The position numbers and the translations under genes were made by a program. From the IMG/VR virus record IMGVR_UViG_3300042301_004374, positions 1-58,323 of that record: 58,323 bases of DNA; one strand, 5' to 3'. Positions within the stretch are counted from its first letter, which is position 1. Each line of letters opens with the position of its first letter. Shown here one piece after another: positions 1-58,323 of this stretch. This DNA comes from a virus. Under the pieces are notes generated by a model. That model did not search any database, had not been told where the DNA came from, and saw nothing but the letters and a program-made list of their open reading frames with translations.

Positions 1-1137
1 CAATTGGCTCAACAATTAGCAAATCAAATGATTGCTGAACAACAACAAGGTCAAATTATTTCCAGAAACGGAAGAACATTTACTAAGTTTGATGTAGCTA
101 ATGATGTAGTATCAAATCAAACCGAAACTGTTACAGCTGGTTTATGGTCCGACAATGTAGCAAGTTTAACTACATTTTTTACATCGTCAGTTCAAACAAC
201 ATCGCAACGTCGTTATTATGTTGATGTATATCATAAAACACCATTAGCAACGGGTTCAGCTGTACAATATTCATTGGCATTTGGACATGCATTAGGTAGT
301 GGTTCTGATTCGCAAGGACAACTTAATGATTCTCCTAGCAAAGCAATTTATTCACAATACCGTCAACTTTTATTGAATCCAAATGATAGTCGTTTTACAA
401 CTGCAGGATCTGGTAGCACTGATTATATTTATGTAGTTAACTTTAAGCGTAATCGTTTAAAAGAACGTTTAGATGCTGGTAATTGGGAATTGCCATTAAT
501 GACAATTTCTGGTTCTCGTCCTACTAATGCAACCGGAAGTGTAAATGTATCAGGCTCGCGTGTCATTACATTGATTGATGATTCATCATTAACATCTGCA
601 ACAATTGGAGATTCTGGAAAAATATACAACATCGTATCTGGTTCGATTAATGGAGGAGTACATAATCCAACAGCGCCAATTTATTACGGATTAGCATATC
701 CAGATTATGGTACATTGATATTAGATGGAAAAATGTTGGATCAACAATTAAATTTCCAAACCAATACCGGTTCTAGTTCAGAAGGTAACAATCATTTTGC
801 ATTGTTCCATTCAGTATCAGGTTCGGCTTTACAAACAAATCCAGCAACATTAGATCCATATGGTTTCTTAGCACGTAATTCAGAAAAAATTACTAGTACA
901 CATTATTTTGTTCGTGTTAAAAATGCAGAATATAATTTCTCAAATAATCCATCGTATGTAACAGGTAGTGTCGGACAAATTTCACAAACAACATTTGTAG
1001 GCGATCCTAAGACATATATTACTACGGTTGGATTGTATAATGATTCACAAGAATTATTAGCAGTTGCTAAACTATCAAAACCATTATTAAAATCTTTCCA
1101 ACGTGAAGCATTGATTCGTGTTAAGTTAGATTATTAA
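1..1137 (+). CDS. Tail/baseplate surface structural protein, 5' partial
   Basis: The reading frame is already open at base 1, so the true start lies upstream; a TTG at position 4 is available but has no ribosome-binding site in view. The visible 378 residues are Ser/Thr/Gly/Asn-rich with many Gly-Ser turns, typical of phage exterior proteins. The last 45 residues (YITTVGLYNDSQELLAVAK, then a basic stretch and IRVKLDY) recur at the end of the next gene, so the two are partial paralogues sharing a C-terminal assembly or attachment domain. A hairpin follows the stop. I infer a baseplate or tail-associated virion protein conserved in marine T4-like phages; the exact position in the particle is not recognisable. 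Confidence 0.6.
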   Translation, partial: QLAQQLANQMIAEQQQGQIISRNGRTFTKFDVANDVVSNQTETVTAGLWSDNVASLTTFFTSSVQTTSQRRYYVDVYHKTPLATGSAVQYSLAFGHALGSGSDSQGQLNDSPSKAIYSQYRQLLLNPNDSRFTTAGSGSTDYIYVVNFKRNRLKERLDAGNWELPLMTISGSRPTNATGSVNVSGSRVITLIDDSSLTSATIGDSGKIYNIVSGSINGGVHNPTAPIYYGLAYPDYGTLILDGKMLDQQLNFQTNTGSSSEGNNHFALFHSVSGSALQTNPATLDPYGFLARNSEKITSTHYFVRVKNAEYNFSNNPSYVTGSVGQISQTTFVGDPKTYITTVGLYNDSQELLAVAKLSKPLLKSFQREALIRVKLDY

Positions 1138-1155
1138 AAAATACCAGTAATTAAG

Positions 1156-1183
1156 CCCCGTTATATTTATATGTATAACGGGG
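1156..1183 (+). terminator. Hairpin between the first two structural genes, terminator-like
   Basis: Perfect 10-bp stem CCCCGTTATA / TATAACGGGG with an 8-base loop, followed by ATTTTAC, so the U-tract is short. It sits between the stop at 1137 and the ATG at 1196. The loop and inner stem contain the ATATTTAT element (1163-1170) found before many late genes, so this may be a terminator overlapping a promoter. Confidence 0.5.
1163..1170 (+). promoter_or_regulatory. ATATTTAT late-type element
   Basis: ATATTTATATG lies 25 bases before the ATG at 1196, in the loop of the hairpin. One of 15 intergenic copies of this motif in the window. Confidence 0.4.
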
Positions 1184-1195
1184 ATTTTACTAACC

Positions 1196-2824
1196 ATGTC
1201 AGAATCAAAAATAAAACAACAGGATAATTACACAGGCCCAACTCCAACTGTCTTTAAAAAGATTGGTGAGTCTGATGTAAAAGTTAATCCATTTCAAACA
1301 TATAAATCATGGACTGTAATTTCGGGTAGCTCTACTAGTAGTGTAATGCCATTAACTGCAATTTATTCTGATACAAATATTTTACCAGCATTAGGTACTG
1401 AATTAATATACAATGATGCAAAAAATATTGATAATTCATTGCAGACAATTACGTATTTTTCGATTAATCATTTATTCTACAAAAGAAAAACAGAGCCATA
1501 CAACACATTCGGTCCAACTGATTTGAATCGCACAAATAAATTATTGTTCGAATCAGCATCCATATTATCATTTCCAATGGTTAAAGTTGGAGAAGGCATA
1601 AAACCAGCATCATTTACTTTAACTGCTAGTTATAATGATAATACGGTATACGGTTTAGGCACGTATGGTACTAGTAGTTATAGTGGAACCCCATTGCCAT
1701 TGTATATAAAATCAGATCGTTACGGAAATTTATACAATACAGCATTTCTTACTAGTTCAATTGTATCTGGCGTTACGTATTATGAAGGATTCAATGAATA
1801 TTTTGATACATCTAGAATCACGTATAATAGCTCCGGTGTTACATATGTTGATGGAATTGCAACAACTAATGGAACAGTTGCAAGTATTGGTAAAAGTGCA
1901 CAATTCGATGGCGCGGGCTATATTCAAACAAAATTAGATGGAGACTATTCTCGAGATGTAAATTATGCAATATCATTTTTTATATCCGGAGCAAATACGA
2001 CATCTGCAAATGAATTGGTATTATCGAAAGCATCTAGTTCTTTGCAACCGCAATATCCATTCCGAGTAGAATTAAGCGGAAGCAATCAATTAATTTTCTC
2101 AGCTGCGGGTAGCACTACGTTTAAACTAACTATAACATCGTCCGTCGCAGTTAATACATGGACGCATATATTGTGTCAAAAGTCTGGCAGTGCATTACAT
2201 ATGTACGTTAATGGGGCTTTACACGCATCGGCATCTAGCACGTTATTACAATATCATGAATCGCCATTTACTGCATCTGCTAGGATCGATAATTACTCGG
2301 ATTTATTTATTGGTGGGTTCGATACCACGTCAATGAATTTGCAAGGTAAACTAGACGAAATACGCATATTTAACAAAGCATTAACTGTATCTGAAATTGG
2401 ATATTTATCTGATAGAACCGAGGGTGGTACATTTTTACAAACCAATTGTATCGGAAATGTATTTGCTAAACAAGGACAAGTTGTAATATCAACCCCGGAT
2501 TATCGTTTCAATGATATTTTAAATTTACCGTATACAGCTTCATATCGAAGCACAAAAACTATTAATGAACTTAATGTAATTGCGAATGTAGACTCAAGCG
2601 ATTTCAATGTTTCAAGCAATTTATCATTAACCGCAGATAATGATATCACGTACAGAACATTTGCTACTGGCAGTGCGTTTGCTCCATATATAACTACGGT
2701 TGGATTGTATGATGATGCAGGTCAACTTCTTGCTATCGGAAAAATGGCACAACCAATACGTAAACGCAATGATGTTGATATGAATTTTTTAATTAGAATA
2801 GATTTAGATAAGAATATAGCATGA
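1196..2824 (+). CDS. Tail/baseplate surface protein with LamG-type domain
   Basis: 542-residue virion protein. Residues about 240-405 form a concanavalin/laminin-G-like jelly roll: alternating strands, the segment around TWTHILCQKSGSALHMYVNG, and the hallmark end LDEIRIFNKALT. Such domains bind carbohydrate or protein and suit a host-contact role. The C-terminal 45 residues (YITTVGLYDDAGQLLAIGKM ... IRIDLD) match the end of the preceding gene, which marks a shared particle-anchoring domain. Start ATG chosen because it follows the intergenic hairpin directly; the stop overlaps the next start (ATGA). Family is inferred from fold-like motifs; the precise virion location is unknown. Confidence 0.65.
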   Translation: MSESKIKQQDNYTGPTPTVFKKIGESDVKVNPFQTYKSWTVISGSSTSSVMPLTAIYSDTNILPALGTELIYNDAKNIDNSLQTITYFSINHLFYKRKTEPYNTFGPTDLNRTNKLLFESASILSFPMVKVGEGIKPASFTLTASYNDNTVYGLGTYGTSSYSGTPLPLYIKSDRYGNLYNTAFLTSSIVSGVTYYEGFNEYFDTSRITYNSSGVTYVDGIATTNGTVASIGKSAQFDGAGYIQTKLDGDYSRDVNYAISFFISGANTTSANELVLSKASSSLQPQYPFRVELSGSNQLIFSAAGSTTFKLTITSSVAVNTWTHILCQKSGSALHMYVNGALHASASSTLLQYHESPFTASARIDNYSDLFIGGFDTTSMNLQGKLDEIRIFNKALTVSEIGYLSDRTEGGTFLQTNCIGNVFAKQGQVVISTPDYRFNDILNLPYTASYRSTKTINELNVIANVDSSDFNVSSNLSLTADNDITYRTFATGSAFAPYITTVGLYDDAGQLLAIGKMAQPIRKRNDVDMNFLIRIDLDKNIA

Positions 2825-3366
2825 TACGTTTAAAACAATTATTAACAGAAATTGCTGAATCAGAGGTTTCTCAATTATTAGATAAAATACGAAACAAACA
2901 ATTCCAATTTCTTGGACGCGGTGATAATGGTCGAGTATATGAAATTAACGGAGCAGACAAAGTTTTTAAAGTTACTACCGAACGAGATGAATTTGAAGTT
3001 GCAACTCGTATTGTAGGACGTTGGGATGAATTTACAACGTTTATACCGGTGTATTATGTTAATGACCAAGAACATATGTTTATAATGGCAAATGCCAATC
3101 CTATTTCGTCGAACATGGTCAATCAAATTGATTCCTTTTTAAATCGATTCAAACAATTTGCAAGAAGTGAAGGAGGCGAAGTTTCAATATTTGATTTTCT
3201 GGATGCGGATGGTGCAAGAGATACGTCAGTCGAATTAGTTAATTTTTTACGTGCATTGCAACGAGATGTTGACAAATTAAACATTCCGGAATTTGATTTA
3301 GATTTAGATTTCAGTTCACAAAACGTAATGATGTGGAACAATAAAATAGTATTAGTAGATTGGTGA
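2821..3366 (+). CDS. Minimal protein-kinase-like protein with capsid-targeting-like leader
   Basis: 181 residues. Visible kinase elements: glycine loop G32-R-G34-D-N-G37-R-V39, a VAIK-type lysine K50 in VFKV, a candidate C-helix acid E57 or E59, catalytic-loop-like D163-F-S-S-Q-N168 and a terminal metal-binding-like D180 (VDW in place of DFG). The chain stops just after that aspartate, so the usual lower C-lobe and activation segment are missing. The first ten residues MIRLKQLLTE end in L-T-E and resemble the T4 capsid-targeting leader cleaved by gp21. Translationally coupled to the upstream structural gene (ATGA). Catalytic activity is unproven; it could be a pseudokinase or act on a small molecule. 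Confidence 0.6.
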   Translation: MIRLKQLLTEIAESEVSQLLDKIRNKQFQFLGRGDNGRVYEINGADKVFKVTTERDEFEVATRIVGRWDEFTTFIPVYYVNDQEHMFIMANANPISSNMVNQIDSFLNRFKQFARSEGGEVSIFDFLDADGARDTSVELVNFLRALQRDVDKLNIPEFDLDLDFSSQNVMMWNNKIVLVDW

Positions 3367-3385
3367 TAAATTAAAAATAAATACA

Positions 3386-3391
3386 TATAAA
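3386..3391 (+). promoter_or_regulatory. -10-like box exactly 6 nt before endonuclease I
   Basis: TATAAA at 3386-3391, then six bases (GAAGTT), then the ATG at 3398. The same TATAWW-N6-ATG spacing occurs before the primase, polymerase and helicase genes. No well-spaced TTTG is seen here (an ATTG lies 23 bases upstream), so this is the weakest of the four. Confidence 0.3.
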
Positions 3392-3397
3392 GAAGTT

Positions 3398-3877
3398 ATG
3401 GCAAAAAATCACTTTCATAGTGCCGGCAACGCAAAACGTGCTGCGGCATTAAAATACGGTTACAAATCCGGATTAGAACATACAGTTGCGGAATGGATAA
3501 AAAGTACCGAATATGATTTGAATTATGAAACGGAAATCATAAATTATATTGTACCCGAACGCAAAGCAAAATATACACCTGATTTTGTATTTACAAAAAA
3601 AGATGGCACGTTCATGTATATTGAAACTAAAGGACGATGGACTAGCGCTGATCGTTTAAAAATGAAACATGTATTGCAATCAAATCCTGGCGTCGATATT
3701 CGTTTAGTATTTCAAACACCTACACAAAAAATTTCAAAAAATAGCAAAACTACATATGAAAGTTATGCTGAAAAATTAGGAATTAAACATATTGCTAAAC
3801 GCGATATTCCTGCGGAATGGTTAACTGAATGTGTTAAAACTGGCGAATCTCCACATGTTATTAAAAAATTCTTCTGA
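3398..3877 (+). CDS. T7-type endonuclease I (Holliday junction resolvase)
   Basis: 159 residues with end-to-end resemblance to T7 gp3. The PD-(D/E)XK active-site set is intact: E27 (SGLEHTVAEW), D62 (YTPDF), E76 and K78 (IETKGRW), corresponding to T7 E20, D55, E65 and K67. The later DIRLVFQTPTQKISKNSKT segment and IPAEWL also match T7 family landmarks. It would cleave four-way junctions and branched DNA before packaging and in host DNA breakdown. T4 itself uses the unrelated endonuclease VII (gp49), so this is a replacement of that function. It leads the recombination island with the primase and gp46/47 fusion. Called with high confidence from the four catalytic residues. Confidence 0.93.
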   Translation: MAKNHFHSAGNAKRAAALKYGYKSGLEHTVAEWIKSTEYDLNYETEIINYIVPERKAKYTPDFVFTKKDGTFMYIETKGRWTSADRLKMKHVLQSNPGVDIRLVFQTPTQKISKNSKTTYESYAEKLGIKHIAKRDIPAEWLTECVKTGESPHVIKKFF

Positions 3878-3888
3878 AAAGGTTTGAA

Positions 3889-3906
3889 ATTAAAAATATT
3901 TTTAAT
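3889..3906 (+). repeat. 18-bp AT palindrome after endonuclease I
   Basis: ATTAAAAATATTTTTAAT is a perfect palindrome beginning 12 bases after the stop. It can form a weak hairpin ending in U's and could act as a terminator, but with no GC pairs it may simply reflect composition. Confidence 0.3.
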
Positions 3907-3969
3907 ATATTCATGAAATATTAATGAAATTTATTTAATTAATAGATTGAATTATTTATTAATTCGATC

Positions 3970-4002
3970 GTTTGATCAGGAATGTTAATGTATGTGTCAA
4001 AC
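3970..4002 (+). repeat. Inverted repeat GTTTGA...TCAAAC
   Basis: Six-base arms at 3970-3975 and 3997-4002 around a 21-base centre, inside the AT-rich gap before the primase gene. Possible binding site; could be chance. Confidence 0.25.
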
Positions 4003-4015
4003 ATTATATTATTTA

Positions 4016-4042
4016 TATTATTAATATTATTAATATTATTAA
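4016..4042 (+). repeat. Three perfect tandem 9-mers (TATTATTAA), iteron-like
   Basis: TATTATTAA is repeated three times without error at 4016-4024, 4025-4033 and 4034-4042, ending immediately before a TTTG box. The whole 3878-4078 gap has no gene and is very AT-rich. Its place beside the primase gene makes it a candidate unwinding element or origin, but simple-sequence slippage is an equally plain explanation. Confidence 0.5.
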
Positions 4043-4072
4043 TTTGGATATCATTATGAAATTCAATATAAT
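4043..4072 (+). promoter_or_regulatory. Candidate promoter for primase, leaderless geometry
   Basis: TTTG (4043-4046), 20-base spacer, TATAAT (4067-4072), then exactly six bases to the ATG at 4079. The predicted transcription start would fall at or next to the A of the start codon, and there is no Shine-Dalgarno sequence. Confidence 0.45.
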
Positions 4073-4078
4073 ATTAAT

Positions 4079-5023
4079 ATGAAGAATCTTAAATTACTTC
4101 AATTACTTGAATCAATATTAGGAAAAGGAAAAATTACTTCCGGAAATAATATTGCGTTCTTTTCTCCGTTTCAATCTCATTACAAACCAAAATTAGAAAT
4201 TGATATCAATACAACTAGTTCTGGAGAAAATGCTTGGCATTGTTGGATTTCAGATAAAAAAGGTAGAAGTATTGCGTCTTTATTTAAACAATTAAATTTA
4301 CCTAAAGAACGATTCGAACAATTAAATCGAATAATTGAATCGGCTCGATATCGCGTTACTGAAACTGACACGAAGCCAAATCAATCCATACAAATTCCAG
4401 CAGAATATTCTCCGTTATGGATTAAAAAATCAACACCAGATTATCGTAATGCAATACATTATTTAACTAATCGAGGCATAACAATATTTGATATTTTAAA
4501 ATACAGAATTGGATATTGCGAATCTGGTGAATATTCCGGCAAAATAATCATACCTAGTTACGATAATGATGGTCAATTAAATTATTTTGTTAGTCGTGCT
4601 TATTATAAAGCAGATAAATTTAAACATAAGAATCCTAAAATTTCTAAAGATATTATTGGTTTTGAAATGTTAATAAATTGGTCTGAACCAATTGTTTTAT
4701 GTGAAGGATCATTTGATGCAATTGCCGTTAAACGCAATGCGATACCATTATTTGGAAAAATCATACAACCTGCATTGCAAAAGAAAATCATACAAGAACG
4801 TGTTAAAGAAATTTATATTTGTTTAGATTCGGATGCTTTGAAAAATGCGTTAACGATTGCTGAACGGTTTATGGGTGAAGGCTTAAATGTATATTTCGTT
4901 GAACTAAAAAACGAAGATGCATCGGAATTAGGTTTTGAAAAAATTACAGAAATTTTAGAAAATACAACTATCTTAACTTTTGAACGAGTTATGGAATTGA
5001 GAATGGGATTAATATGGACATAA
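4079..5023 (+). CDS. DNA primase, T4 gp61-type (TOPRIM)
   Basis: 314 residues. TOPRIM motifs: E209 in VLCEGSFDAIAVK and D250-S-D252 in CLDSDA, which would bind the catalytic metals for RNA primer synthesis. The N-terminal region (about 50-75, WHCWISDKKGRS) occupies the place of the DnaG zinc-ribbon but keeps only one cysteine, so zinc binding is probably lost. It would work with the DnaB-type helicase encoded at 55353. The start is set by the promoter-like box six bases upstream. The 3' end overlaps the gp47-gp46 fusion gene by 10 bases, indicating co-expression. Confidence 0.88.
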   Translation: MKNLKLLQLLESILGKGKITSGNNIAFFSPFQSHYKPKLEIDINTTSSGENAWHCWISDKKGRSIASLFKQLNLPKERFEQLNRIIESARYRVTETDTKPNQSIQIPAEYSPLWIKKSTPDYRNAIHYLTNRGITIFDILKYRIGYCESGEYSGKIIIPSYDNDGQLNYFVSRAYYKADKFKHKNPKISKDIIGFEMLINWSEPIVLCEGSFDAIAVKRNAIPLFGKIIQPALQKKIIQERVKEIYICLDSDALKNALTIAERFMGEGLNVYFVELKNEDASELGFEKITEILENTTILTFERVMELRMGLIWT

Positions 5024-8000
5024 AACAAATCGATTGCGGAATCGATAAAATTGATAAAATATTTCATGTTTCTGATATACATATTAGAACATTAAAACGC
5101 CATGGCGAATATCGTACGGTATTTCAAAATTTATTTGATTACATTGAAGCGAATTGCACCGGAAATAGTATAGCAGTAGTTACCGGGGATATAGTTCATA
5201 GCAAATTGGATATGTCGCCAGAACTAGTACAAATGCTAGTTGATTTTTTTAATGGATTTACAATTCCTACAATTGTAATTCTTGGTAATCATGACATGAA
5301 TTTGAATAATATGCATCGCGTCGATGCAGTTAGTCCTGTTTTAGATGTTATACGAAATCCAAACATTTATTTTATTAAAGAGAACGGATTGTTTGAATTA
5401 GGAGGCGTTACTTGGAATCATATGGCAGTAGATAAAACGCCAGCTGAATACGTAATGGCTAAAGATTTTCAAGCAGGTTATAAAATTGCATTGCATCATG
5501 GCGCTGTAAATACTGCGAAAACTGATATTGGATACCAAATTTCAAATGAACATGTTACAACGGCATTGTTTGCAGGACATGATATTACTTTGTTAGGAGA
5601 TATTCATAAACCAGCTCAATTTTTAGATGATGCAAGAACAATTGCATATCCAGGTAGTTTGATACAACAAAATCATGGCGAAGCATTAGACCATGGAATA
5701 TTAGTATGGGATTTAGAATCACGTACAGCAGAATTTGCGCAAATACAAAATGATTACGGTTATGTGACGTTGGAAACACAAGGCGATAAAATTGTTTCGC
5801 ATCCACATCGTATGCCAGTTAAACCTAGAATTAGAATCAAGTTTAACGGCACTAGTGCGGCTGATATGAAAAAATTAATTGCAACGATTCGTAAAAAATA
5901 CGATGTGCAAGACATAACAATTCAACGCACAATTGAACATGCATCAGCAACTACTAGCAATAATTTGGCTATTGGAAATGTACGTGACGTTGAATATCAA
6001 AATATTTTATTGACAGAATATATTGATACAAATTTTCCACAAGCAACTGCAGAAGAAGTTGATGCTATACGACATATTAATAGAACTATAAATTCAAAAC
6101 TGCCGGCAGTAGAATCAATACGCCATACTACATGGCATCCCGTATCATTTGAATTTGACAACATGTTTTCTTATGGAGAAGGCAATTTAATTAATTTTGA
6201 AAATTTGTCAAATGTTTGCGGATTGTTTGCGGCAAACACTTCAGGTAAATCTAGTTTATTAGATGCAATAACTTATACGATATTTGATAAATGTAGCAAA
6301 ACCGGAAAAGCAAACGAAGTTTTAAACAACAAAAAAACTTGGTTCCGAGGTGTATTTCGTTTTGAAATGAACGGCACAATTTATACTATCGAACGTCGTG
6401 GTACTCAAAATAAAAAGAAAGAATCACATGTAAAAGTTGATGTGGATTTTTATACCGATGCTGATAATCTTAATGGAGAAGAACGTAGTGAAACAAATAA
6501 AAACATTCGTCGTTATCTAGGAACATATGATGATTTCATTTTAACGGCATTTTCATTGCAAGCCGACAATAACAATTTCATTGAAAAATCGCAAAAAGAA
6601 CGCAAAGATTTACTTTCACAATTCTTAGACATCACGGTGTTTGAACAATTGTATCAATTGGCAGCCGATGAAATAAAAGAGACAGCTGGACGTTTAAAAG
6701 ATTATAAAAAAACTGATTTTGCTGATATAATCATAACTGCAGACACAATTATTTCTGACAATCAAGACAACATTAATACATTAGAAACAAAAGAAGATGT
6801 ATTGCAAGAACAGCGAAATGTTTTACAAGAACGAATTGTTTCATTGATTGAAACTAAAATGCCAACAACGTATGATGGGCCAGATATCAACGAATTAAAA
6901 AAACAAGAACAAGATTTAATTCAATTAATTGAATCAATACAAACGGATATTGAAACTGCGGAATTTGATTTAGAAACGTTACATGCAAATATTGATGAAC
7001 GTGAAACAAAATTAGCAGAATATGATATTGCGGCTATTAATGCAGCAACCGAATTATATTCGAAAAAAGAATATTCAGTTAATATACTTTTACAAAAATT
7101 ACGTCAACAACAGGAGCGAGTAAATGCTAAACAAGAAAAAATTAATCATCTTTCCGACCATGAATATGATCCGAAATGTAAATACTGTACATCTAACGTT
7201 TTCGTACAAAATGCAATTGAAGCACAAAACACAATTACAGAAGATAGAGACTTATTAGAAAACACTAAACAACGAATTGTAAGTTTAAATTCAGAAATAA
7301 CAGAATTGAAACCGGTTTTTGAAAAAACGGAACAATTAAATGAATTACGTAACAAACTTGCAACTGAAAATATTACAGCAGAACGCAATGAGTTACAACT
7401 ACAAATATTAGAAAGCGATTTGCAAACCCGCGAGTCTGAATTGGAAATTGTGATTGAACGTCAAGATTCATTCAAGAAAAATGAAACGGCAATTAAACAC
7501 AACATACAAATTAATGAACAAATTGCTACATGTAAACAAAACATTACAGACATTAGCAATGAAATCAAAACGATTCAAACTCAAATTAAAAACATGTATG
7601 GAGCGATTGAAGTTGCAAAAACAAAAAAATCAACTGCAATGCAACAACTTGAACGATACCGAACATTGGAAACGGAATACAAAGCATATGAATATTATTT
7701 AGAATCAGTAAAACGCGATGGAATTCCATATGAATTAGTTACAAAGGCATTACCTAAAATTGAAGCTGAAATTAACAATGTACTTAACCAAATAGTTGAT
7801 TTCAACATGGTAATGAATACTGATGGTAAAAATATTAACGGATACATTATTTATGATGAAGATAATTATTGGCCATTAGAATTAACTAGCGGCATGGAAC
7901 GTTTTATATCTTCATTGGCAATTAGAATTGCATTGATTAATGTATCGGCATTGCCTAGACCTAATTTTATTGCAATCGACGAAGGATGGGGCTCGTTAGA

Positions 8001-8160
8001 TTCAGAACATATTTCATCGGTAGTTAATTTGTTTGATTATTTCCGTACTAAATTTGACTTTTCAATCATAATTAGTCACGTAGATTCTATGCGAGATATG
8101 GTTGATTCATTAATCAATGTAGATAAACATAACGGTTTCAGCCAAATAAATCATGTTTGA
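5014..8160 (+). CDS. Mre11-Rad50 (gp47-gp46) single-chain fusion nuclease/ATPase
   Basis: 1048 residues in one uninterrupted frame. The N-terminal third is a calcineurin-type nuclease: D21-I-H23, GD59, GNH93D94 and later HHG and GDIHKP metal ligands (SbcD/Mre11/gp47). From about residue 380 it is an SMC-type ATPase (SbcC/Rad50/gp46): Walker A A406-A-N-T-S-G411-K412-S, long coiled coils, zinc hook C722-K-Y-C725, signature LTSGMERFISS and Walker B with D989-E990. T4 encodes the two subunits separately (about 340 and 560 residues). Together they resect DNA ends for recombination-dependent replication with UvsX and gp32. The first Walker A glycine is alanine here. Overlaps the primase gene by 10 bases. 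Confidence 0.93.
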   Translation: MDIKQIDCGIDKIDKIFHVSDIHIRTLKRHGEYRTVFQNLFDYIEANCTGNSIAVVTGDIVHSKLDMSPELVQMLVDFFNGFTIPTIVILGNHDMNLNNMHRVDAVSPVLDVIRNPNIYFIKENGLFELGGVTWNHMAVDKTPAEYVMAKDFQAGYKIALHHGAVNTAKTDIGYQISNEHVTTALFAGHDITLLGDIHKPAQFLDDARTIAYPGSLIQQNHGEALDHGILVWDLESRTAEFAQIQNDYGYVTLETQGDKIVSHPHRMPVKPRIRIKFNGTSAADMKKLIATIRKKYDVQDITIQRTIEHASATTSNNLAIGNVRDVEYQNILLTEYIDTNFPQATAEEVDAIRHINRTINSKLPAVESIRHTTWHPVSFEFDNMFSYGEGNLINFENLSNVCGLFAANTSGKSSLLDAITYTIFDKCSKTGKANEVLNNKKTWFRGVFRFEMNGTIYTIERRGTQNKKKESHVKVDVDFYTDADNLNGEERSETNKNIRRYLGTYDDFILTAFSLQADNNNFIEKSQKERKDLLSQFLDITVFEQLYQLAADEIKETAGRLKDYKKTDFADIIITADTIISDNQDNINTLETKEDVLQEQRNVLQERIVSLIETKMPTTYDGPDINELKKQEQDLIQLIESIQTDIETAEFDLETLHANIDERETKLAEYDIAAINAATELYSKKEYSVNILLQKLRQQQERVNAKQEKINHLSDHEYDPKCKYCTSNVFVQNAIEAQNTITEDRDLLENTKQRIVSLNSEITELKPVFEKTEQLNELRNKLATENITAERNELQLQILESDLQTRESELEIVIERQDSFKKNETAIKHNIQINEQIATCKQNITDISNEIKTIQTQIKNMYGAIEVAKTKKSTAMQQLERYRTLETEYKAYEYYLESVKRDGIPYELVTKALPKIEAEINNVLNQIVDFNMVMNTDGKNINGYIIYDEDNYWPLELTSGMERFISSLAIRIALINVSALPRPNFIAIDEGWGSLDSEHISSVVNLFDYFRTKFDFSIIISHVDSMRDMVDSLINVDKHNGFSQINHV

Positions 8161-8183
8161 TATTTATATAAAAGATATCAAAC
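8155..8183 (+). repeat. Perfect 9-bp hairpin enclosing the late-type element
   Basis: GTTTGATAT (8155-8163) pairs with ATATCAAAC (8175-8183) around an 11-base loop. It begins in the last codons of the nuclease fusion gene and ends four bases before the next ATG. There is no U-tract, so a regulatory or processing role is more likely than termination. Confidence 0.55.
8160..8167 (+). promoter_or_regulatory. ATATTTAT late-type element
   Basis: ATATTTATATAAAA, 19 bases before the ATG at 8187, inside the 9-bp hairpin. Confidence 0.45.
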
Positions 8184-8186
8184 GCA

Positions 8187-10907
8187 ATGAAACGCAAAGA
8201 AGCAATATATAAAGGTTTACAATTTACACAAGTTTATTTTGAAGATACTTCGTTGACTTCTCCGGATTATTTTCAAATAACGGAATTTCCAACTCGATTA
8301 ACTGCTGGTAAAAATTTATTTAAACTTCGTGGACATCCTACTAATTTAAAAGTAGGTGGAGTATTGAACGTTGAAGTATTAGATTACAACGACGATCCGA
8401 TATACACGGAAGTAGTCGATTATATTGATGAAGACAAATCTCGCGTAATTGCAATTTATATTTATTCGGAAACATCGCCTGGCGATTGCACTGTAACATT
8501 GGTTGCGGAAGCACAAACAATTCAAGGCGGTGTAGTGCCAACATCATGGCAAGGTCGTCCTAACATTAAATGGTCTCGTACAGTCCCGGTGAATCCGAAT
8601 GTATCAAATGTATCTGAAATAATATTTAGCAAAATACCACAAATAACAGTTTCTGAACAAGTAGGAGTTCAGTTAGATCGAATCTATTCCGGTAGCCAAC
8701 AATTTCCAACATACACTACAGGAGCAGTTCGTTTATTTTCATTGAATGGAACACCTGCTATTGAATTAACCGGCGGTAAATTTACCGGCGATATGAAAAC
8801 AGGAACCGTTACAATTACAACTCCACAAAATCCTACGCCTACGCCTAATTACGCAATCAGTACAACGCCTTACATCTCAACGATAAAAAAGATATTATCC
8901 GATACTACGGCATTGTTAGATGTGCCGTATACGGTGTATAGTAGCCAAAGTATTTTTCCACACGTTTATACGGAATTTGCAAATTCAACATTTTCATTAA
9001 CATATGAAGCAACTCCTACATATGTAGCTACACAAAATTCGCAATCATTTGCATTGATACAAGTTAATGGTTTAGAACCAGCAACTGGCGACGTATCTAG
9101 AATCAAAGTTTTTACTACGAATAAAGGTACGGTTGGCACATGGGAATTGGTTAATGATGTTGAATTAGAAGAAACTGAAATATTCATATCAAGTACTGCA
9201 TCTTTATTTCCAGATGTTAGCATTGGAATATTTACATCACAAAGCGTTATTGATACATATTGGGAAGGGTTTACATATGTTGGTAAAACAACCAGCACTG
9301 CTCCTACACTAACATGGGAAACTGCATCAATTAACAATGCAATGCAAATTGCAAACGCAACAAATATATCAGCACTTAATGCTGTAACAATTGTACAAAC
9401 GAAACCAGCATATTCTGGAATATTCATTGCAACATCATCATACAAAGTTACAATAGATGCATTAGGTACACGAGATAACACCGGAATTAATCCTAAATTA
9501 TCTGTATATGTATCTGGTAGTGCTGTTGCATATGATTCAACTGATTATTTCAATCAAGAATTACCAAAAATACTAGGCAAACGTATCGGACAAATTGAAA
9601 TATCATCTGACTCACAACGCATCGACGACATGGTATTTAATTTTGAAACTGATTACCAAGGCACTGCAACGTTGATATTTGTGATAGAATCGGGAACATG
9701 GCAAATTGCTGATGTACGAACTACAACAGATAATGATGCCGGATATTCGCCGAATTATACTAGAATACGTTCATTGATTAATACGCCACATAAAGCAAAC
9801 AATCAAATATCATTCAAAGTTGAATATTACAATGTAGACGGAGTTCGTAGCAAACAAGTTTCATATCTTTACGATAAATCATGGCAAGGTGGTAACCGTT
9901 ATATCGACGGCGATTATTCCATGTTAACTGGATCATTGTATGTAGCAGATTCATTGGAATCGGGAGTCGCAATTAGCGGATATAAAAATTCCGGATTTAT
10001 ACGATCTTTAGGATATGATGGATTTGATGCAGGCTTTCCAGGATTTTTATTGTGGTCCGGGTCTGCCTTAACTGGCTCGTTAACAAAATACGGTAATTTA
10101 TATTCAGGTGTAGGTTTAGAATTATATCTTAATACTTCTAGCTATTTTCGTTATTCAACTACAGATGATGAAATTTATGTTGCTACAAACAACTTCTTTT
10201 TTGGAAATCCAAATGGAACATTTATTAGTGGTAGCACCGGATTGCTTCAAATATCATCTAGTGGTTTTGTTCTTAATACTAATGGCACCGTAACTGCATC
10301 TGCATTTATTGCAGTTGACAATACCGGTAATGTATTGTTTGATTCCAACAATGAATTTGTTGATGGCTTAAACGTAGGCCGCGTAGTATATTTTGACCGC
10401 AATGAATTTACACATACTGGCGCCAATTTTGGTAGTGATGGAACACCGGTAACTGCATCTATATTTGAAACATTTATACTTCCAGGCGAAACTCGTTTAC
10501 AATATACATCGACTACTGAATTTTACAATGCGTCTGCTGGCTCCAGAACACTACGAGCTCGTTGGTATATACAATCTGCGAGTGTAATATCATCTAACAC
10601 AAGCGGAGTAAATGGATATGATACATGGAGTATACCCGAACCTTTAAATGCAGCACCTGGTATAAGTATATTGACTGCATTATCTGGTGCAACAACAGGC
10701 ACATCTCTAACTAGTAATGTAGCTGTAGGAACAACTGGACAAGATAATTTTGCAAACTGTCAAGGTAAATATGTTAGAATATATATGATGGTGGATCATG
10801 CCAGCCCAGGTAGTGCATTATCTGTATTTAAAATGAAACAATTTGTATATCGTACTAGTCGAGAAGTTGGTAGTAGCACAATCGCACCTACATTCCCTAT
10901 AAAATAA
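8187..10907 (+). CDS. Large tail/fibre-type structural protein
   Basis: 906 residues, almost cysteine-poor and rich in Thr, Ser, Gly and beta-prone segments. Residues 1-110 look like a compact Ig-like or attachment domain (LTAGKNLFKLRGHPTNLKVG). Residues about 690-740 (NPNGTFISGSTGLLQISSSG and TVTASAFIAVDNTGNVLFDS) are typical of tail-tip or fibre proteins that sit ahead of receptor-binding regions. The C-terminus resembles a carbohydrate-binding beta-sandwich. No enzymatic motif was seen. It stands alone, with its own upstream element, between replication and ligase genes. I infer a tail fibre or baseplate-attached protein; the exact homologue is not recognised. Confidence 0.55.
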   Translation: MKRKEAIYKGLQFTQVYFEDTSLTSPDYFQITEFPTRLTAGKNLFKLRGHPTNLKVGGVLNVEVLDYNDDPIYTEVVDYIDEDKSRVIAIYIYSETSPGDCTVTLVAEAQTIQGGVVPTSWQGRPNIKWSRTVPVNPNVSNVSEIIFSKIPQITVSEQVGVQLDRIYSGSQQFPTYTTGAVRLFSLNGTPAIELTGGKFTGDMKTGTVTITTPQNPTPTPNYAISTTPYISTIKKILSDTTALLDVPYTVYSSQSIFPHVYTEFANSTFSLTYEATPTYVATQNSQSFALIQVNGLEPATGDVSRIKVFTTNKGTVGTWELVNDVELEETEIFISSTASLFPDVSIGIFTSQSVIDTYWEGFTYVGKTTSTAPTLTWETASINNAMQIANATNISALNAVTIVQTKPAYSGIFIATSSYKVTIDALGTRDNTGINPKLSVYVSGSAVAYDSTDYFNQELPKILGKRIGQIEISSDSQRIDDMVFNFETDYQGTATLIFVIESGTWQIADVRTTTDNDAGYSPNYTRIRSLINTPHKANNQISFKVEYYNVDGVRSKQVSYLYDKSWQGGNRYIDGDYSMLTGSLYVADSLESGVAISGYKNSGFIRSLGYDGFDAGFPGFLLWSGSALTGSLTKYGNLYSGVGLELYLNTSSYFRYSTTDDEIYVATNNFFFGNPNGTFISGSTGLLQISSSGFVLNTNGTVTASAFIAVDNTGNVLFDSNNEFVDGLNVGRVVYFDRNEFTHTGANFGSDGTPVTASIFETFILPGETRLQYTSTTEFYNASAGSRTLRARWYIQSASVISSNTSGVNGYDTWSIPEPLNAAPGISILTALSGATTGTSLTSNVAVGTTGQDNFANCQGKYVRIYMMVDHASPGSALSVFKMKQFVYRTSREVGSSTIAPTFPIK

Positions 10908-10915
10908 CATATCAA

Positions 10916-10923
10916 ATATTTAT
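10916..10923 (+). promoter_or_regulatory. ATATTTAT late-type element
   Basis: ATATTTATATAAAA, 16 bases before the ATG at 10940, with a CGGAATC tract between. Confidence 0.45.
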
Positions 10924-10939
10924 ATAAAACGGAATCATA

Positions 10940-13435
10940 ATGAATAAAATAACAACGTTATTTCCTGGCGGGTTTAAACCGCTAACCGGAGCACATTTAG
11001 CATTAGCAGAACGATATGCCGAATCTCCAGAAACGGAACGCGTAATACTATTAATCGGACCTAAAGAACGTGATGGTATCACTCGAGAAAATACAATCAA
11101 AATATTCAATTTACTAAATCAAAATCCAAAAATTACAATTCAACCAACTGAATTTAATTCGCCTATCATGGCAGCATATGAATATCTATTTGCATTGCCA
11201 CCTGATGCAAAAGGTAGATTTGCAATGGCAGCATCAACTAAAGGAGATGACTACGTACGAGCAAAGGATTTTGTTCCTAATGTAGATAAATATAAAACAG
11301 TTGGAGATAAAAAAGGACGTACGATTCCTGCAGGAATTGATGCAACTGAATTAAACATTGATATCGATCCATTGTTATATGCAAACGGAGAACCAATATC
11401 AGCATCAACAATTCGTGCTGCATTAGCAAATGGCGATTATGAAACATTTCGTGCATCATATCCAAATCAAACTGATGATGTTGTAAAAAAAATATGGAGC
11501 ATGTTGCGAGGAGTAAGCGAATCTTTATTTTCAAAATCATGGTGGGTAACTGAATTACATCGCGATGTTGACGATATATTTGAAGCAATAATGAATCCAA
11601 AAGAAACAACAAGACATGGTTCAAAAATAAAACAATTACGGTCATTCCTAGAAAAAAATCGAGGCAAATCTTTTGTATATGATTTTGATAATTTTACAAA
11701 AACAGTTGCAGGTGCAAAATTAATAGAATCTATATTGACTGAAAATTATATAACACGTGACGAATTAGCATCAATCGAACAAGCAGTTGATGGGTTCTTT
11801 TCTGAGTATGGAATTGATGTAGATTTCCAAGGCAAGTTTACACATTTTATTGACCGACTAAATGATCCTAGAAATGAAGCTCCTATATACATGGATGAAC
11901 TTCGTGATTTCTTCGAAGATTTAGCAACAGAATACGGCGATAAAATTGCTAGGCAACTGCGATTAGAACGTCCTACCGGTGTTGGATCCGATTACCAATT
12001 CGATGTTCCAATTCATATGCCGTTCATGTTGCAATGGAATCCAAACAAAAAAATGATTGAATTAATTCCTAGAACAATTAAAAAACAGCGTCGTCCATGG
12101 CAAAAAAATAATCCGGATGATATTGTATATAAAATAGAATCAGCAATGGGTAAAGGTGAACTTATCACCGAAGGAGGAGCTGCAGGACATATGGCTCACC
12201 CATGGGATGATCACGGATTATCATTTAATGATATGAAAGAAATTGTATCTCGAGCATTAGCCGGGCGATTGGATATCGAAGCTGCTGTTACTGAAAAAAC
12301 AGATGGCCAAAATATTCAAGTAACATGGAAAAATGGTGAAATTGGTTTTGCTCGTAATAAAGGTACTGTAATTAATCCAATGACAACAAGTGAAATTATT
12401 GCAGACTTTGAAAGAAAATATCAAGAAAGTGTTGCTAAAAATGGAGCGGAAGCTGCGGAAGGTTATAAACAAGTTGTAGAAGCATATCGAGCATGTGCTG
12501 AAGATTTAACTGAATCGTTTAGAATGATACCAGCAGATAAATTAAACGCAATTTTTAAAAATGGACGAGTATTTGCTAACATGGAAATCATATATCCAGC
12601 TACAAAAAATGTAATTGCATATGATAAAGCACATTTACAATTTCACAATTTAGTTGAATATGATGAAAAAGGTGTTACGGTATTAACTGATTTAGCCGGC
12701 GGTGCATTAATGCAACAAATTATTCAAGATGCAAATGCCCATATGCAAAAAACATTTTCATTTATTCCGCCACAACGTATTAAATTAGGACGAGTATATA
12801 ATTTTGAAGACCAACAAGCGGCATTCTTCAATGAAATTAATCAATTGCAACAAAAATACAATTTAAAAGATACTGATTTGATTAGTGAATATCACAAAGC
12901 GTGGTGGCGTGATGTTATCAAAACAAAAGCACAACAATTAGGATATGAAATTTCAGACGAATTAGTTAATACATTAATGTATCGTTGGGCATTCGGCGAT
13001 AAATCATCAAACATATCTATACTTAAAAAACAAATTACGAATCCAGAATTTTTAGCTTGGGTTGATGCATTTGATAAAAAAGATTTCAAACAATACAAAA
13101 AACAAAACCTAGAGCCATTTGAAAATATATTTTTGAGATTAGGAGTAGTTGTATTACAGAATGCATCTAATTACTTAGCGGCAAATCCTAACAAAACAGT
13201 TCAAGATATTAAAACTGAACTAGCACAACTTATCAGAGAATTACAAACAAAAGGCGACCCTGCTACAATACAAAAATTAGAACAAGAACTTCGTCGTATA
13301 CAAAAACTAGGAGGGTTTGATACAATTGTACCTTCGGAAGGTGTTGTATTTGTATACGGAGGGCATACATATAAAATGACAGGGGCATTTGCTCCAGTTA
13401 ATCAGATACTAGGAGTATTGAAATACACTCGATGA
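10940..13435 (+). CDS. Nucleotidyltransferase - polynucleotide ligase fusion
   Basis: 831 residues with two enzyme modules. Residues 1-190 are a HIGH-superfamily nucleotidyltransferase (NMN/pantetheine-phosphate type): FPGGFKPLTGAH with T16-G-A-H19 replacing (H/T)xGH, and ISxSTxR as I153-S-A-S-T-I-R159. Residues about 400-831 are a covalent nucleotidyltransferase of the DNA/RNA ligase superfamily: motif I K453-T-D-G, followed by IGFARNKG (motif Ia), a motif-III-like FANMEIIYP, motif IV E800-G-V-V-F and motif V K812-M-T-G. K453 would carry the AMP. Residues 190-400 are unassigned. NAD-supply plus end-joining chemistry suggests RNA or DNA repair, as with phage RNA ligases; substrate is unknown. 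No capping Zn or OB motif was seen. Confidence 0.8.
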   Translation: MNKITTLFPGGFKPLTGAHLALAERYAESPETERVILLIGPKERDGITRENTIKIFNLLNQNPKITIQPTEFNSPIMAAYEYLFALPPDAKGRFAMAASTKGDDYVRAKDFVPNVDKYKTVGDKKGRTIPAGIDATELNIDIDPLLYANGEPISASTIRAALANGDYETFRASYPNQTDDVVKKIWSMLRGVSESLFSKSWWVTELHRDVDDIFEAIMNPKETTRHGSKIKQLRSFLEKNRGKSFVYDFDNFTKTVAGAKLIESILTENYITRDELASIEQAVDGFFSEYGIDVDFQGKFTHFIDRLNDPRNEAPIYMDELRDFFEDLATEYGDKIARQLRLERPTGVGSDYQFDVPIHMPFMLQWNPNKKMIELIPRTIKKQRRPWQKNNPDDIVYKIESAMGKGELITEGGAAGHMAHPWDDHGLSFNDMKEIVSRALAGRLDIEAAVTEKTDGQNIQVTWKNGEIGFARNKGTVINPMTTSEIIADFERKYQESVAKNGAEAAEGYKQVVEAYRACAEDLTESFRMIPADKLNAIFKNGRVFANMEIIYPATKNVIAYDKAHLQFHNLVEYDEKGVTVLTDLAGGALMQQIIQDANAHMQKTFSFIPPQRIKLGRVYNFEDQQAAFFNEINQLQQKYNLKDTDLISEYHKAWWRDVIKTKAQQLGYEISDELVNTLMYRWAFGDKSSNISILKKQITNPEFLAWVDAFDKKDFKQYKKQNLEPFENIFLRLGVVVLQNASNYLAANPNKTVQDIKTELAQLIRELQTKGDPATIQKLEQELRRIQKLGGFDTIVPSEGVVFVYGGHTYKMTGAFAPVNQILGVLKYTR

Positions 13436-13436
13436 T

Positions 13437-13444
13437 ATATTTAT
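13437..13444 (+). promoter_or_regulatory. ATATTTAT late-type element
   Basis: ATATTTATATAAAA, 21 bases before the ATG at 13466; a TAGGAAA purine tract lies between it and the start. Confidence 0.45.
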
Positions 13445-13465
13445 ATAAAATATAGGAAATATCCA

Positions 13466-14362
13466 ATGGCAGAAAAGCACAAAAGTAAATACAAAAAACC
13501 GGAAAACAAAAAACCAACTTATCGTAAAGATTTAAAAGATTATACACACGATGATAAAGATGGTAAATTGAATCCTAAAACAACTGGCGATAAACAACTT
13601 AACGTATTACGTAAAACAGATAAAGCTGTTCAAGATGACGGTAAAATGTTTCCAAAATATGATGCGGATGATCGTCTTTATAAAGATTTAGAAGCCGGTG
13701 AATATGATCCTAAAATTGCAGCAAAACGTTTAAAGAAACGCGAAGACGCTGAAACAAAAAAATCTAAAGATTCTATTAAAGATAAAGTTGAAAATCTTAC
13801 ATTAGAACAACGTACTCGTTTAATTAGAGAATATGTACGTCGTACTATTGTTAAACGTTTAATAGAACAAGAAGAACAAGAAGATCCAAATGCAGTAGAA
13901 GACCCAAATGCAGAACCGGCACCGGATGCTACTACACCAGATCCAGCAGCACCAGCTATGCCAACAGATCCAACGGCAGCGCCAGATATGACAGCACCGG
14001 CAACTCCACCGGTAGATACTGCTGCACCTGCAACGCCACCTACAGACGCAACTGCTCCAGCAACTGATACACCAACAGATGCTACTGTTACTGAACCAAG
14101 CGATGAAACAGATACAGCAACACCTGAAGATAAAGCAAAAGAAAAATTAGCAAAACAAAAAATTGCATTGAAATATTGGCAAGAAACATTGTCAGATCAA
14201 TCCGGACCTAACAGTTTAGTTGATACTGGATTCGAGCCATTAGCTAATGCATTAGGAAATTTAGATAGCAAAGATTTAAGAATTGCAAAAATTATGATTT
14301 TACGTCGTTTAAGCAAAATAAAATCAACTCAACCAAAAGAAACAGAATCAGAAACAGAATAA
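13466..14362 (+). CDS. Low-complexity charged / Pro-Ala-Thr-rich protein
   Basis: 298 residues, not recognised. Residues 1-115 are highly charged and Lys/Asp-rich. Residues 118-140 form a basic amphipathic helix (LEQRTRLIREYVRRTIVKRL). Residues about 145-215 are a disordered Pro/Ala/Thr/Asp linker with repeated PATPP and TDAT units. A folded C-terminal helix region (about 220-290) follows. The composition resembles disordered internal or scaffold-associated phage proteins. It lies just upstream of the terminase cluster, with a start three bases before the next gene. Function unknown. Confidence 0.6.
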   Translation: MAEKHKSKYKKPENKKPTYRKDLKDYTHDDKDGKLNPKTTGDKQLNVLRKTDKAVQDDGKMFPKYDADDRLYKDLEAGEYDPKIAAKRLKKREDAETKKSKDSIKDKVENLTLEQRTRLIREYVRRTIVKRLIEQEEQEDPNAVEDPNAEPAPDATTPDPAAPAMPTDPTAAPDMTAPATPPVDTAAPATPPTDATAPATDTPTDATVTEPSDETDTATPEDKAKEKLAKQKIALKYWQETLSDQSGPNSLVDTGFEPLANALGNLDSKDLRIAKIMILRRLSKIKSTQPKETESETE

Positions 14363-14365
14363 TAT

Positions 14366-15022
14366 ATGTCAAATTCTAACAAGTTACAAAACATAAAAGC
14401 CGTACAACAAATGATAGACGGCACTCACAAGTTTCAAACCAAAAAAACGATTGGATTCTCTGATACGGCTGATATGGCACGTAAATCAGAACGTCATGAA
14501 ATCGGAGACGTTTGGGAAGAAACTGATCCAAAAACGGGATTCGTTCACATTATTGAACAGCACGACGGTTTCCGTATCAAGAAAACAAAAAGTACCGACG
14601 TATTGCAATCAGTACGAGATGATCTAAGATCATTTCCCAATTGTCGCAAAGAAACATGTACATGTTCTGGCAAAAATCGTATAGACCAAAAAATGCAAAA
14701 GATTCATGGCATGTGCTTAGATTGCACTATTGAAATGGAACATGAACTAAAAAAATCCGGTGAATATGATTCATACGAAAAAAATAAAATTCGAGAAAAT
14801 GCATTAGCGTGGTTAGCAACTGCAGAACGCGATGTTGAAATGTTAAAAGAAGCATATACAACCGCAGCACAATTTGTTACTAATTCTGCAGGAGAAAAAG
14901 AAACATGGACTGCGAAAATGACTCCGGAAGAATTTGAAGAAACTGTACAGAAACAATTCGATATATTCAAAGAAAATTTTTTAAAACGATTAGAAGGAAA
15001 ACAAGATGAAGAAGTTTGTTAA
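14366..15022 (+). CDS. Cysteine-cluster (zinc-ribbon-like) protein near terminase
   Basis: 218 residues. A metal-binding-like cluster spans about residues 90-120: C-R-K-E-T-C-T-C ... C-L-D-C, five cysteines in two knuckles. The N-terminal third is polar (QTKKTIGFSDTADMARKSER) and the C-terminal half is helical, with a conserved-looking EEFEETVQKQFDIFKENFLKRL helix. It sits three genes before the large terminase, where a small-terminase or packaging accessory factor might lie, but no direct similarity to gp16 was recognised. Overlaps the following gene by 17 bases. Confidence 0.6.
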   Translation: MSNSNKLQNIKAVQQMIDGTHKFQTKKTIGFSDTADMARKSERHEIGDVWEETDPKTGFVHIIEQHDGFRIKKTKSTDVLQSVRDDLRSFPNCRKETCTCSGKNRIDQKMQKIHGMCLDCTIEMEHELKKSGEYDSYEKNKIRENALAWLATAERDVEMLKEAYTTAAQFVTNSAGEKETWTAKMTPEEFEETVQKQFDIFKENFLKRLEGKQDEEVC

Positions 15023-15341
15023 AAAATATTGGGCAATTATTGTCGGTGCAATTGTTGCGTTCGTTGGCATATTAATTGCTAGCAATAAAAAATCCAATGA
15101 AAAACAGCTTGACAATTTAGACAAACAAATTGATAATAACAAACAACAAGTTGATATCATAACAGGTAAAGTTGAAGCAATTGAAGAACAAAAACAAGAT
15201 ATTAAAACTGATATTAAACAATCAGAAAAAGAATTAGAAGTTTTAGAAACAGCAAAAGAAACAATTAAAACTGAAAAACCTAAAACGGCTAAACAAGCTA
15301 AACAAAACATACTAAGTAAAACAAACAAGAATAAAAAATAA
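15006..15341 (+). CDS. Membrane-anchored coiled-coil protein
   Basis: 111 residues. A basic N-terminus (MKKFVKK) is followed by one hydrophobic span (about 8-26, YWAIIVGAIVAFVGILIAS) and then a long polar coiled coil rich in Lys, Gln, Glu and Asp (about 30-95), with a basic tail. This is the shape of an inner-membrane spanin (Rz-like) with a periplasmic rod, although many phage membrane proteins share it. It overlaps the preceding gene by 17 bases and is followed at once by a second membrane/coiled-coil gene, which favours a paired function such as lysis. Confidence 0.6.
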   Translation: MKKFVKKYWAIIVGAIVAFVGILIASNKKSNEKQLDNLDKQIDNNKQQVDIITGKVEAIEEQKQDIKTDIKQSEKELEVLETAKETIKTEKPKTAKQAKQNILSKTNKNKK

Positions 15342-15342
15342 C

Positions 15343-15723
15343 ATGAAACATTTAATCGTAATATTGTTGTTTCCATTCTATAGTTTAACACAAACAATTC
15401 CAGATACATGTTTTACTACACAAGAATTATTTAGTATATCGACTACGCTTGATTCACTATGGGAACTTGATGCAATAAACAACAAAATAATTTCGCAACA
15501 AGAATCAATAATAAAAAAACAACGTAGTCTTATTTATTTAGATTCGATACAAATTGCATTGCAACAACAACAAGTTTTACTACTACAAAAAAATATTGAC
15601 ACTTATGTTGAACGAGAAAAACGATTACAGCCTAAGTGGTACGATAATAAAAATATTTGGTTTTTTTCCGGAATATTAACAACAATTGGATCTGGAATAT
15701 TAATCAATCAACTAACGAAATAA
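15343..15723 (+). CDS. Exported coiled-coil protein with C-terminal hydrophobic span
   Basis: 126 residues. The N-terminus is signal-peptide-like (MKHLIVILLFPFYSLTQT). A Gln/Ile-rich coiled coil covers about 35-95, and residues 105-122 (IWFFSGILTTIGSGILI) form a second hydrophobic span. Together with the membrane protein encoded one base upstream it could form a spanin-like or holin-associated lysis pair, but neither a lipobox nor endolysin neighbours were seen. An inert envelope-anchored protein is equally possible. The start lies immediately after the previous stop and the end abuts the terminase gene. Confidence 0.55.
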   Translation: MKHLIVILLFPFYSLTQTIPDTCFTTQELFSISTTLDSLWELDAINNKIISQQESIIKKQRSLIYLDSIQIALQQQQVLLLQKNIDTYVEREKRLQPKWYDNKNIWFFSGILTTIGSGILINQLTK

Positions 15724-15724
15724 T

Positions 15725-17302
15725 ATGTCTCAACCAACAATAAAACAAATAATACAGCAACAGTACATGATGTGTGCTAAAGATCCTGTATTTTTTATGC
15801 GAAATTATTGTTATATCCAACATCCTAAACGTGGAAAAATTAAGTTTAATTTGTTTCCATTCCAGGAAGATTCATTAACGGAATTACGTGATAATCGATA
15901 CAATGTTATATTGAAATCACGTCAGTTAGGTATATCAACATTAGCAGCTGGATTTGCATTATGGAGCATGTTATTCAATGAAGATTTCAACGTATTAGTT
16001 ATTGCTACAACACAAGAGGTAGCAAAAAACTTGGTAACAAAAGTTCGTGTAATGCACGATAACTTGCCAACTTGGCTGAAAGGTACGGTTGAAGCTGATA
16101 ATAAATTATCTTTAAAATTTAAAAACGGTTCGCAAATTAAAGCAGTTTCATCTGCTGGTACGGGAGCACGTTCAGAAGCATTGTCACTATTAATAGTTGA
16201 TGAGGCTGCATTTATTCGTAACATTGAAGAAATATGGATAGCATCGCAAGCAACATTATCTACGGGTGGGGGTGCAATTGTATTATCAACTCCAAACGGT
16301 GTTGGTAATTGGTTTCATCAAACATGGGCTGATGCTGAAGCTGACATAAACGGATTCCATACAATTAAATTGCATTGGACAGTTCATCCAGAACGCGATC
16401 AAGATTGGCGTGACGAACAAACACGTTTGCTTGGAGAACGTGGAGCAGCACAAGAATGTGATTGTGACTTTGTAAGTTCAGGACATACTGTTGTCGATGG
16501 TCCATTATTGCTAGAATATGAATCAAAATGCATCGATCCAATTGAAAGACGCGGCTTCGACGGAAATTATTGGGTATGGGAATATCCAGACTATTCACGC
16601 GATTATTTAGTAGTGGCTGACGTCGCACGCGGCGATGGTGGTGATTATTCTGCATTCCACGTATTCGATGTACAAGACGTAAAACAAGTTGCTGAGTACA
16701 AGGGAAAAATTCCGCCAAATGAATACGGTAACATGTTAGTTACAGTTGCAACGGAATGGAACAATGCATTACTAGCAATTGAAAATGCCAATATTGGTTG
16801 GGCCGCAATTCAACCAGCAATTGATCGAGGATATCAAAACCTACATTACACATACCGCGACGATGGATATACGGATGCAGATGTGCAATTGAAAAAAGGT
16901 TATGATATGAAAGATAAAACACAAATGGTTCCCGGTGTTACGACTTCAACACGTACTCGTCCATTAATGATATCAGCTTTAGAAATGTATATGCGAGAAA
17001 AAACTCCGGTGATTCGCAGTAAACGATTAATACAAGAATTGCTAGTATTTATTTGGCTTAATGGTAAAGCACAATCACAACAAGGATATAATGACGATTT
17101 AGTAATGTCATTTTGTATTGGATTATGGTTACGCGATTCTACATTAAAATTACGACAACAAGGAATTGAGTTGAATAAACGAGCAATCTCAAATTTTACG
17201 AAAACAGACCCAGTTATATACACAAACAACCAACGACGTCAAGATACGGGTTGGACTTGGAATAATGGTTCAACTGATGAAAGTTTAACTTGGTTGTTGT
17301 AA
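15725..17302 (+). CDS. Large terminase subunit (gp17-type)
   Basis: 525 residues. ATPase part: Walker-A-like KSRQLGIST at 64-72, Walker B LLIVD159E160AAF, and a coupling motif LSTPNGVGNWF near 188-198. Nuclease part: metal-binding D299 in VVADVARGDGGDYSAF, the acidic LAIENANIGW segment and a terminal GYNDDLVMSF aspartate pair, all typical of the gp17 RNase-H-like headful nuclease. It packages DNA into the prohead through the portal encoded next. The length is slightly below T4 gp17 (610), mostly from a short N-terminus. Start ATG directly follows the upstream stop. Confidence 0.96.
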   Translation: MSQPTIKQIIQQQYMMCAKDPVFFMRNYCYIQHPKRGKIKFNLFPFQEDSLTELRDNRYNVILKSRQLGISTLAAGFALWSMLFNEDFNVLVIATTQEVAKNLVTKVRVMHDNLPTWLKGTVEADNKLSLKFKNGSQIKAVSSAGTGARSEALSLLIVDEAAFIRNIEEIWIASQATLSTGGGAIVLSTPNGVGNWFHQTWADAEADINGFHTIKLHWTVHPERDQDWRDEQTRLLGERGAAQECDCDFVSSGHTVVDGPLLLEYESKCIDPIERRGFDGNYWVWEYPDYSRDYLVVADVARGDGGDYSAFHVFDVQDVKQVAEYKGKIPPNEYGNMLVTVATEWNNALLAIENANIGWAAIQPAIDRGYQNLHYTYRDDGYTDADVQLKKGYDMKDKTQMVPGVTTSTRTRPLMISALEMYMREKTPVIRSKRLIQELLVFIWLNGKAQSQQGYNDDLVMSFCIGLWLRDSTLKLRQQGIELNKRAISNFTKTDPVIYTNNQRRQDTGWTWNNGSTDESLTWLL

Positions 17303-17326
17303 ACCATGGTAGATCTGTATTTACCT

Positions 17327-17334
17327 ATATTTAT
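17327..17334 (+). promoter_or_regulatory. ATATTTAT late-type element
   Basis: TATATTTATATTAAA, 14 bases before the portal ATG at 17349. No purine Shine-Dalgarno tract, only an A-run. Confidence 0.4.
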
Positions 17335-17348
17335 ATTAAAAAAAATAT

Positions 17349-19184
17349 ATGGCATCATTAAGAAAACGATTACAGAATCTATTTGCTACGAATGTTATAG
17401 TACGTACGTTTGGAAAAGATCAACTTAAAATTGTAGATACAAACCGTTTACAATCTTCCGGTAACTTGAATCAAACAAAAGTAGCAGACCGATATACAAG
17501 ATTGCATGGATCAAATCGCCATCGTGTTGGCGGAATGGGTGGATATGATTCTAATTATTATATGCACCAAAATCGTATGCAGTTATACACTGATTACGAA
17601 ATGATGGATAAAGATCCTATTATCAGTGCAGCATTAGATATATATGCAGATGAATCTACATTGGAAGACCAATTTGGTGATATTTTAACTATCAAAACCA
17701 ACAAATCTAACATACAAAAAATTCTTTACAATTTATTTTACGATGTATTGAACATTGAATTTAATTTATGGCCATGGATTCGCAACATAACTAAATACGG
17801 AGATTTCTTTTTAAAGTTAGACATTGCAAACGAATTGGGAGTTATTAACGCACGTCCATTTTCTAGTTACGAAGTTGAACGTTGGGAAGAATTTGATGAA
17901 GAAACTGGCGAATATAAAATTAAATTTCGACATGCATCTAGTCCTAATTTAATGTATGATGTGTTTGAAGTAGCACATTTCCGTATGTTGTCAGATTCAA
18001 ACTTTTTACCGTACGGTAAGTCTATGTTGGAAGGCGCAAGAAAAGAATTTCAAAAATTAACAATGTTAGAGGATGCGATGCTTATACATCGTATAATGCG
18101 TGCACCAGAAAAACGCATATTTAAAATTGATATTGGTAATATACCTCCTAATGAAGTTGATTCATTCATGGAAGCAGTTATCAATAAAATGAAAAAAATT
18201 CCACACGTAGATCCAAATACAGGAAATTATAATCTTAAATTTAACTTGAACAACATGTTAGAAGATTATTATTTGCCAGTACGTGGTGGACAATCTTCAA
18301 CTGCAATTGATACACTTCCTGGTATGACATTTACAGGAATTGATGACATCAATTATGTTAAAGACAAAATGATGGCTGCACTTAAGATTCCTAAACCATT
18401 TTTAGGATATGCTGAAGCTGTTGAAGGAAAAACTACATTAGCATCAATGGATATTCGTTTTGCAAGAACAATTGAACGCATACAAAAAATTGTTACATCT
18501 GAATTGTATAAAATAGCCATTATACATTTATATGCACAAGGATTTGATGATGAAGATTTAATTGGATTTGAATTGCAATTAACGGCGCCATCTATAGTTT
18601 ATGATCAACAAAAAATTGCATTAATGACAGAAAAAATGACATTAGCAACGGCAATGAAAGATTCAAAACTAGTTTCAGACAAATACATATATGAATTCAT
18701 ATTCAATATGTCAGAAGAACAATGGTTAGCAGAACGTACAAATGTTATTGAAGATTTAAAACTTCGTTTCCGTCAAAATCAACTTGAACAAGAAGGAAAT
18801 GATCCAGCAGTAACTGGTACGTCATATGGAACACCTCACGATTTAGCATCAATGCATATGAGTTCGGATGATGTTGAACAAAAAGATCCAGGCGGACGTC
18901 CTAAAGAAGGAATTAAATTTGGACAACACAAAAACGCGTTTGGATGGGATCCTACCGGTAAAAAAGAAATAGACCAAGCATTTGATACTGAAAATCAAAA
19001 AACTGCATTTTTACCTAATCCGAGACGTGAACGTAAATTAGATGTTGCGTACGAAAATGTTATAAAAACATTGAATGGTTCAAAATACAAAAAAACCAAT
19101 AAAATGATATTAGAATCAATAACAACTAATAAACCTACTGATAATGACTCTGGGACATTATTAGATGAAAATAATATTTTATAA
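17349..19184 (+). CDS. Portal vertex protein (gp20-type)
   Basis: 611 residues, close to the usual gp20 length. Characteristic segments are YTDYEMMDKDPIISAALDIY near 78-97, the IRNITKYGDFF segment, PYGKSMLEGARK, MRAPEKRIFKIDIGNIPPNE and a long C-terminal helical region (IVYDQQKIALMTEKM). It forms the dodecameric DNA entry ring, initiates prohead assembly and docks the terminase and neck proteins. It lies between the terminase and core/protease genes exactly as in T4. The last 100 residues are polar and probably flexible. Confidence 0.95.
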   Translation: MASLRKRLQNLFATNVIVRTFGKDQLKIVDTNRLQSSGNLNQTKVADRYTRLHGSNRHRVGGMGGYDSNYYMHQNRMQLYTDYEMMDKDPIISAALDIYADESTLEDQFGDILTIKTNKSNIQKILYNLFYDVLNIEFNLWPWIRNITKYGDFFLKLDIANELGVINARPFSSYEVERWEEFDEETGEYKIKFRHASSPNLMYDVFEVAHFRMLSDSNFLPYGKSMLEGARKEFQKLTMLEDAMLIHRIMRAPEKRIFKIDIGNIPPNEVDSFMEAVINKMKKIPHVDPNTGNYNLKFNLNNMLEDYYLPVRGGQSSTAIDTLPGMTFTGIDDINYVKDKMMAALKIPKPFLGYAEAVEGKTTLASMDIRFARTIERIQKIVTSELYKIAIIHLYAQGFDDEDLIGFELQLTAPSIVYDQQKIALMTEKMTLATAMKDSKLVSDKYIYEFIFNMSEEQWLAERTNVIEDLKLRFRQNQLEQEGNDPAVTGTSYGTPHDLASMHMSSDDVEQKDPGGRPKEGIKFGQHKNAFGWDPTGKKEIDQAFDTENQKTAFLPNPRRERKLDVAYENVIKTLNGSKYKKTNKMILESITTNKPTDNDSGTLLDENNIL

Positions 19185-19185
19185 C

Positions 19186-19193
19186 ATATTTAT
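19186..19193 (+). promoter_or_regulatory. ATATTTAT late-type element
   Basis: ATATTTATTTAAAAAA, 21 bases before the ATG at 19215. Confidence 0.35.
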
Positions 19194-19214
19194 TTAAAAA
19201 AGTATCACATCGAT

Positions 19215-20069
19215 ATGAAAAAATTAAAACATTCAAAATACAAAAACACCGGCATTCTATTTGAAATGTTAGTTAGAAAATTAACTTCCGAAACGTTAAC
19301 ATCTGATAAATCAGTAACAATTGATATTATTAAAAAATATTTCGGACGTAATACTGAATTATCAAAAGAATTGCAATTGTACAATGCATTAATTAAAGAA
19401 CATCATAAATCTGAAGCACGTGCGTTAGACTTTATTCGTACTGTTAAAGATGCACATGCAAAATTAAATCAAACTGTTTTGAATCGCCAAAAATACAATT
19501 TAGTTAAAGAAATATCTGAAAATTTTGTCTTTGAAAATATGTCTAAAATACATATTAATAATTACAAAGAATTGGCATCAATTTACATGTTGTTCGAATA
19601 TACGGAAACTGATAATCCAAAACAATTAATGCAATGCAAGAACGTTTTGTTGGAACATGCGTTGCCGAAAAAACAAGTTGTTGAAGCAAAAGATTTAGTA
19701 ATGGAATCGTTTTCTAAACAAGATAAAGACGTTAGACTGTTAACATATAAAATTTTAGTTGATAAATTTAATAGCACGTATTCCGAAGTTTTATCAGAAT
19801 CACAAAAACAACTATTAAACAAATACATTACACACGTTAATGACACAGAGGCACTTCGCGAATATGTTCAACAAGTAATTCCTAAAATAAAAAAACGTTT
19901 AGCAGAACATGTTAAACATATCGATGATGCAGTTGTTAAAATTAAAGTTGAACAATTGTCGGAAATGCTATGTAATGTGGAAACGATAAAAAAAATAAAA
20001 GAATCACATATATTGAATCTAATGCGATACATGGATTTAGTTGACGAATTAAATGAGATACATAAATGA
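19215..20069 (+). CDS. Helical protein in the gp67/gp68 (prohead core) position
   Basis: 284 residues, almost wholly predicted helix and strongly Lys/Glu-rich, with no enzyme motif. The N-terminus HSKYKNTGILFEMLVRKLTSE appears to be a conserved block found after portals in marine T4-like phages. Its place between portal and prohead protease is that of T4 gp67/gp68, prohead core proteins. Role in core assembly is inferred from position only. The stop overlaps the next start (ATGA). Confidence 0.6.
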   Translation: MKKLKHSKYKNTGILFEMLVRKLTSETLTSDKSVTIDIIKKYFGRNTELSKELQLYNALIKEHHKSEARALDFIRTVKDAHAKLNQTVLNRQKYNLVKEISENFVFENMSKIHINNYKELASIYMLFEYTETDNPKQLMQCKNVLLEHALPKKQVVEAKDLVMESFSKQDKDVRLLTYKILVDKFNSTYSEVLSESQKQLLNKYITHVNDTEALREYVQQVIPKIKKRLAEHVKHIDDAVVKIKVEQLSEMLCNVETIKKIKESHILNLMRYMDLVDELNEIHK

Positions 20070-20797
20070 AAACGTTTTTGCAACAAATAGAAGAAGCATT
20101 CGAAGCAGTTGATCAAACCAATGACATCATAGATGATATTGCAAACAATCAACAAGAGGATGAATTGGAAGAGGCATCCACATCTGCGGGAGTTGCCGGT
20201 TACATGACACCAAATGCATTTTCTAAAGCAGATGATGATACGGTAGAAGTATTAGGCATGAAACGAGTTCGTGAATCAGTTAATACGCCACCAACTTATC
20301 AATATGGGAAATATCAACGTCCAGAATCTGCAGAAGAAGAATATGTAGATAAATTTCCATTTGCAGATAATGATAATGCATGGCAACATGGAAAATTTAA
20401 TTATCCGACGCAACCATTATTAAAAACATATAAAAAATACGACGATCGTCCGGCACATGTACAAGAAACAACTCATGTTGAATATGATTGGTCCGGCGTT
20501 AAAAATAAAACAAACAAAATACACGAAGCAATGGATTCTAAATACGAACAACTTATCGAATCATATCGTAATTTTAAACAAGGAGATGATAAACCATCAA
20601 CCAAAGTTAAACGTACAATACAAGAAATTGCAATGAAATTGCGTGAAATCGAAACGTTGGTAGGTTACAATTCTAAATTAAAAACTGAATCGGGAGTTAC
20701 ATCTTCAAATTACGGACCATCGACGACACGTGCATTAAACAAAATATCAGAACGATTAATTAAAATATCAGAACGAGTAAGAGCATTAGGGGAGTAA
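20066..20797 (+). CDS. Probable prohead core/internal protein with capsid-targeting-like leader
   Basis: 243 residues, very acidic at the N-terminus. MKTFLQQIEE matches the shape of T4 internal-protein leaders (T4: MKTYQEFIAE), including I-x-E at residues 8-10 where gp21 would cut. EEASTSAGVAGYMTPNAF (about 35-52) resembles a short motif seen in phage head-region proteins. The C-terminal 80 residues are helical (KISERLIKISERVRALGE). Its location directly before the protease gene and after the portal fits a processed core protein (gp67/68 role). Coupled to the upstream gene by ATGA. Confidence 0.6.
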   Translation: MKTFLQQIEEAFEAVDQTNDIIDDIANNQQEDELEEASTSAGVAGYMTPNAFSKADDDTVEVLGMKRVRESVNTPPTYQYGKYQRPESAEEEYVDKFPFADNDNAWQHGKFNYPTQPLLKTYKKYDDRPAHVQETTHVEYDWSGVKNKTNKIHEAMDSKYEQLIESYRNFKQGDDKPSTKVKRTIQEIAMKLREIETLVGYNSKLKTESGVTSSNYGPSTTRALNKISERLIKISERVRALGE

Positions 20798-20798
20798 T

Positions 20799-21428
20799 AT
20801 GTCAAAACAATTAATTGTAGAATATATGCCATTTCGTCCAATTGGGTCATTGAATGAACAATCTGGAGATTCATACGGAATTCCGGGTGGATATGTTGTA
20901 AAAGGTGTATTGCAACGAGCTGGTGCTAAAAATCAAAACGGACGCGTATATCCTAAACATATATTAATGCGTGAATGTCAAAAATATCAACAAGAATATA
21001 TTGACCAACACCGTGCATTAGGAGAATTAGATCACCCAGAATCGATGGTGGTAAATTTAAACAATGTATCTCATAATATTTTAAAAATATGGTGGGAAGG
21101 CAATGATTTATTAGGAGCAGTTCAAATATTAGATACACCATCAGGTAATATTTTAAAATCATTGTTCAAAGCCGGAATTACTTTAGGTATTTCATCTCGC
21201 GGATTAGGTTCTGTCAAAGAATTAAGAAATGAAGGCACAGTTGAAGTACAAGAAGATTTTGAATTAATATGTTGGGACTTTGTATCAAATCCTTCAACGC
21301 AAGGTGCTTTTATGAAGCCTACGGGCCTAAGAGAATCAGTTAATAACAATATAACAAAAAATAAATACGCAGACGTAAACGGTATCATTACCTCGATATT
21401 ATGCGAAGATGGAAAATGTAGGATATAA
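20799..21428 (+). CDS. Prohead core protease (gp21-type)
   Basis: 209 residues, the usual gp21 length. Serine-protease elements of the herpesvirus-like assembly protease family: H79 in ALGELDHPES and S132-S133 in TLGISSRGLGS, with a following acidic EDFELICWDFVSNPS block. It cleaves scaffold, capsid and internal proteins after (L/I)xE. An L-N-E at residues 18-20 could be a self-processing site. A GGGGAG Shine-Dalgarno tract precedes the ATG. It sits between core and scaffold genes as in T4. Confidence 0.95.
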   Translation: MSKQLIVEYMPFRPIGSLNEQSGDSYGIPGGYVVKGVLQRAGAKNQNGRVYPKHILMRECQKYQQEYIDQHRALGELDHPESMVVNLNNVSHNILKIWWEGNDLLGAVQILDTPSGNILKSLFKAGITLGISSRGLGSVKELRNEGTVEVQEDFELICWDFVSNPSTQGAFMKPTGLRESVNNNITKNKYADVNGIITSILCEDGKCRI

Positions 21429-21432
21429 CAAA

Positions 21433-21849
21433 ATGGCAAAAAGCAATTTACAAATAGTTAAAGATCTTTGGTTAGGTGAACAAACACAACCAAAGCAAAC
21501 AGTATTCAGTGAAAAAGATGCACCACTGACAGTTGAAGATAAACGTGAGTTTGCAAACTCGTTACGAACATTTTCTGAATTGTCAGAAATAGTTATGTCA
21601 CGTGGAGAACGATTACAAGAAACAGTTAAACGCGTAACTAAAATGGTTGAGACTGCTACTAAATTAATCGGTGAATCTGATGATGATATGGTAGAAAAAG
21701 TTGCTGCAGGACGTCACATGAAATTGATTGACGAAGCGTTAAAAGCGTTTCAAAAAGCATCAAACGAAGTAATGATTCACGAACGTAGAATGGAAGCTGC
21801 ATACCAAGACATTTCCGAAGGATTGAAAAAATATTATGATGTTCAATAA
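21433..21849 (+). CDS. Small helical head-module protein
   Basis: 138 residues when begun at ATG 21433, which has an AGGA tract upstream; an earlier in-frame ATG at 21409 would overlap the protease gene and lacks such a site. The protein is helical, with amphipathic stretches (RLQETVKRVTKMVETATKLI). L-G-E at residues 14-16 is a possible gp21 site. Between protease and scaffold genes, it may be a minor core component. Function not recognised. Confidence 0.55.
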   Translation: MAKSNLQIVKDLWLGEQTQPKQTVFSEKDAPLTVEDKREFANSLRTFSELSEIVMSRGERLQETVKRVTKMVETATKLIGESDDDMVEKVAAGRHMKLIDEALKAFQKASNEVMIHERRMEAAYQDISEGLKKYYDVQ

Positions 21850-21889
21850 TTTGGATGTTTAAAAATAATTTTATATTATAAAGGTAAGT

Positions 21890-22414
21890 ATGATGAATAC
21901 ATTTAAAAAATTATATCGCGATTTTTTTGGTTTAACTGAACAAACGGCAATGTCGACTAAAGCAGATCCTAGCAAAGACGTTGTGTTATCTCCAATTGAC
22001 GCGAAAGATCCAAAAAAAGTTCAAGCAGCACAAAATATTTTGAAAACTACAAAAGGCAGAATTCATATCGAAGAAGAATTAGTTGATGAAGCTAAACTAG
22101 TTAACGGAATCGACGAATACCGCGGTGGAGTAGAATATGCAATTAAAGATGCAACTATAGCAAAACAAGTATCAGATGATATTCGTCAATGGGCAGAGAA
22201 AAAAGGATTCACAATAATTAAACGTACTGTATCTAAAAACGGTAAAAATGGATATTTTTATTTTAGACTAAGCGATGATCCTGCAAAAGATGCACAACGC
22301 ATTCAAGGATATTTTGCACAACGAATGGAATTATCAGCATTTAGATTTCGAGTAAGAGGAGAATCAAAACCTAAACCAACACCAAATCCACAAGTTCCTA
22401 TACGTAAAATTTAA
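21890..22414 (+). CDS. Unknown head-module protein with possible processed leader
   Basis: 174 residues, starting at either of two adjacent ATGs (21890 or 21893) behind an AAAGG tract. The N-terminus (FKKLYRDFFGLTE) is amphipathic and ends in L-T-E, at residues 14-16 if counted from the second Met, a possible gp21 cleavage site. The middle is an alpha/beta region (RGGVEYAIKDATIAKQVSDD ... YFYFRLSDDPAKD), and the C-terminus is a Pro/Lys-rich tail. Candidate internal head protein; not recognised. Confidence 0.55.
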   Translation: MMNTFKKLYRDFFGLTEQTAMSTKADPSKDVVLSPIDAKDPKKVQAAQNILKTTKGRIHIEEELVDEAKLVNGIDEYRGGVEYAIKDATIAKQVSDDIRQWAEKKGFTIIKRTVSKNGKNGYFYFRLSDDPAKDAQRIQGYFAQRMELSAFRFRVRGESKPKPTPNPQVPIRKI

Positions 22415-22423
22415 AACAGTTAT

Positions 22424-22669
22424 ATGAGTAAAAAACAAAAACAACACAAAGCAATTGTCCCAGGCAATTCATTAGCAGTAAGTGTTCAAGGTACAACCCG
22501 AGAAGATTTATCGCACGCATTGAAAACGTTTAAAAGAAAAATGAAATCTGCCGGCGTTTTAGAAAAAGTTAAAGATATTCGTACTTTTACTAAACCTTGC
22601 GTTGAACGTCGTGATGAACTTAATGCAGCGCGATATATTCAGAAAATCCGCGATATGCATAGAGATTAA
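22424..22669 (+). CDS. rpsU: Ribosomal protein bS21 homologue
   Basis: 81 residues. From about residue 25 it follows bS21 closely: LSHALKTFKRKMKSAGVLEKV corresponds to the host pattern ALRRFKRxxEKAGVLxEVR, then F-x-K-P-x-x-ER and a basic C-terminal helix. It is about 10-15 residues longer than bacterial bS21, with a short N-terminal extension. bS21 binds the 30S platform next to the anti-Shine-Dalgarno end of 16S rRNA; phage-encoded bS21 is known from large metagenomic phages. Here it lies inside the head module, has no SD of its own and is followed by a strong terminator. Likely incorporated into host ribosomes to favour phage mRNAs. Confidence 0.88.
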   Translation: MSKKQKQHKAIVPGNSLAVSVQGTTREDLSHALKTFKRKMKSAGVLEKVKDIRTFTKPCVERRDELNAARYIQKIRDMHRD

Positions 22670-22692
22670 ATTGCAATTTTTTTATTTTTAAG

Positions 22693-22721
22693 GTCCTAGC
22701 TGAAAAAGTTAGGACTTTTTT
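22693..22721 (+). terminator. Rho-independent terminator after bS21
   Basis: Stem GTCCTAGC / GTTAGGAC (8 bp, one G-U pair), 7-base loop, followed by six T's. It separates the bS21-containing operon from the scaffold-capsid unit. Confidence 0.88.
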
Positions 22722-22742
22722 ACTGTTTTTTCAAACTTGCTT

Positions 22743-22750
22743 ATATTTAT
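22743..22750 (+). promoter_or_regulatory. ATATTTAT late-type element, long leader
   Basis: TATATTTATTC lies 110 bases before the scaffold ATG, just after the terminator. The leader also holds a 7-bp hairpin ACGCTAT / ATAGCGT (22760-22785). Confidence 0.4.
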
Positions 22751-22759
22751 TCTTAGAAT

Positions 22760-22785
22760 ACGCTATTTTGTTCTTTATATAGCGT
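22760..22785 (+). repeat. Leader hairpin before scaffold/capsid genes
   Basis: ACGCTAT (22760-22766) pairs with ATAGCGT (22779-22785) around a 12-base loop. It lies in the 5' leader of what should be the most abundant late mRNA and could stabilise it. Confidence 0.4.
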
Positions 22786-22860
22786 TACAAAACAATTTAT
22801 TCTTATTAAGATTTACAAATAATCTTACTTCCAAAAAAACAAAATTTAAGGGGAACTAGT

Positions 22861-23904
22861 ATGGCAAAATCAGATTTGCTAAAACAAGCAATCGCCGATG
22901 CTAAAGCAGTAAAAGAAACAGCATTAGCAAACGCAAAACTTGCATTACAAGAAGCATTTGCACCTAGACTTGAAAGCATGTTACAATCTAAGCTAATTGG
23001 AGAAATCGAAGGCGAAGATGATGTAGATGTTAACATGGATTTAGATGCAGATACTGATATGAGTGCAGACGCACCAATCGACGGAGAAATGGGCGCTGAA
23101 GAAGACTTCAATTGGACAGATGACACATTAGCAGCAAACGTTGGTGGTCAAGACTATTCATTTCAAGTTGGAATGGCTGGCGAAGACGAAGACGATTTAG
23201 GTGATGAATTTGGTGCAAAAGCTCCGGTAGAAGATGAATTTGGCGCAGACGCACCGGCAGAAGATGATCTTAATCTTGAAGAAATTTTAAGAGAATTAGA
23301 AATGCCAGCAGACAGAGAGCCAGTTGACGATTATGATGATGAAGAAGTAGATGACGACGGATTTCCAGTAATGGACGGAGGACGACCTAGTGGTTCTGAG
23401 GTAGATGATTACGATGAAAATGAAGAAGACATCAACGAAATTATCGAAGCAATCTTACGTGAAACTGACATGGGAATGGAACCACCAGCAGAAGATCCAG
23501 CAGCAATGGACGCATTAAAAACTGAAAATGAAGAATTAGAGAAAAACTTAGAAGAAGCGTATCGAACAGTTAAACATTTGAATTCAGTAATTAATGAAGT
23601 AAATTTACTTAACGCAAAACTTCTTTACACAAACAAATTGTTCCGTAACTTTGACTTAAACGAAGGTCAAAAAATGAAAGTTATCGAAAACTTTGATAGA
23701 GCCGTTTCGCCAAGAGAAGCTAAATTAGTATTTGCAACGTTAGCAGAAAGCTTTAACAAGCCAACACAAAAACGTGCAATGGTTAAAGAATCAGCAGCAT
23801 CTCGTCCAACGCGTACGACAGCACCGTCAAAAGAAACAACGCAAATTTTATCTGAAGGATTTGAAATGGCAAATCGTTGGAAAAAATTAGCAGGATTAAT
23901 TTAA
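22861..23904 (+). CDS. Prohead scaffolding core protein (gp22-type)
   Basis: 347 residues. A helical N-terminus (about 1-45) is followed by a very acidic Asp/Glu region (about 50-200) and a helical C-terminal third with a coiled coil (NEELEKNLEEAYRTVKHLNSVI). Composition, size and position directly before the major capsid gene match T4 gp22, the scaffold digested by gp21 after capsid assembly; several (L/I)xE sites (for example IGE near 46-48) are present. A strong AAGGGG tract precedes the ATG. Sequence similarity itself is weak, so the call rests on position and composition. Confidence 0.82.
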   Translation: MAKSDLLKQAIADAKAVKETALANAKLALQEAFAPRLESMLQSKLIGEIEGEDDVDVNMDLDADTDMSADAPIDGEMGAEEDFNWTDDTLAANVGGQDYSFQVGMAGEDEDDLGDEFGAKAPVEDEFGADAPAEDDLNLEEILRELEMPADREPVDDYDDEEVDDDGFPVMDGGRPSGSEVDDYDENEEDINEIIEAILRETDMGMEPPAEDPAAMDALKTENEELEKNLEEAYRTVKHLNSVINEVNLLNAKLLYTNKLFRNFDLNEGQKMKVIENFDRAVSPREAKLVFATLAESFNKPTQKRAMVKESAASRPTRTTAPSKETTQILSEGFEMANRWKKLAGLI

Positions 23905-23935
23905 TTTAAAAAACAAAAAAAAAAGGAAAACAAAA

Positions 23936-25588
23936 ATGAGTTTAAATTCATTATTACAAAGTCCAGATAATTCACAAAGAGCAGCCGTTAAATCAACGAT
24001 TGTAAAATGGGAAAAAACTGGATTGCTAGAAGGTCTTCGTACAGAGACTGAAAAAGCAGGTATGGCACAATTGCTTGAAAACCAAGCACGTCAATTAGTA
24101 AAAGAATCATCACAAACAGGTACAGCAAATGGATCTGAAGAGTGGGCAGGTGTAGCACTTCCATTGGTACGTAGAATTTTCGCTGAATTTGCAGCAAAAG
24201 AATTCGTTTCAGTTCAACCAATGAATTTGCCATCAGGTCTAATCTTTTATTTAGATTTTAAATATGGTACAGCGCAACCAGGATTTGATGATGATAATGG
24301 TAATCTTAACAGAACAGGCGATCCATTTGGTTCTCCAGACGCAGATGACTCTTTATTCGGTGTAACAAGTACATCAAATGACCCGTCAGGTGGTTTATAT
24401 GGAGCAGGACGTTTTGGATATTCAATTAACTCGGTAACTGCATCGGTTGCTGCAACAACAGCATCTGCAGCATCTGCAGGATCTGGATCAGTTAATTTTG
24501 ATAGTGATTATACTTCAAATTTAACAGGATACACAGTAGTATATGCATCAACTGCATCATTAACTAACTTTGATTCAACCGCGGTTCGTTCATTTATTTT
24601 AACTTCAGGATCTGCAATTACTACAGCAATGAACTTGCCAGCATTTACAAAATACAATGCATCTACGGGTAGAATTGAATTTGTTGTATCTGCATCAGCA
24701 GGATTAAATGGTACTTCTGCATACGTTGTAGCATATAGCAAACAACCAGATGATATTACTAGAGGTGATTTTGAAGATACCAATCCATTTAAAGGATCAG
24801 GTGCGTCTGGAATCAACCAAGGTACTGACATTGATATCCCTGAATTGAACTTGGAAATGCAATCAGAGCCAATCGTTGCTAAAACACGTAAGTTGAAAGC
24901 AGTTTGGACACCTGAGTTTGCACAAGATTTAAACGCTTACCATTCAATTGATGCTGAAGCTGAATTAACTTCAATGTTATCTGAGTATGTTTCTATGGAA
25001 ATTGACTTGGAAATTTTAGATATGTTAATTTCTGCAGCACCAACAACTGAGTATTGGTCAGCTAAAAACAACAACATCTGGAATGGTACAGGATTTACTC
25101 AACAAACTGCGACAGGTGACGGATTCTACAACACTCAAGGTGGATGGTTCCAAACATTAGGTACTAAACTTCAAAAAGTATCTAACAAAATTCACCAAAA
25201 AACATTGCGTGGTGGAGCTAACTTCCTTGTAACTAGTCCAGCAGTAGCAACAATTCTTGAGTCTATCCCAGGATTTGCAGCAGACACTGACGGAACTAAA
25301 ATGGAATTTGCAGCAGGTGTACAAAAAATTGGTGCTATCAATAACCGTTACACTGTATACAAAAACCCATACATGAAAGAAAACATAATCTTAATGGGAT
25401 TCAGAGGAACACAATTCCTTGAAACAGGTGCTGTATTTAGCCCTTATATTCCGTTGATTATGACTCCATTAGTATATGATCCAATCAACTTCACTCCACG
25501 TAAAGGTGTCATGACACGTTACGCGAAGAAAGTGGTTAGACCAGAATTCTACGGAAAAGTATACGTTCACGGATTAAATACTCTTTAA
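23936..25588 (+). CDS. Major capsid protein (gp23-type)
   Basis: 550 residues. An N-terminal propeptide-like region (1-57) is followed by EEWAGVALPLVRRIFAEFAA, the start of the HK97 fold as in gp23. The C-terminal part (about 290-550) is well conserved in type: VAKTRKLKAVWTPEFAQDL, EAELTSMLSEYVSMEID and PYIPLIMTPLVYDP. Residues about 150-285 form a Ser/Thr/Ala-rich Ig-like insertion that should be surface-exposed. gp21 sites could be E48 (LLE) or E57 (VKE). Codon use is cleaner than its neighbours and an AAAGGAAAA tract precedes the start, as expected for the most abundant product. A strong terminator follows. Confidence 0.96.
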   Translation: MSLNSLLQSPDNSQRAAVKSTIVKWEKTGLLEGLRTETEKAGMAQLLENQARQLVKESSQTGTANGSEEWAGVALPLVRRIFAEFAAKEFVSVQPMNLPSGLIFYLDFKYGTAQPGFDDDNGNLNRTGDPFGSPDADDSLFGVTSTSNDPSGGLYGAGRFGYSINSVTASVAATTASAASAGSGSVNFDSDYTSNLTGYTVVYASTASLTNFDSTAVRSFILTSGSAITTAMNLPAFTKYNASTGRIEFVVSASAGLNGTSAYVVAYSKQPDDITRGDFEDTNPFKGSGASGINQGTDIDIPELNLEMQSEPIVAKTRKLKAVWTPEFAQDLNAYHSIDAEAELTSMLSEYVSMEIDLEILDMLISAAPTTEYWSAKNNNIWNGTGFTQQTATGDGFYNTQGGWFQTLGTKLQKVSNKIHQKTLRGGANFLVTSPAVATILESIPGFAADTDGTKMEFAAGVQKIGAINNRYTVYKNPYMKENIILMGFRGTQFLETGAVFSPYIPLIMTPLVYDPINFTPRKGVMTRYAKKVVRPEFYGKVYVHGLNTL

Positions 25589-25610
25589 TCGGCTGAATTA
25601 GTCAAAATTA

Positions 25611-25641
25611 AGTGCTAGCAGAAATGTTAGCACTTTTTTTA
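25611..25641 (+). terminator. Rho-independent terminator after capsid gene
   Basis: AGTGCTAGCA / TGTTAGCACT (10 bp, one G-U pair) closed by a GAAA tetraloop and followed by seven T's. Textbook form. Confidence 0.95.
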
Positions 25642-25664
25642 TGTTCGCGAAACCTTGTTACTTG

Positions 25665-25672
25665 ATATTTAT
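25665..25672 (+). promoter_or_regulatory. ATATTTAT late-type element
   Basis: GATATTTATTATAAAAT, 13 bases before the ATG at 25686, just downstream of the capsid terminator. Confidence 0.42.
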
Positions 25673-25685
25673 TATAAAATAAATT

Positions 25686-25961
25686 ATGGCAGTAGAAAGA
25701 AACAAATATTCCATGGAAGCGATTATTCGATATGATGGTCGTTTAATCGACGTGCTAGATAGAATACGCGCAGTTAGATTGGTGTTAATGGTTCATATTG
25801 AACAAGACTTAGGTCCAGATCGCGAACGCATTACATTGAAGATAATGACGCCGTATGCACCACGTGAAACGTTTTTTGCAATAAGAAAAATGTGTATAGG
25901 TAAAATTGAAACCCTTCGCGAAATGACATTGCAAGAAACAACTCTTACAAAATTACATTAA
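25686..25961 (+). CDS. Small conserved-looking protein of unknown function
   Basis: 91 residues with an alternating strand/helix pattern (AIIRYDGRLIDVLDRIRAVR ... ITLKIMTPYAPRETFFAIRK), suggesting a compact alpha/beta fold. No cysteine cluster or catalytic motif is obvious. It lies between the capsid terminator and the PhoH ATPase gene, with its own upstream element. Function unknown; position suggests late expression. Confidence 0.55.
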   Translation: MAVERNKYSMEAIIRYDGRLIDVLDRIRAVRLVLMVHIEQDLGPDRERITLKIMTPYAPRETFFAIRKMCIGKIETLREMTLQETTLTKLH

Positions 25962-25980
25962 TTTTTAATTAGGACTAGTT

Positions 25981-26646
25981 ATGGCAACTCCAAACAAGGA
26001 TAAAACTCCACCAAAGAATGATGTTAAATTTTCAATATCATTGTCGGAAGAACAACGAGAAGCAAAAGCTCGGATAATTGAAACTCCTTTTAATTTTATA
26101 TTAGGACAAGCAGGATCAGGAAAAACATTGTTAGCAGTTCAAATTGCGTTGGACATGTTTTTTAAACGTAGAGTTAACAAAATAATCATAACAAGACCTA
26201 CCGTATCAAATGAAGATAACGGTTTTTTACCAGGATCATTAGCAGAAAAAATGGATCCATGGTTAGTTCCATTACGTAGCAATATGCGTAAAGTTTACAA
26301 CAAACCGGAAGTATTAGACAAAATGGAAAAGGAAGAAAACATTGAATTAGTTTCATTGGCACACTTCCGCGGACGTACATTTGACAATGCAATTTGTATT
26401 GTGGATGAATGTCAAAACTTAACAAAACAACAATTACAAATGGTATTATCTCGTTTAGGAAAAGATAGCATCATGATATTAACTGGTGATAAACATCAGA
26501 TTGATTTAAAATTTAAAAATGATTCGGCAATACATGATATTCCTAAAATTACGAAATCTCGTTTTGTGAATGAAATTATTTTAAAAGATAATCATCGACA
26601 CGAAGCGTTAACGGAGATATTGCGTCTCTTAAACGAATCATATTGA
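25981..26646 (+). CDS. phoH: PhoH-like ATPase
   Basis: 221 residues. Walker A G42-Q-A-G-S-G47-K48-T49, Walker B IVDECQN, the TRPTV element and the terminal TGDKHQIDL sensor block define a PhoH-family P-loop ATPase with near-complete domain length. The family is related to superfamily-1 helicases and is common in marine phages; its function there is unsettled, with RNA metabolism and phosphate stress both proposed. Here it sits between head and neck genes, not with nucleotide-metabolism genes. An AGGACTAGTT tract precedes the start. Confidence 0.92.
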   Translation: MATPNKDKTPPKNDVKFSISLSEEQREAKARIIETPFNFILGQAGSGKTLLAVQIALDMFFKRRVNKIIITRPTVSNEDNGFLPGSLAEKMDPWLVPLRSNMRKVYNKPEVLDKMEKEENIELVSLAHFRGRTFDNAICIVDECQNLTKQQLQMVLSRLGKDSIMILTGDKHQIDLKFKNDSAIHDIPKITKSRFVNEIILKDNHRHEALTEILRLLNESY

Positions 26647-26653
26647 TATTTAT
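26646..26653 (+). promoter_or_regulatory. ATATTTAT late-type element
   Basis: ATATTTATATAAAAA, 16 bases before the ATG at 26670, with GGAAACGGA between. Confidence 0.45.
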
Positions 26654-26669
26654 ATAAAAAGGAAACGGA

Positions 26670-27893
26670 ATGGACTATAGCATAGAAAAACCAATTTGGC
26701 CCGGGAGTTCATCATTTACAACTGGATCTACTCCATTTGGGTATTTCGATGCCGATCCCATGTTTCAACAACATGCAGATAAATTTGCAAAATTTGCAGC
26801 ACAGACAGTTGGATATCCAATTATGGATGTTGAACTTCAAGACATAAACTTTTATACAGCTTTCGAAGCTGCGGTAATTGAATATTCAAATCAAGTTAAT
26901 CAAGTTAATATCGTTAACAATTTACTTAATACAATGGGACTACAAACATCGTCATCATTGTTAGGTAGTGCAGGTTTAACGGGTAAACAAGTAGGAAATT
27001 CATTATCGTATATTGTTAAACTTAGCAAAGCATACGGAACTGAAGCAGAATCGGGTGGTACATTAAAATGGCATTCCGCATCATTTACTGTGGAATCGGG
27101 ACGTCAAAATTATAGCATTCGAGATGCAGTATCTGCATCATTGGGAATACCTTTAAGCAATACTAGTTCAATTGAAATACGTCGAGTGTTACATAATCCA
27201 CCTCCAGCAGTAATACGTTATTTTGACCCATTCGTTGGAACTGGTTTAGGTTCACAAGGACTTTTAGATGCATTCGACTTTGGTGGATTTTCGCCATCTG
27301 TAAATTTCATGATGATGCCATTACATGCAGATTTAATGAGATTACAGGCTATTGAATTCAACGATCAAATACGTAAATCACATTTTTCATTTGAAATACA
27401 TGGCGATGATTTACGCATTTATCCAGTACCAGGAACGCAAGGTACAATATCAACTGCATATTTTGGTACGGTTTGGTTTGAATTTTTATTTGAAGAACAA
27501 AAAAATACGGAAGCGTTGCTTTTTGGAAATTCTGCTGTTATGGAAAATGTTGTAAGTGATTCATCAAATATACCATATACATATCAACAGTACGGAACAA
27601 TCAATGATATGGGTCGTGCTTGGATTCTTCGATATGGTGTAGCATTGGTTAAAGAAATGCTAGGATATGTCCGAAACAAATATTCATCTGTACCGATACC
27701 AAACGGAGAAGTAACATTGAATGGTTCGGATTTAGTATCGCAAGGTCAATCAGAAAAAGAATCATTGGTTGCACAGCTTCGCGAATTTCTAGATAAATTA
27801 ACCAAAGAACAAATGTTAACTCGACAAAATGCAGAAGCAACACAAATGAATGAATTGTTGTCTAAAGCACCTTTAAGAATATATGTTGGATAA
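26670..27893 (+). CDS. Neck-region structural protein, gp13-like position
   Basis: 407 residues. The N-terminus (FFDADPMFQQHADKFAKFAA-like pattern) leads into a helical segment INFYTAFEAAVIEYSNQVNQV, then a beta-rich middle. Residues around 265-330 include SHFSFEIHGDDLRIYPVPG, and the helical C-terminus ends with LLSKAPLRIYVG. Directly followed by the gp14-like gene, it occupies the gp13 slot; head-closure function is inferred mostly from this order. SD tract AAGGAAACGG before the ATG. Confidence 0.6.
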   Translation: MDYSIEKPIWPGSSSFTTGSTPFGYFDADPMFQQHADKFAKFAAQTVGYPIMDVELQDINFYTAFEAAVIEYSNQVNQVNIVNNLLNTMGLQTSSSLLGSAGLTGKQVGNSLSYIVKLSKAYGTEAESGGTLKWHSASFTVESGRQNYSIRDAVSASLGIPLSNTSSIEIRRVLHNPPPAVIRYFDPFVGTGLGSQGLLDAFDFGGFSPSVNFMMMPLHADLMRLQAIEFNDQIRKSHFSFEIHGDDLRIYPVPGTQGTISTAYFGTVWFEFLFEEQKNTEALLFGNSAVMENVVSDSSNIPYTYQQYGTINDMGRAWILRYGVALVKEMLGYVRNKYSSVPIPNGEVTLNGSDLVSQGQSEKESLVAQLREFLDKLTKEQMLTRQNAEATQMNELLSKAPLRIYVG

Positions 27894-27904
27894 GGAGATA
27901 GTAT

Positions 27905-28426
27905 ATGGCACTTTTTGGAGGCAGACGAGATGCAAAATTTTTAGCAGCAATTAATTCTGAATTAATTAATTCAATTGTAGATACGGAAATTGAATATTTT
28001 AAAATTCAAATTGAACAAAGCAATGCTAATTTGTATGGAGAATCGGAACGCAAAGCATATTACGATTCCATATTAATACCATGTTTAATTACAAAAGACG
28101 ATAAAACTTCGACGATGGATGATTATGGACATACCTATAATCGTACAGCAAAATTTGCATTGTCTCGAGATTTATTGGAAACCATAACATTGTATCCGGA
28201 AGTTGGAGATATTATATTGTGGGACAATGAATATTTTGAAATTGACAACGTTGATGCAAATCAATATTTTACGGGCAAAAATCCAGAAACATGGCCAAAT
28301 GGTTCAAGTCACGGATACAGTGTGTCAATCGTTGTAGATGCGCATGTAACGCGCCAAACTCCAACCGGCATACGAGACATTCGTCGAGGTGGAAACAACA
28401 ATTTACCAGCATATAAAGGACTTTGA
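27905..28426 (+). CDS. Neck protein (gp14-type)
   Basis: 173 residues. YPEVGDIILWDNEYFEIDNV, then the NQYFTGKNPE and GYSVSIVVDAHVTR segments correspond to the conserved core of T4-like gp14 neck proteins, which close the filled head together with gp13. The N-terminus (FGGRRDAKFLAAINSELIN) also fits. It is shorter than T4 gp14 (256). A strong AAGGAGATAG tract precedes the ATG. Its stop overlaps the next start as TGATG. Confidence 0.72.
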   Translation: MALFGGRRDAKFLAAINSELINSIVDTEIEYFKIQIEQSNANLYGESERKAYYDSILIPCLITKDDKTSTMDDYGHTYNRTAKFALSRDLLETITLYPEVGDIILWDNEYFEIDNVDANQYFTGKNPETWPNGSSHGYSVSIVVDAHVTRQTPTGIRDIRRGGNNNLPAYKGL

Positions 28427-29625
28427 TGCCTAAAGAAAATAAAAATAATATAGATCGTAGAACGAATAAACCAAATCCTCGCAATTCAGAAGGAGGATTA
28501 TTCAACGATCCTACATTCAATAGAGCCAACGAAGTACGACGAGATGACGATGTCATTCGTTCAAAACAACGTACTATATATGATATTGATTATGCTGTAA
28601 AATATTTTATTGATTCGGAAATACAACCACAAATTAGAACAGACCAAACGTTGATCAATGTTCCGGTAATTTTTGCTAACGGAGAAAAAGCTGATAACGT
28701 ACGACGTTTAGGATATTTGCGTGATGAAAAAGGCAAATTGCAATCTCCATTAATCATGTTGAAACGCAATTCAGTTCAAGAACGAGATAACAACAAAACA
28801 TTGGATGTTAATCGTCAATATCCAGGAAATCATTTTATTCATAAACAACACTACAATAAACGCAATCGTTATGAAGATTTATTATTTCCAATGCCAAAAT
28901 CAGAACCAGCTGGCTCTCAAGAAATATTTGTAATTGATATTCCTAAATATGTAACATTGGAATATGAAATGTTGTTATGGTGTGATTTTTCTACACAAAT
29001 GAATGATTTAATTGACCAAATTTTACCATACAATCGTTACGGTTGGGGAAATGAAGGAAATAAATTTCATGTTTCTATGGGAAGCGTTGCATTTGAAACT
29101 GTGAATACTGTTGGAGAAGATCGACTTGTTCGTGCAACGATACCGCTTACTGTATTAGGTACATTGTTAGCTGCACAAGAAACTAGAAAAGATACGATAC
29201 GTAAAATGTATTCCATTAAAAAAGTTTCATTTGATGTTACAGTTACCGAAGAAATATTTAATACTACACGCGTTCCATATGAACTATTACAAAGTAATGT
29301 TGGAAATATCGTAACAGGTAATACCGTAATACAAATAACTCCGGAAATTATGAATTATTTAATAAATTTAACAGAAAAACAAGCTACATATTCAAATGCA
29401 ACAACGATTACGGTAACAGCTACTGCCGCAATTAATCCAGTTACATATGTAGTTGCAACAAAAAATGAATTTGATGTTTATATAAACGGACAATATATCG
29501 ATAAAGCAGTATATACTTGGACGCCTAGCGATGCAGCATCACAAACAATTACGTTTAATACCAGTGCATTGGGATATAATATAGAATCTACCGATGTAAT
29601 AATTATTAAAGGAAGATGGGCATAA
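28426..29625 (+). CDS. Tail terminator/completion protein, gp15-like
   Basis: 399 residues from ATG 28426, which overlaps the previous stop (TGATG); an upstream TTG is less likely. Two blocks resemble gp15-type tail completion proteins: LINVPVIFANGEKADNVRRL with a following LIMLKRNSV, and the VTLEYEMLLWCDFSTQMNDL segment leading to LIDQILPYNRYGW. The C-terminal 100 residues (about 300-399) form an extra beta-rich, Ig-like domain not needed for the fold. It would cap tube and sheath at the head-proximal end. Order gp13, gp14, gp15 matches T4. Similarity is moderate. Confidence 0.55.
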   Translation: MPKENKNNIDRRTNKPNPRNSEGGLFNDPTFNRANEVRRDDDVIRSKQRTIYDIDYAVKYFIDSEIQPQIRTDQTLINVPVIFANGEKADNVRRLGYLRDEKGKLQSPLIMLKRNSVQERDNNKTLDVNRQYPGNHFIHKQHYNKRNRYEDLLFPMPKSEPAGSQEIFVIDIPKYVTLEYEMLLWCDFSTQMNDLIDQILPYNRYGWGNEGNKFHVSMGSVAFETVNTVGEDRLVRATIPLTVLGTLLAAQETRKDTIRKMYSIKKVSFDVTVTEEIFNTTRVPYELLQSNVGNIVTGNTVIQITPEIMNYLINLTEKQATYSNATTITVTATAAINPVTYVVATKNEFDVYINGQYIDKAVYTWTPSDAASQTITFNTSALGYNIESTDVIIIKGRWA

Positions 29626-32600
29626 TGAGACAATTTAAACCGGGACAATTACAAACAGGATCTATTTATCCGATAAGCGCTAGTTATGCGTTAACGGCTT
29701 CATATGTTTCTGGAAGCGTAAGTATCGATACTGGCTCTCTTGTTACCACTGCATCATTCTTCGCGTATACTGCTAGTCAATCACTTGTAAGCCAATCATT
29801 TGATTCTAGGATAAATTCCCTAACGGGTAGTATCAACACACTTACAAGCAGTTACAATAGCTTTACTAGTAGTTATACAACGGGTTCGTTTACCGGAAGT
29901 TTTACGGGAACATTAAATGGCACCGCATCGTGGGCAACAAATTCAGTAACTGCTTCATTCATAACTGCATCAAACGTAATAGGTACTGTAACTAGTGCTT
30001 CATATGCTATATCAGCATCACATCTAATAGGAGGTGTAACAATTGACACCGGTTCATTTGCGACCACCGGATCTAATATATTCATTGGCGATCAAACTAT
30101 TTCAGGTTCAGTAACAGTAACAGGATCTGGAGTAAATTTAGAAACAGATTCATTTACTATTCATAGTCCTGCAGTAAATACAAATTTATTAGCAGCTAGT
30201 AATACCAAAGGCGTTACAATCTCGGATACATCTGATGTTGAATCAATCGATGCTGAAAATAGACAGTTATCAGATGAAAATGGAAGTTCTGCTATATTAT
30301 GGGATACTCAAAGAACTTTAAACTCAACTAACGGTACGGTATTAGATTGGGAGACTCAATTATTAAAAGATTATAATGGAAAACAATCAGCTGATTGGCA
30401 TACTAGATATTTAAAAGATACCGGTGAACTTACTTCAATTGATTGGAATAATAGACAGTTACTAAATTCTAACAGTAATGTAATTGTAGATTGGGGACTA
30501 GGTACATTTTCGGGAACCGCAGATACGGCATCATTTGTAACTGCATCAAACGTAGTAGGTACCGTAACTAGTGCTTCATATGCCGAGTCAGCATCACATT
30601 TAATTGGTGGTACTGGTTCATTTGTTACTACCGCATCATTCAATGCATTTACTGCATCATATACAACGGGTAGTTTTACAGGATCGTTTACAGGAACATT
30701 AAATGGAACTGCATCATGGGCAACAAATTCGGTAACTGCTTCATTCGTAACCGCATCAAATGTATATGGAATAGTTGCAAGTGCATCATATGCAGAAACG
30801 GCATCATATGTACAAAATGCTCAAACTGCGTCATATGTTTTACAAGCTGTCAGTGCATCATATGCAAACACCGCATCTTATGTAACCCCATTATCTCAAC
30901 AAATTATACTATCGGGTAGCTTAAAACTAGACCCAACACAAGACCCGGACCCAACCGGCTTAGATTTAGATTCAACTGTTTTATTTCAAAGTAGCTCCAA
31001 TACGGCATTAGGATATGATTTATATGTTCGACAAAATGGAAATCTTGTAAAATGGAAATGGATTGAAGGTATTCTAGAAACTGGATTATTGTATGGTGGT
31101 GTTGTTACATATAGTGGAAGCGATGTGTTTGTTTCCCCTGGTAGTGGTATCATAGCAGATCACAACGCAACAACAGGTTCAGAAGTTTCTCCTATGATTG
31201 AATATGTTACCTGGAATGCAATTACACAAAGTATAACAAACATTGCAACCCAACAAGTAACTTATTTATACATTGATAATACCGGAACTTTACAACAACA
31301 ATCAACTAGATTTACATCACAACAATACCACGATTATATACCATTAGGGGCAGTAGGTCATTTTGACTACACACATGTATCTGCATTTGGCGGATCTGTA
31401 AAAACAGCATATGATCAAATATCACAAATATCAAATTTCTTAGATGCATTTGGTCCATTAAAGATGTCAGGATATGGATTAACCGGTCAACCGGGTAGTT
31501 TAAGATTATCAGTAGGATCTGGTACTTCTTTTATCCATGGAGGATTTTATCAAAACAATCCAGAGTTTCCATCTCAAACAACAACATCAACACAAGCAAC
31601 TGCTAGCATGGTCCGGGTTCAAAGATCTGGTTCTGTTATTACCTTTGATACGAATAACGGAAATTTATACACAGTTGTTGATCCTACAAAATATGATGAA
31701 ACTGGCGATGGTACATTAGCTAATATGGGTGCTGGTAACTGGTCAATTCAACGGGTATTTACGGATCCAAAAACTGGAGTATTATATGTTTACTATGGTC
31801 AAGCCAAATATACATCTTTATTAAATGCACTTCAATATTTACCAACAGATCCATTTACAGAAGGCGATACTTTTGATTTTACAACATTTGTAGGTTATCT
31901 AGTATTAAAAGGAAATGCATCTGATATAACTGACACTGCCGCTAATTCTATATTAAACGGAGGTTTATTTAGAGGTAGTGGACAAGGTAGTGGAGGTGGA
32001 ATAGCATTAAGTAATTTAGATGACTTAACGGATGTTTCTATTGTAAGTCCTACAAATGGACAAGCATTAATATATGATGACGATATTTGGAAAAATGGAA
32101 CTCCAAAAACCGCAGAAACTGCATCATTCGTAACTGCATCAAACGTTGTTGGAACGGTAACATCTGCATCATATGCAGTCTCTGCTAGCTTTTTGCAAGG
32201 ATTGGATTTAGGATTATACACTACAACGTCATCATTCAATTCATTTACTAGTTCGATACAAGGACAAGTCAATTCATTAACTGCAGCAACTTCAAGCTAC
32301 ATGTTAACAAGTGCCACTGCATCAATGTTAGCTCCATATGTATTAACTTCGCAAACGGCTTCAATGACGGTGTTAAGTGCATCATTTGCAAACACTGCAT
32401 CATTTGTTACAGCATCAAATGTGGTAGGAACGGTGGTGTCGGCATCATATGCATTAACGGCATCATATGCAATGAACGGCGGCGGCGGAGCAGGAACAAC
32501 TTACATTCGTAGAAGTGATTATACATCATCATTAGATCCAAATGTAAATTACCTATATCTAGGAGATGCTGAAGCTGGATCATCAGAATCTGCCAACGTT

Positions 32601-32702
32601 TGGGATATTTCGCGATTATCAATTTCATCATCGGGCGCAACTTTAACTCAAACAACCTCAAGTGCAGCTTGGACGGATAGATACACTGTTACATATTTAT
32701 AA
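29625..32702 (+). CDS. Repeat-rich tail fibre protein (SASYA repeats)
   Basis: 1025 residues from ATG 29625 (TAATG overlap with the previous stop, AAGGAAG tract upstream); an ATG at 29616 adds three residues. Most of residues 10-430 and 820-990 consist of short TASYA/SASYA/TASF units, and a 19-residue unit of the form A-S-F-x-T-A-S-N-V-x-G-x-V-x-S-A-S-Y-A occurs five times. Such regions form extended trimeric shafts. The middle (about 440-810) is non-repetitive and probably globular, and the last 60 residues form a separate tip domain (YIRRSDYTSSLDPNVNYLYLG). Likely a receptor-binding or connecting fibre followed by four related adhesin genes. Confidence 0.75.
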   Translation: MRQFKPGQLQTGSIYPISASYALTASYVSGSVSIDTGSLVTTASFFAYTASQSLVSQSFDSRINSLTGSINTLTSSYNSFTSSYTTGSFTGSFTGTLNGTASWATNSVTASFITASNVIGTVTSASYAISASHLIGGVTIDTGSFATTGSNIFIGDQTISGSVTVTGSGVNLETDSFTIHSPAVNTNLLAASNTKGVTISDTSDVESIDAENRQLSDENGSSAILWDTQRTLNSTNGTVLDWETQLLKDYNGKQSADWHTRYLKDTGELTSIDWNNRQLLNSNSNVIVDWGLGTFSGTADTASFVTASNVVGTVTSASYAESASHLIGGTGSFVTTASFNAFTASYTTGSFTGSFTGTLNGTASWATNSVTASFVTASNVYGIVASASYAETASYVQNAQTASYVLQAVSASYANTASYVTPLSQQIILSGSLKLDPTQDPDPTGLDLDSTVLFQSSSNTALGYDLYVRQNGNLVKWKWIEGILETGLLYGGVVTYSGSDVFVSPGSGIIADHNATTGSEVSPMIEYVTWNAITQSITNIATQQVTYLYIDNTGTLQQQSTRFTSQQYHDYIPLGAVGHFDYTHVSAFGGSVKTAYDQISQISNFLDAFGPLKMSGYGLTGQPGSLRLSVGSGTSFIHGGFYQNNPEFPSQTTTSTQATASMVRVQRSGSVITFDTNNGNLYTVVDPTKYDETGDGTLANMGAGNWSIQRVFTDPKTGVLYVYYGQAKYTSLLNALQYLPTDPFTEGDTFDFTTFVGYLVLKGNASDITDTAANSILNGGLFRGSGQGSGGGIALSNLDDLTDVSIVSPTNGQALIYDDDIWKNGTPKTAETASFVTASNVVGTVTSASYAVSASFLQGLDLGLYTTTSSFNSFTSSIQGQVNSLTAATSSYMLTSATASMLAPYVLTSQTASMTVLSASFANTASFVTASNVVGTVVSASYALTASYAMNGGGGAGTTYIRRSDYTSSLDPNVNYLYLGDAEAGSSESANVWDISRLSISSSGATLTQTTSSAAWTDRYTVTYL
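29875..30007 (+). repeat. Imperfect direct repeat in fibre gene, copy 1
   Basis: About 130 bases encoding TTGSFTGSFTGTLNGTASWA and the following T-A-S-N-V unit; a close copy lies at 30661. Differences are mostly synonymous, so the protein repeat is under selection while DNA identity decays. Confidence 0.7.
30661..30793 (+). repeat. Imperfect direct repeat in fibre gene, copy 2
   Basis: Second copy of the unit at 29875, offset by 786 bases. Further short copies of the T-A-S-N-V unit lie near 30530, 32121 and 32397. Confidence 0.7.
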
Positions 32703-32716
32703 TAAAGGAACACGTT

Positions 32717-33007
32717 ATGCCAATACAATCCGTAAACCCAATCGTAGTAGATGGAATTGAATATCCATACTATACAGTAAATTTATCGATATCTCCTTTA
32801 ATCAAATCCACGGAAATAGGAGCTAGTGTTGCAATGCGACTAACTCCATATCGAGAATTGGATGGTGGAGTACCTGATACGTTATCGGGTCATGATCGTC
32901 CTGTGGTTTATTTAGATGTATTTGCATCTGAAGATATGCCTGCTGAAACGGCAGCATATAATATATTAACAGTTATACAACAATTCATAATAGAAAAAGG
33001 ACTATAA
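32717..33007 (+). CDS. Small tail-associated protein
   Basis: 96 residues, not recognised. Beta-strand-like N-terminus (IEYPYYTVNLSISPLI) and a C-terminal helix (AAYNILTVIQQFIIEKGL). An AAAGGAACACG tract precedes the ATG and the stop is directly followed by the ATG of the first tandem adhesin, so the two are co-translated. It may be a fibre chaperone or small connector. Confidence 0.55.
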   Translation: MPIQSVNPIVVDGIEYPYYTVNLSISPLIKSTEIGASVAMRLTPYRELDGGVPDTLSGHDRPVVYLDVFASEDMPAETAAYNILTVIQQFIIEKGL

Positions 33008-34273
33008 ATGCCAAATAGATGGCCCATATCTTCTGGTAATTGGAGTACAGCTTCAATTTGGAGTGGTAGTATAATACCTACTGCATCTGATGATGTATTT
33101 GCAAATGGGCAAACGGTTAATATAGATACAAATATTACCGTTATAAGTCTTCGCAATTCATCAACAGGAAGTGTTGTAGCTAATGGTACTTTTTATTTGA
33201 ATGATAACGTCATTGTTACCGCAAATGTTATATTACCTACTACTGGAATCAATACTGATACAATACAAATTACCGGATCTAACTCAGCTACTATAATAGG
33301 AAATTTAACTGGCGGACAACGTAGAGCATTAACATTATCTGATAATTCTAATATTTCCATAATAGGAACCGTAACCGCAGGTGCTGGAGCATCATTCAAT
33401 GGAATATCCCACAACTCAACAGGAAACCTAATAATATCAGGAAGTATTATCGGACCTACTACTCAACAATCATCTGGAGTAGTGCAAATAAACACCGGTA
33501 ATATATATGTAACTGGAAGTATATACGGCAGAACAACTGCAGCTGGAGTTGGCGGCGGAATTAGTTCAACTAGTACAGGAAATATATTTGTTAATGGATC
33601 AATTACTGGTTCATTTAATGCAACATCATATGGAATATTAAAAACAGTGGCAGGAAATATTGAAGTAAATGGAAACTGTCTTTCCTTAACAGGCTCTGCA
33701 ATTAGCCATACTTCAACCGGAACAATATTAATCTCAGGTAGTTTAACTGCAGTTTCATCACCCGTAATCTCACTAACAGGAAACTCAATCCTTCAAGTAA
33801 TAGGACCAATCTCCTCTAGTACAACTGCAGTAGGTGTCTCCTCAACATCAACTACAGCAACTAACATATTTTCTGGACCATTCTATAATACCGGATCATT
33901 TAATGCAGTATATGCATATCGTATGCAAATTATAGAACCCACTTCAACAACATGGCGATTCGATACAGATACAGGTGGTTCAAAAATACTTTACACTTCA
34001 AATCAATTACCTGGAGTACCTCAACAAAACAATGTACGACAAGGAATACAATATAATTTTGGATTAACTGGATCTTTAAAGATGCCAGATCCAACTGTTG
34101 TTAAATCGGGAGTAGCAGTAGATAACACTACTGGTTCTGCCATATTTACACCACAAGACATGTTTAACGTATTAACCCAAGATATAACACAAACAGGAAG
34201 TTTAGGATCAACGTTGAAAAACGCTGCTACTGTACAAACTACTGCTGCAACTATATCTGCATTTAAAGTTTAA
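33008..34273 (+). CDS. Tandem beta-helix adhesin paralogue 1
   Basis: 421 residues. N-terminal G8-like block: GNWSTASIWSG, then IPTASDD and NGQTVNIDTNITV. Residues about 80-290 are stacked NITGSI/ISGSI-type rungs suggesting a right-handed beta-helix. The C-terminal domain (GVAVDNTTGSA ... LGSTLKNAATVQTTAATI) is shared with the next three proteins. No catalytic residues recognised; a receptor or glycan-binding tail protein is inferred. Confidence 0.7.
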   Translation: MPNRWPISSGNWSTASIWSGSIIPTASDDVFANGQTVNIDTNITVISLRNSSTGSVVANGTFYLNDNVIVTANVILPTTGINTDTIQITGSNSATIIGNLTGGQRRALTLSDNSNISIIGTVTAGAGASFNGISHNSTGNLIISGSIIGPTTQQSSGVVQINTGNIYVTGSIYGRTTAAGVGGGISSTSTGNIFVNGSITGSFNATSYGILKTVAGNIEVNGNCLSLTGSAISHTSTGTILISGSLTAVSSPVISLTGNSILQVIGPISSSTTAVGVSSTSTTATNIFSGPFYNTGSFNAVYAYRMQIIEPTSTTWRFDTDTGGSKILYTSNQLPGVPQQNNVRQGIQYNFGLTGSLKMPDPTVVKSGVAVDNTTGSAIFTPQDMFNVLTQDITQTGSLGSTLKNAATVQTTAATISAFKV

Positions 34274-34276
34274 AAT

Positions 34277-35569
34277 ATGGCAAACGTATACGCAGTAAAA
34301 AATGGAAATTGGTCTGATACAACGGTATGGAATACTGGAGCACTACCTACTACTGCAGACGATGTATATCCAAATAATTTTACCGTAACGGTTAATCAAA
34401 ATATTACCGTACTTAGCTTACGAAATGGCGCATCATCTCCAATTGTTGCTGGCGGAACATTTGCCTTAGCAAATGGTATCATGGTAACGGTAACAGCTGA
34501 TATAGGATTTAACCCAGCAGCTGGTACATTAACTAGAATAACGGGATCTGATTCAGCAACAATTAATGGAAATATTGGCGGTGATCTTGCTGGCACTTCG
34601 TTATTAATAAGTCAATCTGCTAATATAACAATATCAGGATCTGTTACAGGAAATACTAGTACTGGTGCTAATTCCATAACCCACGCATCTTCTGGTATTT
34701 TAATTATTACAGGAAGTGTAAGAGGTGGTAGGGGAACAAACACCCATGGTATAAGTAATACTAGTTCCGGATCTATATATGTAACAGGCTCAGTAACTGG
34801 AGGCTCGGCGTTAACGGCGCTAGGTATTAACAATGTAGGGGCTAACAGTACTACTATTATAATAGGAAACGTATCAAGTGGCATCGGATCCGGAGCGAAT
34901 GGTATAGCACAATTTGGATCCAATTCAATATTAAATATAACCGGTAGCGTAATTGCAAATGTCGCACCAGCTATACAAGCCAATTCTGCAGGTTGTTCCA
35001 TTTACATTTCAGGAAGCGTAGTAGGAGGACGAACTGATACTGTCGGTGCGGTATATAAAACAACAACAGGTATTTTACAAATAATAGGACCTATAACAGC
35101 TGGACAAGTCGCACCGGGAGTTGTAACGAATGCAAATCCTTCTCCAATATATTTAACCGGTCCTTTCTACAATACTAATAATCGCAATGCAGTATATGCT
35201 CCAATCATTCAACTTATCTCGGGTTCAACACCAACATGGACATTTGATACGGAAACGGTATTAGAACAACGAACACTTTACCCACTAAATTACCCCGGTA
35301 ATTTTCCTGCTACAAACAATGTACGTCAAGGCGTAACATTTGGAGATACGGGACAATTTTCAGGTACCATTGCAATGCCAAACGCATCTGACGTATTTAA
35401 AGGAGTCCCAATCAACAATACTACGGGTTCTGCATCATTTGATACTCAAAGTGTATGGAGCGTTGCAACAAGCAGTTTAACGTCATCTAATAGTGTTGGA
35501 GCACGGTTAAGCAATACTGCGACAGTTTCAACAGATGCCAATTTAATAACTTCAAACGGAACAATATAA
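34277..35569 (+). CDS. Tandem beta-helix adhesin paralogue 2
   Basis: 430 residues with the same plan as its neighbours: [21 protein letters not shown] at the N-terminus, Thr/Ser/Gly/Asn-rich rungs in the middle, and the C-terminal block [11 protein letters not shown] ... [16 protein letters not shown]. The middle part differs strongly from paralogue 1, as expected where receptor specificity varies. Starts three bases after the previous stop. Confidence 0.7.
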
Positions 35570-35570
35570 C

Positions 35571-36680
35571 ATGGCAACTATAACAAGTGCAGCAACAGGA
35601 AATTGGTCAGCAACAGGAACTTGGGTAGGTAGTGTAGTTCCTACTGCTGCAGATGACGTTGTAATTGCAGCTAATCATACAGTAACATTGAATGTGGATG
35701 CTACAATTATATCATTAACAGGAGCTGCAAATGCTACCAGCAACGTAACTATTTCTACTAGTAGGACCTTAACATGTACTGCAACAAATGGTATAGTAGC
35801 TAAATCTGTTACAGGTGGATTAGGATTGGTTAGAATAACGGGAGTCGGAACAACAGTAAATATAAATTCAAATTTAAGAAGTTCACTTACCGGTGGATCA
35901 TCTACATATGCTGTATCTGTAAACAGTGTATGTACAGTAAATATTGTAGGAGAATTATCAAATCCATTTAATAATGGTGGAAATAATGCCGCATTAAATA
36001 TCGGTGCTGCTGCAACAGTAAATATAACAGGAAACTGCTTTGGTGGAAGTGCTCCGAGTGGAACAGCAATTGCTGCTGCTATACTTGCCAATTCTTCGTG
36101 CATTTTAAATATACTAGGTAATGTAACGGGTGGTTCATCTACTATATTTGCCGCAGGAATTGTAAACCAAACATCTGCGTGTACTATGAACATAACAGGA
36201 TCATGTACATCTATAATTGCACCTGCTATAACATCAACCTTAACTACATCAACATTACGAGTAAAAGGTCCATTAATTTCTCAAAACAACATCAACGCAG
36301 TATTTTCACCTAAAATTCAACTTTTTTCAACTTCAACACCGTATTACGAAATACAATCTGATACTTTTGGTCGCGATATATTTTTATATGATGCATCATA
36401 TACATCAAGTTTACCTGCACAATCCAATGTACGAAGCGGGAGTATATATGGCGGTTCAAACGAATTTTCCGGTTCCATGATAATACCAACAGCATCAGAT
36501 GTACGTTACGGAGTCCCGGTAGATACAACAACTGGCTCTGCTACAAACATAACACATCAAGAAATATTTGATTACGTTATAACTTCATTAACCGGATCAA
36601 ATACAATTGGAGAACGTTTAAAATCAATTTCAACAGTACAAACCACAGCAGCAATAGTTGCTGCTTTTAAAGGAAAATAA
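35571..36680 (+). CDS. Tandem beta-helix adhesin paralogue 3
   Basis: 369 residues, the shortest of the four. N-terminal [20 protein letters not shown]; middle with repeated VNITG/MNITGSC rungs and several cysteines unusual for the family; C-terminal [11 protein letters not shown] ... [19 protein letters not shown]. One base separates it from the previous stop. The cysteine-bearing rungs set it apart from its sisters. Confidence 0.7.
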
Positions 36681-36683
36681 CAT

Positions 36684-37895
36684 ATGGCAAACAGATATGC
36701 AGTAGCAAACGGAAATTGGTCTGATACGGCAACTTGGGATGGTGGAACATTACCTGCAAGTGATGACGATGTTAGACCCAATGGATTTACTGTAATAATT
36801 GATCAAGACATAACAGTTAATCAACTAATCAATAATGCATCTAGCCCAGCAATTGCTGGTGGGTTATTCTACATATATGGTGATTATGACATAACAGCAA
36901 CAACAGGATTGAGTAGTACAGGAGCAACAGTAACGGGTGGATATATAAAATACTATAATACCGGTTCAATTACAATAAATGCAACATTTCTACAAACTAG
37001 AAATACCCTAGAAAATGTAAACGATGGTACTATTAATATAACCGGTGAAGTTAGAATACCTGGTGCAAGTCCTAATACTCGAACCGTAACTAACAGTTCA
37101 AATGGCGTTATCAATATTATAGGAAATATTACTTGCCCCACTAGTACACAGACAAGTAACTTTGCCATTTTAAACTCGAGTAATGGTACTATTAACATAA
37201 CTGGCAATGTTATCGCCGGAAATAGTGGTACTGGGCCATTTGGGATATTTAATAATTCAACGGGTACAATTAATGTTACGGGAAATTTAGTTGGAACAGT
37301 TAATGCTGCCGCCGTATTTAATAATGGTACCGGAACGGTTAACATAACAGGTAACGTCACAACAACAGGTGATGATCCTGGATTACAATCAAATACCGCT
37401 GGTACGTTCAACGTAATAGGCCAATTACAAGCCTCAACAACGGGTAATGCAGTGTCATCAACATCAACTACAGCAACCAACGTATTTTCAGGCCCATTTC
37501 TTAATTCAGGCTCGCGTAACGCAATATATTGCTATAACGTACAATTGTATGATGATGTTACAACTCAATACGTAATAGGAGTATCCGGCTCAACCGATAC
37601 AATTTCAATAGTATCACCAGATCAAGTTACAGGAGTACCGTCAGGATCTGATGTACGTACGGGAACAATTTATGGACCTGACAATGTACTAACAGGTTCA
37701 ATGGCTGTACCACATCCAAACTCAGTATCGTGGGGTGTTGCTATAGAAAACACAACGGGAACGGCAATTGCAAAACCAGAAGATTTATGGAACTATGCTG
37801 TAACTGCATTAACTGCATCTAATAGCATTGGACAACGTTTAGCATCTACAGCAACATCGGCATCAAATGCAGCAATTGTAAATGTTTTCGGATAA
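36684..37895 (+). CDS. Tandem beta-helix adhesin paralogue 4
   Basis: 403 residues. N-terminal NGNWSDTATWDGGTLPASDD is very close to paralogue 2, while the rungs (NGTINITGNV, GTINVTGNL, GTVNITGNV) are the most regular in the set. C-terminal GVAIENTTGTA ... SNSIGQRLASTATS. It ends the tandem block, ahead of a small coiled-coil gene and the sheath. Confidence 0.7.
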   Translation: MANRYAVANGNWSDTATWDGGTLPASDDDVRPNGFTVIIDQDITVNQLINNASSPAIAGGLFYIYGDYDITATTGLSSTGATVTGGYIKYYNTGSITINATFLQTRNTLENVNDGTINITGEVRIPGASPNTRTVTNSSNGVINIIGNITCPTSTQTSNFAILNSSNGTINITGNVIAGNSGTGPFGIFNNSTGTINVTGNLVGTVNAAAVFNNGTGTVNITGNVTTTGDDPGLQSNTAGTFNVIGQLQASTTGNAVSSTSTTATNVFSGPFLNSGSRNAIYCYNVQLYDDVTTQYVIGVSGSTDTISIVSPDQVTGVPSGSDVRTGTIYGPDNVLTGSMAVPHPNSVSWGVAIENTTGTAIAKPEDLWNYAVTALTASNSIGQRLASTATSASNAAIVNVFG

Positions 37896-37947
37896 TTTGG
37901 ATAATACCAAAAAATTACATATAATAAAAGGAAAGAAAGAACAAGTT

Positions 37948-38229
37948 ATGACCAGAAAACTGGACAAGGAACATTTAGATGAAATTCAATCGCTTCGAGA
38001 ATCATTTGCAAAAAATGCAAACATACTAGGACAAATTGCAATTGAACTTCACGCAATACAACGTCAAACGGAACAATTACAACAAGAACAACGCAACTAT
38101 TTGCAAGAATATGAAACTTTGCAAGAAACGGAAACTACATTGATACAAAAAATGCGAGATCGTTACGGCGAAGGACATATCAACGTAGTAGATGGAACAT
38201 TTACTCCGGCAGTTGGTTTAGCTAAATAA
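37948..38229 (+). CDS. Small coiled-coil protein upstream of sheath
   Basis: 93 residues from ATG 37948, chosen for the AAAGGAAAG tract upstream; an in-frame ATG at 37882 would overlap the adhesin gene. Residues 5-70 are a Gln/Glu-rich coiled coil (LHAIQRQTEQLQQEQRNYLQ), with a short non-helical tail. Not recognised; could be a fibre-assembly chaperone or a minor tail component. Confidence 0.55.
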   Translation: MTRKLDKEHLDEIQSLRESFAKNANILGQIAIELHAIQRQTEQLQQEQRNYLQEYETLQETETTLIQKMRDRYGEGHINVVDGTFTPAVGLAK

Positions 38230-38233
38230 CCGC

Positions 38234-38241
38234 ATATTTAT
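38234..38241 (+). promoter_or_regulatory. ATATTTAT late-type element
   Basis: ATATTTATATAAAAAA, 23 bases before the sheath ATG; TAGGAG Shine-Dalgarno lies between. Confidence 0.45.
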
Positions 38242-38264
38242 ATAAAAAATCATAGGAGTAACTA

Positions 38265-40700
38265 ATGGCAGAACGAATAGTTTCGCCTGGTGTATTTACG
38301 AATGAAGTTGATCAATCGTTTTTACCAGGAGCAATTGCACAAATCGGTGCAGCAATTGTAGGTCCAACCGTAAAAGGACCTGCATACACACCAATACAAA
38401 TTACAAGTATTGGCGATTTCCAAAATGTATTTGGAGGTTTTACGGATGAATCATATGTACCTGTAGCAGTAAATGAATATTTGCAATCAGGCAATGTAAT
38501 CACAGTAACGCGTTTAATGTATGAAGATGGATATTCTTTAAACAGCGGAGCATTAGCAATTGTAGCACAATCAGGTTCACAAAAATACGTGACACATTTA
38601 TTGCATCCAACGGTACCGGTTAATGTTACATCATCTTATTTTGCTGATTCGGTATTAACTACAGACGTAAATGGTAGATTTAATTTAAAATTATCTGGTT
38701 CATATAGTGGTACGGTATCATACGCAGAAGGCGCATCAATTTCGGCATCAATCAATGCAACTGATTCTGATTATGTAACAACAATTTTTGGAAAATCTCC
38801 AAAAGGACAAACATATCCTGCTTATGTACAATACGAAGCGGCATTTACATCTTCATTGTTAGCCGATTTATCAGCAGTGTCAATGTCATTGGAAACAATT
38901 TCAACGTATGCATTTGCACAAGACTATCAAGCAGCAGCAACTCCGTGGATTACTTCACAAAAAATTGGTTCGATTGCAACTAACTTGTTTAAATTGCATT
39001 CATTATCACATGGTAACGCAACAAACTATGAATTGAAAGTTGCAATTGCTAACATTAAATCATCAACTGAAGTTAGCGACCCGGACGGATATGCACGTTT
39101 TGATGTTATCATTCGTCGAGTTGATACTACAAATATTCCTAATTCAGTGTTCGGATCTGTATCAGACAGCGATATTAACACATCAACATCAGAAGTAATT
39201 TCATTTACTAACTGTTGTTTGAATCCAGATTCAGCAGATTACATTGTTAAGAAAATTGGTGATAGATATCAAACAATAGATGATAACAACGTAATTTCGT
39301 TGTACGGAGATTATGCAAATACAAATCCATTCGTAAGAATAGAAGTAGATGCAGCAGTACCAAACAAAGCTATTGATAAAACATTGTTCCCATTCGGATT
39401 CCGTGCAGTTAATTCGCCAATACCAATGGTAGCTGGAAATGTTAATTTGCCAGCATCTACTTACAAATTAAATCAAATAGTAGGTGGTGCATTTAGTCCA
39501 TTTGTATATCATGGATTTGATTTTACCGCAGCATCTAACATGAACTACCTAGCTCCAATTCCAACAACAGGTGCAACAGTAGGAAACAATGTTGATTTTT
39601 ATTTAGGAGATGTATCTCAATCAGCAAATTACAATTATCCAACAGCAGCAACTGCATATTCTGGCTCATTGTCAGCAGCAATTACGGCAGGAACATTTGC
39701 AACAAATGTATCAATTAATACGAGAAAATTCATTGTACCAATGCAAGGTGGGTTTGATGGAGCACGTCCAAATTTACCTAAATTTTCCGGAGCAAATATA
39801 ACTGCTGCAAATACATTTGGATTTGATTGTAGTTCTACATCAGCAACTGGTACTAAATCATATATCAAAGCATTTACGTTGTTAAGCAATACAGATTATT
39901 ATGATATGAATGTATTGTTAACGCCAGGTGTAGTTGACAGTTTACATAGCGCAGTTACGTCTGAAGCTAGAAATTTATGTAGAGCACGTCAAGATGTATT
40001 CTATGTTATGGATTCTAACGCAAAAGGTGATTCTTTGCAAACCGTTGTTACTCAAGTTAGAACAATTGATAACAATTATACAGCAACATATTGGCCATGG
40101 GTATCGGTTAACAATCCAGCAGGAAATGGTGGATTATTATGGGTACCACCATCAGTTGTAGTAGGTGGAGCATTAGCAAACAATGATAGATTAGCTGCAC
40201 AATGGTATGCCCCAGCTGGTTTGAATCGAGGAGGTTTACGTGCGGTAGGTACTGCAGTTAACTTGTCACAAACTCAACGAGATACGTTGTATGAAAACCG
40301 CGTTAACCCTATTGCGACATTCCCTAACAATACGATTGTAATTTGGGGTCAAAAGACCTTACAAGCAAGACCAAGTGCATTAGATCGTGTTAATGTTCGT
40401 CGTTTATTGATTGAAGTTAAGAAATTTATTGCATCATCAACTCGTTATTTAGTATTTGACCAAAACACAGAAGCTACTCGTAACAAGTTCCTTAACATTG
40501 TTAATCCGTATTTAGGTGGAGTAAAACAAAATCAAGGTTTATCTGCATTTAAAGTTGTAATGGATTCAACAAATAATACACCGGATTTAGTTGATAGAAA
40601 TATATTGTATGGACAATTATTTTTGCAACCAACTAGAACGGCTGAGTTTATTATTTTAGATTTCAATATTCAACCAACGGGTGCAGCGTTTCCTGAATAA
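38265..40700 (+). CDS. Contractile tail sheath protein (gp18-type)
   Basis: 811 residues, longer than T4 gp18 (659). N-terminal SPGVFTNEVDQSFLPG and VGPTVKGPAYTP are the standard sheath start. The conserved C-terminal domain includes WYAPAGLNRGGL, NPIATFPNNTIVIWGQKTLQ and FIILDFNIQPTGA. Central insertions (about 100-500) are variable surface domains. It forms the contractile sleeve around the tube encoded next. A TAGGAG tract precedes the start and a strong UUCG-loop terminator follows the gene. Confidence 0.96.
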   Translation: MAERIVSPGVFTNEVDQSFLPGAIAQIGAAIVGPTVKGPAYTPIQITSIGDFQNVFGGFTDESYVPVAVNEYLQSGNVITVTRLMYEDGYSLNSGALAIVAQSGSQKYVTHLLHPTVPVNVTSSYFADSVLTTDVNGRFNLKLSGSYSGTVSYAEGASISASINATDSDYVTTIFGKSPKGQTYPAYVQYEAAFTSSLLADLSAVSMSLETISTYAFAQDYQAAATPWITSQKIGSIATNLFKLHSLSHGNATNYELKVAIANIKSSTEVSDPDGYARFDVIIRRVDTTNIPNSVFGSVSDSDINTSTSEVISFTNCCLNPDSADYIVKKIGDRYQTIDDNNVISLYGDYANTNPFVRIEVDAAVPNKAIDKTLFPFGFRAVNSPIPMVAGNVNLPASTYKLNQIVGGAFSPFVYHGFDFTAASNMNYLAPIPTTGATVGNNVDFYLGDVSQSANYNYPTAATAYSGSLSAAITAGTFATNVSINTRKFIVPMQGGFDGARPNLPKFSGANITAANTFGFDCSSTSATGTKSYIKAFTLLSNTDYYDMNVLLTPGVVDSLHSAVTSEARNLCRARQDVFYVMDSNAKGDSLQTVVTQVRTIDNNYTATYWPWVSVNNPAGNGGLLWVPPSVVVGGALANNDRLAAQWYAPAGLNRGGLRAVGTAVNLSQTQRDTLYENRVNPIATFPNNTIVIWGQKTLQARPSALDRVNVRRLLIEVKKFIASSTRYLVFDQNTEATRNKFLNIVNPYLGGVKQNQGLSAFKVVMDSTNNTPDLVDRNILYGQLFLQPTRTAEFIILDFNIQPTGAAFPE

Positions 40701-40725
40701 TAAAATTTAAACCAATCATGTAATT

Positions 40726-40755
40726 AAGGTGGAACTTCGGTTCTGCCTTTTTTAC
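40726..40755 (+). terminator. Rho-independent terminator after sheath gene
   Basis: AAGGTGGAAC / GTTCTGCCTT (10 bp with two G-U pairs) closed by a C(UUCG)G tetraloop and followed by T's. Very stable form. Confidence 0.95.
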
Positions 40756-40762
40756 TTTACGT

Positions 40763-40770
40763 ATATTTAT
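40763..40770 (+). promoter_or_regulatory. ATATTTAT late-type element
   Basis: TATATTTATATG, 25 bases before the tube ATG, flanked by the short inverted repeat TTTAC / GTAAA; a TTGAGGA tract follows. Confidence 0.45.
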
Positions 40771-40795
40771 ATGTAAAAATATTGAGGATATAATT

Positions 40796-41404
40796 ATGCC
40801 ATACAATGTAGAGACCGCAAACAGTACCGGTTTAAGTACGTTCACAAATACACCGTCAAATCTTCCAGGTGCAGGATCACCAAATGGTACTGGAGATTAC
40901 CCAACAACATTAACCGATTACGGTTTAGACACTAATTTTTATGATAAAGCATTTTCATGGGAACCAAAATATCAACATAAATTTGTTTTAGATATTGACG
41001 GAATTCCAGCATTTTTAGTTAAAACATCAGCAAAACCTTCATTAACTAATGGAGAAGTTGTTTTAGACCACATCAATGTTAAAAGAAAACTTAAAGGTAA
41101 AAGTTCATGGAATAGCATTGCAATCACAATGTATGATGCAATAATGCCATCTGGAGCACAAACTGTCATGGAATGGGTTCGTTTACATCATGAATCTGCT
41201 ACCGGTAGAGATGGGTATGCATCGATATATAAAAAAGATATTACATTGAACCAATTATCTCCATTAGGTGAAATTATTGAAGAATGGAAAATATACGGAG
41301 CTTATTTATCGGAAGTTAATTTCGGTTCATTGGATTGGTCAGCTGAAGATGTAGTAATGATTGACGCTACATTGAATTATGATTGGGCATTGTTAAGCTA
41401 CTAA
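40796..41404 (+). CDS. Tail tube protein (gp19-type)
   Basis: 202 residues. FDK-type core: FSWEPKYQHKFVLDIDGIPAFLV, LDHINVKRKLKGKSSWNSI, then WKIYGAYLSEVNFGSLDWS and the final TLNYDWALL strand, all typical of T4-like tube subunits that polymerise as hexameric rings. The N-terminal 45 residues are Gly/Pro/Thr-rich and probably flexible. Follows the sheath as in T4. Confidence 0.95.
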   Translation: MPYNVETANSTGLSTFTNTPSNLPGAGSPNGTGDYPTTLTDYGLDTNFYDKAFSWEPKYQHKFVLDIDGIPAFLVKTSAKPSLTNGEVVLDHINVKRKLKGKSSWNSIAITMYDAIMPSGAQTVMEWVRLHHESATGRDGYASIYKKDITLNQLSPLGEIIEEWKIYGAYLSEVNFGSLDWSAEDVVMIDATLNYDWALLSY

Positions 41405-41415
41405 TAAATTAAGCG

Positions 41416-41443
41416 ATGGGTGGAAGAAATTTCACCCATTTTT
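41416..41443 (+). terminator. Rho-independent terminator after tube gene
   Basis: ATGGGTGGAA / TTTCACCCAT (10 bp, one G-U pair) with a GAAA tetraloop and five T's. Confidence 0.92.
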
Positions 41444-41453
41444 CATGTCCGCA

Positions 41454-41461
41454 ATATTTAT
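41454..41461 (+). promoter_or_regulatory. ATATTTAT late-type element
   Basis: ATATTTATATAAAAG, 28 bases before the ATG at 41490; AAAAGGAAG follows. Confidence 0.45.
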
Positions 41462-41489
41462 ATAAAAGTTATAAAAGAAAAGGAAGTTT

Positions 41490-42263
41490 ATGCCAGTAAC
41501 AAATCGTGTAACCGATAAAAATCTAATTGAATTAGCAAAACAACAATACGAAAACAAACAACGTAGCGTCGTGCCATCTGTTATGGTACCATTACCTAGC
41601 AACGGACAAGTATATCCAGAAACAAGTCCATTAAGAAAAGGTGTTGTTGAAATGCGGTACATGACTGCATATGATGAAGATATTTTAACTAATTCTACTT
41701 ATATTAAACAAGGCGTAGTATTAGATAAATTGATAGCTTCATTGGTTTTAGACCCAATTGATATCAATGAATTGATTGTTGCTGATAAAGAGGCAATGAT
41801 AATTGCAGCACGAGTACATGGTTACGGACCAGAATATCCAGTTACTGTAACGGATTCTACAGTTAATCCACCAAAGCTAGTTCAACGAAACATGAACTTA
41901 TCTAAATTGCAAGTTAATCCAATGACCATACAATCAAATGCCGCTGGCGAGTTTGATTACATAGCAGAAGGAATTGCAATTAAATTCAAATACATTTCAC
42001 GTCGCGACATTGAAACTATATCCGATGAACATGCTGTATCAGATTTTTTAAAATTAACAATCAAAGAAGTTAACGGCAAAAGAGACATGCATGATATCGA
42101 ACATTTTATACGTTATCAAATGACTCCAACGGAATCAAAAACGTTTCGCAAATACATTGCAGATAATTTGCCAAGTATAAAACTCGAAGCTGAATTCCCG
42201 GGTGAAACAGGAGGCACCTTTACTGCCGGGTTTCAAATTGGAGGCGACCTTTTTTGGGTTTAA
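41490..42263 (+). CDS. Baseplate hub / tape-measure chaperone (gp26-like)
   Basis: 257 residues. VPLPSNGQVYPETSPLRKGVVEMRYMTAYDEDILT (in pieces: PLPSNGQVYP and MTAYDEDILT) is the conserved start of gp26-type hub proteins, thought to serve as chaperones of the tape measure. The gene lies between tube and tape measure, where lambda encodes G and GT. The frame ends three codons after a T6 run, and an overlapping +1 frame continues as the next entry, so a fraction of ribosomes may make a longer fusion. Strong AAAAGGAAG tract before the ATG. Confidence 0.7.
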   Translation: MPVTNRVTDKNLIELAKQQYENKQRSVVPSVMVPLPSNGQVYPETSPLRKGVVEMRYMTAYDEDILTNSTYIKQGVVLDKLIASLVLDPIDINELIVADKEAMIIAARVHGYGPEYPVTVTDSTVNPPKLVQRNMNLSKLQVNPMTIQSNAAGEFDYIAEGIAIKFKYISRRDIETISDEHAVSDFLKLTIKEVNGKRDMHDIEHFIRYQMTPTESKTFRKYIADNLPSIKLEAEFPGETGGTFTAGFQIGGDLFWV

Positions 42264-42471
42264 ACCTGAACATCAACTAACACTTCATGAAAATTTATTC
42301 AATTTGATTTGGTTCGGCGAAGGCCGATGGGATTGGAACACCGTGTATCATATGCCAGTACATATACGTGCATTGTGGACTAGACGCGTCAATCAAATAA
42401 TAGCAATGCGTAACACACCGGCAGAAACTACGACTACATCCAAAACCAAACTCCCCGGTAAATTCAAATAA
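42202..42471 (+). CDS. gp51-like tail-assembly factor, probable frameshift extension
   Basis: 89 residues if begun at GTG 42202, but there is no Shine-Dalgarno sequence. The frame is open only from 42181 and overlaps the preceding gene by 62 bases. FFGFKPEHQLTLHENLFNLI, then EGRWDWNTVYHMPVHIR and RALWTRRVNQI, resemble the C-terminal module of tail-assembly chaperones (T4 gp51, lambda T part). Conservation begins right at the T6 run shared with the preceding frame, which argues for expression as a fused product rather than as an independent protein. The last 20 residues are a Thr/Lys tail. Confidence 0.65.
   Translation: MKQEAPLLPGFKLEATFFGFKPEHQLTLHENLFNLIWFGEGRWDWNTVYHMPVHIRALWTRRVNQIIAMRNTPAETTTTSKTKLPGKFK
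42248..42263 (+). other. Candidate programmed frameshift site
   Basis: CCTTTTTTGGG spans 42248-42258. Frame 0 reads GAC CTT TTT TGG GTT TAA; the downstream frame reads ACC TTT TTT GGG. A +1 (or -2) slip on the T6 run moves ribosomes past the stop at 42261-42263. Confidence 0.5.
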
Positions 42472-42474
42472 CTA

Positions 42475-42482
42475 ATATTTAT
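42475..42482 (+). promoter_or_regulatory. ATATTTAT late-type element
   Basis: ATATTTATACG, only 6 bases before the ATG at 42489. Confidence 0.3.
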
Positions 42483-42488
42483 ACGTAT

Positions 42489-44420
42489 ATGAAACAAGAT
42501 ACCGCATATTATCGCATTGCATTGTTAAAACAACAGGCTAGACATGGACAAACTCCTCCTCAAAATCAATATGTAACGTCAAATCAAGCTACAGAAGCTG
42601 AGTTACAACGAATGATGGAGACATTAAAAAATAATGCGGAGGCACTATCAAACTTTGGTCAAAATTATTTTAACGTTGTAACGGCATTAAACAAAGAAAA
42701 TCTGGCTTTACAGTCTGGTATCAATGCAATTGCTAAAGTATATGATGTGTTCGAGACTTCAATGGTAAACGCTATTAAGTCCGCAACATTTTTAGAGCAA
42801 CGAAATAAATCATTAAATAAATCATTTGGTATAACATCTATAACAGCCGCGGAATTAGGTGAAAAATACGACGAAATGTCTAAAGTTTTAGAAACCGGCG
42901 GTGAAAACGTTAGAAAATATGCACAAGACATAAATAAAATATTGCCTGGTATGTCAAAATTAATAACCGGTGCTGGAAACGCTGCTTATAAACTCAAAGA
43001 AAACTTTGGACATCAACTCCTAGGAGTTAATCAATTGTTAACAGAAAATCTAGGATTGACAGGTGATGCTGCAAACAATTATCAACTATACGCAGCAGGT
43101 GCGGGGCAAGACAGTGTACAATTATTGAAAACGACACAAGCATGGGCAGCATCATTTGACGCAGCAACAGGAATGGCAGGAACATTTGCAGGTGTTGTAT
43201 CAGATATCGCAGATTTAGGAGCTGACATTCAAACTCAATACAATAAAATGCCAGGTTCGTTAGAAAAATCTATAGTTAAAGCCAAACTATTAGGAACAAC
43301 ATTCAAGCAAATTGAAGCCATGGCAACTAAAATGTTGAATATCGAAGAATCAGTTGGTGCCGAATTAGAATATCAATTATTAAGTGGCAAACGATTAACT
43401 AACGATAAGAATCAAAGCATTACTGAAAATTTACGTATAGCAAAACTCTCCGGAAATGCAGAAGCTCAAGTTAAAGCTATGAATGATTTATTATCGACAC
43501 AAGGTGATATCTTAGATGGTAATAATTATTATGCTAAAGAACAACTTGCAAATTTAACTGGGTTCACTGTTGCAGAATTAACTCGTCAACGTCAAATTCA
43601 AAAATTGATGGAACAAGGCGGTATGGATAAAGCTAAAATTGAAGAATTCATGGACATGGGACAAGAACAATTCATAGTAGCTGCAAAAAAACTTCCAGAA
43701 GCTCAACAAGAAATTCTTAAAAAATTAAAAGAAAGCGAAAGTCAAAAAACAACTGACGAATTATATGCTGACATGTTGCAAAGAGAACGCACCGAAGGTA
43801 TTAACGTGCATATGTTAACGGGCACAACGCAAAAAAATGCAATTGAAAAAGCGCGAACTGAAGCTGAAGGTTCATATCAAGCATCTAAAGATTTCTTAAA
43901 ACCATTTGGTACCAAAGAAACTGCAACTTTAATTGGTCACTTGCAAGTAATGGGCGATGCAACGCGCGCCACAAACACAGCATTAGACCAATTCGCTGGA
44001 TATATACCAGTAGTGGGGCAAACATTAAAAGATTTAATCAGTAAAATTGACTCGTATACAACAACATTTCTCGGTAAATCGGCAGGTCCAAGTGTGCCGA
44101 ATACACCTACTACGCCTGTTATTGACAATGAAGATGCATTGCTAGTCAATGATGCCATGATACAATTTCATCCAGCAGATAAATTTGCAACAGTTTCAGA
44201 TGGGGCAGCACTTTTAGCTAGCACAGAACGAGGCAAATTAGATTCAGCTGTTAATACATTAACTGGCAATACTGGCAACAGCATGGCTATCGTTGATCCA
44301 GCACCAATAGCCGCAGCAATCATGGCATCGTTGCGTAACATGAAAGTTGAAGTAAATTACGATGTAACCGCAGCAGCAAGTGCCGCAAACTTCAAGTTTA
44401 ATCAAGGAATAAACGGATAA
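42489..44420 (+). CDS. Tail tape-measure / hub protein (gp29-like)
   Basis: 643 residues, mostly helix, Ala/Gln/Lys/Leu-rich. Features are LEQRNKSLNKSFGITSITAAEL, Gly/Ala-rich hydrophobic stretches near 155-240 that could insert in membranes, and long amphipathic helices (KLMEQGGMDKAKIEEFMDMG). Position right after the two chaperone frames and before baseplate genes is that of a tape measure. Length would imply a tail of roughly ordinary myovirus size. Sequence is too divergent for a firm family match, so role is by order and composition. Confidence 0.7.
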   Translation: MKQDTAYYRIALLKQQARHGQTPPQNQYVTSNQATEAELQRMMETLKNNAEALSNFGQNYFNVVTALNKENLALQSGINAIAKVYDVFETSMVNAIKSATFLEQRNKSLNKSFGITSITAAELGEKYDEMSKVLETGGENVRKYAQDINKILPGMSKLITGAGNAAYKLKENFGHQLLGVNQLLTENLGLTGDAANNYQLYAAGAGQDSVQLLKTTQAWAASFDAATGMAGTFAGVVSDIADLGADIQTQYNKMPGSLEKSIVKAKLLGTTFKQIEAMATKMLNIEESVGAELEYQLLSGKRLTNDKNQSITENLRIAKLSGNAEAQVKAMNDLLSTQGDILDGNNYYAKEQLANLTGFTVAELTRQRQIQKLMEQGGMDKAKIEEFMDMGQEQFIVAAKKLPEAQQEILKKLKESESQKTTDELYADMLQRERTEGINVHMLTGTTQKNAIEKARTEAEGSYQASKDFLKPFGTKETATLIGHLQVMGDATRATNTALDQFAGYIPVVGQTLKDLISKIDSYTTTFLGKSAGPSVPNTPTTPVIDNEDALLVNDAMIQFHPADKFATVSDGAALLASTERGKLDSAVNTLTGNTGNSMAIVDPAPIAAAIMASLRNMKVEVNYDVTAAASAANFKFNQGING

Positions 44421-44424
44421 CAAC

Positions 44425-45798
44425 ATGAGTACTACTAATCAAATAGCCGCAGCTGCATTTCGTAAAAAACAAAGCGAAGATAAAATTTTTTCGAATCGCG
44501 ATGTTTTGCCACTTAACATTGCTGCTACAATATTTGGTAACGTTGGTACTGCAACAGGCCTTACGCAAATATCGCCAATACTAACCAATTTAATTAATAA
44601 AGGCGGGTCAGCCTCTACATATTCAACGTCTCCAATTCGACAAGCATACAACATACCTGGTACCATATACAACGACTTTCGTTCAAGAAAATCCAATGTT
44701 GCACTAGGATTATCATTAGATACGAGATATGATGGTGCAAGTGCTATTATGTCTAATGGTGAATTCAATAAACGAGCAGCATTGTATTTAGCAGCATCTA
44801 AAACTCCGGGCGGAATATACAACTTATTTAATAGAAATGCACCTGGAAAATTTGGTTATGGTTGGGGAGATCATGGATCACCAAATGCAATTCGCGCAGA
44901 TTTTACGCTTCGAAGTCAAGTTGCAACGCGTTGGGATAATGCAGAACAATCATGGACGCCGATAACAGCTGTTGCTGCAATACCATTTCGTGGAGACCGA
45001 GTTAATGTGATTGATTATAGAAAAGATGTACGACTTGATCAAGCATATGAATGGAGAAAACAAGGTCTCATTAAAGATAAAGGCCCGTTAAGTCTTTTAA
45101 TAAATAAACTTGATACAACTCAGGATTTCATAAAATTCTTTTTAACTGGACCTAAATTACGACCAGGCGACCCAACTGCAACTGATGAAATAATTGTATT
45201 TCGTGCAACCATGGATTCAATTACCGATACATATCAACCATCATGGACTCCAGTAAACATGATTGGACGAGCAGACCCTAATTATCATTATTCATCATAT
45301 TCACGTGATGTAAGTGTTGATTTTACCGTATATGCAACGGATCGCGATGAAATGAAACCAATATATCGCAAATTGAATGCACTTGCAGGATTTACTGCAC
45401 CTGACTATTCCGGAAATACAATTGGATTAACGGGGCCATGGATGCGAATAACGATAGGCGATTTATTCAATCAAGTACCGGTTATTATTTCTAGTTTGAG
45501 TTACACGTTTGGAGATTCGGAATCGCCATGGGAAATTAACATTGAAGATGATGCAACCATGATGCAAGTTCCATATAAAGTGCAAGTGTCATTATCATTT
45601 AGTATTATATCAGATTGGTTACCACAAAAAGGCGGACAATTTTATTCATTGGCAAAACGCCATGATACATTTGGACCAATTCAAGGTAGCGATAACTGGT
45701 TAAGTGATAATATGCAACAAAACCAATTAAAAGTACTTCGAACTAATCCAGAATTATTATCATCTATAGCAAATACATTATCAACATTTAACTTTTAA
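44425..45798 (+). CDS. Baseplate tube-initiator protein (gp48/gp54-like)
   Basis: 457 residues. The C-terminal half contains a tube-like fold signature: YQPSWTPVNMIGRADPNYHY, RDVSVDFTVYATDRDEMKPI, GPWMRITIGDLFNQVPVIIS and YKVQVSLSFSIISDWLPQ. These are typical of proteins that nucleate tube polymerisation on the hub (T4 gp48/gp54). The N-terminal part is variable. Position between tape measure and the gp53-like gene agrees. Which of gp48 or gp54 it replaces cannot be decided by eye. Confidence 0.65.
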   Translation: MSTTNQIAAAAFRKKQSEDKIFSNRDVLPLNIAATIFGNVGTATGLTQISPILTNLINKGGSASTYSTSPIRQAYNIPGTIYNDFRSRKSNVALGLSLDTRYDGASAIMSNGEFNKRAALYLAASKTPGGIYNLFNRNAPGKFGYGWGDHGSPNAIRADFTLRSQVATRWDNAEQSWTPITAVAAIPFRGDRVNVIDYRKDVRLDQAYEWRKQGLIKDKGPLSLLINKLDTTQDFIKFFLTGPKLRPGDPTATDEIIVFRATMDSITDTYQPSWTPVNMIGRADPNYHYSSYSRDVSVDFTVYATDRDEMKPIYRKLNALAGFTAPDYSGNTIGLTGPWMRITIGDLFNQVPVIISSLSYTFGDSESPWEINIEDDATMMQVPYKVQVSLSFSIISDWLPQKGGQFYSLAKRHDTFGPIQGSDNWLSDNMQQNQLKVLRTNPELLSSIANTLSTFNF

Positions 45799-45804
45799 TA
45801 TACT

Positions 45805-46101
45805 ATGAGATACTTAAACAAATTGATTCAAACCGATTCTGAAAAATTGCGCCAACAAACTACGATACTGCCAAACATCGTAGGCATATCTGATACATAC
45901 ATACAAACCATTACGGTTGAACGTTTAGATACATTAGCCGATAGATTTTATGGTGATGCCGCAATGTGGTGGGTAATTGCAGCTGCAAATGGAATTGGAA
46001 AAGGAACATTGCGAGTGCCACAAGGTGCAATACTACGCATACCAAATGCCACAAACAATGAAGTTACAACATATACTACAAGAATAAACGCAATACGATG
46101 A
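45805..46101 (+). CDS. Baseplate wedge LysM-like protein (gp53-like)
   Basis: 98 residues. TVERLDTLADRFYGDAAMWWVI, followed by AANGIGKGTLRVPQGAILRIP, is a LysM-like fold as found in T4 gp53 and tail protein X, which link wedges to the central hub. The length corresponds to the LysM module with a short N-terminal arm. The stop overlaps the next start (ATGA). Confidence 0.8.
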   Translation: MRYLNKLIQTDSEKLRQQTTILPNIVGISDTYIQTITVERLDTLADRFYGDAAMWWVIAAANGIGKGTLRVPQGAILRIPNATNNEVTTYTTRINAIR

Positions 46102-48332
46102 GTCAAATATTTTATTCCGAAATCGATAAAAACTTGCAAGCAGAATTAGATGCAAGAGCACGTGCTGGAAAAACAGACCGTAGTGAAACGGCACTTCGTT
46201 ACATGACCGAAAAAATTGCCAATGTAGCAATTACAGCATATGAAGGCAATAAACGAGACAAAAATAAAATAGTTCATACGTTAGGAGGTCGCAACGTGAT
46301 AGGCGAAGAATATATGCCAGGTGGCCCAAACGGATTTTTAACGGATCGCGTATATACCTTAGGTGAAAGTCGATGGGCGGTACCGCAAGTCGATGTCGAT
46401 TTTAAACTAATAACTAGTACTATCAACAATAAGATTTTAAAACGAACTACATTGTTGTCGGAAGCAATTACCGACACGGTTGTTAATACATACACTAACA
46501 CGTCAAAACGCATACCGCCATTTATTACACAAGCTAGCATGGCAATTAATGATAATTCGCGCGCAACTACAAACAAAGTAACAATCAACATAACAATACC
46601 AAATCCTGACAGAGATTTGAACTTCATGGAATCCGTTTATGCACGTCCTGGACGTTATTGCATGGTTCAATTCGAACATCCCGATTCCGCATTAATGACA
46701 TTAAACGTTGCAAACATTAACGGTAAATTGAAACCATCTGCATTGCCAGCACGTGATGTGATTAAAAAAAATTATCCAGAAGCCGAAGCAGAATATGATG
46801 AATTGTTAAAAATGAATAAAATGCAATTTGAAGGATTAATAACTGCATTTGAATATACATACAATCAAGATGGCACGGTTACGATGACAATTTATATTCT
46901 AGGTACTAGTCAAACATATACTGACTTGTCCATGATCATGCAAACTGCCACTACTACATCTACAACAACTGATAACACTGACGCATTAGTTCGCAATCCA
47001 AATACATTTTATAGTGAAATTTACAAAGAAGTTGAATCTCTATATAAACGATCAAACTCCGGACGAACTAATTTTGCTTCCGGAAAAGTAGCCGGCACAG
47101 ACAAATTATTATATTGGATATGGAACATGAAAACTGAGTCGGGTGCACGAAATAATTACATTAATCTTAATTATCTTATTGATTTTCTTAATAAAAAAAT
47201 ATTAACTAAAATAAACAATATTGTAGAATCACCTACAATATATTCGGATACGAACGCCAATTGCTATAGTAATTTTTATCCAGGTTTAGTCTCTGCAGAT
47301 CCTGATAACATACTAATATTGTCAGAACGAGATAAAACATATACATCTGACAGTTACGGAGAAATTAATAATAAACCTAAATTTTGGACAAAGGAAAAAT
47401 TAAGCGATGAATATTCATTTTATACTAAAGAAACAAACTCGGTAGGCCGAACCGGAATGATTTTCATAAACTTAGAAATAATCAATCAAATTTCAACAGA
47501 ATTAAAGAACAAACCAGATGAATTTACAGTTGGTAAATTTTTAGTTGAAATTGGCAATAAAATTAATCGAGAAACGGCTGGTGCAATTGCTTTAAAATTA
47601 ATAACAGATCCTGAAGACTTGCAAGTTTTGTATTACCGAGATATAAATTGGATTAAATCTATTAAAAATACGCAACCGAAACCGTATTTACTTCCAATGT
47701 TTGCATCAGATCCGCGTGGAACCGTCGTGCGAGATTTTAAACTGTCCGCGAAACTACCAAGTCAGGTTCAAAGTTTAATGTACGCAATTAATAGCACAGA
47801 CAAAGTTTCGGAAAGCGATTTAGCGCCATATATTAATTTCATGTATAATAATGGAACATCTACGCGAACTCCAACAACGGTATTAGTTGATGGTAAAGAA
47901 GTTATTGTGGATGAATTAACAACATATGGTGCCAACAAAGAAACAACTGAAAAATTAGCACGCCAATATGCGGATTTACACGATAAATATTACAACGAAT
48001 TACTTACGGCAAGAGAAACATACGGCAAAGATCCGACATCTAGCGAAAAACGAAGCACGTTGCAAACGGCATTAAAAAAATATTTACAATATCCATTTCC
48101 TACGATTAAACAAACCAATCAAGTAGCAGCCCCAACATTTCCGATTGAAGCTGAGTTTACTATTGATGGTATCAATGGTTTACGTTATGGAGATATATTG
48201 GATTTTCCTGGAATACCTGCAAAATATCGAACTAATAGCACGTTTACTATTAAAGGTATAACACATACCATATCCACAGCAGGAGAATGGACTACACAAG
48301 TAAGTTGTTTAATGCGTCCAAAATTTGATTGA
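46098..48332 (+). CDS. Baseplate hub protein (gp27-like)
   Basis: 744 residues. The N-terminal half has hub-type strands (VTINITIPNPDRDLNFMESV; FEGLITAFEYTYNQDGTVTM). The C-terminal 60 residues (FTIDGINGLRYGDILDFPGI ... ISTAGEWTTQVSC) match the terminal barrel of gp27/gpD hub proteins. The central ~350 residues are an insertion without recognised motifs. It would form the trimeric adaptor between tube and spike. No lysozyme domain was seen, unlike T4 gp5 nearby. Confidence 0.72.
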   Translation: MSQIFYSEIDKNLQAELDARARAGKTDRSETALRYMTEKIANVAITAYEGNKRDKNKIVHTLGGRNVIGEEYMPGGPNGFLTDRVYTLGESRWAVPQVDVDFKLITSTINNKILKRTTLLSEAITDTVVNTYTNTSKRIPPFITQASMAINDNSRATTNKVTINITIPNPDRDLNFMESVYARPGRYCMVQFEHPDSALMTLNVANINGKLKPSALPARDVIKKNYPEAEAEYDELLKMNKMQFEGLITAFEYTYNQDGTVTMTIYILGTSQTYTDLSMIMQTATTTSTTTDNTDALVRNPNTFYSEIYKEVESLYKRSNSGRTNFASGKVAGTDKLLYWIWNMKTESGARNNYINLNYLIDFLNKKILTKINNIVESPTIYSDTNANCYSNFYPGLVSADPDNILILSERDKTYTSDSYGEINNKPKFWTKEKLSDEYSFYTKETNSVGRTGMIFINLEIINQISTELKNKPDEFTVGKFLVEIGNKINRETAGAIALKLITDPEDLQVLYYRDINWIKSIKNTQPKPYLLPMFASDPRGTVVRDFKLSAKLPSQVQSLMYAINSTDKVSESDLAPYINFMYNNGTSTRTPTTVLVDGKEVIVDELTTYGANKETTEKLARQYADLHDKYYNELLTARETYGKDPTSSEKRSTLQTALKKYLQYPFPTIKQTNQVAAPTFPIEAEFTIDGINGLRYGDILDFPGIPAKYRTNSTFTIKGITHTISTAGEWTTQVSCLMRPKFD

Positions 48333-48333
48333 T

Positions 48334-48948
48334 ATGAGCAGAATAAAATTAAAATACAATGAATCCGAAATCCAAAACAATTTGTATACGTTTGGTGCGG
48401 AATGGCAAACTGCAGACAAACAAGAATACAAAGGATTGTATCATCGTTATACTGTAACTCAAGAAACATATACAGGTGCAACATGGAATGAATCTACATC
48501 TCAACCATTGTATGTTCTAGTACAAGAACCCGAGTCAGTTGCTACGTATAATGATATACGCAAACAAAGTAAACCTAATTACAATTCAATTCGGTCAACG
48601 CAACCAATCATAACAGCACTAGACATTGCTAACAAATTCATTACTAGATATTTTTTAAAAAAAGTCAATGAACCGGCATATTTTGAAATTTCACAAAAAC
48701 AATATGTTAATTACAACAATGAACTAGATATAAATTTATATACGGCTGCATCATGTAAATGGTATATTGCCGGAGAAACTGAAACTGTGTATCAACCCAT
48801 ATACAAGCCAGGAGTTGTTGAATTAAATACCAATGCCATAACGCAATTGCAAACAACTTTGCCAGGAATTTCTCAGATATTAACAAATCCATTGCAATAT
48901 TATACTGATACTGATTTTGTTGTTCCACGTGACATAAATCTTGGATAA
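48334..48948 (+). CDS. Baseplate-region protein of unknown function
   Basis: 204 residues from ATG 48334, placed one base after the hub stop; an in-frame TTG nine bases earlier is less likely. Tyr/Thr/Asn-rich, beta-prone (KGLYHRYTVTQETYTGATW; YNNELDINLYTAASCKWYIA). No catalytic motif. The C-terminus overlaps the region from which the polymerase gene is probably transcribed. Likely a minor baseplate component. Confidence 0.55.
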   Translation: MSRIKLKYNESEIQNNLYTFGAEWQTADKQEYKGLYHRYTVTQETYTGATWNESTSQPLYVLVQEPESVATYNDIRKQSKPNYNSIRSTQPIITALDIANKFITRYFLKKVNEPAYFEISQKQYVNYNNELDINLYTAASCKWYIAGETETVYQPIYKPGVVELNTNAITQLQTTLPGISQILTNPLQYYTDTDFVVPRDINLG

Positions 48949-48969
48949 TTGAATTTTTTTTCATATAAT
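48940..48969 (+). promoter_or_regulatory. Candidate promoter for polymerase, leaderless geometry
   Basis: CTTG (48940-48943), 20-base spacer, TATAATTG from 48964, then exactly six bases after TATAAT to the ATG at 48976. The box lies past the preceding stop, and there is no Shine-Dalgarno tract. Confidence 0.42.
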
Positions 48970-48975
48970 TGTAGT

Positions 48976-50298
48976 ATGATACTGGATCATGAACAAGACG
49001 TACGCAACATATTGAATCGAATACATGAGTACAAGACATTGTTAGTTCCAATACTTGCAAGTCCTGTGATGCATGCATCTCAAACTCAATTGATTGCAAT
49101 TTATATTTTTCTAGATTCAGATGAAGAATATTTAATTCCAATACGGCATACGGAACAATTACGGGGCTTTCCAGAACTTGTCCCGGAGTTTTTAGAATTA
49201 CGCAATATATTTATCCATGACAAGAAGCAATGGCTTCATATGGGAGGAAACACCGAGGTTTGGGATATTAAAACGTTGTGGTGGTATACATACGGAGAAG
49301 CCTATGATGAATCGCATTATCCAACTGCAGCCCATCGTTTTTATTGGAGACGGCATGTTGCTTTGGAACATATTAATGCAATTGTTCCATTGCAAAAACA
49401 TTTAGAGATGTGTCAAAAGATCCGGCACTATGCTTGGCCAATGTGTATCAATGCAAAAATGACTGATTCATACAACCAATTCAATGAAACTTATCCACAA
49501 GTTTTTGCTAAATTAGAATCTGCCGGATTAGCAGTTACCGATATATTTCGAATGCCAGAATTGATTACGCAAAACAAAGTGTATACGCAGTATAATTATC
49601 ATACATTAACGGGTCGACCTAGCAATGCGTTTAGAGGTTTCAATTTTGCAGCAATGAACAAAGAAGATGGAACTCGTAGTGCATTTTGTAGTCGTTTTGA
49701 TAATGGGGCATTGGTGGAAATGGATTTCGATTCATACCACGTTAGATTGATTGCCAGATTAGTGCAATACGAATTGCCGACATCATCAATACATGATTAT
49801 TTAGGACGATTTTATTTTGGTGTAATGGAATTATCAGACACGCAACGTGAAGAAAGCAAATCTATAACATTCCGGCTACTTTACGGTGGAATTGATTCTG
49901 AATTTTTAACTATTCCATTTTTTAAACTAGTTAATGATTTTATATACAAGTTATGGGCAACATGGAAATCTAAACATTACATTGAAACCCCTATAATTAA
50001 ACGACGATTAACGGCAGATACTTTGAAAAACATGACAGCAAACAAGCTATTCAATTACTATTTGCAAGCAGTAGAAACCGAAGTATCTGTACAAAAGCTA
50101 CGGCAAGTGCAAGATGTGTTAAATGGTCATCAAAGTTGCATGGTGTTATATACATATGACTCTGTATTGTTTGATATTGAATTTTCCGAAGCAAAGGTGT
50201 TATTACCAACCATTAAACATGTATTAGAACAAGGCAATTTTCCGGTTAAAATTAAAGCGGGCAATAATTATAATAAAATGAATATTATTACAATATGA
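48976..50298 (+). CDS. Family-A DNA polymerase, exonuclease domain degenerate
   Basis: 440 residues from ATG 48976; a TTG at 48949 is rejected because it would precede the -10 box. Polymerase motifs align with Pol I: motif A MD250FDSYHVR (D250 for D705, H255 for E710), motif B R291-E-E-S-K295-S-I-T-F299-R-L-L-Y303-G, motif C Y394-D395-S (HDE in Pol I). The N-terminal 130 residues keep the outline of a 3'-5' exonuclease but ASPV stands where DxE is expected, so proofreading is probably lost. T4 uses a family-B enzyme; Rhodothermus phage RM378 carries a family-A one. Phe at 299 should discriminate against dideoxynucleotides. Confidence 0.82.
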   Translation: MILDHEQDVRNILNRIHEYKTLLVPILASPVMHASQTQLIAIYIFLDSDEEYLIPIRHTEQLRGFPELVPEFLELRNIFIHDKKQWLHMGGNTEVWDIKTLWWYTYGEAYDESHYPTAAHRFYWRRHVALEHINAIVPLQKHLEMCQKIRHYAWPMCINAKMTDSYNQFNETYPQVFAKLESAGLAVTDIFRMPELITQNKVYTQYNYHTLTGRPSNAFRGFNFAAMNKEDGTRSAFCSRFDNGALVEMDFDSYHVRLIARLVQYELPTSSIHDYLGRFYFGVMELSDTQREESKSITFRLLYGGIDSEFLTIPFFKLVNDFIYKLWATWKSKHYIETPIIKRRLTADTLKNMTANKLFNYYLQAVETEVSVQKLRQVQDVLNGHQSCMVLYTYDSVLFDIEFSEAKVLLPTIKHVLEQGNFPVKIKAGNNYNKMNIITI

Positions 50299-51539
50299 AT
50301 ATAGATTTAATTTTAACGGAGTGGTGTTACAGACTACCAAAAGGATATCCTACGACAGCAAAGGATTATGAGGTATTGTATCATGTTATTCTCGAAGTAG
50401 CAAACATATCAAATGACGAAGCACGTCGAATTGTTGAACGTGCACAAGGCAATGTAAAAGAATTGATTGCCGAATCGATTCAGTTTGATTCCATAGAAAA
50501 TCAAATGTTAACTAGTGCAATTGGTGAAGCTGGCAAATCGGAACAATTTGCAACATTTTTACGATTACTACCAACAGAAGCAGATGGCATTACATTGAAT
50601 TTTTTAAATAGCATGCAACAAGAACAATGCATCGAATTTGCAAACATGTTGTATTCACAAAATGGTATTTCAGAAGATGCATTGAATCAAATCAACATTC
50701 GTAGCGGTTTAGCACATGATTTATTTAGATTGGAACCAAAAGGATTAGGAAAAGGCGAAATTTTCTTGGCTACGTTAATTGATGGCTCGCAAATAAACGG
50801 AGGTGGTTCTTCCTTCGACATGACAGCTAACGGACAACCATACGAAATCAAAGATTATACGGGTGGAAAAGGCAATGCAAAATCAATTCGTTTGGGAACA
50901 AAAGGAAGTGTTACCAGATTCAAATTTTGGGATGAAATTGTAACTACATTGAAACGCATAGATCAATTACGCGGAACAGTAGAAAATCCAAAATATGATT
51001 TCCATAAATATTTCGACCAACCGTTACTTGATGCAATTGCATATTTAGATGACCGCCGTGCATTTATTTTAGCCGGCAATTTAAACATGAAAGATAAAGG
51101 CTATTTAATGCAATTTTATCGCGAAGCAAATGCATTGAATTCCGACATTCAAGGATATACCAATGTTATACTTCGTGGACCAAATGCAACACCGGTAGAA
51201 ATGTCAATTGAACCATTGAAAAAAAATCCGGATGGATCATTAGTTATTAAACCAATTGAAGATGGTAGCCGAGATATAACATATATTAATGCAGAATTGC
51301 GACGTTTAAAATACGTTAGAAATCCTGATGCATTGGATACGGATTTGCAAGAAGCTGTAGATTCTATTGTTGCTGGAGATTTGCAATTCATTGTATTCAG
51401 AAAAGATCGTATACGAGTTACCAATGATTTCCGTTATGTAGTAATAGATGCCGGCAAAATTCGTATTATTGAAAAAGCAATTGGTGCAGATAAAATTGAT
51501 TTAACCGACACCGACATAACCGAGGAATATGAATTTTGA
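50295..51539 (+). CDS. D...ExK protein coupled to the polymerase, putative nuclease
   Basis: 414 residues. GKGEIFLATLIDGSQINGGG, then SFD175 ... YE184-I-K186 fits the PD-(D/E)XK nuclease pattern D-x(n)-E-x-K. The N-terminal 130 residues are helical, and the C-terminus is beta-rich (LQFIVFRKDRIRVTND). The ATG overlaps the polymerase stop (ATGA), so the products are made together. It may supply a nuclease function missing from the polymerase, but that is speculation; many unrelated proteins carry ExK. Not recognised as a known family. Confidence 0.55.
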   Translation: MNIDLILTEWCYRLPKGYPTTAKDYEVLYHVILEVANISNDEARRIVERAQGNVKELIAESIQFDSIENQMLTSAIGEAGKSEQFATFLRLLPTEADGITLNFLNSMQQEQCIEFANMLYSQNGISEDALNQINIRSGLAHDLFRLEPKGLGKGEIFLATLIDGSQINGGGSSFDMTANGQPYEIKDYTGGKGNAKSIRLGTKGSVTRFKFWDEIVTTLKRIDQLRGTVENPKYDFHKYFDQPLLDAIAYLDDRRAFILAGNLNMKDKGYLMQFYREANALNSDIQGYTNVILRGPNATPVEMSIEPLKKNPDGSLVIKPIEDGSRDITYINAELRRLKYVRNPDALDTDLQEAVDSIVAGDLQFIVFRKDRIRVTNDFRYVVIDAGKIRIIEKAIGADKIDLTDTDITEEYEF

Positions 51540-51922
51540 AAACACAATTATTGTGCACTTTTGCACATAAATCAGATTTAAACATAGTTGTAGATTACGT
51601 ACAACAAAATTACATAATACCAGAACGCAGAATATTTGTATTTGCTAATGCAGATGCAACGGATAATTTGTATTGCACATATAATGCAGATGTTGGTACA
51701 CAACGCGGACAGAATACTATTAGCATACATCGTAAAAAAGAGACAAACACATTGTATACAGTAAATGCTTTGAATGAGATAATCTTGGCAGTAAACAACG
51801 GCGTGTTAGATAAATCTTACCAACTGGATTGGACGATGTATCATAATTCATTTATATTAACTGAAGATTCAGGATACCGGGTAATTGACCTTGTATTTTT
51901 CAAGAAAATTTCTTGGAAGTAA
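51536..51922 (+). CDS. Small replication-module protein
   Basis: 128 residues, begun at TTG 51536 which overlaps the previous TGA (TTGA); no in-frame ATG is near, so coupled non-ATG initiation is likely. Alpha/beta pattern (KTQLLCTFAHKSDLNIVVDY; DKSYQLDWTMYHNSFILT). No motif recognised. Position between polymerase partner and single-strand binding protein suggests a replication accessory role. Confidence 0.55.
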   Translation: MKTQLLCTFAHKSDLNIVVDYVQQNYIIPERRIFVFANADATDNLYCTYNADVGTQRGQNTISIHRKKETNTLYTVNALNEIILAVNNGVLDKSYQLDWTMYHNSFILTEDSGYRVIDLVFFKKISWK

Positions 51923-51929
51923 TATTTAT
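51922..51929 (+). promoter_or_regulatory. ATATTTAT late-type element
   Basis: ATATTTATTTATATAAGGA, 17 bases before the ATG at 51947; the element begins on the last base of the previous stop codon. Confidence 0.4.
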
Positions 51930-51946
51930 TTATATAAGGAACCGCA

Positions 51947-52198
51947 ATGATTAAATTAAAAAACTTTCTTAAAGAACAAGAATACAAAGCATCAGCAACG
52001 AGCCCATTATCAGATTCTGAAAAGAAAGTATACCAGCATATTTTAAATGCAATAGCTGAACTTACCACCATGACAGCTGATGATGTTGATGACATTACAG
52101 AACAACCTGGTAAACAACAAATGTATAATCGTCAAATTCTTCCAATTATCAAAGCAATTGAAAAACTTGCCGATGATATTGAAAATGACGGATATTAA
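51947..52198 (+). CDS. Small protein with capsid-targeting-like leader
   Basis: 83 residues. The start MIKLKNFLKE has L-x-E at residues 8-10, the same layout as the kinase-like protein and the T4 internal-protein leader. The rest is helical and acidic (EKKVYQHILNAIAELTTM). Preceded by the late-type element and an AAGGA tract although it lies between early-type replication genes, consistent with late expression of a packaged protein. Function unknown. Confidence 0.6.
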   Translation: MIKLKNFLKEQEYKASATSPLSDSEKKVYQHILNAIAELTTMTADDVDDITEQPGKQQMYNRQILPIIKAIEKLADDIENDGY

Positions 52199-52226
52199 AA
52201 AAAAACAAAAAAACTTAACAATTAAC

Positions 52227-52255
52227 TTTGAATTATCGCATTTATTAATTATAAT
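52227..52255 (+). promoter_or_regulatory. Candidate early promoter for gp32-type protein
   Basis: TTTG (52227-52230), 19-base spacer, TATAAT (52250-52255). The predicted transcript has a leader of about 40 bases with an AAAGGAAG Shine-Dalgarno tract, unlike the leaderless set. Confidence 0.55.
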
Positions 52256-52302
52256 TAATAAGTAAACAAGTATATATTAACAAATTAACAAAAGGAAGAC
52301 TT

Positions 52303-53094
52303 ATGGCGTTAGATTTAACAGCAATTAAGGCAAAACTAAATCAGTTAAACAAAGCTGATGACAAAAAACAAAATTTGTGGAAACCTGAATCAGGCAAAAC
52401 AAGAATCCGAATCGTACCTTACGTACACAGAAAAGAAAATCCGTTCTTAGAATTGTATTTTCATTATGACATTGCAAAACGTTCAATGTTATCTCCAATC
52501 ACATTTGGAAACCCAGATCCAATCGTTGAATTCGCAGACAAACTTAAGAAAACTGGCGACAAAGATGAGTGGTTAATGGGTCGTAAAATCGAACCGAAAA
52601 TGAGAACTTATGTTCCTGTAATCGTTCGTGGAAAAGAATCAGAAGGAGTTAAATTCTGGGGATTCGGAAAACAAATCTACACTGAATTATTATCAATTAT
52701 TTCAGATCCAGATTACGGTGATATTACCGACTTAATGAATGGTCGTGATATCGATGTAGAATTTACTCCAGCAGAAGGAGCAAATTATCCTAAAACATCA
52801 ATTCGTGTTAAACCTAACACACAACCGGCAACCGAAGACAAAGAGATTGCACAAAAAATTATGAATCAGCCACAAATCACTGATTTATTCCCGGAGCCAA
52901 CGTATGACGAATTGGAAAAAGCATTAACAGAATGGATGAATCCAGAAAATGCTGATTCTGATGTAAGTTCAACCGAAGATGAAGATGAAGATGATGCACC
53001 AACAACGGCACCAGCAAAAACTTCAAAAGCAACTGCACCAGCTGCAACTAAAGTAGAAGACGTTTCTGCTGCATTTAATGATTTATTCAAGTAA
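52303..53094 (+). CDS. Single-stranded DNA-binding protein (gp32-type)
   Basis: 263 residues. N-terminal LAST-like basic helix (LTAIKAKLNQLNK) for cooperativity, an OB-fold core (KTRIRIVPY; LELYFHYDI; VIVRGKESEGVKFWGFGKQIY), and an acidic C-terminal tail ending in AAFNDLFK for protein contacts. The core has no cysteine: at the place of the T4 zinc site (SPITFGNPDPIVEF) the expected cysteines are Ser, Asp and Val, so structural zinc is absent. It coats replication intermediates and loads UvsX and helicase. Strong AAAGGAAG tract. Confidence 0.92.
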   Translation: MALDLTAIKAKLNQLNKADDKKQNLWKPESGKTRIRIVPYVHRKENPFLELYFHYDIAKRSMLSPITFGNPDPIVEFADKLKKTGDKDEWLMGRKIEPKMRTYVPVIVRGKESEGVKFWGFGKQIYTELLSIISDPDYGDITDLMNGRDIDVEFTPAEGANYPKTSIRVKPNTQPATEDKEIAQKIMNQPQITDLFPEPTYDELEKALTEWMNPENADSDVSSTEDEDEDDAPTTAPAKTSKATAPAATKVEDVSAAFNDLFK

Positions 53095-53104
53095 GGAGTT
53101 ATAA

Positions 53105-54268
53105 ATGGCTAAAACAAAAAGTAAGTCAGAACTGGAAGACAGTTTAGCAAACACGTTAGCAGATAGTATCAACAAACAATTTAAAGGTCAAGCACTTAAA
53201 ACTGCATTCTTTTTAGATGGGGATGATGATTCTCCTAGCAACGTTAAAGAATGGATTTCATCAGGATGCGACTCACTTGATTTAGCAATCTCAAACCGCC
53301 CTAATGGAGGATTTCCTGTCGGGCGGATTACTGAAATTACCGGTTTAGAAGCATCGGGTAAATCATTGCTAGCGTCACATACCTTAGCAGAAACGCAGAA
53401 AAAAGGTGGATTGGCAGTTTATATTGATACTGAAGCTGCAACTAGTTCTGAATTTTTGACAGCAATTGGAGTTGATTTAAAAACCATGTTGTATGTTCCA
53501 ATGGAAACGGTTGAAGAAATATTTGAAACAATCGAAACAATTGTAGAACAAGTACGTAAATCAGACAAAGATCGTTTAGTTACGATTATTGTGGATTCAA
53601 TCATGGGTGCATCGACAAAAATAGAAATGTCAGCTGAATACGATAAAGATGGGTATGCAACATCAAAATCAATTATCTTATCCAAAGCAATGCGTAAAGT
53701 AACCAATTGGATTGCAAGAGAAAGAATTTGTTTGATATTTACCAATCAGCTTCGTACAAAAATGGGAGTTTCATTTGGAGACCAATGGACAACTGCGGGT
53801 GGTAAAGCAATTCCATTCCACGCATCGGTTAGATTGCGTCTTAAAAACACCGGAATGATTAAAGCAAAAATTAATGGCGTTGAACAAGTAGTAGGAAGTA
53901 AAACCGAAGTTCAAGTTGTTAAAAATCGAATGGGACCGCCACATAGAAAAGTAAATTACGAAATCTATTATGATAGCGGAATTGACAATTATGGAGGTTG
54001 GTTAGAAACAATGAAGAAATTTGACTTAGTTAAACAATCTGGAGCACATTATACATTGGAAGATGTAGATATTGAAACTGGGGTTGTTCATGGCGAAGTT
54101 AAATTTCAATCAAAAAACTTTATGGAAAAGGTGATAGAACACCCGGAAATTAAAGAACGGTTATATCAGAGAATTTGCGATGCGTATATTTTCAAATATC
54201 AAGCAGGAATCGATGGCGGAATTGATGATGTAATTATCACCGATGAAGTTTACGACGAAGAAGGATAA
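53105..54268 (+). CDS. uvsX: UvsX/RecA recombinase
   Basis: 387 residues. Walker A G80-L-E-A-S-G85-K86-S87, Walker B TIIVDSIMG, loop region FTNQLRTKMG and QWTTAGGKAI are those of RecA-family strand-exchange proteins, with T4 UvsX-like length and N-terminal polymerisation segment. It would drive recombination-dependent replication with gp32 and the Mre11-Rad50 fusion. TAAGGAG Shine-Dalgarno precedes the ATG. The stop overlaps the next start as TAATG. Confidence 0.95.
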   Translation: MAKTKSKSELEDSLANTLADSINKQFKGQALKTAFFLDGDDDSPSNVKEWISSGCDSLDLAISNRPNGGFPVGRITEITGLEASGKSLLASHTLAETQKKGGLAVYIDTEAATSSEFLTAIGVDLKTMLYVPMETVEEIFETIETIVEQVRKSDKDRLVTIIVDSIMGASTKIEMSAEYDKDGYATSKSIILSKAMRKVTNWIARERICLIFTNQLRTKMGVSFGDQWTTAGGKAIPFHASVRLRLKNTGMIKAKINGVEQVVGSKTEVQVVKNRMGPPHRKVNYEIYYDSGIDNYGGWLETMKKFDLVKQSGAHYTLEDVDIETGVVHGEVKFQSKNFMEKVIEHPEIKERLYQRICDAYIFKYQAGIDGGIDDVIITDEVYDEEG

Positions 54269-55317
54269 TGAATAAGTATCAAAAATTGTTTAAAGAGTTA
54301 CAAAAAGAAAAGCTTTCAAGTCCGTCAAACGTCGATGATCATATCATGTTGGTTGACGGCTTGAATACTTTTATTCGTAGCTTTGGCGCCACGCCTAGTT
54401 ATAACGAGGATGGTGACCACATCGGAGGAATATCCGGATTTTTATATTCTGTTGGAAAAACTGTGCGTGATTTTCGCCCAACTCGATTGATTATCGTATT
54501 TGATGGTAAAGGTGGATCTGCAAAACGCAAAAAAATATACGGTGATTACAAAGGCAATAGAGCCAATAAAACTAAATTGCGAAGACACGATCATCACGAA
54601 ACTACATTGGAACAAGAACAAGAATCAATGCGACATCAATTTAGTCGGTTGATTTCATACTTAGATAATTTGCCAATTACATTTATATCAATGGATGGAA
54701 TTGAAGCAGACGATACAATTGCATACGTTGCTGACATGTATCAAGATGTTTGCAAAAAAATGACAATTGTATCAACGGATCGCGATTTTTATCAATTAAT
54801 AAGTCCTGCTATACAAGTATGGTCACCTATTAAAAAGAAAATGTATGATGAAGCGGCATTGTTAGAAGAATTTGGAGTACACCCAATGAACTATGTTGTG
54901 TATCGAACATTTACAGGCGATGCATCAGATAATATTCCAGGTGTCGATGGTTTTGGTCCAAAAACTATATTGAAAACGTTTCCGGAACTTGCTAGCACCA
55001 AAGAATTTACATTGGATGATTTACGCAATAAATGTAATTTATTAACGGAGTCGAAAAATCATCAAAAAGTACTAGCAAATTACGATGTAATTGATAAAAA
55101 TTATCGTTTAATGAATATTAAATTGTTAGATATTCCAGCGCAAACGGCAACAAAAATTCGAGGCATTGTAGGACAACCTATACCAGAACTTAATCGCAGT
55201 GAATTTCAAAGACTGTTTTATGAAGATAAAATGTGGTCTGTAATGAAAAATTTACCAGAGTGGTTAACTAATACATGGTTATCATTAAACGCTTTTGCAA
55301 AACAAACACAAATTTAA
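54268..55317 (+). CDS. 5'-3' exonuclease / flap endonuclease (T4 RNase H-type)
   Basis: 349 residues. FEN/PIN-type motifs: MLVDGLNTFIR, LIIVFDGKGGSAKRKKIYGD, MDGIEADDTIAY, VSTDRDFYQLI and the helix-hairpin-helix-like TGDASDNIPGVDGFGPKT. The conserved acidic residues are all present, so it should remove RNA primers and flaps on the lagging strand, a function the family-A polymerase here lacks for want of a 5' nuclease domain. Coupled to uvsX by TAATG. Confidence 0.93.
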   Translation: MNKYQKLFKELQKEKLSSPSNVDDHIMLVDGLNTFIRSFGATPSYNEDGDHIGGISGFLYSVGKTVRDFRPTRLIIVFDGKGGSAKRKKIYGDYKGNRANKTKLRRHDHHETTLEQEQESMRHQFSRLISYLDNLPITFISMDGIEADDTIAYVADMYQDVCKKMTIVSTDRDFYQLISPAIQVWSPIKKKMYDEAALLEEFGVHPMNYVVYRTFTGDASDNIPGVDGFGPKTILKTFPELASTKEFTLDDLRNKCNLLTESKNHQKVLANYDVIDKNYRLMNIKLLDIPAQTATKIRGIVGQPIPELNRSEFQRLFYEDKMWSVMKNLPEWLTNTWLSLNAFAKQTQI

Positions 55318-55346
55318 TTTGGTTTTAAACATATTTTAATTATATT
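55318..55346 (+). promoter_or_regulatory. Candidate promoter for helicase, leaderless geometry
   Basis: TTTG (55318-55321), 19-base spacer, TATATTGG from 55341, which fits the Bacteroidota TAnnTTTG box in seven of eight positions. Six bases separate TATATT from the ATG at 55353. Confidence 0.5.
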
Positions 55347-55352
55347 GGTTAT

Positions 55353-56708
55353 ATGACAGATAAATTATCGGAATACGGCTACGGCTTTCAAGTAAAAGTT
55401 TTAGCTGCAATGTTTACGGACAGAGCATTCCTACAACAAATAGCAGATATAATACAAGCAGACTATTTTGAATCAGATGCAAATAGTTGGTTATTGGAAA
55501 TCATTCTTACTCACTTCAGAGAATACAAAACACCTCCTTCAAAAGACGTACTTAAGGTTAAAATTACTGAAATTGATAATGACATATTAAAGACGGCAAT
55601 CTTAGAACAATTAAAGGAAGTATTCCGCTACATGGAATCCGATGACCTTTCTTTTGTGAAAGATGAAATTCTTAAATTTTGTAAGAATCAAGAAATTAAG
55701 CGTGCAATTATGGATTCGGTAGGTTTACTTAAAATGGGTAACTACGATGAGATAAAAACTAAGATTGATGGGGCTATGAAAGCTGGTGCTGACACCAATA
55801 TTGGTTTGGATTACAAAGCAAATATTTCAGCACGATATGCGGAGGCGTCGCGACATACCATTACAACGGGATGGGACGTAGTAGATGATTTAATGGACGG
55901 CGGTTTAGCTCCAGGTGAATTAGGAGTAGTAATGGCACCTGCAGGTATTGGTAAATCGTGGATGCTTATTAATATTGGTGCAAATGCAATTAAAGCCGGA
56001 CATACCGTTATACATTATACATTGGAGCTCAATGAAAATTATGTCGGACAACGATATGACTCGGTATTAACGGGTATCAATGCACAAACCTTGAAACATC
56101 ATCAAGACACGGTGCAAGAGAAAATGGATTCATTGCGTGGCGATTTAATTGTAAAATATTTTCCAACAAAATCAGTCGGTGTATTAGGATTAAAAGCACA
56201 TTTTGAAAAAACCATAATGATGGGTAAAACGCCAAAATTAGTTATTGTAGATTACGGCGATTTATTAAAAATTAATGCTAAAAAAGACAAACATGAAGCA
56301 CTTGAAGAATTATATGAAGAATTACGCGGAATGGCAGGAGAGTACGATATCCCTATTTGGACCGCTTCACAAGCAGGTAGATCTGCTTTGGAGGAAGATG
56401 TTATCGAAGCTGACAAAATAGCATCTTCATATGGTAAAGTAATGGTTGCGGATTTCTTAATGTCACTTTCTAGAAAAGTTGAAGATAAAATGTCAGGTAC
56501 AGGACGTGGACATGTTATTAAGAATCGTTTCGGACCAGATGGAATTACGCTTCCAAGTAAAATTAATACTAATAATGGGCAATTCCAATTCTTTGAACCA
56601 CAAACAACTCAAGGCAAGCAAACAACCCAAACAATGAAAACTGGCGAGAATTTAATTAAGAAAAATTTAGCTCAAAAATTCAAAGATTTGGGTGGAAGTT
56701 TAGGTTAA
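55353..56708 (+). CDS. Replicative DNA helicase, DnaB/gp41-type
   Basis: 451 residues. N-terminal helical domain (1-150) as in DnaB/gp41. RecA-like motor: TTGWDVVDDLMDGGLAPGEL, Walker A APAGIGK201S, Walker B LVIVDYGDLL, H3-type SQAGRSALEE and an arginine-finger region KNRFGPDG. Loads on lagging-strand template and works with the primase at 4079. Its upstream region has the leaderless-type promoter box. A hairpin terminator follows. Confidence 0.95.
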   Translation: MTDKLSEYGYGFQVKVLAAMFTDRAFLQQIADIIQADYFESDANSWLLEIILTHFREYKTPPSKDVLKVKITEIDNDILKTAILEQLKEVFRYMESDDLSFVKDEILKFCKNQEIKRAIMDSVGLLKMGNYDEIKTKIDGAMKAGADTNIGLDYKANISARYAEASRHTITTGWDVVDDLMDGGLAPGELGVVMAPAGIGKSWMLINIGANAIKAGHTVIHYTLELNENYVGQRYDSVLTGINAQTLKHHQDTVQEKMDSLRGDLIVKYFPTKSVGVLGLKAHFEKTIMMGKTPKLVIVDYGDLLKINAKKDKHEALEELYEELRGMAGEYDIPIWTASQAGRSALEEDVIEADKIASSYGKVMVADFLMSLSRKVEDKMSGTGRGHVIKNRFGPDGITLPSKINTNNGQFQFFEPQTTQGKQTTQTMKTGENLIKKNLAQKFKDLGGSLG

Positions 56709-56712
56709 AACT

Positions 56713-56720
56713 ATATTTAT
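56713..56720 (+). promoter_or_regulatory. ATATTTAT element upstream of a terminator
   Basis: TATATTTATATAAAATTAGG begins just after the helicase stop and precedes the terminator stem, 80 bases before the next ATG. Unlike the others it is not next to a start codon. Confidence 0.35.
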
Positions 56721-56728
56721 ATAAAATT

Positions 56729-56757
56729 AGGTTCGGAAGTAATTCCGGCCTTTTTTT
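56729..56757 (+). terminator. Rho-independent terminator after helicase
   Basis: Stem around GGTTCGGAA / TTCCGGCC with one bulged T, GTAA loop (56739-56742) and seven T's. Separates the helicase from the reductase gene. Confidence 0.85.
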
Positions 56758-56800
56758 ATCTAAAAACAATTTATAAATTTATTAAAACAAGATTATACAC

Positions 56801-58323
56801 ATGGAAATTTCCAACAAAATTTTAAGCGAGATTACTGTATACATGAAGTATGCAAAATATCTTCCGGAACTCAATCGTCGAGAAACATGGGAAGAATTAG
56901 TTACAAGAAACAAGCAAATGCACATTAAAAAATATCCGGAACTAGAAACGGAAATTGAATCTGCATATCGTTTTGTTTATGATAAAAAAGTATTGCCATC
57001 GATGCGTAGCTTGCAATTCGGAGGAAAACCAATTGAAATTTCGCCTAATAGAATTTATAATTGTGCATATTTACCAATTGATGACCACAGAGCATTTGGT
57101 GAAGCAATGTTCCTTTTATTAGGTGGAACTGGAGTAGGTTATTCGGTTCAAAAACATCATGTTGAACAATTACCAGAAATACACAAACCAAATCCTAAAA
57201 AGAATCGTCGATACTTGATTGCAGATTCAATTGAAGGTTGGGCAGATGCTGTTAAAGTACTCGTTAAATCATATTTCACAGGAGGTTCATCATTTACTTT
57301 TGATTTTTCCGACATTCGTCAAAAAGGAGCAAGATTGGTTACATCGGGAGGAAAAGCTCCAGGACCGCAGCCTTTAAAAGAATGTTTGATTAAATTACAA
57401 GGTATTTTGGATGCAAAAGAAGATGGCGATAAACTATCTCCAATCGAAGTACATGATATGGTATGCCATGTTGCTGATGCAGTGTTAGCAGGTGGTATTC
57501 GTAGAGCAGCATTGATTAGTTTGTTCTCTGCAGACGATGAAGAAATGATTGCATGTAAATCAGGAAATTGGTGGGAAACAAATCCACAAAGAGGTCGTGC
57601 AAATAACTCCGCAACATTGATGCGCCATAAACTTACCAAAGAATTCTTTATGGATTTATGGAAACGTGTTGAATTATCTGGAGCTGGAGAACCTGGAATT
57701 TATTTGACAAATGATAAAGATTGGGGAACTAATCCATGTTGTGAAATTGCATTACGTCCTTTCCAATTCTGTAATTTATGCGAAGTAAATGCATCTGATA
57801 TTGAATCACAAGAAGATTTAGAAGCACGAGTTCGCGCAGCTGCATTTATTGGTACGCTTCAAGCAGGATATACTAGTTTCCATTATCTACGTCCAATTTG
57901 GCAAAGAACCACTGAAAAAGATGCATTAATTGGTGTATCAATGACAGGTATTGGATCTGGCACCGTATTAGGCTATGATATGAAATCCGCAGCAAAAGCA
58001 GTTAAAGAAGAAAATGCAAGAGTAGCAGAATTAATCGGAATTAATCGTTCAGCACGTACTACAACGGTTAAACCAGCAGGAACAACATCATTAGCATTAG
58101 GAACGAGTTCAGGAATACACGCATGGCACAATGATTATTATATTCGTCGTATCCGTGTAGGAAAAAATGAAGCAATTTATTCATATTTAGCAACAAACCA
58201 TCCGGAATTGATTGAAGATGAATATTTCCGTCCACACGATACTGCAGTTATTTCAATTCCACAAAAAGCACCAGAAGGCGCAATTATGCGTTTTGAATCT
58301 CCTTTCCAATTATTGGACCGTAT
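56801..58323 (+). CDS. nrdJ: Class II (adenosylcobalamin-dependent) ribonucleotide reductase, 3' partial
   Basis: The frame starts at ATG 56801 and is still open at the last base (507 complete codons). Landmarks of monomeric class II ribonucleoside-triphosphate reductase are SMRSLQFGGKPIE, C88 in YNCAYLPIDD, GGTGVGYSVQ, N-P-C313-C-E315 with RPFQFCNLCEVN, and the TTTVKPAGTTSLALGTSSG finger. C313 would carry the thiyl radical and E315 assists. It reduces ribonucleotides for phage DNA synthesis and needs vitamin B12 but no small subunit. TATAAA at 56772 could be its -10; no clear Shine-Dalgarno. The C-terminal redox cysteines lie beyond the window. Confidence 0.93.
   Translation, partial: MEISNKILSEITVYMKYAKYLPELNRRETWEELVTRNKQMHIKKYPELETEIESAYRFVYDKKVLPSMRSLQFGGKPIEISPNRIYNCAYLPIDDHRAFGEAMFLLLGGTGVGYSVQKHHVEQLPEIHKPNPKKNRRYLIADSIEGWADAVKVLVKSYFTGGSSFTFDFSDIRQKGARLVTSGGKAPGPQPLKECLIKLQGILDAKEDGDKLSPIEVHDMVCHVADAVLAGGIRRAALISLFSADDEEMIACKSGNWWETNPQRGRANNSATLMRHKLTKEFFMDLWKRVELSGAGEPGIYLTNDKDWGTNPCCEIALRPFQFCNLCEVNASDIESQEDLEARVRAAAFIGTLQAGYTSFHYLRPIWQRTTEKDALIGVSMTGIGSGTVLGYDMKSAAKAVKEENARVAELIGINRSARTTTVKPAGTTSLALGTSSGIHAWHNDYYIRRIRVGKNEAIYSYLATNHPELIEDEYFRPHDTAVISIPQKAPEGAIMRFESPFQLLDR

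Follow-up and report, generated by a model that had tools for sequence, protein, structure and literature searches.

A small family-A DNA polymerase with a dead exonuclease domain and no thumb accompanies other polymerases in aquatic T4-like phages

The gene at positions 48976-50298 of the viral DNA analysed here (58,323 bp, hereafter the window) encodes a divergent, proofreading-dead family-A polymerase of a T4-like phage, as judged from profile matches, predicted fold and residue alignment. This protein (small PolA) lacks the thumb subdomain, and the same phage also carries a complete gp43-type family-B polymerase. We infer that small PolA probably acts as an auxiliary DNA polymerase of low processivity in gap filling or recombination, and not as the replicase. 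Its features are the following.

48976..50298, + strand: small family-A polymerase gene, 440 aa, thumb absent, dead exonuclease domain (Pfam DNA_pol_A; AlphaFold2/Foldseek match to Klenow; >290 homologues)
48976..49470, + strand: residues 1-165, domain with an exonuclease fold but no catalytic acids (pLDDT 91; DxE in 0/256)
49525..49617, + strand: G184 to R214 (R668 equivalent), place of the missing thumb
49723..49740, + strand: motif A, D250-FDSY-H255 (D705; His for E710), D250 and H255 invariant in 297/297
49846..49887, + strand: motif B, R291..K295..F299..Y303-G304, with K295, F299 and Y303 invariant
50053..50067, + strand: N360-Q364 (N845 and Q849 equivalents; alignment, conservation)
50155..50163, + strand: motif C, Y394-D395-S396 (HDE in Pol I), Tyr and Asp invariant

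The open reading frame extends from an ATG at 48976 to the stop codon ending at 50298, and homologues share the start codon. Small PolA scores 39.2 bits against DNA_pol_A (PF00476; curated Pfam cut-off 34.3), the match starting only at profile position 88 of 381 (87-103 across the family), whereas full-length PolAs of the type of gp199 from Flavobacterium phage immuto match already from position 25-27. PHROGs and NCBIfam contain no family of its own for small PolA, a single-sequence search of the PDB returned a chance match only, and the LR756508 protein found no relatives when used as query. An AlphaFold2 model built from 29 relatives (mean pLDDT 86, pTM 0.85) displays palm and fingers subdomains, and its top PDB match in Foldseek is the Klenow fragment (E 1.7e-18). 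Pol nu and Pol theta also rank high among the matches, and the crAss-like PolA cr108_1 is found by structure only. Together with the residue alignment described below, this bears out the earlier note on this DNA, which had assigned the gene to a T4-like phage and read its product as a divergent family-A polymerase apparently unable to proofread.

Residues were assigned by alignment of small PolA with E. coli Pol I and T7 gp5. The motif matches named in the earlier note are correct: D250, K295, F299, Y303 and D395 correspond to D705, K758, F762, Y766 and D882 (E. coli Pol I numbering), H255 occupies the place of E710, and Y394-D395-S396 that of the HDE of motif C. R214, R234, N360 and Q364 are the equivalents of R668, R682, N845 and Q849. 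Conservation was assessed in 256 relatives, the most distant at about 25-30% identity, and in 41 long PolAs obtained by an independent search seeded with a neighbouring 128-aa protein (297 homologues altogether). R214, D250, H255, K295, F299, Y303, Q364, Y394 and D395 are invariant in all 256 relatives, R234 and N360 are conserved at 99.6%, and the R754 position (R291 here) is Tyr in most. D250, H255, K295, F299, Y303, Q364, Y394 and D395 are likewise kept in 41/41 sequences of the independent set, and the third position of motif C is Ser or Ala across the family (YD[SA]). The two metal-binding Asp residues of motifs A and C and the Lys and Tyr of motif B, by which family-A polymerases are recognized, are thus invariant; the family-A hallmarks Glu at E710 and HDx in motif C are both missing, His being found at the former position in 297/297 homologues. 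Ser after the Asp is not odd by itself, as polymerases of HMO-2011 and SPO1-like phages carry HDS, and within the set compared it is the Tyr before the motif C Asp and the His for E710 that are particular to the small PolA family. In the Klenow fragment, E710 is the residue that excludes ribonucleotides.

A point overlooked in the earlier note concerns the thumb, which is absent from small PolA and all 297 homologues. When the family profile is aligned to Klenow, the IExxG helix falls at Klenow 533-551 and the alignment resumes only at about 652. The distance from the Gly of this helix to the R668 equivalent is 30 residues in small PolA, 20-38 in the 256 relatives and 20-40 in the independent set of 41; E. 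coli Pol I has 124 residues in this interval, T7 gp5 has 198 and immuto gp199 has 214. Long helices are absent from this region of the AlphaFold2 model. In family-A polymerases the thumb grips the product duplex, and both affinity and processivity depend on it. In open-licence papers we found no description of an active thumbless family-A enzyme or of the small PolA family.

Residues 1-165, modelled alone, adopt a DEDD-exonuclease-like fold with Foldseek matches to Klenow, RNase D, Rrp6 and DnaQ. The DxE motif is missing from this domain in all 256 relatives, and no family member has a PF01612 match; H58, K83, K84, D97 and P138 are invariant instead. Because the sequence-profile match of the N-terminus to exonuclease domains (E 0.076) is too weak for residue-by-residue mapping, the assignment of a dead exonuclease rests on the fold and the absence of DxE, which confirm the earlier reading of an exonuclease-like N-terminus without its catalytic acids. 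A simple [YH]xxxD string is present in the N-terminal stretch of 55/256 sequences. Small PolA hence lacks the active 3'-5' exonuclease (DEDDy residues) typical of bacterial Pol I. Small PolA is under purifying selection (dN/dS 0.07-0.15), which acts alike on the exonuclease-fold and polymerase domains (dN/dS 0.05-0.15), and with values of about 0.1 in both domains a degenerate pseudogene was rejected.

The 144,950-bp contig IMGVR_UViG_3300042569_001383 (G001) contains all 58,323 bp of the window at 100.000% identity. The earlier note had proposed a check of the rest of the genome for a family-B polymerase, and on G001 such a gene is found 7.3 kb past the window end:

65651-68167 (window-equivalent positions): gp43-type family-B polymerase, 838 aa (PF00136 137 bits, PF03104 80 bits, phrog_262 600 bits)

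All three exonuclease and all three polymerase motifs of this protein are intact (FFFDIET, GWNTDNYDIPY, YNMVD, DLTSLYPS, KVLLNSFYG, YTDTDS), and genes for a processivity factor and a clamp loader follow. The phage of the window therefore has the type of enzyme known as gp43 in T4, as a gene separate from small PolA, from which gp43 differs in polymerase family and in its proofreading domain and clamp. A separate 3'-5' exonuclease, for which a search had also been proposed, was not found: matches to RNase_T (PF00929) or PF01612 are missing in the window's phage and its relatives, immuto gp199 excepted, and a DnaQ-type proofreader was rejected on this ground.

The co-occurrence extends across the family. 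Among the 22 small PolA contigs examined that measure 100 kb or more, 20 have a second polymerase. It is of family B in 13 of the 22 (G001, G002, G003, G006, G007, G016-G019, G022, G023, Mel-JY01, LR756508), while seven, all of the immuto clade, are without family B and carry a family-A polymerase of 778-796 aa, which in immuto (gp199) has an intact PF01612 exonuclease. The two exceptions, G013 and G021, are fragments that may have lost the second gene by truncation: small PolA lies 4 kb from the downstream end in G013 and 25 kb in G021, and the spacing between both polymerase genes in immuto is 38 kb. The 93-kb contig G005, also without family B, ends 3.5 kb downstream of small PolA. Since small PolA coexists with either a family-B or a full-length family-A polymerase, the replicase has changed from one family to another while small PolA and the genes beside it were retained. 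An origin of small PolA as a duplicate of the full-length immuto enzyme was rejected by the tree, in which one split with ultrafast bootstrap 100 parts all small PolAs from all reference PolAs including gp199. The family-B polymerase is split into two open reading frames in G018 (L304, L305; 610 + 306 aa) and is also split in LR756508 (L296-L298; 1022 + 625 aa), perhaps by an insertion or intein.

Two members of the family occur in named phages, gp001 of immuto (NC_055915; 34% identity) and WWT39333 of Microcystis phage Mel-JY01 (26% identity), the latter annotated only as hypothetical. Both resemble the window in gene row, motifs, absence of the thumb and the 128-aa neighbour; immuto differs in its second polymerase, which is full-length family A and not family B. 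In comparison with E. coli Pol I (Klenow), small PolA shares the fold of exonuclease domain, palm and fingers and the equivalents of R668, R682, D705, K758, F762, Y766, N845, Q849 and D882, and differs in the thumb region, the exonuclease acids, the replacement of E710 by His, H881 by Tyr and E883 by Ser, and the 5' nuclease, which is encoded by a separate gene. A second, reduced polymerase of bacterial type beside a family-B replicase has one precedent among T4-like phages: group 2.2 jumbo phages have a minimal, split Pol III alpha beside their family-B enzyme (PMC7824862). That polymerase belongs to family C, is encoded by two genes and is unrelated to small PolA in sequence. The comparison with Rhodothermus phage RM378 suggested in the earlier note turned out to be inapplicable. 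RM378 is likewise a T4-like phage with separated replication enzymes, but its polymerase is of family B (PF00136) without a PF00476 match, and kinship with small PolA was rejected.

Downstream of small PolA, the window contains a row of genes on the same strand.

50295..51539, + strand: 414-aa open reading frame, only in the window's own clade (Pfam/PHROGs scan, locus comparison)
51536..51922, + strand: gene of the 128-aa partner, with linkage to small PolA in all clades
52303..53094, + strand: gp32-like single-strand binding protein (PF08804 54 bits)
53105..54268, + strand: UvsX/RecA-like recombinase (phrog_97 236 bits)
54268..55317, + strand: 5' nuclease of the T4 RNase H / Pol I 5' domain type (PF02739 114 bits)
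55353..56708, + strand: DnaB/gp41-type helicase (phrog_19 245 bits)

The 5' nuclease, placed at 54268 by the earlier note as well, is thus a gene of its own and not part of the polymerase polypeptide as in bacterial Pol I. Gene order was compared in 70 loci from three clades with at least 9 kb downstream of small PolA, and the row of small PolA, 128-aa frame, gp32, UvsX, 5' nuclease and DnaB on one strand is seen in 69-70 of them, the 128-aa gene in all 70 and the 5' nuclease not being found at one. The 128-aa protein and small PolA are confined to exactly the same 6 of 50,697 GenBank phage records. A reciprocal search, with the 128-aa family as its only seed, yielded 80 new loci; small PolA lies upstream in 44 of the 56 with at least 1.5 kb of upstream sequence, and all 12 without it have less than 2.5 kb, observed spacings reaching 3.6 kb. 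The 128-aa protein has an invariant H-x-K-x3-N-T-x-Y-T-x-N-x-L-N motif and no convincing family in Pfam, PHROGs or PDB, a Tox-MPTase2 match remaining below the cut-off. In Mel-JY01 a 428-aa open reading frame lies between the 128-aa gene and gp32 (L087:14006-15292) and matches S-adenosylmethionine lyase (PF23780, 40 bits), an enzyme of the anti-restriction type; the 414-aa frame of the window, in the corresponding region, is apparently unrelated to it.

Based on this dataset, we favour an auxiliary role. Replication would be carried out by the gp43-type enzyme with its own clamp and clamp loader. Small PolA, retaining the active site of palm and fingers, would synthesize short patches of DNA in a distributive manner, as expected from the lack of thumb and proofreading site. 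The fixed row with gp32, UvsX, 5' nuclease and helicase suggests a division of labour like that of Pol I, in which the 5' nuclease would remove RNA or flaps and small PolA would fill gaps on the lagging strand (Okazaki maturation) or at recombination intermediates; gap filling in one of these settings may be the most economical role. If a subunit keeps small PolA on DNA, the 128-aa protein is the best candidate. Most members have other residues at all four of the E710, R754, H881 and E883 positions, which speaks against the auxiliary reading in that activity could be reduced or changed, and gap filling, lesion bypass and recombination cannot be told apart by gene neighbourhood alone. More tentatively, we hypothesize a two-component class of phage polymerases, in which a thumbless, exonuclease-dead family-A catalytic subunit with a sugar-gate His depends on the 128-aa protein as a substitute for the thumb, may tolerate ribonucleotides, and serves many aquatic T4-like phages as second polymerase irrespective of the replicase they use.

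A low-fidelity translesion polymerase, comparable to eukaryotic Pol theta or Pol nu and able to extend beyond damaged or modified bases, seems unlikely. It would agree with the missing proofreading, the altered dNTP-binding residues, the high Foldseek ranks of Pol nu and theta, and the 7-deazaguanine-pathway genes of the phage (GTP cyclohydrolase, PTPS-type), given which the template may be modified. Pol theta and Pol nu, however, possess thumbs and carry bypass inserts, whereas small PolA is shorter than Klenow everywhere; moreover, the best structural match is Klenow itself, and the gene row holds nothing specific to lesion bypass.

We consider it rather improbable that small PolA is a catalytically dead or strongly altered fold kept as DNA-binding scaffold or recombination mediator. 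The dead exonuclease domain is constrained as strongly as the polymerase domain, four active-site residues are replaced and the thumb is lost, all of which would fit; a scaffold would not be expected, however, to keep the metal-binding Asp pair and the equivalents of K758, Y766, R668 and Q849 invariant in 297 sequences at identities down to 25-30%. The earlier note had held that a gp43-type polymerase elsewhere together with evidence of inactivity would refute its reading: the former exists, and the invariant catalytic residues and purifying selection speak against the latter.

The earlier note had also considered, conditionally, that small PolA is the replicase, with fidelity low or provided from elsewhere; this is very improbable and already strongly contradicted, for despite the place of small PolA in a replication gene row beside gp32, UvsX and helicase, the same phage has a complete gp43-type polymerase (PF03104 + PF00136) with clamp and loader, another polymerase coexists across the family, and the lack of a thumb would entail poor processivity. 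A family-A replicase of the T7/SPO1 type would be expected to be the sole replicative polymerase of its phage, and here a family-B enzyme is found in the same genome.

T4 is the textbook one-polymerase phage. In hundreds of contigs of aquatic T4-like phages there is a second polymerase, and its retention through replicase exchanges between families A and B argues that the auxiliary enzyme has a job that is distinct and needed. If active, a thumbless family-A polymerase would indicate how small a part of the fold suffices, and with the 128-aa partner gene the way in which such an enzyme stays on DNA can be tested directly. Family-A matches in viromes are not always replicases, and phage lifestyle inferences based on polA can mislead.

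Some further genes deserve mention. A 1048-aa open reading frame at window positions 5014-8160 combines an Mre11/gp47-like phosphoesterase (PF00149) with an SbcC/gp46-like ATPase (phrog_77), a natural fusion of gp47 and gp46, which are two genes in T4. On G001 (L107), genes for GTP cyclohydrolase I, PTPS (QueD-like) and a radical SAM protein (QueE-like) lie at window-equivalent positions 59810-60514, 62773-63258 and 63576-64361, and the annotation of immuto includes Que genes and DpdA; hence, 7-deazaguanine may occur in the DNA of these phages. Four tandem open reading frames at window positions 33008-37895 (421, 430, 369 and 403 aa) have similar starts of the NGNWS..W type and probably encode duplicated tail or adhesin proteins.
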